Origin: Bacteroidales bacterium
GTDB lineage: Bacteria > Bacteroidota > Bacteroidia > Bacteroidales > Dysgonomonadaceae
Assembly (NCBI GenBank): GCA_012727735.1
Contig: JAAYGM010000240.1
Location: 1-42,578 of the forward strand
DNA length: 42,578 nucleotides
Direction of reading: 5' to 3'
Made by a program: the position numbers and the translations under genes. This document shows positions 1 to 42,578 of the stretch, piece by piece; position 1 is the first letter of the stretch, and each line of letters begins with the position of its first letter. The notes under the pieces are model-generated. The model did not search any database and was not told the origin of the DNA. It saw only the letters and a list, made by a program, of their open reading frames with translations.

Positions 1-559
1 CACGCAGCATCTCCTCCCTGGCCAGAATAAAAAATCGGGTGAAGTTTCTTTTGTTGGTCTCAATACCATCCGCGAGGACCTCCAGACCATACATCTCAGC
101 AGCGAGTGAGCTGCATATTGCAGCTGTCCCTGTCAACCCCCTGTCGCGTATCTCTTTTGCAGCCAGGGCGGTATCATCATGCTCCACCACCCTGATTCCG
201 GGAAGTGTGTCGAGAAAATCCTCACACTGCATCAGCGCCATAGGATGTGACATCACCTCTTTCACGTCTTGTAACGCCTGGCCTGGAAGAGTTGCCAGTG
301 AATGCGTTATACGCAGCTTATGCTCACCTGCTATCTGCAGATTATTCATTTTCAGAAGATCGTGGTTTTGCAACAGACTCCCGGCAATGGTATTTTCAAT
401 GGCCATGACACCAATAAGCATCGGATCTTTTTCGGCCTCCGCAAAAATATCGCGAAAAGTGCTGCAGGGAACAATCTCCAGCTCTTCACCCCAGAAATAC
501 CTGCGGGCCGCAATCTCATGATATGCACCGGCTCCACCCTGAATAGCTACTCGTTTCAT
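1..559 (-). CDS. pheA: prephenate dehydratase, 3' part cut by window edge
   Basis: Reverse-strand translation from ATG at 559: MKRVAIQGGAGAYHEIAARRYFWGEELEIVPCSTFRDIFAEAEKDPMLIGVMAIENTIAGSLL...GIETNKRNFTRFFIL; prephenate dehydratase core with the TRF motif. Absent from the ORF track because no stop falls inside the window. Confidence 0.93.
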   Translation of the reverse strand, partial: MKRVAIQGGAGAYHEIAARRYFWGEELEIVPCSTFRDIFAEAEKDPMLIGVMAIENTIAGSLLQNHDLLKMNNLQIAGEHKLRITHSLATLPGQALQDVKEVMSHPMALMQCEDFLDTLPGIRVVEHDDTALAAKEIRDRGLTGTAAICSSLAAEMYGLEVLADGIETNKRNFTRFFILAREEMLR

Positions 560-584
560 ACAATCTCATTCTTTATTATCGCTC

Positions 585-624
585 AAAAAAAAAATCCCAT
601 CGTGTAATCGACAGGATTTTTTTT
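585..624 (-). terminator. intrinsic terminator acting as attenuator in the pheA leader
   Basis: Minus strand AAAAAAAATCCTGTCG-ATTACA-CGATGGGATTTTTTTTTT: 16-bp stem (two G.U wobbles), 6-nt loop, T-tract, ending about 25 nt before the pheA ATG. Confidence 0.75.
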
Positions 625-675
625 ATCTGATATGACTTTTTAACTTATTCACATTCTGCATATAAAATCCTGCCT

Positions 676-732
676 TTACCTACTAAAGTAAAAGTAAAAC
701 CAGAAAGAAAATGCAAAAGTTGAATTGTTCAC
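676..732 (-). CDS. putative aromatic leader peptide, (M)NNSTFAFSFWFYFYFSR
   Basis: GTG AAC AAT TCA ACT TTT GCA TTT TCT TTC TGG TTT TAC TTT TAC TTT AGT AGG TAA on the minus strand; 6 Phe, 2 Tyr and 1 Trp in the last 13 residues; lies between a predicted promoter and a hairpin/T-tract upstream of pheA. Confidence 0.75.
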   Translation of the reverse strand: MNNSTFAFSFWFYFYFSR

Positions 733-760
733 TTTGTTACTGTTTTGTGAATAATAAATG

Positions 761-790
761 CAAATGTACAACTTTTTTCATATAACCAAA
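761..790 (-). promoter_or_regulatory. Bacteroidetes-type promoter for the pheA leader
   Basis: Minus strand TTTG (787-790), 18-nt spacer, TACATTTG (761-768), matching the Bacteroidetes TTTG/TAnnTTTG consensus. Confidence 0.6.
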
Positions 791-935
791 TAAAAAAGAC
801 AAAAAAAAAGATTGCAAATTATGAATCACAAAAAACCTCCCGTTTTTACAAAATCTGCAGACAGATATTGTAAAATATTTCTATATTTGCACATTGAAAG
901 CCCACTAACAAATATTAACCCTGAAATACATTAAA

Positions 936-2921
936 ATGTTTAAAAATCATCCTAAAGGATTAATTGTACTGGCCCTCACTAATATGGGCGAAAGGTTCGG
1001 ATATTATACTATGCTGGCTATCCTCACCCTTTACATGCAGGCCAAATTTGGTTTCACCTCCTCTACAACCAGTATCATATACGGTGTTTTCCTGGCGGTT
1101 GTCTATTTCTTCCCGGTGTTTGGCGGCGTACTGGCCGATAAAGTGTTAGGCTACGGGAAAACGATTCTCATGGGTATTATCATCATGTTTTTCGGGAAAT
1201 TATTCATGTCGATCCCGGTAGAGAACAACGATTTCGGGAAGCTGATTCTCTTTTTTGCTTTGTTTTTGATAGCCGTTGGAACTGGTTTCTTTAAAGGAAA
1301 CCTACAGGCGCTGGTAGGCAAGATGTACGATGATCCCCGATATAGCAAGAACAGAGATATCGCCTTTTCCATCTTCTACATGTTCATCAACATAGGGGCT
1401 TTCTTTGCTCCCATTGTGGCAAATAGCATCAACAACCAGGTGCTGGCAGCTGAAAGCTTCGTATATGATGCGAGCGTACCGAGCAATTTCGTAGTGCTTA
1501 ATGACGAAGCAGAGGCAGTTGACCGAGACACCTTTATCGCTCAATTCCTTCCTCCCGAGCAACAACAGCTTAGCGGGAGAGAGTTCGACAACGCGCTGAG
1601 CCAGGCCAAGAAAGCCCAGAAGGCAGTCTTCACCAATGATATCGAAAATGCACTGTTCAACCTGCGGGCTGCCGGGTTGCATCAATACACCCTGGCAGGT
1701 AAAATACCCGACCCCTCTATGGCACTCAGCACGCGGGAGTATGAACTGATGCAGAGTCGTGATCCTGCCGATGCTGTAGCCAAAGAGGCCATCCGCGCGA
1801 AGGTAGCCTCCGTTCATGTGACTGATGAGACCATCGGGGGAGATACATCACCCGATGCCTTCGCACGGAACTTTGGCGAGTTTTATGTGACAGGATCGCT
1901 ATCAAAATCCTATAACCTCGCCTATCTTGTAGCCGCCCTGAGCGTGGTCTTTTCATGGTTAGTTTTCCTTCTCTTCAAAAAGACCTGGAAGCAATACGAC
2001 AGAACAGCCAAACAGGAGAAAGCGGATCTGGCACACGAAGGCAAAACCGCTATCACCATGTCCAAAGCAGAGGTGAGAGAAAGGATGGTGGCACTGTTCC
2101 TGGTCTTTTTCGTCGTTATCTTCTTCTGGATGTCGTTCCACCAAAATGGCCTCACGATGACATTTTTCGCACGTGATTACACGGTGAGCACCATTTCACC
2201 TGCCTGGGGCATGGTGTTCAATATGTTCCCACTCCTTTTTTTCATCCTATTCCTGTATGGTGTTTATCTTTCAACCATAGGCCTTTTAGGTGGTAAACCC
2301 AACAAAAAGACAGGATTGTTGCTCACTGTCGCGGGACTGGCCGGACTAATTGGCTATTACTTCATCAACGTGAGCGGTATTGAGCTGCCCAGCAAGATAA
2401 CCCCTCAGATTTTCCAGCAGTTTAACCCCTTATTCATCATTATCCTCACGCCGCTAACCGTCGCATTCTTCACCTTCCTTATACGAAAAAAGAAAGAACC
2501 GTCGGCACCCAAGAAAATCGGGATAGGGATGATCCTTGCCTCGCTGGGATTCGTGGTGTTGCTTGTGGGCTCCATTGGCTTGCCTGCACCGGCTGACCTG
2601 ACAGGGGTGTCTGACGTTCTGGTATCCCCGGGGTGGCTGATTGGCACCTATTTCGTGCTCACCCTGGCCGAGCTTTTCCTGAGTCCCATGGGACTATCGT
2701 TCGTTTCCAAGGTTGCACCTCCGCAATATAGCGGACTTATGCAGGGGGGGTGGCTTGCCGCAACCGCTATCGGCAACCTTCTGGTGGGTGTCATGGGTGT
2801 CTTCTGGGATAAGATGTCGCTGTTTGCATTCTGGGGAGTGCTTATCACCTGCTGTATCCTTTCTGCGATCTTCATCTTCTCCATCATGGGTCGCCTGGAA
2901 AAGGCTACCGGCGACAGGTAA
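936..2921 (+). CDS. POT/PTR family peptide MFS transporter
   Basis: MFKNHPKGLIVLALTNMGERFGYYTMLAILTLYMQ..., PTR2-type N-terminus and many TM segments; TATATTTG -7-like element at 882-889. Confidence 0.9.
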   Translation: MFKNHPKGLIVLALTNMGERFGYYTMLAILTLYMQAKFGFTSSTTSIIYGVFLAVVYFFPVFGGVLADKVLGYGKTILMGIIIMFFGKLFMSIPVENNDFGKLILFFALFLIAVGTGFFKGNLQALVGKMYDDPRYSKNRDIAFSIFYMFINIGAFFAPIVANSINNQVLAAESFVYDASVPSNFVVLNDEAEAVDRDTFIAQFLPPEQQQLSGREFDNALSQAKKAQKAVFTNDIENALFNLRAAGLHQYTLAGKIPDPSMALSTREYELMQSRDPADAVAKEAIRAKVASVHVTDETIGGDTSPDAFARNFGEFYVTGSLSKSYNLAYLVAALSVVFSWLVFLLFKKTWKQYDRTAKQEKADLAHEGKTAITMSKAEVRERMVALFLVFFVVIFFWMSFHQNGLTMTFFARDYTVSTISPAWGMVFNMFPLLFFILFLYGVYLSTIGLLGGKPNKKTGLLLTVAGLAGLIGYYFINVSGIELPSKITPQIFQQFNPLFIIILTPLTVAFFTFLIRKKKEPSAPKKIGIGMILASLGFVVLLVGSIGLPAPADLTGVSDVLVSPGWLIGTYFVLTLAELFLSPMGLSFVSKVAPPQYSGLMQGGWLAATAIGNLLVGVMGVFWDKMSLFAFWGVLITCCILSAIFIFSIMGRLEKATGDR

Positions 2922-2941
2922 TACTAGTTCGCAGCATACAA

Positions 2942-2976
2942 ACAGGGGGCTGTCCATTTGTCGGGCAGCCCCCTGT
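2942..2976 (+). terminator. probable transcription terminator hairpin
   Basis: ACAGGGGGCTG ... CAGCCCCCTGT, perfect 11-bp inverted repeat 20 nt after the transporter stop; no strong T-tract. Confidence 0.5.
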
Positions 2977-3126
2977 CGCGGCTTACCACCATCTCTGCCA
3001 CGCTTTAAATATGCAGGAGAATAAATACCATCACCCGTTGATAACTTCTTCCTATAACCCGGAAAAGCTTCCCCATTTTTCAGTATATTTGTCGTACAGA
3101 GATTCCAAAAAAGATATATATTTAGC

Positions 3127-6100
3127 ATGCAACCATTTGTACATTTACATGTCCACTCGCAATATTCACTACTCGACGGTCAGGCAAGTATTCAGCGCCT
3201 GGTAGACAAAGCCACGGGTGACGGAATGAAAGCCATCGCACTGACCGATCACGGAGCGATGTACGGAATCAAGGAATTCCTCAATTACTGTAACAAAAAG
3301 AATGCTCCTGTAAAGGCTGAGATAAAAAAACTGCACAATGAGATTGAATCGCTGGAAAAGAGCGGAGAAACGACAGTAAAAACAACACAGCTCCGTGATC
3401 AGTTGACGGAAACAGAGAAGAGATTATTCAAACCCATCGTGGGATGTGAATGTTATCTCGCACGACGTGACCGTTTCTCTCAATCCGACAAGATTGACGG
3501 CAGCGGATGGCACCTCGTGGTACTGGCAAAAAACCTGAAGGGTTACAGAAACCTTATCAAGATCGTCTCCAAGAGCTGGACTGAAGGATTTTACTACCGC
3601 CCGCGTATCGATAAAGAGTTACTTGAGCAATATAGTGAAGGCCTGATCGTCTCTTCAGCATGCCTGGGCGGTGAGATATCAAGGAAGGTGGACAGCGGAC
3701 AGACAACCGAAGCCGAAGAGGCTGTGCAATGGTATAAGAGGGTCTTCGGAGACGATTATTACCTGGAACTGCAGCGCCATAAAACAGATCGGCCTGATGC
3801 CGACCAGACAACCTTTCCCAAACAGGAGAGAGTGAATGAGGAGTTGATCCGCATAGCAAAAAAATATGATGTAAAGCTGATCGCGACCAACGATGTTCAT
3901 TTTGTGAACGAAGAGGATGCCGATGCGCATGACAGACTTATCTGTCTGAGCACGGGAAAAGATTTTGATGATCCGAACCGGATGCATTACACCAAACAGG
4001 AGTGGCTGAAAACGACGGAAGAGATGAACCGCATCTTCTCCGATATTCCCGAAGCGTTAACCAACACACTGGAGATTGCAGAGAAGGTGGAGTTTTACTC
4101 CATCGATCATTCGGCTCTGATGCCCTTTTTCCCAATCGATCCAGCCTTCGGTACCGAGAAGATGTATAAACAAAAGTATCCGGAAGCGTTGCTCGAAAAC
4201 GAATTTGGCAAAGAGACCTTTCATCGTCTGGGAGATTACGACAAGGTGATCAGGGTGAAGTTGGAATCAGATTACCTGGCACACCTCACTAAAATTGGAG
4301 CCCATAAACGCTATGGTGAAGTGCTCACGGATGAGATCTCTGAGCGTCTTCAATTCGAGCTGGACACGATCAAGAACATGGGATTCCCGGGTTATTTCCT
4401 CATCGTGCAGGATTTCATCAGTGCGGCCAGGAAGATGGATGTGGCTGTAGGTCCCGGCCGCGGCTCTGCGGCAGGCTCTGCGGTAGCATACTGCCTGGGG
4501 ATCACGGATATAGATCCATTGAAGTATGACCTGCTGTTCGAACGTTTTCTCAACCCCGACCGTATCTCCATGCCCGATATAGATATCGACTTCGACGATG
4601 AGGGACGCGGGAAGGTGTTGCGATGGGTGACAGAGAAGTATGGGAGCGAGAGGGTAGCACATATCATCACCTATGGAACGATGGCGACCAAATCATCGAT
4701 CAAGGATGTGGCACGTGTACACAAACTACCGCTATCGGAATCAAACAGGCTCGCAAAATTGATTCCCGACAGGATACCTAACCTGAAGAAAGTAAACCTG
4801 AAAGCAGCGATCGAGAATGTGCCCGAACTGCACCAGGCAGCCAACAGCAGCGACCCGTTGATAAGGGACACACTTAAATATGCCGTGATGCTGGAGGGAA
4901 ACGTGCGGAACACGGGTGTACATGCCTGTGGTGTCATCATCGGCCAATCAGATATTTCTGACATTGTCCCCATCAGTACCGCCGAAGACAAAGAGACCAA
5001 AGAAAAGCTGCTGGTCACGCAATATGAAGGGTCTGTGATCGAAGAGACAGGGTTGATCAAGATGGACTTCCTTGGACTCAAGACCCTTTCCATCATCAAA
5101 GATGCACTTGCCACCATCGAGCAGACCCGCGGTATCAAGGTGAATATCGACACCATAGACATGGAAGATGAAACCACCTACCGCCTCTACTGCAACGGAC
5201 AGACCACCGGCACCTTCCAGTTTGAGTCGGCAGGGATGCAGAAATACCTGAAGGAACTTCAACCGAGTAAGTTCGAGGATCTCATCGCCATGAACGCGCT
5301 CTACCGCCCGGGACCGATGGATTATATCCCCTCCTTTATCGCCCGTAAGCATGGCAGGGAAGAGATCAAGTACGACCTGCCCATCATGGAGAAGTACCTG
5401 AGTGAAACATACGGTATCACGGTCTATCAGGAACAGGTGATGCTTCTCTCCCGCCTGTTGGCCGACTTCACGCGGGGACAGTCGGATGAATTGCGTAAGG
5501 CGATGGGCAAGAAGCTGATTGACAAGATGACAGCGCTTAAACAGAAGTTTCTTGCCGGAGGGAAGAAGAACGGCTATGATGAAAAGACCCTTCTCAAGAT
5601 CTGGGGCGACTGGGAGAAGTTTGCCTCTTATGCCTTCAACAAGTCACACGCCACCTGTTACTCATGGGTAGCCTACCAGACAGCATGGCTGAAAGCCAAC
5701 TATCCATCTGAATATATGGCTGCCGTGCTCTCCAACAACCTGAACAACATCACGGAGATCACGAAATTCATGGATGAATGCAAGGCAATGGGCATGAATG
5801 TCCTCTGTCCCGACGTAAACGAATCATTCCTTAAATTTTCGGTAAACAGTGACAGTGATCTCCGTTTCGGACTGGCCGCCATTAAAAGTGTGGGACATGG
5901 AGCTGTGACGGATATCATCGCGGAGCGGACAAAAAACGGCCCTTTTAAAGATATCTTCGATTTTGTTGAGCGGGTGAACCTATCGTCCTGCGGAAAGAAA
6001 AACATAGAGGCCCTGGCGCTTGCCGGTGCATTTGATTCGTTACCGGGCATGCACAGGGAACAGTTTGTCGCAGTGAACAGCAAAGGGGAGGAGTTTCTCG

Positions 6101-6870
6101 AAACACTGGTTCGATACGGGAATAAATATCAGCAGGAAAAAGAGACATCCATCAATTCTCTCTTCGGTGATGACACCTCTTTCCAGATTGCCCGTCCGGA
6201 GATTCCGCAGGCAGCACGCTGGTCAGACCTGGAGAAGCTGAACAAAGAGCGTGATCTGATCGGCATCTATCTCTCAGCACATCCGCTGGACGATTATGAA
6301 TTTATCCTGAAATATATTTGCAATGCCGACACCTCAAGATTGCAGGATCTCGATGCCATCAACGGCAAGGATATCACGTTTGGCGGGATCATCACAGCGG
6401 TACGCGAGGGACAGACCAAAAGAGGGTCGCCCTATACCATTTTCAAGCTTGAGGATTATACAGGCAGTTACGATATTGCCCTCTTCAGTGAAGACAGTGT
6501 CAATTTCGGCCGATATGCACGGATCGGATTGTCTGTCTATATCACAGCAAGGGTACAAGCCAAACGATACCGCCAGGATGAGCTGGAGGTGAAGATATTA
6601 TCTATCAGCTTACTTTCGGAGATGAAAGATAAGCTGGTCTCTAAAATCACACTTCAAATCCCTCTTTCTGAACTAAATGACACCACGGTTGCAGAATTAT
6701 CGGCACTTGTGAAAAACAATTCCGGAAATGCATTGTTATATTTCCAAATAATCGGTGAGGAATCACATATGAATATCCAGCTTTTCTCACGACCTGCACG
6801 GATCCAGGTGAATAAACATTTCATCGATTATTTGAGGGATAATCTATTTATAGACTTTAAAATCAATTAA
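3127..6870 (+). CDS. dnaE: DNA polymerase III subunit alpha
   Basis: PHP domain start (FVHLHVHSQYSLLDG), GPGRGSAAGSAVAYCLGITDIDPLKYDLLFERFLNPDRISMPDIDIDF; 1247 aa. Confidence 0.97.
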   Translation: MQPFVHLHVHSQYSLLDGQASIQRLVDKATGDGMKAIALTDHGAMYGIKEFLNYCNKKNAPVKAEIKKLHNEIESLEKSGETTVKTTQLRDQLTETEKRLFKPIVGCECYLARRDRFSQSDKIDGSGWHLVVLAKNLKGYRNLIKIVSKSWTEGFYYRPRIDKELLEQYSEGLIVSSACLGGEISRKVDSGQTTEAEEAVQWYKRVFGDDYYLELQRHKTDRPDADQTTFPKQERVNEELIRIAKKYDVKLIATNDVHFVNEEDADAHDRLICLSTGKDFDDPNRMHYTKQEWLKTTEEMNRIFSDIPEALTNTLEIAEKVEFYSIDHSALMPFFPIDPAFGTEKMYKQKYPEALLENEFGKETFHRLGDYDKVIRVKLESDYLAHLTKIGAHKRYGEVLTDEISERLQFELDTIKNMGFPGYFLIVQDFISAARKMDVAVGPGRGSAAGSAVAYCLGITDIDPLKYDLLFERFLNPDRISMPDIDIDFDDEGRGKVLRWVTEKYGSERVAHIITYGTMATKSSIKDVARVHKLPLSESNRLAKLIPDRIPNLKKVNLKAAIENVPELHQAANSSDPLIRDTLKYAVMLEGNVRNTGVHACGVIIGQSDISDIVPISTAEDKETKEKLLVTQYEGSVIEETGLIKMDFLGLKTLSIIKDALATIEQTRGIKVNIDTIDMEDETTYRLYCNGQTTGTFQFESAGMQKYLKELQPSKFEDLIAMNALYRPGPMDYIPSFIARKHGREEIKYDLPIMEKYLSETYGITVYQEQVMLLSRLLADFTRGQSDELRKAMGKKLIDKMTALKQKFLAGGKKNGYDEKTLLKIWGDWEKFASYAFNKSHATCYSWVAYQTAWLKANYPSEYMAAVLSNNLNNITEITKFMDECKAMGMNVLCPDVNESFLKFSVNSDSDLRFGLAAIKSVGHGAVTDIIAERTKNGPFKDIFDFVERVNLSSCGKKNIEALALAGAFDSLPGMHREQFVAVNSKGEEFLETLVRYGNKYQQEKETSINSLFGDDTSFQIARPEIPQAARWSDLEKLNKERDLIGIYLSAHPLDDYEFILKYICNADTSRLQDLDAINGKDITFGGIITAVREGQTKRGSPYTIFKLEDYTGSYDIALFSEDSVNFGRYARIGLSVYITARVQAKRYRQDELEVKILSISLLSEMKDKLVSKITLQIPLSELNDTTVAELSALVKNNSGNALLYFQIIGEESHMNIQLFSRPARIQVNKHFIDYLRDNLFIDFKIN

Positions 6871-6896
6871 TCAAATAACAAATAAAACAGACAGAA

Positions 6897-7211
6897 ATGG
6901 CGCTACAAATTACAGACGCAAACATAGAAGAGGTATTGCAGACAGACAAGCTGGTAATCATCGACTTTTGGGCAGAATGGTGTGGTCCCTGCAAGATGGT
7001 CGGACCAATCATTGATCAGATCAGCGAAGAGTATAAAGAGAAGGTGACAGTGGGCAAACTGGATGTAGACAACAACGATGACACCACATCGAAATATGGC
7101 ATTCGCAATATCCCTACCGTACTGTTCATTAAAAATGGTGAGGTGGTGGATAAAGTGGTTGGTGCGGGTCCGAAGAATATGTTCACCGATAAGATTGATA
7201 AACTGCTATAA
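6897..7211 (+). CDS. trxA: thioredoxin
   Basis: 104 aa with the WAEWCGPCKM active site. Confidence 0.96.
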   Translation: MALQITDANIEEVLQTDKLVIIDFWAEWCGPCKMVGPIIDQISEEYKEKVTVGKLDVDNNDDTTSKYGIRNIPTVLFIKNGEVVDKVVGAGPKNMFTDKIDKLL

Positions 7212-7259
7212 AGTGAACTATTCAGGAAATCAATTTGACCAGGTGACATCTTATGATAC

Positions 7260-7298
7260 AAAAAAGCATCCCAACTTAACAAGCGGGATGCTTTTTTT
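7260..7298. terminator. bidirectional intrinsic terminator
   Basis: AAAAAAGCATCCC-N12-GGGATGCTTTTTTT between convergent genes. Confidence 0.85.
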
Positions 7299-7311
7299 GT
7301 AGGCATGTCAG

Positions 7312-7533
7312 TTAATATTCGTCCTCGTTAAAGAAGAAATCCTCTTTACTTGGATAGTCAGGCCAGATATCCTCAATCGATTCAAATACCTCACCCTCTT
7401 CCTCTATCTCCTGAAGATTCTCAATCACCTCCAGCGGCGCACCCGAGCGCTGGGCAAAGTCAATCAATTCATCTTTTGTAGCTGGCCAGGGAGCATCTTC
7501 CAGTCTCGATGCCAGTTCAAGTGTCCAATACAT
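7312..7533 (-). CDS. DUF2795 domain-containing protein
   Basis: MYWTLELASRLEDAPWPATKDELIDFAQRSGAPLEVIENLQEI...; start moved to the internal ATG because the upstream extension (MPKIWNKQLKKDIS) looks non-coding. Confidence 0.8.
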   Translation of the reverse strand: MYWTLELASRLEDAPWPATKDELIDFAQRSGAPLEVIENLQEIEEEGEVFESIEDIWPDYPSKEDFFFNEDEY

Positions 7534-7590
7534 AGAAATATCTTTTTTTAGTTGTTTGTTCCAAATTTTCGGCAAATGTATAAAAAGTTT

Positions 7591-8151
7591 TCATATATCA
7601 CCTTGTTCCCAGAAAATTTCTTCCGATGTTTTGTTACTTTCCTCTCTTGCAAGGACAAAAAAGTAGTCAGAAAGGCGATTAAGGAAAACCAGCACCTCTT
7701 GGACAACGGGGAAATCATCGGCCACACGATAGACATTTCGTTCAGCCCTGCGTGAAACAGTACGGCAAATATGGGCTCTCGATGCCGCTTCATTGCCTCC
7801 GGGCAGCACAAAACGGTTTAACCGGGGAAGTGTGGCATCTATCTTATCAATCTGTTCTTCAATCCTGGCAATATCTTTATCGGTGATGATACTGGCAGCA
7901 TGAGGCTGCTTGCTTTCGGTTTCTGTGGCGAGATAGGATCCGACGGTAAAGAGTTTATGCTGCAGGTAGAGAAGAAAGTCATGATGCTCCTTCTCTTTTA
8001 TCTCGCAATTCAACCAACCGACATAACTGTTCAGCTCATCGATCGTTCCGTAAGACTCCAGGCGGATATGGGTTTTCTGTACGCGTGTACCACCCACAAG
8101 TGATGTAGCTCCTTTGTCGCCTGTTTTGGTATAAATAATACTTTTCTTCAT
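7591..8151 (-). CDS. cob(I)yrinic acid a,c-diamide adenosyltransferase, PduO type
   Basis: YTKTGDKGATSLVGGTRVQKTHIRLESYGTIDELNSYVG ... LPGGNEAASRAHICRTVSRRAER motifs. Confidence 0.92.
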   Translation of the reverse strand: MKKSIIYTKTGDKGATSLVGGTRVQKTHIRLESYGTIDELNSYVGWLNCEIKEKEHHDFLLYLQHKLFTVGSYLATETESKQPHAASIITDKDIARIEEQIDKIDATLPRLNRFVLPGGNEAASRAHICRTVSRRAERNVYRVADDFPVVQEVLVFLNRLSDYFFVLAREESNKTSEEIFWEQGDI

Positions 8152-8203
8152 TTTTCCTCTATAAATACGTTCTTTCTGTGCGGGAAACAGTGATGAGACT
8201 GCT

Positions 8204-8848
8204 TCATACGAAATAGTTTAATTTGTGCTGTGAGAATCGCAAAAAAACAATTCCACAATTCCTCGTGTCGAACGTGATCCTTGCACGTTCATCTTTAACG
8301 ATATTGTGCCAATATTGTTTGCCCGAGCTGCAATTTAAGGGGTAAAACACCCAGAAACTATTATCATGGCTATGCTCCATCAAGGTGTCAATGGTTATTT
8401 GATTCTTATCGTCCAGGTTGACAAATATGGCATCGTAACACTTTTCCTCCCCGGCAGGCAGTACAGGTATTATTTCACTTCTCATGCCCAGCTTCTCCTG
8501 CAGACGTTTGGCAATGGCAACTGCTCCGACATCCTCTTCCACACAGGTACAGCGAGTATCGCGGGATGGAGCCGTAAGGAAAAGAGTGTTTACACCTTTT
8601 CCGGAGTTGATTTCAAGAATTGTTTTTGCATTGAAATGGTGTACAAGACGATAAGAGAGATGATTGAATCCGGAAATGACACCAGCATCGAGACCACTAT
8701 CAGTGAGCACTCTTTCTATATCCTGAAAGGCATAATAGCTATAGGGGGAACGAAGAACGTTTGTGATCAGATCATAAGCGAAGGGTGAATGAATACCGTG
8801 TCCCCGCGATTGCTTCATTCGCTGCAACCATCTTAAAAGCGATATCAC
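8204..8848 (-). CDS. class I SAM-dependent methyltransferase-like protein
   Basis: RGHGIHSPFAYDLI N-terminus and ILEINSGKGVNTLFL Rossmann-like motif; 4 nt downstream of ispF. Confidence 0.7.
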   Translation of the reverse strand: MISLLRWLQRMKQSRGHGIHSPFAYDLITNVLRSPYSYYAFQDIERVLTDSGLDAGVISGFNHLSYRLVHHFNAKTILEINSGKGVNTLFLTAPSRDTRCTCVEEDVGAVAIAKRLQEKLGMRSEIIPVLPAGEEKCYDAIFVNLDDKNQITIDTLMEHSHDNSFWVFYPLNCSSGKQYWHNIVKDERARITFDTRNCGIVFLRFSQHKLNYFV

Positions 8849-8852
8849 GATA

Positions 8853-9332
8853 CTAACATTTTTCTATCAGCGCTACTGCGTATGCTGTTATTCCCTCCTC
8901 ACGACCGACAAATCCCATCTTTTCAGATGTGGTCGCTTTAATGGAGATGGCTTCATGATCAACCCCCATTACCTCTGCCAGTTTCTGCTGCATCGCAGGG
9001 ATATGCGGGTTGAGCCTGGGATGCTCAGCACATACCGTAGCATCAATGTTACCCACTGAATAACCATGTTCTGAAAGCAGAGTGATCACCTTCTTCAGAA
9101 GTATTTTACTGTCCGCATGTTCAAACTCCGGCGATGTGTCAGGAAAATGAAAACCTATATCGCGCAGGTTAGCAGCACCCAGCAATGCGTCACAGATGGC
9201 ATGAACGAGTACGTCGGCATCGGAATGACCCAGTAAACCCATTCTATAATCAATCAGGATTCCACCCATCCAGAGCTCCCTTCCTTCCCGAAGTGCGTGC
9301 ATATCATAACCAAAACCGATCCTGATCTTCAT
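8853..9332 (-). CDS. ispF: 2-C-methyl-D-erythritol 2,4-cyclodiphosphate synthase
   Basis: MKIRIGFGYDMHALREGRELWMGGILIDYRMGLLGHSDADVLVHAICDALLGAA. Confidence 0.96.
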   Translation of the reverse strand: MKIRIGFGYDMHALREGRELWMGGILIDYRMGLLGHSDADVLVHAICDALLGAANLRDIGFHFPDTSPEFEHADSKILLKKVITLLSEHGYSVGNIDATVCAEHPRLNPHIPAMQQKLAEVMGVDHEAISIKATTSEKMGFVGREEGITAYAVALIEKC

Positions 9333-9334
9333 GA

Positions 9335-10495
9335 CTATCGCATTAAGTTTCTGATCCCTTCAATATCGAACCCCAGTGAGAGTCTCAATGTCTGGTCCAA
9401 GGGGTTTGACTGAGCAGTAGAGAGCAGGTAAGCCGCATCAACCTGGAAAGATTTCATCCTGAAACCAGCACCAAATGCGAAGTAGCGGCGATTTCCCTTG
9501 TACTCGTTCTCATTATAGTATCCTGTCCGCAGGGAGAACTGATTATCGTAGGTGTATTCTGCTCCCAGCGACCAGATAATCTCCTTCATCTCCTCCCCGA
9601 ATCCTCCCGGTGCATCACCCAGTGATTTGAATATACCTCCGATGGAAGAGATATTATTATAATCGTCGATGCGCTGTTGTGCCTCATCGGCACTTTCATT
9701 ATTGTCATGCAACTGCGGTGTGGGTACCAGCAGCTTGTTGAGGTCAACACTGAACGAGATGCTGTTCTTCTCATCTATCGGTAAGCCCAACGATGCTCCT
9801 ACTCTCAGGTTAGCAGGAAGAAACATGGAGCTGGCCCCACCATCGTACGAGATTTTTGTCCCGATATTGGAAAGAGTGACGCCAAAACCCAGCAGTGCTT
9901 CTGAACGGCCCAGGGTGATATAGGATTCATTATACCCTGCGATATCAGCAGCAAAAGCATTTCCAGGAGTGGTCTCGTCATTGCCCGTGGAATAATCGCC
10001 ACGGATGTAGCGGAGGGTGACCGCACCGGAGAATTTCTCGGTGAGCTTCCTGGAGTAAGCCACATCCAGTGCGAACTCATGCGGTGAAACAGACTGCCAG
10101 AACTCTCCGTTCATATCGGCAATATCGATATTACCCAGTGAGAAATAACGCAGCGATGCACTGATAGCACTTATATTATCGTTTCCCGGCTTCCAGTATC
10201 CCGAAGCGTACAAAAGATTGATATCGCTTACCAGTTTACTTAACCAGGGAGTGTAGGAGAATGAGACCCCCGCATTGCTGGTGATAAAAGGATACTTCGC
10301 CGCGTTCCAGTGTTGCGAATAAACATCGGGCATGGTGGCGGCACCCATGTCGCCCATTCCTCCGCCTCTGGCATCGGGTGCGAACTGCAGAGAGGGCATC
10401 GCAACAGGTATGGGATTATAATCCTGAGCCGGTGTGATATTACTCACCAGAGCAAACAAGCAGAAGAACAAAAATGAGGTTAATAATCTGTTCAT
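9335..10495 (-). CDS. porV: type IX secretion system outer membrane channel protein PorV (LptO)
   Basis: Signal peptide, then SLQFAPDARGGGMGDMGAATMPDVYSQHWNAAKYPF and a beta-barrel-like pattern. Confidence 0.88.
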   Translation of the reverse strand: MNRLLTSFLFFCLFALVSNITPAQDYNPIPVAMPSLQFAPDARGGGMGDMGAATMPDVYSQHWNAAKYPFITSNAGVSFSYTPWLSKLVSDINLLYASGYWKPGNDNISAISASLRYFSLGNIDIADMNGEFWQSVSPHEFALDVAYSRKLTEKFSGAVTLRYIRGDYSTGNDETTPGNAFAADIAGYNESYITLGRSEALLGFGVTLSNIGTKISYDGGASSMFLPANLRVGASLGLPIDEKNSISFSVDLNKLLVPTPQLHDNNESADEAQQRIDDYNNISSIGGIFKSLGDAPGGFGEEMKEIIWSLGAEYTYDNQFSLRTGYYNENEYKGNRRYFAFGAGFRMKSFQVDAAYLLSTAQSNPLDQTLRLSLGFDIEGIRNLMR

Positions 10496-10525
10496 GTTGT
10501 AACGATATTACTGTAGGATGAAATA

Positions 10526-11140
10526 TTATTTCACCCTGAAATCCATCAGTTTTCTCTCTTCGATATAGCCCTGCAGATGGTCGTCAATTGTTACCGGTCC
10601 GATACCTGCGGGAGTACCAGTAAAGATGAGATCCCCGATTTTCAGCGTAAAGAATTGGCTAATATACGAAATAATCCGGTCCACCGTATAGATCATCTCT
10701 TTTGAATTGCCTTGCTGCACCGTTATATTGTTGATGTCCAGATGAAAATCAAGATTCTGCACATCAGCCACCATGTCCTTTGAAATGAACGTTCCCACAG
10801 CAGCAGAATTATCAAAGCTTTTCGCAATCTCCCAGGGCAACCCTAGTTCTTTCTGTTTTCTCTGCAGATCGCGTGCAGTAAAATCGATTCCTACGGTTAT
10901 CTCATTATAATAGCGATGTGTAAACCGCTCATCAATGTTTTTCCCTAAACGGTTAATCTTCACCACCAGCTCTGTCTCGTAATGCACCTCTTCAGAAAAA
11001 CCGGGCAGGAAAAAGGGTTTACCATCTTTGAGCAGGGCGGTGTCCGGTTTCATAAACAACACAGGTTCCTTACTCTCGAACGTACGTTTCATCTCCTTAT
11101 TGTGAGAAGCGTAATTAAGTCCAACAGCAAATATCTTCAT
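10526..11140 (-). CDS. fumarylacetoacetate hydrolase family protein
   Basis: MKIFAVGLNYASHNKEM..., HYETELVVKI, TVGIDFTARDLQ, GDLIFTGTPAGIGPV motifs. Confidence 0.9.
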   Translation of the reverse strand: MKIFAVGLNYASHNKEMKRTFESKEPVLFMKPDTALLKDGKPFFLPGFSEEVHYETELVVKINRLGKNIDERFTHRYYNEITVGIDFTARDLQRKQKELGLPWEIAKSFDNSAAVGTFISKDMVADVQNLDFHLDINNITVQQGNSKEMIYTVDRIISYISQFFTLKIGDLIFTGTPAGIGPVTIDDHLQGYIEERKLMDFRVK

Positions 11141-11772
11141 GATCTCAGACGGTTAAACATCACAGCAAGATGCGCATATAGCGAAGTATTTTGCAGGACA
11201 ACACCCTCGGGCACACGAATTCGGAACGGTGTAAAATTCCATATCGCCTTAATACCACCATGAATCATGAACTCAGACACCTCCTGTGCAATACCGGGGG
11301 GTACGGTAAGCACACCTATCTCCGCATTAATTTTTTCGTTTTTCTGGATGAATTCACTGGTATGAAAAACGGGAATATTGTTTATTCGCTTATTGACTAT
11401 GGAAGCATTCACATCGAAACCGGCAATTATTTTTAATCCGAACTGTTCCAGCCCGGAATCAGATAAGAGCGCTGCACCCAGGCTTCCAACACCAAAGACT
11501 ACTGCACTGTGTGTTTTGGTGAATCCCAGGAAGCTCTCCAGCACATTAATCAACTCCTCAATCTCGTAACCTACTCTTGTCTTCCCGCTAATGTCCACAT
11601 ACGAAAGATCTTTGGCTATCTGAGAAGCAGAGACATCAATTTTTTTCGCAATCTGAGTGGACGACACAATTGACTCTCCCTGGCTTTGAAGTAATTTGAC
11701 ATACGACAAGTACCAGGGAAGCCTTCTGAGTGCCGGCTCAGGTATTTTAGCGGAATATATCTGTTCTGACAT
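11137..11772 (-). CDS. rex: redox-sensing transcriptional repressor Rex
   Basis: IPEPALRRLPWYLSYVKLLQSQG N-terminus, winged helix SASQIAKDLSYVDISGKTRVGYEIEEL, Rossmann VVFGVGSLGAALL; 4-bp overlap with the FAH gene. Confidence 0.93.
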   Translation of the reverse strand: MSEQIYSAKIPEPALRRLPWYLSYVKLLQSQGESIVSSTQIAKKIDVSASQIAKDLSYVDISGKTRVGYEIEELINVLESFLGFTKTHSAVVFGVGSLGAALLSDSGLEQFGLKIIAGFDVNASIVNKRINNIPVFHTSEFIQKNEKINAEIGVLTVPPGIAQEVSEFMIHGGIKAIWNFTPFRIRVPEGVVLQNTSLYAHLAVMFNRLRS

Positions 11773-11908
11773 ACCTTTCCTGTTCTTAAATAATTCACAG
11801 AAATTAATATTTTCGATGCTGCCAGGAATTTCCTGTTCTGCTCTTTACATCACAAAAAGAGATACAAAGATACGTTTATTTGGAGAAATTTCAGAATCTT
11901 AAGCTACA

Positions 11909-11930
11909 TTTAAAGATAAATTTCTTTAAT
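11909..11930. promoter_or_regulatory. 22-bp near-palindrome TTTAAAGATAAATTTCTTTAAT, candidate operator
   Basis: Near-identical to 32512-32533 upstream of pckA; lies between rex and the divergent sulfatase, close to the sulfatase -7 element TATCTTTG at 11949-11956. Confidence 0.5.
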
Positions 11931-12011
11931 TGTTTCTGCATAAAACCGTATCTTTGCAACAATATAGAATTTCCCTGATTGCTGCAGGTTCATTTATAAT
12001 CAAAATAAAAC

Positions 12012-13583
12012 ATGAATACTTTTAGTCTGAAACTAATATATCCGCTTACTGGTGCTGCCCTGCTTGCATCATGCGGCAAGAACAAACCAGCGGAGCCTGC
12101 AAGGCCGTTGAACATTGTTTATATTATGACCGATGATCACACACGGCAGATGATGAGCTGTTATGATGACCGTCATGTAGAAACACCAAACCTTGACAGG
12201 ATAGCAGAAAAGGGTGTCAGGTTCACCAACGCCTACGTAGCCAACTCCATTTCTGCTCCCAGCCGCGCCTGCCTTCTGACAGGAAAACACAGCCACAAAA
12301 ATGGGAAGATTGACAATAGAAGCCCGTTTGACGGAAGTCAGCAGACTGTGCAGCAACTGCTGAAGGAGGCAGGTTATCAGACAGCAATGATTGGTAAATG
12401 GCACCTGGACAGCCAACCAACCAATTTCGACCATTGGGAAATTCTTCCCGGACAAGGCAGTTATTACAATCCCGATTTCATCACCCCCGAAGGGAGGAAA
12501 CAGTATGAAGGTTATGTGACGAACATCATTACCGATATGGGGATCAACTGGCTGGAAGAGGAACGTAGCCGGGAACAACCCTTTGTGCTCTTCCTCCATC
12601 ACAAGGTGGCACACCGCAACTGGATGGCTGACACCACCCATCTGCCATTATACGAGGATAAAACGTTTGAACTACCTGCCAATTTCTATGATAATTATGA
12701 AGGACGCATCGCGGCTCAACAACAGGAGATGCGCATTGCCAGCGACCATGACATGGATCTGGTGAACGACCTGAAGATGATCCATCCGGACGTGGAGACC
12801 CGTCTTTCCGATGCCTACATCCACGGAGAATACGCACGGCTGGACCCGGAACAAAAAGCGGCATGGGATGCGCACTATCACCCTATCATCGATGCCTTCT
12901 ATGCAGCCGATCTCACAGGGGATGAACTGGCAGAATGGAAATACCAGCGTTATATGCGTGATTATGCCAAAACGATTCAATCACTCGATGAGAATATTGG
13001 CCGTCTGCTGGATTATCTGGAAGCGAATGATATGCTGGAGAACACGGTCATCTTCTACACCTCCGACCAGGGATTCTATATGGGTGAGCATGGCTGGTTC
13101 GACAAGCGGTTCATGTATGAAGAGTCGTTCAGCACACCACTGGTGATGCAGCTTCCCTCATCATTCAAAAAACGGGGTGATGTGGATCTCCTGGTGCAGA
13201 ACATTGATTTCGCGCCAACAATGCTGGCGCTGGCGGGGGTAGAGATCCCGGAAGATATACAGGGTGAATCGCTGCTGCCTCTGCTGAGAGACAAAAAGGC
13301 GCCGAAGAACTGGAGGAAGTCACTCTACTATCACTATTACGAATATCCGGCGGAACATGCCGTGAAACGCCATTATGGTGTAAAAACGGAACGGTATAAG
13401 CTGATACATTTCTACAACGACATAGATACGTGGGAACTGTACGATCTTCACAACGACCCTACTGAGATGAATAACTTGTACGGCAAAGAAGGATACCGTG
13501 AGATCACCGGGGAGCTGAGACAGGAGCTTCAAAGGTTGCAACAGTATTATGATGACCCCATACGTGAAGAGATTCCCATTTAA
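12012..13583 (+). CDS. sulfatase (lipoprotein, serine-type)
   Basis: Lipobox LLASCG; NIVYIMTDDHTRQMMSCY, ISAPSRACLLTGKHSHKNG sulfatase signature, GKWHL, TSDQGFYMGEHGWFDKR. Confidence 0.93.
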   Translation: MNTFSLKLIYPLTGAALLASCGKNKPAEPARPLNIVYIMTDDHTRQMMSCYDDRHVETPNLDRIAEKGVRFTNAYVANSISAPSRACLLTGKHSHKNGKIDNRSPFDGSQQTVQQLLKEAGYQTAMIGKWHLDSQPTNFDHWEILPGQGSYYNPDFITPEGRKQYEGYVTNIITDMGINWLEEERSREQPFVLFLHHKVAHRNWMADTTHLPLYEDKTFELPANFYDNYEGRIAAQQQEMRIASDHDMDLVNDLKMIHPDVETRLSDAYIHGEYARLDPEQKAAWDAHYHPIIDAFYAADLTGDELAEWKYQRYMRDYAKTIQSLDENIGRLLDYLEANDMLENTVIFYTSDQGFYMGEHGWFDKRFMYEESFSTPLVMQLPSSFKKRGDVDLLVQNIDFAPTMLALAGVEIPEDIQGESLLPLLRDKKAPKNWRKSLYYHYYEYPAEHAVKRHYGVKTERYKLIHFYNDIDTWELYDLHNDPTEMNNLYGKEGYREITGELRQELQRLQQYYDDPIREEIPI

Positions 13584-13623
13584 GGATTATTGAAAACAAT
13601 GCACAGCGGCTGAAGAAGCTACT

Positions 13624-14037
13624 TTAAACCTCTTCATCCATGATCCCCTCCTCCTCCTGATTCAGAGGGATTACTTTTGTCACTTTGGAGCCTTTTAAAA
13701 GGGGAGAAATTTTATCGGTAATAATCGCTTTGTGGTATGAGCTACCCTGATGTAGTATAAAAGCAGCTTCGCTTTCATAGCTTTCGTAGATGAAGATTTT
13801 CGCTGGATCATCCTCACTCAGCAACACATCATATACGAAACACCCCTCTTCATTCTCCAGCGTTTGTGCCTGCATCTCCAGGAGAAGATCAATCGCTCTG
13901 TCTGCATCTTTCTCATCGAAAGTGAATTCAACAATGATCACATATGGATCTTCCATATCCTGAGCCAGCGCTGACGAAATATTTGCCACCATAGCGGCAC
14001 ATAAAATCATACAAAACAGAACAATTTGCTTTTTCAT
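13624..14037 (-). CDS. secreted antibiotic biosynthesis monooxygenase (ABM)-like protein
   Basis: Signal peptide MKKQIVLFCMILCAAMVANISSALA, then VIIVEFTFDEKDADRAIDLLLEMQAQTLENEEGCFVYDVLLSEDDPAKIFIYESYESEAAF. Confidence 0.75.
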   Translation of the reverse strand: MKKQIVLFCMILCAAMVANISSALAQDMEDPYVIIVEFTFDEKDADRAIDLLLEMQAQTLENEEGCFVYDVLLSEDDPAKIFIYESYESEAAFILHQGSSYHKAIITDKISPLLKGSKVTKVIPLNQEEEGIMDEEV

Positions 14038-14080
14038 GCGATGAATATTTTTTATTGTCAATAATTAACCGGCACATCTA

Positions 14081-14881
14081 TCAGTGCCTGACACCTTTGA
14101 TCTCGCGTAATACAGCTCTCACTGATCCAATCTTCAGGTTTGTATCAATAACCACAGGAGTACGGTTTGCATCGTTGGTGATGGAGGCTTTGAGTGCCTC
14201 CTTCTGATCGGTGAATGCATCATCATGGATTGTCATGGAGATGTTTATCACATCATATTGTTTTCCGTCGTTTGCCTTTATTGATGAAGTACCCAGATAG
14301 TTGATATACATGTTTACAGGCTTTCTCCCTGATATAAACTGAATAAATTTTCTGTCACCAGACTGCATCCCTGTATAATCGAGATTACGTATATAAGGCA
14401 GAATGGATAGATAGTCGTAGGTGCACTGATCGGTTGTCACCACCTCATCAAATCTCTCCTCTCCATTCCACCGTCGGATGGCACGGATACTTACCTGGTC
14501 ACCACTATAAGTGAACGTCTGTCGTTCAACAGAGTAATCTTTTCCTTCAAATGCCTCCTTGGTGAAGAGCAACGGACGCAGATACATGTCAATATAGGAT
14601 GTGAGCGTATCGTTTACCGTGTAAAGGTTCCCGGCTAAGCCTGAGGTATTGAGCATCATCACTGTCTTGTATGCATTCTGGCCGCGATAGTTCGCCTCGG
14701 TTACAGATAGTGACCCCTTGCCTGCACGCGCATTCAGGAAGCCATAACTGAAGTATAGATCGTACTGTATCGCTTCACCACTCGAAAAGGCCTTGTTTGT
14801 TAGTTTACATTGTGCATTTATTTGCTGTATACCAAAAAAGGATAGAAGTAAAATAATTATAACGCTGTTTTTTTTGTTCAT
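14081..14881 (-). CDS. DUF3108 domain-containing protein
   Basis: Signal peptide, then AFSSGEAIQYDLYFSYGFLNARAGKGSLSV, typical DUF3108 opening. Confidence 0.8.
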   Translation of the reverse strand: MNKKNSVIIILLLSFFGIQQINAQCKLTNKAFSSGEAIQYDLYFSYGFLNARAGKGSLSVTEANYRGQNAYKTVMMLNTSGLAGNLYTVNDTLTSYIDMYLRPLLFTKEAFEGKDYSVERQTFTYSGDQVSIRAIRRWNGEERFDEVVTTDQCTYDYLSILPYIRNLDYTGMQSGDRKFIQFISGRKPVNMYINYLGTSSIKANDGKQYDVINISMTIHDDAFTDQKEALKASITNDANRTPVVIDTNLKIGSVRAVLREIKGVRH

Positions 14882-14912
14882 TATCATTTTTTTTGTTTCG
14901 ATATTGCAGCAA

Positions 14913-16907
14913 TTACCTCACGCCCCTGTTTTGCTGCATGCCGGCAGGGCCTCCGCTTCTACCGCCACCTGCAGGCCCTGATCCCGAAAAGGGTGAGCTC
15001 TGGCGGCTTTGCTGTCCGCTGTTTCTTTCAAGATTCGGATCCCGTCGCTTCTTCTCTACCGGTTTATTCTTTGTTATCTCCGGCGGTTTTTGCCTTATCA
15101 CCGGAGTAGTGAATATATCCCACTCCTCAACGTGATCGGAATAGGCCCTTATTACCAGCATGCCAGGATAGTAAAAAACCGCCTCGGGTTGTCTCTTCTC
15201 TTCATAATTCCCGGTTGACCATATGCCGTCTTCATTTTCATCTATCACAATCCGCGCATAGATTTCACCGGGAAGCAGGTCCTGAAATCTGACCACGTTG
15301 TCTTTGACAATACTTTTCCGAAAAGGTTTATCCGTTTTATCCAGCAACTCCACGAAAGCCGGTTTACCATCGGGGATTCCAGCGATTGTTATCTCAAGGT
15401 TCCCGTACTGATCCAGCTGCTTCACAGTGAAGTTCTGATCGTATCCGTTATTCCACAGGCCATAATGACTGAAGACTGCAGCAGAATCAATGGTCAACCT
15501 ATACTTTCCACCGGGCTCCCATTTTGGTCGCAGTGTATATTTACGTGGATTGAACAAAACGGTCTCCAAGAGGAATGGAACAGGTTCAAAAAGTGAGTCC
15601 ACCTCTTTATAGAGCCTTACAAAGCTTGAGTCGAACAAAATCACAGGTTGTTCAAATTCAATTCTTAAAGGATTAAACAATTCAAAAGAAGATTGTACAT
15701 TGGTATTGATACCCATGAATCTGACGGGTTTCTCCTCATCCTCTTCGTCCCCTTTCTCCTCTTTCTCCTTTGTCTCCGCTTGTCGTTCACGCGCTGATCT
15801 CCGTATATTGAAACTGAGTGTATCTGTGACGATTTCATTTTTATTTAATGAGTCAGTACGTATATAGTCGATTTTCATCCTGATGGAATCCTGCTGATAA
15901 ACCAGTGAGTCAGTAATCCAGAGCATCAGGGTATCATTCCCGGCACTTCGCTCAGCCACATACCAGCTGTCGTCTGACCGCTCCGGGTTCAATAAGGTGA
16001 AAGAAGGTGCAGTGGTGGGTGCTGCAAAAAAGAGATTAATTCTGTGCTGTTCCGGCCGTTCATGCTTTTGCAGATACTGCCGTTGGAAATCGGACAGAAA
16101 AGAACGCAGCAGCAGATCGTCAGGTAAAAACCGGGTATAACTGACGGTCAGTATTGTGTCAACAGTGATACTGTCCACAAAAAGGGTATCCTGTCGTTGT
16201 GCAGGCATGGTTGAAGGAATGATGACAGAGTCAAGAAAAGCAACCGCTTCCTGTGGATTGTCATACTTGTAATCTCTGTTCAGATCGGCAAGTGCAAACA
16301 CTTTATAACTCCCAGGAGCCATTCCCCGAACAGTGAAATTACCTCTTGAATCTGTTCTGGAGATACGCTCGAAGGGTGTATTCGTGAAGGCTGTATCCTC
16401 AAAATTGGAATGGATGCCTACATAAATACCAGTGACAGGTTCAAGCTCTTGTGCAGTAATCACTTTTCCGGAAACAGATAAGGTGTCCAGCTGATCGCCT
16501 GTAGAAAATGAGAAGACAAAATTCTCAAGAGGGTTCTCTTCGTTGTTATCCACGATCGCATCTGTAAAGTCGATTGTATAGGTGGTATTGGGTAACAGTT
16601 CATCGTTCAGTTCCACAATCGCCTTTCTCCCAACCGATCTGACCACGGGCAGACTTTGCTGAGGAGGAGTGATGAGCACCTTCTCACTGGGTGTTTTAAT
16701 TTTGATGTTTTCATCAAACTCAATCTCAATCCTCTTGGGAGTGGATCGGAGTGAATTAAACTCAGGGGATGCACTTCTGACAACCGGGGGTGTTACATCA
16801 TACGCCCCTCCGGTTGGAGATGCCATATTCGCACATGAATGGAACATGACAATAGCCACCATAGCCAGAAACAGAAACGAAAGAAAGGAGAAAATTTTAT
16901 TCAACAT
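14913..16907 (-). CDS. Ig-like (Big_5/SbsA-type) domain lipoprotein with Gly/Ser/Arg-rich C-terminal tail
   Basis: Lipobox FHSCANMASPTGGAYDVTPPVVRSASPEFNSLRSTPKRIEIEFDENIKI; tail SPFSGSGPAGGGRSGGPAGMQQNRGVR. Confidence 0.75.
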   Translation of the reverse strand: MLNKIFSFLSFLFLAMVAIVMFHSCANMASPTGGAYDVTPPVVRSASPEFNSLRSTPKRIEIEFDENIKIKTPSEKVLITPPQQSLPVVRSVGRKAIVELNDELLPNTTYTIDFTDAIVDNNEENPLENFVFSFSTGDQLDTLSVSGKVITAQELEPVTGIYVGIHSNFEDTAFTNTPFERISRTDSRGNFTVRGMAPGSYKVFALADLNRDYKYDNPQEAVAFLDSVIIPSTMPAQRQDTLFVDSITVDTILTVSYTRFLPDDLLLRSFLSDFQRQYLQKHERPEQHRINLFFAAPTTAPSFTLLNPERSDDSWYVAERSAGNDTLMLWITDSLVYQQDSIRMKIDYIRTDSLNKNEIVTDTLSFNIRRSARERQAETKEKEEKGDEEDEEKPVRFMGINTNVQSSFELFNPLRIEFEQPVILFDSSFVRLYKEVDSLFEPVPFLLETVLFNPRKYTLRPKWEPGGKYRLTIDSAAVFSHYGLWNNGYDQNFTVKQLDQYGNLEITIAGIPDGKPAFVELLDKTDKPFRKSIVKDNVVRFQDLLPGEIYARIVIDENEDGIWSTGNYEEKRQPEAVFYYPGMLVIRAYSDHVEEWDIFTTPVIRQKPPEITKNKPVEKKRRDPNLERNSGQQSRQSSPFSGSGPAGGGRSGGPAGMQQNRGVR

Positions 16908-17017
16908 TATGCAGCTTTAGTAAGAACATTGCCGTTTTCAGCACAAAAATACAATGTTTTAAGTAGTTTATTGAAAATGAAGTCAGAAAAATAGTGAAAA
17001 ACCCTTTTGATGCGTAA

Positions 17018-18307
17018 TTAAGTCATCAATCCATGGGAAGAAAGAATGGTATGTCCTATGTGACAATAGAGACATTTACGCTTATCGCAATACTCTTTCC
17101 GTAATTGTATCAGCGCCTGACTCTGTGAAGCATTCACTGGTGTGATGCCTGCAGCGCTGAATTCGGCAACAATACTGTTTCTTTCAGGTTTCAACGACTC
17201 CAGAAGCCGGAGAGCACGGTCACAATAAAGGTCGCCGCCCCTCTTCCTGCCGTACGCGAAAAGCAGGGGTGCAACCGTATTGATCAGGATTATACCGACA
17301 GACGCTTCACCCAGTCTTTTACCAATATTCGGCGATTTACTGCCAAAGGAATAGTGTGATTGCCAGTAGAGTGATGGTTCTGTTTGAAAAAGTGAGATCC
17401 ATTGTCGGTTCTCCTCCTTCTCAAGTATCAACGAAAACAGACGGCCCGATTTCTGTAAAAGTGCTGCCAGTTGTGCAATTCGAAGGTGAGGAGATGATCG
17501 GGGACGAACTCTCATTTTTTTAAACAGAAACTCCTCTCTGTTTTTCAGTGCATATTTTGATTTCAGGAACAGATACTCTTTCTGCAATCCTATAAAATAC
17601 TCATCATTCAGCGTGGTATCTTCCAGCATTCCCGCTTGCCCAAAAAGGAGTGCTTCTACCTGAAACAGATTATCACTCTGCTTGAGAATATAATTGAAGG
17701 GTAATGACAGGGCAAGATTCTCAAACTCATCAGCGTTCAGTCCGAATCCGAAATTGCGGCTGAGCAATACATAGAATACCTCATCCCAGGAATTGCCGAA
17801 TCGGTCCAGATGCCTGAAAATATCATTAACCTTCCGTTCTAACCGCTCTAACGACAACAGACTGAGGTATGAACTGATTGTCGTCACGGGCAGGGAAGAG
17901 AGATTGTTTTTACAGGGTATGGGAGTATCACTGTACAACAGATAATCAGCATTCCTGCTAACATTTTCAGGAACTACTATTTCACATTGAGGAATCGGTT
18001 GTCTTTTTTCATTCACAACCTCCCTGTTCACTATCTCAGATACGTGAAGAATGACTGAATTGTACGCTTTATCGGTATGGTGTCCATGATTCACCCAATC
18101 AGCTGAAGTGCGGTGTATCTCCACATTTCCAGCCCACAATTTATCCCCTATCCTGATCTTGGCATTAAAAAAATCGGGACCGGCATCCGTGTTATGCATA
18201 CCGGGATCAATCACCTCTATCTTGTGTCCTTCGACCGTTTCAAGAGAGCCGTGTGGAAAAAGCCTCCATTTCCACACATAATGCAGCAGTTGTTCTCTGT
18301 GGGTCAT
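17018..18307 (-). CDS. DUF2851 family protein
   Basis: EQLLHYVWKWRLFPHGSLETVEGHKIEVIDPGMHNTDAGPDFFNAKIRIGDKLWAGNVEIH. Confidence 0.88.
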   Translation of the reverse strand: MTHREQLLHYVWKWRLFPHGSLETVEGHKIEVIDPGMHNTDAGPDFFNAKIRIGDKLWAGNVEIHRTSADWVNHGHHTDKAYNSVILHVSEIVNREVVNEKRQPIPQCEIVVPENVSRNADYLLYSDTPIPCKNNLSSLPVTTISSYLSLLSLERLERKVNDIFRHLDRFGNSWDEVFYVLLSRNFGFGLNADEFENLALSLPFNYILKQSDNLFQVEALLFGQAGMLEDTTLNDEYFIGLQKEYLFLKSKYALKNREEFLFKKMRVRPRSSPHLRIAQLAALLQKSGRLFSLILEKEENRQWISLFQTEPSLYWQSHYSFGSKSPNIGKRLGEASVGIILINTVAPLLFAYGRKRGGDLYCDRALRLLESLKPERNSIVAEFSAAGITPVNASQSQALIQLRKEYCDKRKCLYCHIGHTILSSHGLMT

Positions 18308-18450
18308 AGCAGTCAGGTTTAAAACCCAAAATTATAATTAATAATCTAAAAACCCAAACCGCTTTCATAAAAGCTGATGCAGTATAAAATGATATTGTGC
18401 GGATTTTTCACTATTTTTGTACCACTTGATTACCCCCCCTTAAAACGTGT

Positions 18451-19737
18451 ATGCTATCTACAGAAAAAAGAAACCTCATAAGATTACTCATGCAGCAGGA
18501 GATTGTGCCTGCTATCGGATGTACTGAACCTATTTCAGTTGCTCTCTGCACCGCCAAAGCGAGCCAGGCACTGAAAAAGAGACCTGAGAAGATTGAGGCA
18601 TTCCTAAGCGCAAATGTGGTAAAAAACGCCATGGGTGTGGGTATTCCAGGTACAGGCATGATTGGTCTTCCTATCGCTATTGCATTGGGCGCATTGAGAG
18701 GTAATCCGGATAATGGGCTGGAGTTGCTGAAGGATATCACACCCGAAGATGTGAAGAACGGGAAATGTTACATCGATGAGAGGAGGGTACAGGTACATCT
18801 CCATTCCGAAATCATCGATAATCTATATATTGAAATACGTTGCAGTGCCGGAGAGGATAGCTCCAGGGCGGTGATTCGCGGCAATCATACCTGCTTCTCC
18901 ACTGTTGAAAGGAATGGTGAGACACTTTTCAATGAAACGATTACAGGAACAGGCGCCGCAGACAATGAGGGCAGTCTGCCTCTTACATTTCAAACCATCT
19001 GTGAATATGCCATTGAGTCGCCGGTTGAAGAGCTCTCTTTCATACTCGAAGCAGCAATGATGAACAAAAAAGTATCGGAAGAAGCATTGAGTCGTAATTA
19101 CGGACACAACGTGGCAAGAAGCGTATCGAACAGGAAGGGGAGGCACATTTTCGGAGACAACCTCCACAGTCGGATGGTGATCTCCACTGCAGGTGCCTGC
19201 GATGTGAGAATGGATGGCTCTATGATGCCGGTGATGAGCAACTCGGGCAGCGGGAATCAGGGGATTGCTGCATCGATGCCCATCCTTACATATGCCGAAA
19301 ATGAGCATGCTTCTGAAGAAAATCTTATCCGAGCACTGACACTCAGCGGACTACTGGTTATCTATATGAAGCAGCATCTTGGTAAGCTGTCAGCACTGTG
19401 TGGCTGTGTGGTTGCTTCTACCGGATCAAGCTGCGGCATCACCTATCTGATGGGTGGGAGTAACGAACAGATTATGTTCGCTGCCAAGAATATGATCGCG
19501 AACATCACCGGGATGATTTGTGATGGAGCAAAACCCGGATGTGCACTAAAGATAGCCAGCAGCGTATCCACCGCCACGCTATCGGCAGTGATGGCAATGG
19601 AGAATGAGGTTGTCTCATCACTGGAGGGGATTATCGATGAGGACATCGATCAAACCATAAGAAATATGGCATTAATAGGTAACAGCGGAATGCGGGAAAC
19701 CGACAGGATGGTGTTGGATATTATGACAAGGAAGTAG
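18451..19737 (+). CDS. L-cysteine desulfidase / L-serine ammonia-lyase-like protein (UPF0597 family)
   Basis: QEIVPAIGCTEPISVALC..., GIPGTGMIGLPIAIALGAL, SGSGNQGIAASMPI; TATTTTTG -7-like element at 18412. Confidence 0.88.
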   Translation: MLSTEKRNLIRLLMQQEIVPAIGCTEPISVALCTAKASQALKKRPEKIEAFLSANVVKNAMGVGIPGTGMIGLPIAIALGALRGNPDNGLELLKDITPEDVKNGKCYIDERRVQVHLHSEIIDNLYIEIRCSAGEDSSRAVIRGNHTCFSTVERNGETLFNETITGTGAADNEGSLPLTFQTICEYAIESPVEELSFILEAAMMNKKVSEEALSRNYGHNVARSVSNRKGRHIFGDNLHSRMVISTAGACDVRMDGSMMPVMSNSGSGNQGIAASMPILTYAENEHASEENLIRALTLSGLLVIYMKQHLGKLSALCGCVVASTGSSCGITYLMGGSNEQIMFAAKNMIANITGMICDGAKPGCALKIASSVSTATLSAVMAMENEVVSSLEGIIDEDIDQTIRNMALIGNSGMRETDRMVLDIMTRK

Positions 19738-19757
19738 GTTATTACAACAATTATATT

Positions 19758-21137
19758 TTGCAAACAACGAAAGAACTTGATTTTCAGACGAAGAAGATCA
19801 GCAAACTTGTTTGGGATTACGCACTGCCGGGCATCGTGGGGACACTGGTCATAGGACTCTACAACGTGGTAGATCGTATATTCATTGGACAGGTGGAAGG
19901 AGCACTGGCTATTTCAGGACTGACAATCACCTTCCCGGTGATGAACCTGATCTCTTCCCTGGGTATGCTTGTGGGTGCAGGTGCTGCCGCCCGCATCTCC
20001 ATCAGTCTGGGTAAGAGGGACAAACATACCTCAGAACAGATACTGGGTAACTCGCTTTTGCTCACAGTAATTCTCAATGCCGTTTTTGTCACTCAGTTCT
20101 TTATCTTTCTGGAGCCTGTTCTTATGGCTTTCGGCGCCAGTGAACTCACCTACTCCTATGCACGCGATTATCTTCAGATAGTGCTACTGGGAAACGTGTT
20201 TGTTAGCCTCTGTTACAATTTCAATGCGATGATGCGCTCTTCGGGATACCCAAAGAAAGCGATGTACACCATGCTCATCGGCGCTGTGCTTAACATCATC
20301 CTAAGCCCTGTCTTCCTCTTTGTGTTCGACATGGGAATCAAGGGTGTTGCCTGGGCAACGGTGATCTCCATGTTCATCGGGATGCTGTTCGTGATGCATC
20401 ACTTCACCCGAAAAAGCAGTGTGATCCGCCTTCGGTGGAGAAATGTGCGGTTGAACAAAAAGATCATTCTCTCCATTGTCTCCATCGGCCTCTCACCCTT
20501 CAGCATGCAGGTTGCCGCCTCAGGGGTAGCCGTGCTGATGAACACATCGCTGTTACGCTACGGAGGTGATCTGGCAGTGGGAGCGTATGGCATCATCAAC
20601 TCCATCCTGATGATCGTGCTGATGGTTGTTCTGGGACTCAATCAGGGCACACAACCCATTATCGGTTTTAACTACGGTGCGGGCAATTACAGAAGAGTGC
20701 GAGAAACACTCTTTTATTCACTGAAAATAGCAACCATCTTCACCACAACCGGCTTTCTTATCGGTGTGCTATTCCCCAGATTACTCGCTTCCGCTTTTAC
20801 CACTGATGTGGAACTGCTCAATATCACCGAAACAGGTGCACGAATTGCCGTGACGGCGCTGCCACTGGTTGGATTCCAGATCGTCTCCTCCAGTTTTTTC
20901 CAGAGTATCGGTTTTGCCGCTAAATCGATTATTCAGAGCCTGAGCAGGCAGCTGATATTTCTTGTTCCCGGCATCATCCTTCTCCCCCGCTTATGGGATC
21001 TTAACGGTTTATGGATTGCGATGCCTGTTTCTGACACCCTGGCTGCAATGCTCTCTCTTTATCTGCTCGTAATCCAGCTGCGTCATCTCAAAAAGATGGA
21101 AGAGGGTAATCCGGCAGGTATGATATTGCAGGAATGA
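19758..21137 (+). CDS. MATE family efflux transporter (TTG start)
   Basis: KISKLVWDYALPGIVGTLVIGLYNVVDRIFIGQVEGALAISGLTITFPVMNL; 12-TM pattern. Confidence 0.93.
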   Translation: MQTTKELDFQTKKISKLVWDYALPGIVGTLVIGLYNVVDRIFIGQVEGALAISGLTITFPVMNLISSLGMLVGAGAAARISISLGKRDKHTSEQILGNSLLLTVILNAVFVTQFFIFLEPVLMAFGASELTYSYARDYLQIVLLGNVFVSLCYNFNAMMRSSGYPKKAMYTMLIGAVLNIILSPVFLFVFDMGIKGVAWATVISMFIGMLFVMHHFTRKSSVIRLRWRNVRLNKKIILSIVSIGLSPFSMQVAASGVAVLMNTSLLRYGGDLAVGAYGIINSILMIVLMVVLGLNQGTQPIIGFNYGAGNYRRVRETLFYSLKIATIFTTTGFLIGVLFPRLLASAFTTDVELLNITETGARIAVTALPLVGFQIVSSSFFQSIGFAAKSIIQSLSRQLIFLVPGIILLPRLWDLNGLWIAMPVSDTLAAMLSLYLLVIQLRHLKKMEEGNPAGMILQE

Positions 21138-21252
21138 TCTTTATCACAAATTTGCATTCATATACCAAAAATTTGCGCTATTTTGTGTAGTTTTGTAAGC
21201 AGAGAAAGAGAACAGTAAGATTGATCCAATTAATAATATAATAGATAATGGT

Positions 21253-21999
21253 ATGAAGAAAGTAGTCTTAATTCGCCATGGCGAAAGTGTCTGGAACAAG
21301 GAAAACCGTTTTACCGGATGGACAGATGTTGATCTCACTGAAAAGGGAGTGGAAGAAGCGCACAAAGCGGGCAAATATCTGAGAAAAGAGGGGTTTCAAT
21401 TTGAAAAAGCCTATACCTCTTACCTGAAAAGAGCGGTAAAAACATTGGATGTTGTCCTCGATGAGATGGACCTGGATTGGATTCCGGTTGAAAAGACGTG
21501 GCGGCTGAACGAAAAACATTACGGAATGCTGCAGGGGTTGAACAAAGCAGAGACAGCTGCCAAATATGGCAACGAGCAGGTGCTAGTATGGCGTCGCAGT
21601 TATGATGTTCCGCCGTTACCGCTGGAGAAGGATGATGAAAGATCCCCGTTACAGGATCCCCGTTACAAAGGTGTGAACGAGAAGGATCTTCCGTTGACCG
21701 AGTCACTCAAAGACACGGTGGAACGTATTCTGCCCTACTGGAACGATACCATCGTTCCCGAGATGAAAAATTTCAACGAGGTGATTGTTGCGGCTCACGG
21801 GAACAGTTTGAGAGGGATCATCAAACACCTTAAAAACATCTCTGATGAAGAGATCGTAAGCCTTAATCTGCCCACTGCCGTACCCTATGTCTTTGAATTC
21901 GACGATGAGATGAATCTGCAAAAAGATTACTTCCTGGGTGATCCCGAAGAGATCAGGAAGCTGATGGAAGCAGTAGCCAATCAGGCTAAAGGGAAATAA
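21253..21999 (+). CDS. gpmA: 2,3-bisphosphoglycerate-dependent phosphoglycerate mutase
   Basis: [33 protein letters not shown]... [15 protein letters not shown]. Confidence 0.96.
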
Positions 22000-22018
22000 A
22001 AGAGAAATAACCATATAA

Positions 22019-22054
22019 AAAAAACGGGCGCCGAATTATCGACGTCCGTTTTTT
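22019..22054. terminator. intrinsic terminator downstream of gpmA
   Basis: AAAAAACGGGCGCCGAATTATCGACGTCCGTTTTTT, imperfect stem with A/T flanks between convergent genes. Confidence 0.75.
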
Positions 22055-22070
22055 AAATGCATTATTCAAC

Positions 22071-22562
22071 TTAAAGGATGGTTCTCAAATCGCCGGGAGT
22101 GATATTCATCGCTGTGATTACTCCTTTTTCATCAATCAGGTAGTTCTTAAAACCCTTACTGAGTTTAAAATCCTTGTACACCTCTGATTGGATTCCATGC
22201 ACTTCATAAAACTGAGATATATTCTCTAAGTTATCCATCACCAATGTTTTTTCAACCACATTCCTGTTTTCATCAAAAGAGATTGAAAGAAATTCAATAT
22301 CAGGATGATTTTTTTTCAAATAATTATGCAGCTGTACATTGGTTGCTCTGGATTGGGCGTCATAGGCTGCCCAAAAATTTACCACAACTTTTTTGCCTTT
22401 GTAATCGTGCAGATTCTGAAGATTCCCTTCTGAATTCGTTAAAACAATATCAGGAATTGTTTCTCCGGGGTGATAACCTGGGTAAGGAAGGTCTCTCTTC
22501 ACCGAAACGGCCGATAATGCAAGTGAAAATATTGCTATAAGACAAAAGTTCACGTACTTCAT
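22071..22562 (-). CDS. thioredoxin-like (TlpA/AhpC-TSA fold) secreted protein lacking the CxxC motif
   Basis: HPGETIPDIVLTNSEGNLQNLHDYKGKKVVVNFWAAYDAQSRATNVQL..., redoxin fold pattern; the usual WCxxC position reads AYDAQSR. Confidence 0.8.
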   Translation of the reverse strand: MKYVNFCLIAIFSLALSAVSVKRDLPYPGYHPGETIPDIVLTNSEGNLQNLHDYKGKKVVVNFWAAYDAQSRATNVQLHNYLKKNHPDIEFLSISFDENRNVVEKTLVMDNLENISQFYEVHGIQSEVYKDFKLSKGFKNYLIDEKGVITAMNITPGDLRTIL

Positions 22563-22582
22563 ATAAAATAATTTTGATTACT

Positions 22583-22660
22583 ACTCGGATAAAGCTGTTG
22601 CTTCGCGCAGCCGCCTGAATCCCTTAATTTTACCGACTTTTCGCTAAAAGTCTCTTTTTT
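22583..22660 (+). ncRNA. candidate small RNA or structured intergenic element (speculative)
   Basis: TAATTTTG -7-like element at 22569-22576, UUCG-containing hairpin GCTGTTGCTTCGCGCAGC, then GACTTTT-CGCT-AAAAGTC and CTCTTTTTT (terminator-like) at 22635-22660. Confidence 0.25.
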
Positions 22661-22766
22661 AGGCTTGCAAAAGTACGCCACTTTTCCTTAGCAGCGAATT
22701 ATTTCCACAAAAACTTTCCTTTCAAATGTTAATTTTAATGACTCCCCTGCCCTATAGTATTATATA

Positions 22767-23741
22767 TCAATGACTAACAGAAAAGAACGATTCTACGGCT
22801 TCGATCGATGTGTCTTTCAAAATCACATTTTTATTTTTGTCGAGCAGATAAAGAGTTGGAATTGCCTTGATATCGTACAATTTTTTGTTAGTGATCTCCA
22901 ACGTTTTATCATAACCATGCACCCATCTTTCAGGCATAAGGGGAAGGTGTGCCAACCATTCCTCCGGATCATCATCGGGATAAATAGTCAGAATGGTTAG
23001 CATGGTACGTGTAGGACTGTTCATTTGCAACGCTGCATTCAGGCTTTTCGAGTTGTCCAAATGAGCTGTGACAGCCTCACATGTGGAGCAACCAGGGTTG
23101 GAAAACAGCAGGAGGGTGAACTCACTGTTCAGGCTGTGCAATGTATGGGATTGCCCTGACGCCAGTGTATAGGTAAAATCGACAGCTCTCTGCCCTACAC
23201 GGTTTTTCATCGACATCTCCAGCTGGAAGCTGTAGCGCGATAACAGCTCATCCGTTAAAAGAGGTGATTGGATCACCTTTCTCAATACAGGAAGATAATA
23301 CGCTTCGTCACGGAAAGGTGAATTGGGATCGTAAAAATACTTCTCGAAGAGCGAAACAAAATGGTGATACATCGCCCTGTCTGCTTCCGCCTTGTTCAAT
23401 GTATAGATAAGTGATTCAGCGGCAGTTTCCCCGGGTACATAGTTCAGTATATTGATATAATCCACAAAAGCCTGCTCGGTGATCTCAGGTCTTTCAATCA
23501 ACTTAATGTCAGCAAAATCAAATCGGTCCCAGAAATGCATCACCAGATATTCCGACCTGTCACCGGAGTTTGTGAGTGCTTCAGGAATCAGGGGCAGCAC
23601 AAACGTATCAGGAACAATGGTTTGTGACATTATCTCATTTTCAGCAAGGATTTCAGATTTTGTTTGCTTACTTGAAGAACAGGAGAAACCGGTGAACAAA
23701 GCCAACAACAGAAAAGATATAATAAAAATGAACTGTTTCAT
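22767..23741 (-). CDS. DUF5106-like lipoprotein with C-terminal thioredoxin-like domain
   Basis: Lipobox LFTGFSCSSS; LLLFSNPGCSTCEAVTAHL CxxC motif near the C-terminus; start set at MKQFIF. Confidence 0.72.
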   Translation of the reverse strand: MKQFIFIISFLLLALFTGFSCSSSKQTKSEILAENEIMSQTIVPDTFVLPLIPEALTNSGDRSEYLVMHFWDRFDFADIKLIERPEITEQAFVDYINILNYVPGETAAESLIYTLNKAEADRAMYHHFVSLFEKYFYDPNSPFRDEAYYLPVLRKVIQSPLLTDELLSRYSFQLEMSMKNRVGQRAVDFTYTLASGQSHTLHSLNSEFTLLLFSNPGCSTCEAVTAHLDNSKSLNAALQMNSPTRTMLTILTIYPDDDPEEWLAHLPLMPERWVHGYDKTLEITNKKLYDIKAIPTLYLLDKNKNVILKDTSIEAVESFFSVSH

Positions 23742-23831
23742 ACGATGATGAGTTGAATTACCACTATTGAATGAATTGTGGTGTAAAGATATAAAAAAAC
23801 CGGCAGCATCGATTCTCACCAATCATAACAG

Positions 23832-23862
23832 GTTGAAAAAACCGATATTTTTCGTACATTTG
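23832..23862 (+). promoter_or_regulatory. Bacteroidetes-type promoter for dnaX
   Basis: GTTG, 19-nt spacer, TACATTTG (23855-23862). Confidence 0.55.
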
Positions 23863-23888
23863 TATTTCATATTTTGCCCGATTCAGTT

Positions 23889-25667
23889 ATGGATACTTTT
23901 ATTGTTTCTGCAAGAAAATATAGGCCCTCCACCTTCCGTTCCGTAGTGGGACAGGAGGCGCTTACCACTACACTGAAAAACGCTATCGCAGGTAACAAAC
24001 TGGCGCATGCCTATCTCTTCAGTGGTCCGCGTGGTGTGGGCAAGACCACCTGTGCCCGCATTTTTGCCAAGACAATCAATTGCCTGAGCCCCCTGCATGA
24101 TCATGAAGCGTGTAACGAATGTGAGTCGTGTGTAGCCTTCAATGAGCAACGCTCATACAACATTCACGAGCTTGACGCGGCCTCCAACAACGGAGTGGAT
24201 GATATCCGTTCTTTGATAGATCAGGTACGCGTACCACCACAGATTGGCAGATACAAGGTATATATCATCGATGAGGTGCACATGCTTTCACAATCTGCAT
24301 TCAACTCGTTCCTTAAGACACTCGAAGAGCCTCCGGCTCACGCGATCTTCATCCTCGCAACAACAGAAAAGCACAAGATCATACCTACCATCCTCTCCCG
24401 TTGCCAGGTATATGATTTCAATCGTATCAACATTGGAGATATAGTAGCACATCTGCAATATGTGGCGAAGCAGGAAGAGGTAAATACCGAACCGGAAGCA
24501 CTCAATATCATCGCACAAAAGGCGGACGGGGGAATGCGTGATGCGCTTTCCATCTTCGATCAAACAGTAAGTTACACGGGGGGAAACATCACCTATAAGG
24601 CTGTCATCGAAAACCTGAATGTGCTGGATTACGAATACTATTTCAGGTTGTCGGACGCCATCATCAAAGGCAGCGTGGTGGATTGCCTGCTCCTGCTGAA
24701 TGACATCCTTAACAGAGGATTCGAGGGTCAGTACATCATCAGTGGTATAGCATCCCATTTCCGTGATCTGCTGGTTTGCAAGGATCCTGCCACAGCAGTG
24801 CTATTTCAGGTTGGTGCATCGATACGCGAGCGGTATATTGCAATGGCAAAGAACTGTAGTAACGAGTTGTTGTATCAGGCTATTGGCATTGCCAACGATT
24901 GCGATCTCAACTATCGCCAGAGCAGGAACAAACGGCTTCTGCTGGAGCTGACACTTATTCGGCTATGCCAGCTTCAGGAGACGCCGGAAACGGTGACAGA
25001 GAAAAAAAAAACGGCTATTAAGCCGATAGAAGCAGAAAAAGAAAGAAGTAAAAGTACGGTTATTGAAAAAGAGCAGCCAAAACAGGAACAGCCAAAAACC
25101 GCTGTAAAAGCTGAAGCGACACCTCTCTCCACTGTTGCAGAAACTCTGCAAAAGCCCCACAGCAAAGCGGTAAAACCGGAAAATGCGGAAAAACTGAAAA
25201 AGAAGAGCATCTCCCTTTCAGGTATGGGTGTCTCGCTTTCATCACTCACAACCGAACAGAAAACCGACAACATTGTATCAGAACCGGAAGCTGAGATGCT
25301 CGGCTCCAACCTCTTCACTGAGGAGGAGTTGATTGCAGTATGGAACGAATACAGCAAGAAATTGAAAAAAGAGAAACTACTCAAAAATACGATGTCGCTC
25401 TATCTCCCTAAAATGGTAAGTGATGTGCTTTTTGAGGTGGAGGTAAACTCAGAGATTAACAAGCAGTACCTCACAGATAACAGTTATGCGATTCTAACCT
25501 TTCTCCGGGAAAAACTGAAGAACGGGGATATCACCATGATCATAAAAATAGCGGAAGGAAATGCGATCAAAAAAGCGCTCACCTCCCGCGAAATTTTTGA
25601 CGAGATGGCAGAAAAAAACCCTTCACTGCTGAAGCTCTCCGATGAATTCGGACTGGAGTTGAGCTGA
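23889..25667 (+). CDS. dnaX: DNA polymerase III subunits gamma/tau
   Basis: SARKYRPSTFRSVVGQEALTTTLKNAIAGNKLAHAYLFSGPRGVGKTTCARIFAKTINC, zinc-binding Cys, HMLSQSAFNSFLKTLEEPP; start set at MDTFIV. Confidence 0.96.
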   Translation: MDTFIVSARKYRPSTFRSVVGQEALTTTLKNAIAGNKLAHAYLFSGPRGVGKTTCARIFAKTINCLSPLHDHEACNECESCVAFNEQRSYNIHELDAASNNGVDDIRSLIDQVRVPPQIGRYKVYIIDEVHMLSQSAFNSFLKTLEEPPAHAIFILATTEKHKIIPTILSRCQVYDFNRINIGDIVAHLQYVAKQEEVNTEPEALNIIAQKADGGMRDALSIFDQTVSYTGGNITYKAVIENLNVLDYEYYFRLSDAIIKGSVVDCLLLLNDILNRGFEGQYIISGIASHFRDLLVCKDPATAVLFQVGASIRERYIAMAKNCSNELLYQAIGIANDCDLNYRQSRNKRLLLELTLIRLCQLQETPETVTEKKKTAIKPIEAEKERSKSTVIEKEQPKQEQPKTAVKAEATPLSTVAETLQKPHSKAVKPENAEKLKKKSISLSGMGVSLSSLTTEQKTDNIVSEPEAEMLGSNLFTEEELIAVWNEYSKKLKKEKLLKNTMSLYLPKMVSDVLFEVEVNSEINKQYLTDNSYAILTFLREKLKNGDITMIIKIAEGNAIKKALTSREIFDEMAEKNPSLLKLSDEFGLELS

Positions 25668-25670
25668 TTG

Positions 25671-27077
25671 CTACCTGTTGAACAGGGGCCACGCAGGATC
25701 ATCTCTCCTGGCCTCCTTCATCAACCTCTTCAACTCCGCTGCTTTACCCGGATAATGATCGATCAGATCATGATTCTCTGACGGGTCGGATGCAATATTA
25801 TAGAGTTCGTAGGTACCTCCGATGCGGATATCCAGATGCAACAACTTCCAGTCGCCCTTTATCACTGCCTGACGTCCACCCATCTCCTGAAACTCAAAAT
25901 AGAAGTAATCCCGCTCTGCCTGACCCTCCTCACCGAGCAATACAGGAAGAATACTTATCCCGTCTGTTTCACGGGAAGAATGCAGGTTAAGCATCTCAGC
26001 AAAAGTGGGCAGATAATCCCAGAATGCAAAGGCATAATCACTTTCCTTTCCGCCCGGCACCCTCCCTTTCCAGGAGATGATGGTTGGCACGCGGATACCT
26101 CCTTCATAGAGATCCCGCTTGTAGCCGCGATAGATTCCGTTGCTGTTGAAGAAATCGGGATCAGCGCCACCCTCACGGTGCGGACCGTTATCACTGGTGA
26201 AGATAATCATCGTATTATCATAGAGACCCTCCTCTTTCAGTTTTTGGATAATCTGACCCACATACAGATCAATTCTTTTGACCATGGCAGCATGTGTAGC
26301 CCGGGGGTGCTCCTGTGACATGTATCCCCCTTTTCTGAATGCAGGGCCTGCATCGGTGCCTTTGTAGGGAGTCTCCTCAAACTTACCACGTAACTGTTGA
26401 ATGATGGAATCTTCAGGCACCACCAGCTCAGCATGGGGAAGGACTATGGGGATAAAGAGAAAAAATGGATTTTTCTTCTGATCACCTATAAACTGTAATG
26501 TCTTTTCCTGAATCAGATCCTGCGAATAGCTGCCGAACTGCCCATGATCATTTTCAGGAAGATTAATTTTCGTCCTGTTATACCACAGATGGCCCGGATA
26601 GTAGTTGTGTGCGAGAAGCTGGCAGTTATAACCGAAAAAATAATCTACACCCTGATTCACGGGGTCCCCGGTGGAACCGGGAAAACCCAGGCCCCATTTT
26701 CCAAAGGCAGCTGTCGTATATCCTGCCTCCTTAAACAGATGAAAGAGCGTATAGGTGTTGGCTGGCAAAGGGAACTGACCTTCCGGCTCAATCTCCTTGT
26801 TACCCCTGATGGGTGTATGCCCCGTATGAAGCCCGGTCATCAGGCTAGCTCTTGAGGGAGCACTCACAGTTGTTCCTGCGTAGGATCGGGTAAAGCGTGT
26901 CCCCTTGAGTGCCAGCCTGTCGATATTGGGGGTCTGAAACTTCTCCTGTCCGAAACAACTAACATCACCGTATCCCAGATCATCTGTAACGATAAAAACT
27001 ACGTTCGGCTTTTGCTGTGCCGATAATGATGTGATTGCAGTAAGCCCTAACGCTATTGTGATCAGTTTATTTATCAT
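25671..27077 (-). CDS. arylsulfatase (serine-type, secreted)
   Basis: Signal peptide; PNVVFIVTDDLGYGDVSCFGQEKFQTPNIDRLALKGTRFT, VSAPSRASLMTGLHTGH, GKWGLG. Confidence 0.94.
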   Translation of the reverse strand: MINKLITIALGLTAITSLSAQQKPNVVFIVTDDLGYGDVSCFGQEKFQTPNIDRLALKGTRFTRSYAGTTVSAPSRASLMTGLHTGHTPIRGNKEIEPEGQFPLPANTYTLFHLFKEAGYTTAAFGKWGLGFPGSTGDPVNQGVDYFFGYNCQLLAHNYYPGHLWYNRTKINLPENDHGQFGSYSQDLIQEKTLQFIGDQKKNPFFLFIPIVLPHAELVVPEDSIIQQLRGKFEETPYKGTDAGPAFRKGGYMSQEHPRATHAAMVKRIDLYVGQIIQKLKEEGLYDNTMIIFTSDNGPHREGGADPDFFNSNGIYRGYKRDLYEGGIRVPTIISWKGRVPGGKESDYAFAFWDYLPTFAEMLNLHSSRETDGISILPVLLGEEGQAERDYFYFEFQEMGGRQAVIKGDWKLLHLDIRIGGTYELYNIASDPSENHDLIDHYPGKAAELKRLMKEARRDDPAWPLFNR

Positions 27078-27183
27078 ACCTATAGGAATATCAGTAAATT
27101 TATCTGTAGGATGTCACTTTTAGATCATCCCGTTTTATACAAAGATAAAAAACAATTACTTTTGTTCCTAAATAATACGTCGG

Positions 27184-27840
27184 ATGAAAACCTTACTATT
27201 GCTTTTTTCAATACTTCTTTGTGTGAGCGCTTGTGATGAAAACAAGAAACAGGGTCAATTTCCTTGTGAGAATGGTGAATCCACAGTGATGGCAGAGCCG
27301 GTCAGGAAAGATACAATCATTGATGCTGATTACACCTTCGATGAGGCGGTCATGGGGACAAAAGCGCCGCAAAGTATCATCAGTCAGCTAGAACTGTTCG
27401 ATGTTTTCTATCACTCTACCGACGGACAAATCCATAAAGGTCAGATTCTCTCAAACAAAAAAATTGCTGAAGAGATCAGGGCGCTATTCCTGTTTATGCT
27501 GAATGAGGAGTTTGTGGTGGATAAGGCCATACCCATTGTGAGATATAATTGGAACGACAGCCTCTCCATGGCAGACAACAACAGCTATAGTTTTTGTTAC
27601 CGCAATATTGCATACTCAAGACACGCAAGTGGTATGGCAATCGATATCAACCCACGTTTTAATCCGTTACGATGGAAGAAGGTAAACAGACCTAGCAGAC
27701 CTGCAGGTGCGGTGTCTGACACCACCGTCAATGGCACCTTGCACCCTGCACATCCCGTGGTAAAAGAGTTCAGGAAAAAGGGATTCCGCTGGGGTCACAC
27801 CTTCTCGCAATATTATGATGACCATCACTTTGAGAAGTGA
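27184..27840 (+). CDS. M15 family D-Ala-D-Ala carboxypeptidase-like lipoprotein
   Basis: Lipobox LLCVSACDE; SRHASGMAIDINPRFNP and FRWGHTFSQYYDDHHFE metal-binding motifs. Confidence 0.83.
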   Translation: MKTLLLLFSILLCVSACDENKKQGQFPCENGESTVMAEPVRKDTIIDADYTFDEAVMGTKAPQSIISQLELFDVFYHSTDGQIHKGQILSNKKIAEEIRALFLFMLNEEFVVDKAIPIVRYNWNDSLSMADNNSYSFCYRNIAYSRHASGMAIDINPRFNPLRWKKVNRPSRPAGAVSDTTVNGTLHPAHPVVKEFRKKGFRWGHTFSQYYDDHHFEK

Positions 27841-27848
27841 TGAAAGAT

Positions 27849-29387
27849 CTAACCTGCCCAACTTTCCCTGTCCAGATTCCGATAGTTGATCGCTTCGGCA
27901 AGATGAGCCGGCTGGATAGTTTCACTGTCATCCAGGTCAGCGATAGTCCGTGAAACCTTAAGTATACGCCCGTAAGCCCTGGCAGAGAGACTGAGACGCT
28001 CCATTGCTGTTTTTAACAACTTCAGCCCCGTATCATCAGGTGAAGCATAACTGTGGAGCATCTTGCTGCTCATCTGTGCATTGCAGTAGACACCTTTCAC
28101 CTTACGGAAACGATCCATCTGTATCCCGCGTGCCTTCACTACCCGCTTGCTGATATCACTACTCTTTTCAGCCGGTTTGCAGTCTGAAATCTTATCAAAA
28201 GGAACCGGCACAATCTCTATCTGAATATCAATCCTGTCAAGCAGCGGGCCTGAGATCCTGTTGAGGTACTTTTGTACTGCACCGGGGGGACAGACACATA
28301 TTTTGTCGGGATGATTATGGTAACCACACGGACAGGGATTCATTGCTGCAACAAGCATGAAGCTGGCAGGATAATCCACACTGAATCTGGCACGGGAGAT
28401 AGTAATCTTCCGGTCCTCCAGCGGTTGACGCATCACCTCAAGCACGTTCCTGCTGAACTCAGGCAGTTCATCCAGAAAGAGCACACCATTGTGGGCCAGG
28501 CTAATCTCACCCGGCTGTGGATAGGAACCGCCACCCACCATGGCAATATCGGAGATTGTGTGATGAGGAGCCCTGAAGGGGCGACGTGACATCAGTGACT
28601 GGTTCATCTCGTTTCTTCCGGCTACGCTATGAATCTTTGTGGTCTCGAGTGCCTCCTCAAAAGTGAAGGGTGGCAGCACTGAGGGCATCCTCTTTGCCAT
28701 CATCGACTTCCCCGACCCAGGTGGTCCCACCATGATAATATTATGTCCACCGGCAGCGGCCACCTCCAGCGCTCTTTTCACATTCTCCTGCCCTTTCACT
28801 TCAGAAAAATCATATTCGAAGATTGAATTGTGATCCAAAAACTCACGATGAATATCTACGACTGTCGGACTCAGCCCACTCTTTTCGTTAAAAAAAGCGG
28901 CTACATCACGTATATTTTGTACTCCGTAAACATCCAACCCCTCTACCACAGCAGCCTCCCTGGCATTTTCCATGGGGAGAATGAATCCTTTGAAACCGTT
29001 CTCTTTTGCCATGACAGCAATAGACAATGCCCCTCTTAAAGGAAGGATATCCCCGTCGAGCGACAATTCACCCATGATAAGGTATTCATTCAATTTATCG
29101 GAGTGGATGGATCCGGCAGCAGCGAGAATGCCAACAGCCAATGGCAGATCGTATGCCGACCCCTCTTTACGAATATCGGCAGGAGACATATTGATAACGA
29201 TTTGCTGACGGGGAAAATTAAGTCCGTTTACCTCAAGGGCAGAGACAATACGTTCATGACTCTCTTTTACAGATGTATCCGGCAATCCAACCAAAAGAAA
29301 ACGAATACCTCTTGAACAATTCACTTCAATCGTAATGAGCGTGGCTTTAATCCCTTGTACAGCCGCTCCAAATACTTTGACCAGCAT
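27849..29387 (-). CDS. YifB/ComM family Mg-chelatase-like AAA ATPase
   Basis: MLVKVFGAAVQGIKATLITIEVNCSRGIRFLLVGLPDTSVKESHERI; GPPGSGKSMMAKRMPSVLPP; FLDELPEFSRNVLEVMRQPLED. Confidence 0.95.
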   Translation of the reverse strand: MLVKVFGAAVQGIKATLITIEVNCSRGIRFLLVGLPDTSVKESHERIVSALEVNGLNFPRQQIVINMSPADIRKEGSAYDLPLAVGILAAAGSIHSDKLNEYLIMGELSLDGDILPLRGALSIAVMAKENGFKGFILPMENAREAAVVEGLDVYGVQNIRDVAAFFNEKSGLSPTVVDIHREFLDHNSIFEYDFSEVKGQENVKRALEVAAAGGHNIIMVGPPGSGKSMMAKRMPSVLPPFTFEEALETTKIHSVAGRNEMNQSLMSRRPFRAPHHTISDIAMVGGGSYPQPGEISLAHNGVLFLDELPEFSRNVLEVMRQPLEDRKITISRARFSVDYPASFMLVAAMNPCPCGYHNHPDKICVCPPGAVQKYLNRISGPLLDRIDIQIEIVPVPFDKISDCKPAEKSSDISKRVVKARGIQMDRFRKVKGVYCNAQMSSKMLHSYASPDDTGLKLLKTAMERLSLSARAYGRILKVSRTIADLDDSETIQPAHLAEAINYRNLDRESWAG

Positions 29388-29408
29388 GTAACCAAATTTT
29401 TATTGCAC

Positions 29409-30527
29409 TTATTTCTCAGAAACATTCGAAATCATATCCGCTACTCCCTGAGAAGGAATGTTTCGGACTTTAATGATGCCGCCGGGAGTAATCAGAATAT
29501 TAAACGGTATGTATTGCACATTGTAAGCATCCACAATATCTGAACCCCAGCTTCTCTTTTCCGGAACCACGATCCAGGGGATGGAATCACTGACTGCATA
29601 GTCAACAGGATAAATATCTGAATCGATATAAACGGTAACAAATTCCACGCTGTCTTTATTCACTTCAGCATATTCATGCCTGAGCAACTCGACTGTTTCT
29701 CGTGATTCGACACCGGCCATTGAGATAAAGGAAAGAAGCAGGTATTTACCATTGAACTCATGAGAGTAGATCTTCTTCTCATCCCTATCCTCCAGTTGAA
29801 AATAGGGCATCTTTGCTCCTTCGGCTGAACGATTCATCTTTTCTGAGTAAAATTTCAACCTGGTTGCATACGCTGTTTTGGCAATATCACCCTGCAGATA
29901 TTCCAACACACGCTCCAGCGCACGGGGATTGTCGCTGTTCATGAAGAAATTATTGATCATGATAAGGCTGGACATTTTTGACGGGTTCTGTTGAACAAAC
30001 TCCTCAGCCCTGAGTGTTAGTTCATGATTCAGCATATTGAGTTTAGACAACTCGTCGTGTCTGGTTAATGTATGATTCCTGATGGTATCCAGATCAAGAC
30101 TATGCTGCAAATTGACGAATAACTGACTACGTTGTTTGAGCAAATGCTCATTTTCCTTTTTAAATGCAGTGAGATCGTTATTAATCTCATTCCCATTCAC
30201 TTCTATGAGATCAGGCAGTTGCGCATCACCATTTACTGTAAGTTTATCTCCCACATTCGCGAAAACAACAACAGCACTCTCATAATTATTTAAATATAGT
30301 GAAAAGGTGGTAAGTGTGTCGATTGAACAGGTATATTTAAAATTACCTCTTCTGTCGGCAGCGATTGTATCAATGGCGAGCGTATCGGCAGACAAATAGG
30401 ATGCAAGAATATAAGGATATTCCAAATTGGTTATTTTACCCTTAATATTTGTTCCTCCTTCACTGTTACATGACATAGCAATCAACAGTATGAAAAAGAA
30501 AATAACTATTTTAGCACCCTTTACCAT
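29409..30527 (-). CDS. thioredoxin-like (DUF4369/TlpA-like) lipoprotein lacking CxxC
   Basis: Lipobox LIAMSCNSEGG; C-terminal redoxin pattern KYLLLSFISMAGVESRETVELLRHEY with no catalytic Cys; start set at MVKGAK. Confidence 0.72.
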   Translation of the reverse strand: MVKGAKIVIFFFILLIAMSCNSEGGTNIKGKITNLEYPYILASYLSADTLAIDTIAADRRGNFKYTCSIDTLTTFSLYLNNYESAVVVFANVGDKLTVNGDAQLPDLIEVNGNEINNDLTAFKKENEHLLKQRSQLFVNLQHSLDLDTIRNHTLTRHDELSKLNMLNHELTLRAEEFVQQNPSKMSSLIMINNFFMNSDNPRALERVLEYLQGDIAKTAYATRLKFYSEKMNRSAEGAKMPYFQLEDRDEKKIYSHEFNGKYLLLSFISMAGVESRETVELLRHEYAEVNKDSVEFVTVYIDSDIYPVDYAVSDSIPWIVVPEKRSWGSDIVDAYNVQYIPFNILITPGGIIKVRNIPSQGVADMISNVSEK

Positions 30528-30735
30528 AGATAACCAGACATTAAAAAAAACAGGAACCTGATAGATTTTTCCCAATTGTTCAGCACAACTTTCCAAGAGG
30601 ACAAAGGTATTCTATATTATTTAAATATTCAAACATTTTCACATATTTTTAGCTGTTTTTTCATTTAAATCGATATTGAAGAACAAAAAATAGAGAAAAT
30701 GAATTAAAACAGTTAATTTTGCAACGTTTAAAAAT

Positions 30736-31734
30736 ATGCATGCTATGTTTTTCTCGATCATTATACCTCTTTATAATCGTCCCGATGAATTGGATGAACT
30801 GATGGCCAGCCTCTCAGTACAGACCGACATGCGGTTTGAAGTGATTATTGCGGAGGATGGATCTTTTAAAAAAAGCGATGCAGTCGTAGAAAAATACCGC
30901 GATAAGCTTTCAATCATCTATTTCGAAAAACCTAATACCGGTCCCGGGCTCTCCAGAAATGAAGGAGCAGCAAGAGCAAGATACGATTACCTTATCTTCT
31001 TCGATTCGGATTGTATCATCCCGCCATACTACATCGAGAAGGTCTCCCGTTTTCTTACTGATCACTATGTGGATGCTTACGGAGGCCCCGATGCGGCTCT
31101 ACCTTCATTTACCACTGTACAGAAAGCGATTAATTATGCTATGACCTCTTTCTTCACAACCGGCGGCATCCGTGGTGGCAGGAAGTCGATGGAGCGGTTT
31201 CACCCCCGCAGCTTCAACCTGGGTGTCTCCAGAGAAGCATTTAATAAAGTGGGGGGTTATGGCACAATGCGCTTTGGTGAGGATATCGATTTTAGCCTCC
31301 GGCTGATAAAAAAAGGCTTCAGCACAGCACTGATTCCTGAAGCTTATGTCTACCATAAACGGAGGTCCACTTTCAAACAATTTTTCAGGCAGGTGTTCAA
31401 TTCAGGTATCGCCCGCATCAACCTGCATCTGGCTCATCCCGGTTCACTCAGGCTGGTGCATGCCCTTCCCGCACTATTTGTGACCATGATGGTAATGATC
31501 TCTATCCTCTCTGTTTTTCTCCCACTCCTCCTGACCATTCCGGTTCTGTACAGCCTGATTGTATTCCTTGATTCACTCACAAGAAATCGGTCTGCGAAAG
31601 TGGCACTTTTTAGTATCGGAGCAGCATGGGTACAGTTGTGCGGCTACGGGACAGGTTTCCTGTCTGCAGCATGGACGCGCCTTGTCATGAAGAAAGGAGC
31701 GTTCAGAGCGTTTGAAAAAAAATTCTACGATTAA
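30736..31734 (+). CDS. glycosyltransferase family 2 protein (start may be the second Met at 30745)
   Basis: FFSIIIPLYNRPDELDELMASLSVQTDMRFEVIIAEDGS; C-terminal TM segments. Confidence 0.9.
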   Translation: MHAMFFSIIIPLYNRPDELDELMASLSVQTDMRFEVIIAEDGSFKKSDAVVEKYRDKLSIIYFEKPNTGPGLSRNEGAARARYDYLIFFDSDCIIPPYYIEKVSRFLTDHYVDAYGGPDAALPSFTTVQKAINYAMTSFFTTGGIRGGRKSMERFHPRSFNLGVSREAFNKVGGYGTMRFGEDIDFSLRLIKKGFSTALIPEAYVYHKRRSTFKQFFRQVFNSGIARINLHLAHPGSLRLVHALPALFVTMMVMISILSVFLPLLLTIPVLYSLIVFLDSLTRNRSAKVALFSIGAAWVQLCGYGTGFLSAAWTRLVMKKGAFRAFEKKFYD

Positions 31735-32390
31735 AGCTTCTCACCGTAAGCCAGATCACCGGCATCCCCAATTCCGGGAACGATATAAGAGGATTCATTT
31801 AATTCCGGATCGATGGCAGCAGCCCAAATTGTGGTTTTCGCATCCGGGAAATTCTCAATACAGTAGTCAACAGCCTGCCTGCTGGCAATAATTGTGGCAA
31901 TGTGGATATGTGACGGATTTCCCTTGGTTAGCAGTGCTCTGTATGTTAATTCCATACTCCCGCCCGTCGCCAGCATCGGATCGGTCAGAATAAGTGTTTT
32001 CCCTTCGATGGAAGGTGAAGCGATATACTCAATATGTATATCAAATGACTGATGACCCGTCTCTTTGTACTTTCTGTAAGCAGAGACAAATGCATTCTCA
32101 GCACCATCAAAATAGTTGAGTACACCGTGATGGTAAGGAAGACCTGCCCGCAGGATGGTACCAATTACAATCTCCTCATCAGGAATACTCACCTCAGCCA
32201 CATCGAGCGGAGTGGTCACTTCAATTGTCCTGTACCTCATTTTTTTACTGATTTCATACGCCATGATCTCTCCGATCCGCTCAATGTTTCTGCGAAAACG
32301 AAGCCTGTCGTTCTGAATGGTGATATCCCGGATTTCACGGACATAAGAGTTAAGCAAGGAATTGGTTTCCGAAAAGTTATATACTTCCAT
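31731..32390 (-). CDS. upp: uracil phosphoribosyltransferase
   Basis: MEVYNFSETNSLLNSYVREIRDI..., VIGTILRAGLPYHHGVLNYFDGAENAFVSAYR, LILTDPMLATGGSM. Confidence 0.92.
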   Translation of the reverse strand: MEVYNFSETNSLLNSYVREIRDITIQNDRLRFRRNIERIGEIMAYEISKKMRYRTIEVTTPLDVAEVSIPDEEIVIGTILRAGLPYHHGVLNYFDGAENAFVSAYRKYKETGHQSFDIHIEYIASPSIEGKTLILTDPMLATGGSMELTYRALLTKGNPSHIHIATIIASRQAVDYCIENFPDAKTTIWAAAIDPELNESSYIVPGIGDAGDLAYGEKL

Positions 32391-32511
32391 GTTTGCAGTT
32401 ATAATACTTGAATGATTTTTCGGAAAACAAAGGTAGTGATTTTCCTCTCTTTCGTAAACATTACTCCCCTTTTTTTGTTGTAAATAAGGTTTTCTGAGCA
32501 AAAAACATACA

Positions 32512-32533
32512 ATTAAAGAAAAATTTCTTTAAT
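32512..32533. promoter_or_regulatory. 22-bp perfect inverted repeat ATTAAAGAAA-AA-TTTCTTTAAT, candidate operator
   Basis: Self-complementary 10-bp arms; located 26 nt upstream of the pckA -7 element TATTTTTG (32560-32567); near-identical to 11909-11930. Confidence 0.5.
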
Positions 32534-32637
32534 TCCTTTCCGGATTCAAGGAATTTGTCTATTTTTGTAGGCCTGTTTTAGGATTTATCACAAGCAAGTT
32601 CAGACAAACATAAATATTAAACCCAAAATTTTTCAAG

Positions 32638-34230
32638 ATGGCAAATTTAGATTTAAGCAAGTATGGCATTGTGGGCGATATCGAGATCGTACACAACCCC
32701 TCTTACGAGACACTCTTTCAGGATGAAATGAATCCAGCGAATGAAGGATTCGAAAGAGCCAAGCTAACCAAAACAGGTGCTACAGCTGTTTCAACCGGAA
32801 AATTCACCGGCCGTTCTCCCAAGGACAAATATTTCGTAAAAGATGAGGTCACCAAAGATACACTCTGGTGGGACGGCACAATCAACCGGGATTGTTCAAA
32901 AGAAGCATTCGACTATTGCAAAGGCCGTGTTACAGAACAACTCTCCAAAGCAAAAAAATTATACGTAGTCGATACATTCTGCGGTACCAATGAAGATACA
33001 CGCATGAAAGTACGTTTCATCATGGAAGTGGCATGGCAGGCACATTTTGTGACCAACATGTTTATCCGTCCTTCACACTACGAGCTGGCCAACTATGGTG
33101 AACCTGATTTCGTAACCCTGAACGGTTCCAAAACAACCAACGACAAATGGCAGGAACACGGGTTGAACTCAGAAAACTTCACCCTCTTCGATCTGACTGA
33201 GAAAATGCAGGTGATCGGCGGTACATGGTACGGCGGTGAAATGAAAAAAGGCATCTTCGCCCTGATGAACTACTATCTGCCCTTGCGCGGTATTGCCTCT
33301 ATGCACTGCTCTGCCAACGTAGGTAAAGAAGGTGACGTAGCTGTCTTCTTCGGATTATCGGGAACAGGTAAAACAACCCTTTCAGCCGACCCGAAACGTT
33401 ACCTGATTGGTGACGACGAACATGGTTGGGATGATAACGGTGTATTCAACTACGAAGGTGGATGCTACGCGAAAACAGTCAATCTGAGCGAAGAGAACGA
33501 GCCTGACATCTGGAGAGCGATCCGTCGTGATGCCCTTCTTGAGAACGTGGCCGTTGATGATGAAGGCAACATTGACTTCTCTGATATCTCTGCAACCGAG
33601 AACACACGCGTTTCCTACCCTATCCACCATATCAGCAAGATTGTACTTCCTTCACGTGCGGGACATGCCAAGAAAATCATCTACCTATCGGCAGATGCAT
33701 TCGGAGTATTGCCTCCTGTTTCCATCCTGGACGACAATCAGGCTCAGTACCATTTCCTTTGCGGATTCACCTCCAAGCTGGCCGGAACAGAACGCGGTAT
33801 TACCGAACCACAGCCTTCTTTCTCTCCTGCTTTCGGTGAAGCATTCCTCACCGTTCATCCCACCATGTACGCACAGCGTCTGGCTGAGAAAATGAATGAG
33901 CATAACGCAAAAGCTTACCTGGTAAACACAGGCTGGAACGGAACAGGCAAACGTATCTCATTGAAAGATACACGTGCCATCATCGATGCCATCCTCGACG
34001 GATCCATCGAAGAAGCAGAAACATTCCACGTACCTGTGATGAACCTTACTGCTCCCGTGAAACTGAACGGCGTTTCAGATATCCTGGACCCGCGCAACAC
34101 CTACGCAGACAAGAGCGAGTGGGAAACGAAAGCCAAAAAACTGGCCGGTATGTACATCGAAAACTTCAAACAATATTGTGATAACGATGCAGCCATCGCG
34201 TTGATCCCCTCGGGACCGCAAGTAGATTAA
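32638..34230 (+). CDS. pckA: phosphoenolpyruvate carboxykinase (ATP)
   Basis: [59 protein letters not shown]. Confidence 0.97.
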
Positions 34231-34254
34231 GAACGCTATTGAGGTATTATATGC

Positions 34255-34289
34255 AGAGAGGCTGTCCCTGGGGACAGCCTCTCTTTGTT
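34255..34289 (+). terminator. intrinsic terminator of pckA
   Basis: AGAGAGGCTGTCC-CTGG-GGACAGCCTCTCT followed by TTGTTTTT. Confidence 0.88.
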
Positions 34290-34458
34290 TTTGAGTAAGA
34301 AGATGTTAATAGAAGGAACGGATTCCGTAGCTACTTCTCAATGTTGTGCTGCATCAAGTCCTCTCTTTTCCTGCTACACAGCTACAATATCCAAAACCAC
34401 CATTGCCGTGGCTGACACCACAACCTCATCGTCAGCCAGTGCCTAGCCCCGTGAGCGG

Positions 34459-35247
34459 TTAATCCAACAACAACAGCTCCACTTTTCTGAAATCAATGGG
34501 ATGACCTTCACTCTGCAGTGATATGGTTCCCTTGCTCAACATCTTTTCGCCTTCATTCAGTTCAACAAGTCTGGCATAGGTTGCATCTCTTTCATCCAGT
34601 TGTGGCTGGTTATACTGAAGCACGGTATCACCGTTGATCACATGATAGATCACCTCATTCCCTCTCACCTCTACCTCGGCGGTGACCCACTCTTCTCCAA
34701 AGAAGAGCCCTGATGAGGAGTTGATACAATGGTCGAGTATCAGCTCGTTGTTCATCACGATGTTTGTACCCGGGGTGCAGACATTCATATTGGTACGCTC
34801 CACCCTGGCGTCACTGGCCAGAAGCTGTACCTCAATGGATGTGGGAAAATCCTGTTCTCTCTCCATGGACCCGGGTGTTTGTCCGTGAATCATGATCCCT
34901 GAGTTCTTGTAAGCCCATTCCGGTGCTCCCGGACATTGCTCATCCACAATACGGTACTCTACACGGAGCTTGTAGGATGAAAGCTCATCCTTGTAAAAAA
35001 GATGGCCAAAACGGTTCTCGAACGAATCGTAGGAATCGTAACGCACCTTGATCATCCCATCCTCAACACGAAAGGTGTTGCCATAATTGACTCCTGATTC
35101 ATAACCGGTGATCTTAGGTGTCCATCCGGTTAAATCTTCACCATTGAAGAGCTGTATCCACTCATCTTCAGCCGATTTCTGCTTATTGCAGGAAACCAGA
35201 ACAAACAGCATCGCTGTTATACCTGTTAGAAATAATCCTTTTTTCAT
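34459..35247 (-). CDS. DUF1080 (3-keto-disaccharide hydrolase-like) lipoprotein
   Basis: Lipobox LVSCNKQ; WIQLFNGEDLTGWTPKITGYESGVNYGNTFRVEDGMIKV. Confidence 0.9.
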   Translation of the reverse strand: MKKGLFLTGITAMLFVLVSCNKQKSAEDEWIQLFNGEDLTGWTPKITGYESGVNYGNTFRVEDGMIKVRYDSYDSFENRFGHLFYKDELSSYKLRVEYRIVDEQCPGAPEWAYKNSGIMIHGQTPGSMEREQDFPTSIEVQLLASDARVERTNMNVCTPGTNIVMNNELILDHCINSSSGLFFGEEWVTAEVEVRGNEVIYHVINGDTVLQYNQPQLDERDATYARLVELNEGEKMLSKGTISLQSEGHPIDFRKVELLLLD

Positions 35248-35420
35248 AAATCAATCTGTTTTATATTATCTATTCTATTGATATTCTTACTGGTGAAAAG
35301 ATTTGTTTACCTCTCAAATCGACCGGAATAATTATAATAACCCCAATCACCACAAAGATAACTATTTATTTCAATTCCTTAACAAACCAGAAAGATGCAG
35401 CGCTGATTCAAAGACACACA

Positions 35421-35452
35421 AAAAAATCCCGCTTCCTTGTGTAGCGGGATTA
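35421..35452 (-). terminator. intrinsic terminator of the peroxiredoxin gene
   Basis: Minus strand AATCCCGC-TACACAAGGAA-GCGGGATTTTTTT. Confidence 0.85.
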
Positions 35453-35473
35453 GTTCAGATCATCAATGCCGTG

Positions 35474-36190
35474 TCAGCTTCTCAGCAGCGCATTGTCGAT
35501 GGTCTCTTTCGAAAGTTTTTTCGTGCAGAAGAACCAGTCGTAACAGTGCATCTCCTCTTTTTTCGTTTCCATACGCTCTTTGGCAACGCCACAAGAACCG
35601 GCAGTGGGTACAATCACCTCATCTCCGGGACGCCAATCGGCTGGAAGGGCCACGCCAAACTCATCGGCTGTCCGCAAACCGATCAGGATGCGTTTTAGCT
35701 CATCAAAGTTACGTCCCAGCGACAACGGGTAATAAATAATTGTGCGGATGATATTTTCCGGATCAACGAAAAAGACGGCACGTACAGCCTGTGTGGTGTT
35801 CTCGTTGGGCTGTATCATACCATACATCTTTGCAACTTCCATGGTGATATCCTCTATCAGCGGGAAGGTAACCTCCACATCTTTCATCCCTTTGTACTCG
35901 ATTTTTTCCTTGATGGTTCGCAACCAGGCAATGTGGCTGTACAATCCGTCAACAGAGAGGCCGACGAGCTCACAGTTGAGTGCCTCGAAATCTTTTTGCA
36001 TGGTGGCAAAAGTCATGAATTCGGAAGTACAAACGGGGGTAAAATCGGCAGGGTGACTGAAAAGAATTTTCCATTTACCTGCAAATCCTTCGGGGAAATT
36101 GATGATACCCTGTGTCGTTTTAGCCGTAAACGAAGGTGCTTTGTCGCCAATTCTTGGCATGGAGTGAATGTTCTCTTGATTAGTTTCCAT
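35474..36190 (-). CDS. peroxiredoxin (Prx6/AhpC-like)
   Basis: FSHPADFTPVCTSEF peroxidatic motif; C-terminal CYDWFFCTKKLS. Confidence 0.93.
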   Translation of the reverse strand: METNQENIHSMPRIGDKAPSFTAKTTQGIINFPEGFAGKWKILFSHPADFTPVCTSEFMTFATMQKDFEALNCELVGLSVDGLYSHIAWLRTIKEKIEYKGMKDVEVTFPLIEDITMEVAKMYGMIQPNENTTQAVRAVFFVDPENIIRTIIYYPLSLGRNFDELKRILIGLRTADEFGVALPADWRPGDEVIVPTAGSCGVAKERMETKKEEMHCYDWFFCTKKLSKETIDNALLRS

Positions 36191-36224
36191 AGTTCAATAA
36201 TTTAAAGATGAATAATTCGTAAAG

Positions 36225-37919
36225 TTACTTTTCACGTGAGTAAGGCCATGCAGCGATGCCACCCTCCAATACTTTCACGTTGGTGAAGCCTTTTGCCTGC
36301 AGAATGAGTGCTGCTTCATATCCACGCAGCGATATTTTGCACCATGTGATGATTTCGATGTTTTTATCTTCCGGGAGTTCATTCAGACGATGGCGCAGCT
36401 GCCCCAGGGGAATAAGTCTTTCACCTAACCCCAGGCGCACCTCTTCAAATTCATTTGGATTGCGCACATCCAGTAATACCATAGGAGCATTATCTTTCAG
36501 CCTTTCTCTCAGCTCTTCGGCCGATATCCCCCTGTATAACCCCGTTAGTTTGTTTTGCATGATATGTGCCGTTGAAATGCTGTGGTCAATGGCCAGAGAA
36601 AATGGCGGAGCATAAGGCAGATCAGCATTAACCATCTCATCAACGGTAAACCGGCCTTTGATGGCCATAGCCCAGATTGCAACCTGCTTACTCACATCAC
36701 CCGGTCCGAGGACCTGTGCCCCCAGTATGCTGCCATTCTTCCTGTCAGCAATTAACTTTGTAATCAGTAGATTACCATTCATAAACCCCGGCTTATCCAG
36801 ACTCGCGTTGACCACTGTTTCGATGTCGGTAATACCAAGCCTGACGGCATTCTGTTCAGAGAGTCCGGTGGAACCCACACCATAGTCAAACACTTTGCAA
36901 ATACCGGTCTGTATGGTTCCCGGGAACTTAACAACATTACCTCTGATCACATTTTCTCCCACAACCCTGCCCTGCAGGTTTGCCAGATCACCAAAAGGAG
37001 CATGAACAGGTTTACCTGTAATCAGATTGGGGATTTCAACGCAATCGCCCACAGCATAGATATCGGCATCAGATGTCTGCATGTAACCATCCACTACAAT
37101 CCCTCCTGTATCACCTATGGCCAATCCGGCTTCCCTGGCTAGCTTCGTGTTGGGAGAGACGCCAATCGCCACAACTGCCAGATCACAAGGTATCTCAGTG
37201 CCATCCTGCAATTTCACGGCTTTCAGTTTACCTTTCTCACCCAGAAAGGAGGCAACTCCGTTCTTAAGGATGACATTCGCTTTGGTCTGCACGTATCGCT
37301 CAACCAGGCGGGCCATATGTTTATCAAGAAACGTGAGCAGTTGCGGCAACAACTCCACGAGTGTGATATCTATACCTGCCAGATGCAACGCCTCCACCGT
37401 TTCAATTCCAATCAATCCACCACCAATCACTACTGCCTTTTTTATCACACCTTCATCTTTGATCTTTCTCAAGTAGTCGGCATCAGCGATAGACTGCAGC
37501 GTTGTGATACCCTCCAGCTCCACACCCGGTACAGGTGGTTTTCTGGCGTTGGCACCTGTGGCAATCACCAGCTTATCATACGCTATGGTTCCTCTTTCAC
37601 CGGTAGTAAGTTCGGTAAACTCAATCTGCTTTTTTTCCCTGTCAATCCGGTTAACCGCTGTCAAGACGCGGGTAGTAATCTTCTTGGCGTTCCAAAAAAA
37701 CCTGGAGTCACGCACTACACCCGCAGGAGAACAGAGGAGCTGACTACGGTCATCAAAAAAGCCACCTACATAATAGGGGTAACCACACGAAGCCATTGAG
37801 AGATCGGATCCTTTCTGGAAAATTGTAATCTCTGCATTTTCATCCATGCGGCGTGCTTTCGATGCTGCTTTAGGACCGGCAGCTGAACCGCCGATTACAA
37901 TTATGCGTTTAGCTCCCAT
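36225..37919 (-). CDS. CoA-disulfide reductase-like FAD oxidoreductase with C-terminal rhodanese domain
   Basis: IVIGGSAAGPKAASKARR, SMASCGYPYYVGG active-site Cys, VVIGGGLIGIETVEAL; rhodanese VLLDVRNPNEFEE ... EIITWCKISLRGYEAA. Confidence 0.92.
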   Translation of the reverse strand: MGAKRIIVIGGSAAGPKAASKARRMDENAEITIFQKGSDLSMASCGYPYYVGGFFDDRSQLLCSPAGVVRDSRFFWNAKKITTRVLTAVNRIDREKKQIEFTELTTGERGTIAYDKLVIATGANARKPPVPGVELEGITTLQSIADADYLRKIKDEGVIKKAVVIGGGLIGIETVEALHLAGIDITLVELLPQLLTFLDKHMARLVERYVQTKANVILKNGVASFLGEKGKLKAVKLQDGTEIPCDLAVVAIGVSPNTKLAREAGLAIGDTGGIVVDGYMQTSDADIYAVGDCVEIPNLITGKPVHAPFGDLANLQGRVVGENVIRGNVVKFPGTIQTGICKVFDYGVGSTGLSEQNAVRLGITDIETVVNASLDKPGFMNGNLLITKLIADRKNGSILGAQVLGPGDVSKQVAIWAMAIKGRFTVDEMVNADLPYAPPFSLAIDHSISTAHIMQNKLTGLYRGISAEELRERLKDNAPMVLLDVRNPNEFEEVRLGLGERLIPLGQLRHRLNELPEDKNIEIITWCKISLRGYEAALILQAKGFTNVKVLEGGIAAWPYSREK

Positions 37920-37969
37920 ATATTCAATAATTTAATAATATACCCTTTATCGCTTCAGTCATCTTATTT

Positions 37970-38344
37970 TCAATGGCTGCATGTGTGATCCCCTCCGTGT
38001 GCATGCGATTGACAACTTGTTCCGCCATCCCTGAGGATACCTGCCAGATATTCGCCCACAAGCTCATCCACATCGCCTTCACAATTCCTGACAACCTGAA
38101 TGTTGCAGGATGAAAGCTTGCTGATCGCTCCTTCTCCGATACCACCTGCCAGCATAATCTCCACATCCATCTGAGACAAATCAAAAGCAATATTGGACAT
38201 ACATCCACAACCGGCGGGAGAGGGAAATGTTTGTTTTTCTGTCACTTCATTCTTTTCAGAAACGGTGTAGATTGTGTAGAATGCACAATGTCCGAAATGA
38301 GCATCAATTTGATTGTTCTCTTTTGTTGGTACTGCTATTTTCAT
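37970..38344 (-). CDS. NifX/NifB-like dinitrogenase iron-molybdenum cofactor-binding domain protein
   Basis: MKIAVPTKENNQIDAHFGHCAFYTIYTV... MLAGGIGEGAISKLSSCNIQVV; Cys/His-rich tail GGTSCQSHAHGGDHTCSH. Confidence 0.88.
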   Translation of the reverse strand: MKIAVPTKENNQIDAHFGHCAFYTIYTVSEKNEVTEKQTFPSPAGCGCMSNIAFDLSQMDVEIMLAGGIGEGAISKLSSCNIQVVRNCEGDVDELVGEYLAGILRDGGTSCQSHAHGGDHTCSH

Positions 38345-38414
38345 ATGATTATATTATTATACATATCAATGTCACGGTGCAAGCATGCAAGGGTTGCAAT
38401 TCGGGTTATTTTTA

Positions 38415-39245
38415 TTATCTTACTGTAGTGTATCCGGTATAAAAACGGTTTAACTGATTTCCCATTTGTTTGCTGAGCAGCTCATAAACTTTTTCTCCCG
38501 TACAATGACCTGTGATGAAACTTGTGTCAGGATAATTTTTTTTAAGAACCATGGCAATGGAAGCTACTTCAGCCGGGGTCTCATACGCTCTCTCTTTATC
38601 ACTATCGAGCAGGTGAAAGCCACCCATCACTGTTCCAATTTTTTTGTCTGCGGAGGATGAGACTGATTCCAGAATATTCAAAAGCCCCTTATGTGCACAA
38701 CCCGTATAAACAAAGAGATCTTCAGAACCGTAACTGAAGATAAGCTCATGGTTAAAATCATCTGACTCAATTCCGTTTCCGGCGTCCTTATATAAGGTCT
38801 GATTTGCTTTAGGTGATGAATACAGATTTGAACTGGCCGAAAGCAGGGTCATCTCATTACTGAAAGCTTTTTCTGAAGCTACATAGATAAAACGGTCAGC
38901 ATAGGGGGTGAAATCAAAATCAATGTTTATAGCGTGAAATCCGTTTCGTCCGGAAAAATAGATTTGTCCAAACAGATTCTTCGATAGTATCACAGTGGCA
39001 GTTTTGTTTAATTCCAGGAAAGCAGGCAACCCGCCTATGTGATCAGCATGTCCGTGAGAGATAAACAGGAAATCAACGGCTTTGATATCTATCCCCATTC
39101 GTTGAGCATTGCGTATAAACTTGTCTGACGCACCCACATCGAGCAGACATTTGAATTGTGCTGTCCTCAGATAGACAGACAAACCATGCTCCGTCTCAAG
39201 CATTCCGTCCCTTCCACGATTATCGGACAACACCACTATCTTCAT
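38415..39245 (-). CDS. MBL-fold metallo-hydrolase
   Basis: FLFISHGHADHIGGLPAFL, YTGCAHKGLLNIL, TGHCTGEKVYELL. Confidence 0.9.
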   Translation of the reverse strand: MKIVVLSDNRGRDGMLETEHGLSVYLRTAQFKCLLDVGASDKFIRNAQRMGIDIKAVDFLFISHGHADHIGGLPAFLELNKTATVILSKNLFGQIYFSGRNGFHAINIDFDFTPYADRFIYVASEKAFSNEMTLLSASSNLYSSPKANQTLYKDAGNGIESDDFNHELIFSYGSEDLFVYTGCAHKGLLNILESVSSSADKKIGTVMGGFHLLDSDKERAYETPAEVASIAMVLKKNYPDTSFITGHCTGEKVYELLSKQMGNQLNRFYTGYTTVR

Positions 39246-39658
39246 TTCTCATCCACATTTATTGGAATTAACTCGTCGTCGTTAAAAGTTTTGCAATCCT
39301 TACACCTGACATGATTCTCAATGCCACCTATTAACTTGTAGCAGCGGCGGCAGCGAAACCACTCCCTGTCGAACTGCACGTTACCACCCTCAATGTTGAT
39401 CATATTGCCCTCCACCAGAGCCTGAGCTATCGTCTTGCGTGCCTGCTCATAGATGCGCGTGAGAGTGGGCCGCGATACATTCATCCTTTCAGCAGCCTGC
39501 TCCTGATGCAATCCTTCATAGTCCAGCAACCTGATTGCTTCATATTCATCATATAGCAATGAGACTGAATGAAGCATCTTTGCCGGAATGCCAAAAGGTT
39601 TAAACCCCTTCATCAGGGGAGGATTTGATATTTTTCTGTTTTGTTTGGGGCGGGACAT
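39242..39658 (-). CDS. DUF134 helix-turn-helix protein with C-terminal zinc ribbon
   Basis: FKPFGIPAKMLHSVSLLYDEYEAIRLLDYEGLHQEQAAERMNVSRPTLTRIYEQARKTIAQALVEG; RCRRCYKL...HVRCKDCKTFN; 4-bp overlap with the MBL gene. Confidence 0.9.
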   Translation of the reverse strand: MSRPKQNRKISNPPLMKGFKPFGIPAKMLHSVSLLYDEYEAIRLLDYEGLHQEQAAERMNVSRPTLTRIYEQARKTIAQALVEGNMINIEGGNVQFDREWFRCRRCYKLIGGIENHVRCKDCKTFNDDELIPINVDEK

Positions 39659-39862
39659 ATTTTTTTAATTCATAGTTTCAGGGCAGATCATGTACCCTTC
39701 AAACTCAAAGTTATAAAAAATATTATAAACTTATGTTCATTACACAAAATTTATTTAAATAGTGAGTGAATAATTGAGTCATAGGGCAACCGGAGATTAT
39801 TTCTTTTGACAGATTGCTTTTATCACCTTGCGGTTCAATTTGTTTCTACCTCTATTCTTTGA

Positions 39863-40801
39863 TTAATTGCGAAATTTCCTGATGTAAAAATGTTTCGATT
39901 TGTATTCAACCTTTTCTATCTCTTTATGGTACAACAAAGTTTTCAAAACCGTCGGATCTGCCTGATCCTTTCTCAGCAGCTCCAGCATTGTATCCTCACG
40001 TATGGGATGCACAGCACAGATGTTGATGATATCTTCAAATGCATTACCTGTGAAACCTGTATGCGTCCCCTCAAAACCAAGAATCAATTCAGTATTTACC
40101 CCTTTTTCTGAGAAAATCTGATACGCTTCATTGATAATCATTTCATTGGGAGGTTGAACAAAATTCACGGCAGGAGGACGGGTTGGGATGGAAATGTAGG
40201 CAGTGGCAGGAGCAACCGATAAAACCAGTTCAGCCGTTTGGGATAGAATTTCCGGGGTTTCGTTAATCCCTTCCACCAGCATGGTTTCACTGGCCAGAAA
40301 ACCTTCAAACTCTTCCGAGAACGTAATCAAACCTCTCACATAGGCGTCAAAATCCATTCTGCCCGTGGGTCTGTTTAACTTTCTCCAGACAGCCTCACTA
40401 CCTGCATCTATTTTCACCGAGACCCAGTCGGCCAGCTGCAACTCATCTCTTACCCTCTGATCAGAGAGTAATGAAGCATTTGTGATCACAGCAATGGGAA
40501 TATTCAATCCTTTCAACCTCTCTATGGCGCCCCCCAGGTTGATATCCAGGGTTGGCTCTCCATTGGCTACAAAAGTGAGAAAATCGGGCTTATCATTACC
40601 TGCCAGCTTCTCTAAATGTTCACTCACCTCATCGAATATGACTGAAGGATCATAGAAAGGCTTACGATCGGAACAATGGTGCTTTGTCATACCAACCTGA
40701 CAGTAAATACAGGAATAAGAACATTTCTTTTCAGCGGGAATATTATTTATTCCGAGACTTTTGCCCAACCGTCGTGACGGAACGGAACCGAAACTAATCA
40801 T
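39863..40801 (-). CDS. radical SAM protein
   Basis: GSVPSRRLGKSLGINNIPAEKKCSYSCIYCQVG (CxxxCxxC), TFVANGEPTLDINLGGAIERLK. Confidence 0.92.
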   Translation of the reverse strand: MISFGSVPSRRLGKSLGINNIPAEKKCSYSCIYCQVGMTKHHCSDRKPFYDPSVIFDEVSEHLEKLAGNDKPDFLTFVANGEPTLDINLGGAIERLKGLNIPIAVITNASLLSDQRVRDELQLADWVSVKIDAGSEAVWRKLNRPTGRMDFDAYVRGLITFSEEFEGFLASETMLVEGINETPEILSQTAELVLSVAPATAYISIPTRPPAVNFVQPPNEMIINEAYQIFSEKGVNTELILGFEGTHTGFTGNAFEDIINICAVHPIREDTMLELLRKDQADPTVLKTLLYHKEIEKVEYKSKHFYIRKFRN

Positions 40802-40850
40802 ATATCTGGAATTTATTTGTTATTGTTTACATCCAAAATGTGAATTCTAC

Positions 40851-41726
40851 TCACCTATCCGGGTACTTGCCTCTTATTGTATGAAAGCCGGCTTTGATAA
40901 TTGTCGCTATCTCACTCTCCGGTGCCCACTCAATAACAGTTTTGCAATTCACCATTGCATCCACCATTAACCTGTCGAAGGGAATTTTGCCAACAATTGG
41001 TATATCTCTGTTCCGGCAATAATGCTCAATCTCATCGGACAAAGACTCATTTACATCAAACTTATTGATGATGACAGAGGTGGTTAAATGAAAGCTTGAT
41101 GTGATCTCAAGCGCTCTTTTCATATCATGCAATGCCGAAACTGAGGGTTCAGTTACAATCAAAACATGGTCAACACCTGTGATGGTTGAGATTGCAGCAC
41201 AACCTATCCCGGGTGGACCATCGATAATAATGGTATCAAGCTGATGTTCACCCGCCATCGATTGGGCTTTACTGCGTACCATATTCACCAATTTCCCTGA
41301 ATTTTCTTCACCCGGTGATAATCGCCCGTACACCATCATCCCGTTACGAAACGAACCTGCGTACATCCTGCTCTTATCACTATCCACCATGCTGATAGCC
41401 CCGAAAGGACAGACTCTTGCACAGAGGCCACATCCGTCGCAGGCTGTTTCAGAGATAACAACCTTTCCATCTGAGAGATTGATTGCATCAAATCGACAAT
41501 AATCAATACAGTGACCGCATGATGTGCATCTATCATCATCAATCACCGCCTTCTGCCCCGATATAAAAACCTGCTCTTCATCGTGGCCAGGGTGAAACAA
41601 CAGATACAGATTGGCTGCATCTACATCACAGTCAGCCAGGACCACCTTTTCAGATAGTGTAGCGAATGCAGCACTTATACTGCTTTTGCCTGTTCCTCCT
41701 TTACCGCTGATAATGGCTATCTCCAT
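40851..41726 (-). CDS. MinD/Mrp-type P-loop ATPase with inserted 2x[4Fe-4S] ferredoxin domain
   Basis: ISGKGGTGKSS deviant Walker A; CTSCGHCIDYC and CDGCGLCARVC clusters; IIIDGPPGIGC. Confidence 0.92.
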   Translation of the reverse strand: MEIAIISGKGGTGKSSISAAFATLSEKVVLADCDVDAANLYLLFHPGHDEEQVFISGQKAVIDDDRCTSCGHCIDYCRFDAINLSDGKVVISETACDGCGLCARVCPFGAISMVDSDKSRMYAGSFRNGMMVYGRLSPGEENSGKLVNMVRSKAQSMAGEHQLDTIIIDGPPGIGCAAISTITGVDHVLIVTEPSVSALHDMKRALEITSSFHLTTSVIINKFDVNESLSDEIEHYCRNRDIPIVGKIPFDRLMVDAMVNCKTVIEWAPESEIATIIKAGFHTIRGKYPDR

Positions 41727-42573
41727 AAAGTCCTGTTATTTGTTTGAATAATCTGATAAAGCGAGGCTGCCATTGGGGTTGATCTTCACAAAGCAATGCT
41801 CCTCTTGAATAAACAGCAGCGATGCTCCTCTTGAAAGGGATACGCATCAACAGTGGTATTTTCTCCTCTTCAAGATATCTGTCCACACCATCATCGCCCA
41901 GATTGGCACGGTTTATAATCACTCCATAAGGTTTTTCCATTGTTTTCAATGTCTCGACCGATTGTCTTAAATCGCTAAGGCCAAAAGGTGTTGGTTCAGT
42001 GACCAGTACTACGAGATCTGCATTGGCTACAGTCTGAATAAAGGGACAGGAGGTTCCGGGAGGTGAATCCATCAGAGCAACTCCGCCATTATCTGCTTCA
42101 TTGATGGCAGCCTTGATCACTGACACAGGGGAGTAGACACCCACTTTCATGCATGCCTCCACTAACCAGCTGTTGTCCGATATCATATACCGGTTAACGT
42201 CTCCAAGTATAACTTCTTTTTCGCTGATGGCATCAAACTCACAGGCAACAGAACAGGCCCCGCATCCATGACACAACTCCTCCATCACTTTAATCATTTT
42301 TGCTTCCCTCAAAAAGAAAATAGCATTGTAATTGCAATAGTCATGGCATTTACCACAGTAGGTGCATTTTTTCTCATCAATCACCGGGACACGTTGAGTA
42401 ACCTGATTCGTTTCCAAAAGCTTACCATCAAAGAATAACCGTGCATTAGGCTCCTCGGCATCACAATCAACCAATGTAATATTCTCGCCCTGCTGTTGCA
42501 GGGTATAAAAAAGATTTGTTGTGACAAAGGTTTTTCCTGTTCCACCTTTACCGCTGGCTATGGCAATTTTCAT
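41701..42573 (-). CDS. MinD/Mrp-type P-loop ATPase with inserted 2x[4Fe-4S] ferredoxin domain (paralogue)
   Basis: ASGKGGTGKTF; CTYCGKCHDYC and CHGCGACSVAC; ALMDSPPGTSCP; overlaps the next gene by 26 bp. Confidence 0.92.
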   Translation of the reverse strand: MKIAIASGKGGTGKTFVTTNLFYTLQQQGENITLVDCDAEEPNARLFFDGKLLETNQVTQRVPVIDEKKCTYCGKCHDYCNYNAIFFLREAKMIKVMEELCHGCGACSVACEFDAISEKEVILGDVNRYMISDNSWLVEACMKVGVYSPVSVIKAAINEADNGGVALMDSPPGTSCPFIQTVANADLVVLVTEPTPFGLSDLRQSVETLKTMEKPYGVIINRANLGDDGVDRYLEEEKIPLLMRIPFKRSIAAVYSRGALLCEDQPQWQPRFIRLFKQITGLYGDSHYQR

Positions 42574-42578
42574 CTTTC

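Follow-up and report, generated by a model that had tools for sequence, protein, structure and literature searches.

The pheA operon of a Bacteroidales bacterium of the family Dysgonomonadaceae is very probably controlled by a ribosome-mediated transcription attenuator that would sense the charging of tRNA-Phe and tRNA-Tyr, and, as judged by sequence comparison, the same leader arrangement is found through most of the class Bacteroidia. An earlier note on this DNA had proposed that the attenuation logic of E. coli pheL and trpL is used at this operon, a proposal that the comparative tests described here support. The four features by which such an attenuator is recognised, namely an ORF with codons for the end products, an intrinsic terminator, an antiterminator exclusive of it and the placement of the stall site, were all found upstream of pheA.

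Organization of the Leader Region

The window, i.e., the whole stretch of 42,578 nucleotides that was analysed (contig JAAYGM010000240.1 of assembly GCA_012727735.1), carries the following parts of the leader region:

790-761, minus strand: Bacteroidota-type promoter-like site, TTTG-N18-TACATTTG
732-676, minus strand: leader peptide ORF of 18 codons with a GTG start, VNNSTFAFSFWFYFYFSR, then stop
718-654, minus strand: 1:2 hairpin, from folding and covariation
674-664, minus strand: segment 2, the 5' strand of the antiterminator, GGCAGGATTTT, one nt past the leader stop
624-609, minus strand: segment 3, the terminator 5' arm and antiterminator 3' strand, AAAAAAAATCCTGTCG
608-603, minus strand: terminator loop
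602-585, minus strand: segment 4, the terminator 3' arm and U tract, from folding and covariation
2..559, minus strand: pheA (prephenate dehydratase; Pfam PDT, E 4e-57), first gene of the operon, truncated where the contig stops

The promoter-like site, segment 2, both terminator arms, the T tract and the gap of 25 nt between the 3' end of the terminator (585) and the ATG of pheA (559) all lie where the earlier note had placed them. The same is true of the leader ORF, whose start, written there as (M), is a GTG codon. The reported content of six Phe, two Tyr and one Trp also holds, with the correction that these nine aromatics are spread over 11 residues (residues 6–16) and not 13. Segment 1 and the 1:2 fold, missing from that description, are also present.

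Transcription would begin at about 755, upstream of the leader. The sequence TAnnTTTG was found at most 70 nt upstream of the leader in 126 of 155 Bacteroidia modules, compared with 6.4% of shuffles. The start codons of the leaders are putative; relatives have ATG or GTG at the matching position, with the aromatic block kept. An in-frame upstream TTG (LYICIYYSQNSNK...), which overlaps the promoter, was considered as the start and rejected, as relatives have ATG at the position of the GTG. The intergenic region is shared with a divergent gene on the plus strand (936-2921), which encodes a transporter of the POT/PTR2 family.

RNA Folds and Chance Expectation

The folding energy of the region 732-585 was −41.4 kcal/mol (z = −5.6) and that of the terminator (624-585) was −17.2 kcal/mol. 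When the terminator 3' arm is withheld the antiterminator folds, with 674-664 paired to 620-610 at 11 of 11 positions including one G.U (duplex z about −5.4), which confirms the 11-nt pairing of segment 2 with the terminator 5' arm described earlier. In the 1:2 fold, the run of Phe/Tyr codons is paired with the stretch that contains segment 2, by an outer helix joining 718-711 (TTTTGCAT) to 661-654 and an inner helix joining 705-688 to 683-668, the latter taking in most of segment 2. The 1:2, antiterminator and terminator folds are mutually exclusive.

For comparison among loci, an aromatic leader was defined as an ORF upstream of pheA with at least seven aromatic residues in 12, and a full module as such a leader together with an antiterminator (p ≤ 0.05) and a terminator. 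When the regions upstream of pheA in Bacteroidia were dinucleotide-shuffled, no full module arose in 910 trials and, given this result and the z-scores of the fold and of the antiterminator, the module is far from chance.

These data bear on the suggestion that the region holds an ordinary terminator beside an aromatic ORF that arose by chance, or else an attenuator of the T-box or another riboswitch type, acting independently of the ORF. Phe codons are indeed favoured by T-rich DNA, but the shuffles preserve this T-richness, and both the Phe/Tyr-rich ORF and the pairing are conserved over the class. With regard to riboswitches, an Rfam search of the window at gathering and relaxed thresholds found nothing above cut-off, and T-box models gave no match in the window at the gathering threshold and none in 540-960, around the leader, even at E up to 5. 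This explanation is scarcely credible beside an attenuator worked by translation of the leader. Weak Rfam matches to Phe_leader, Thr_leader and rnk_leader align largely through the terminator. Phe_leader (RF01859) scored 25.1 bits (E 0.046), below its gathering cut-off of 55 bits, and Bacteroid-trp (RF01692) had no match in the window. The comparison with Rfam leader families called for in the earlier note was made in this way, and it places the window element outside both.

Compensatory Changes

Compensatory changes in the two alternative pairings, which had been put forward as a check on the attenuator, were found in both the terminator and the antiterminator. Covariation was counted on 51 sequences, the counts being of sequences and not of events. 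In the terminator, 98.2% of cells were paired and 31 were changed on both sides (shuffle mean 9.4), and the antiterminator had 95.7% paired and 15 changed on both sides (shuffle mean 3.1), with such changes in five of its pairs. For the 1:2 structure the values were 85.1% and 28 (shuffle mean 12.1); its outer helix was paired in 90.4% of cells, with changes on both sides in six of eight pairs. The paired share fell to 38–60% in slid controls.

One change in the outer 1:2 helix replaces the codon GCA (Ala) by ACA (Thr) along with a change of its partner (GC 26, AU 13). It is relevant to the idea that the leader is a nascent-chain arrest peptide resembling TnaC or ErmL, with a sequence that detects a metabolite, for instance free Phe or Tyr, within the exit tunnel. 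An FYFYF motif is well conserved in the family, as this idea would have it. However, the conserved non-aromatic residue (A7/T7) is accounted for by the RNA pairing in the outer helix, and over the class only the density of Phe and Tyr and the distance to segment 2 are conserved, not the peptide sequence. An arrest peptide is consequently highly improbable, and stalling at Phe/Tyr codons is the reading followed below.

Conservation across Bacteroidia

Aromatic leaders were found upstream of pheA at 87 of 88 loci of the family (35 of 1760 shuffles), which agrees with the expectation, set out beforehand, that homologous upstream regions should keep an aromatic-rich ORF. They were also found at 60 of 68 further loci of the order (25 of 1360 shuffles) and, less uniformly, at 18 of 29 class loci outside the order (8 of 580 shuffles), this last count becoming 15 of 26 once three order genomes that had been drawn again are removed. 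Dinucleotide shuffles gave a leader in at most 2% of cases. Full modules were present at 155 of 182 Bacteroidia loci. The 28 pheA loci from other classes of the phylum had neither an aromatic leader nor a full module. Kinship among loci was handled only partly, by counting families, and on this basis the leader was found in 49 of the 58 families for which a usable region upstream of pheA was available. A covariance model built from 51 family sequences had one strong site in the window genome, at pheA, and detected the element in most loci of the order and class and in none of the 28 outgroup loci.

The sole family locus without the leader (L068, genome G041) has, immediately upstream of pheA, an ORF on the minus strand (about 300-1301) which by eye resembles a group II intron reverse transcriptase, and this insertion apparently separates pheA from its attenuator. 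Another relative carries the leader MIGSVFAFGFWFYFYFSR (contig G051:C2). At 11 loci from nine other families of the order, two full Phe/Tyr modules occur in series before pheA (L138, L139, L159, L120, L149, L096, L109, L128, L142, L154, and L119). The covariance model matches twice in six of these loci, and the weakest cases are L119 and L154.

Register between the Phe/Tyr Codons and Segment 2

Segment 2 was searched for from the last Phe/Tyr codon and its pairing compared with mononucleotide shuffles of the segment 2 region; it beat 95% of these in 150 of the 159 loci where both leader and terminator had been detected. The distance from the last Phe/Tyr codon to the start of segment 2 in these 150 loci had a median of 10 nt (10th–90th percentile 8–12). 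The stop codon varied in position by 45 nt: the start of segment 2 lay between 42 nt upstream and 3 nt downstream of the ORF end, and in some families the ORF extends across segment 2.

The leading edge of a ribosome lies about 15 nt from the P-site codon. With this approximate footprint, a ribosome whose A site holds the last Phe codon would extend as far as 675, the nucleotide just before segment 2, and a ribosome at the leader stop codon would cover nine of the 11 nt of segment 2. Since the register is conserved while the stop codon wanders, and given this ribosome geometry, it is stalling at the Phe/Tyr codons that would set the switch, and not termination at the stop, and the register is the best evidence for this. 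The earlier account, in which a stalled ribosome frees segment 2 and an advancing one masks it, is retained with one amendment: the conserved register is to the last Phe/Tyr codon and not to the stop at which that account had placed the ribosome.

The attenuator may thus be pictured as follows. As RNA polymerase transcribes the leader ORF, a ribosome would follow it closely, a coupling that we assume for Bacteroidota. When Phe-tRNA or Tyr-tRNA is short, the ribosome would stall within the Phe/Tyr run and break the 1:2 hairpin; segment 2 would stay free and pair with segment 3, the terminator would be blocked and the operon transcribed. When both charged tRNAs are plentiful, the ribosome would move beyond the last Phe/Tyr codon and mask segment 2 with its leading edge, allowing segment 3 to pair with segment 4, and transcription would end near 585. 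Without translation of the leader, 1:2 would form and termination would follow by default. Ribosome stalling, termination and the physiological signals are in each case deduced from the sequences.

Operon Content and the Amino Acids Probably Sensed

The operon carries on beyond the contig end in another contig of the same genome (G000:C16, locus L032), in the order C-terminal part of pheA, class I/II aminotransferase, DAHP synthase/chorismate mutase fusion and prephenate dehydrogenase. With this gene content, it spans the entry to the pathway as well as its Phe and Tyr branches. The pheA gene is split between the end of G000:C141 and the start of G000:C16, contigs which overlap by more than 100 nt, and the split is an assembly break and not a gene break. 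Named relatives of this PheA are from Proteiniphilum (91% and below), Petrimonas, Fermentimonas and other Dysgonomonadaceae.

Tyr sensing had been mentioned as a possibility in the earlier note and is now well supported, because the Tyr content of the leaders tracks operon gene content. Among 162 leaders the 12-residue block has a median of six Phe and three Tyr, and Tyr is present in 160. Downstream gene content was examined at 79 loci, and Tyr content was compared for leaders with at least 6 of 12 aromatic residues that were followed by 2.5 kb or more of sequence. Of 67 such leaders before aromatic operons, 66 had two or more Tyr codons (mean 3.7). Mixed Phe/Tyr leaders precede operons in which pheA is accompanied by DAHP synthase/chorismate mutase, and frequently by tyrA, as in the window genome. 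The clear Phe-only leaders (L094, L145, and L098, with 0, 0, and 1 Tyr) come from three different families and all precede a stand-alone pheA (Fisher p = 2.8e-4, with only three such leaders and a Tyr threshold chosen after the first cases had been seen). A weak 'leader' at L113 (6 of 12, also before a stand-alone pheA) is probably due to chance.

The alternative here is a sensor of Phe only, like E. coli pheL, in which the Tyr codons are structural, through the TTT-TAC-TTT pairing in 1:2, or tolerated by chance. Phe does exceed Tyr in the leaders, and the 1:2 helix includes part of the Phe/Tyr run, so that within the family the Tyr codons could be structural. Against this, Tyr is kept in nearly all leaders across families of widely differing sequence and is lost where pheA stands alone, and one family (f15) has both states, with a Phe-only leader before a stand-alone gene (L094) and a mixed leader before an operon (L117). 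We consider a Phe-only sensor unlikely. The gene-content rule gives strong but not final support to dual sensing, and the attenuator probably senses both Phe and Tyr.

Trp sensing, which had also been raised as a possibility, is unsupported and was rejected, as a single Trp codon occurs in 44 of the 162 leaders, none in 118 and never more than one. Taken as a whole, the element is rather more probably than otherwise a class-wide RNA regulator of two amino acids whose codons evolve with operon content and which has been doubled serially in several families.

Other Probable Attenuators in the Genome

Upstream of hisG in the same genome (G000:C260, L221) there is a His-rich leader, MKANTFHHHHFHTCSQAR, followed by a terminator-like hairpin, and His-rich leaders precede hisG in seven of eight relatives read. 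The one Bacteroid-trp match of the genome above cut-off (G000:C89:22-156, L230) lies on a contig other than the window and encodes a WW leader, MTNLLMNGYWWRCLQLTKS, before a terminator; this leader has a conserved LQL-KS end and is common to relatives. With His and Trp leaders also in the genome, classical attenuation seems to be a general tool of this lineage.

Relation to Known Systems

The trpL and pheL attenuators use mutually exclusive 1:2, 2:3 and 3:4 folds, and E. coli pheL has a Phe-rich leader with a terminator just ahead of pheA. The window element shares all of these features. Unlike pheL, it mixes Phe and Tyr codons, precedes an operon that adds DAHP synthase/chorismate mutase and tyrA, and has a Bacteroidota promoter, and in its relatives the stop codon is not fixed relative to segment 2. 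The mechanism is therefore known from pheL and trpL; the pheA element itself has neither an Rfam family nor a name. Its class-wide extent, register, Phe/Tyr rule and tandem copies were not found in the literature searched, which left most subscription journals outside. A comparative paper on attenuators by Vitreschak et al. from 2004 reportedly mentions Bacteroidetes/Chlorobi.

Bacteroid-trp (RF01692; PMC2864571) is likewise a leader element of Bacteroidota, and in the matches examined a short ORF that encodes a WW(W) run is followed by a terminator; unlike the window element it has Trp codons and a different sequence. The idea of attenuation is not new for the phylum, since in Flavobacterium psychrophilum the regions ahead of amino-acid operons are described as giving strong clues for attenuation by leader peptides (PMC9723704). 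The same paper reports transcribed, structured 5' elements without Rfam hits upstream of pheA and hisG, which are conserved in other genera of Flavobacteriaceae. The pheA element among them resembles that of the window in being structured and upstream of pheA; the accessible text does not give its peptide, pairings or Tyr content and states its distribution for Flavobacteriaceae genera only (PMC9723704). Candidate uORFs with notable Phe and Tyr occur before shikimate-metabolism genes in five genomes, none from Bacteroidota, and the part of the article that holds them (Fig. 6b) describes no alternative pairings (PMC6429828). Short ORFs of Bacteroides thetaiotaomicron reminiscent of attenuator leaders have also been reported (PMC7366714). 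As in the 11 tandem pheA loci, two successive leader ORFs lie in one 5' region in the tandem attenuators of Salmonella mgtCBR, but there the signals differ between mgtM and mgtP, being ATP and Pro (PMC3641672), whereas the tandem pheA leaders all carry Phe/Tyr.

Biological Meaning

Attenuation is textbook knowledge in E. coli, and for Bacteroidota it is mentioned only in passing in the papers found. By comparative evidence the pheA element is a very clear case outside Proteobacteria. Its short leader ORF is easily missed by annotation, and an Rfam family could be started from the alignment and covariance model. The element also implies that transcription and translation are closely coupled in Bacteroidia. 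Its codon mix tracks operon content, and Phe/Tyr sensing can readily be tested with it in bacteria of the gut and of digesters. If the two-amino-acid reading is true, leader composition would record the end products to which an operon responds, and ribosome and polymerase must be tightly coupled in Bacteroidia.
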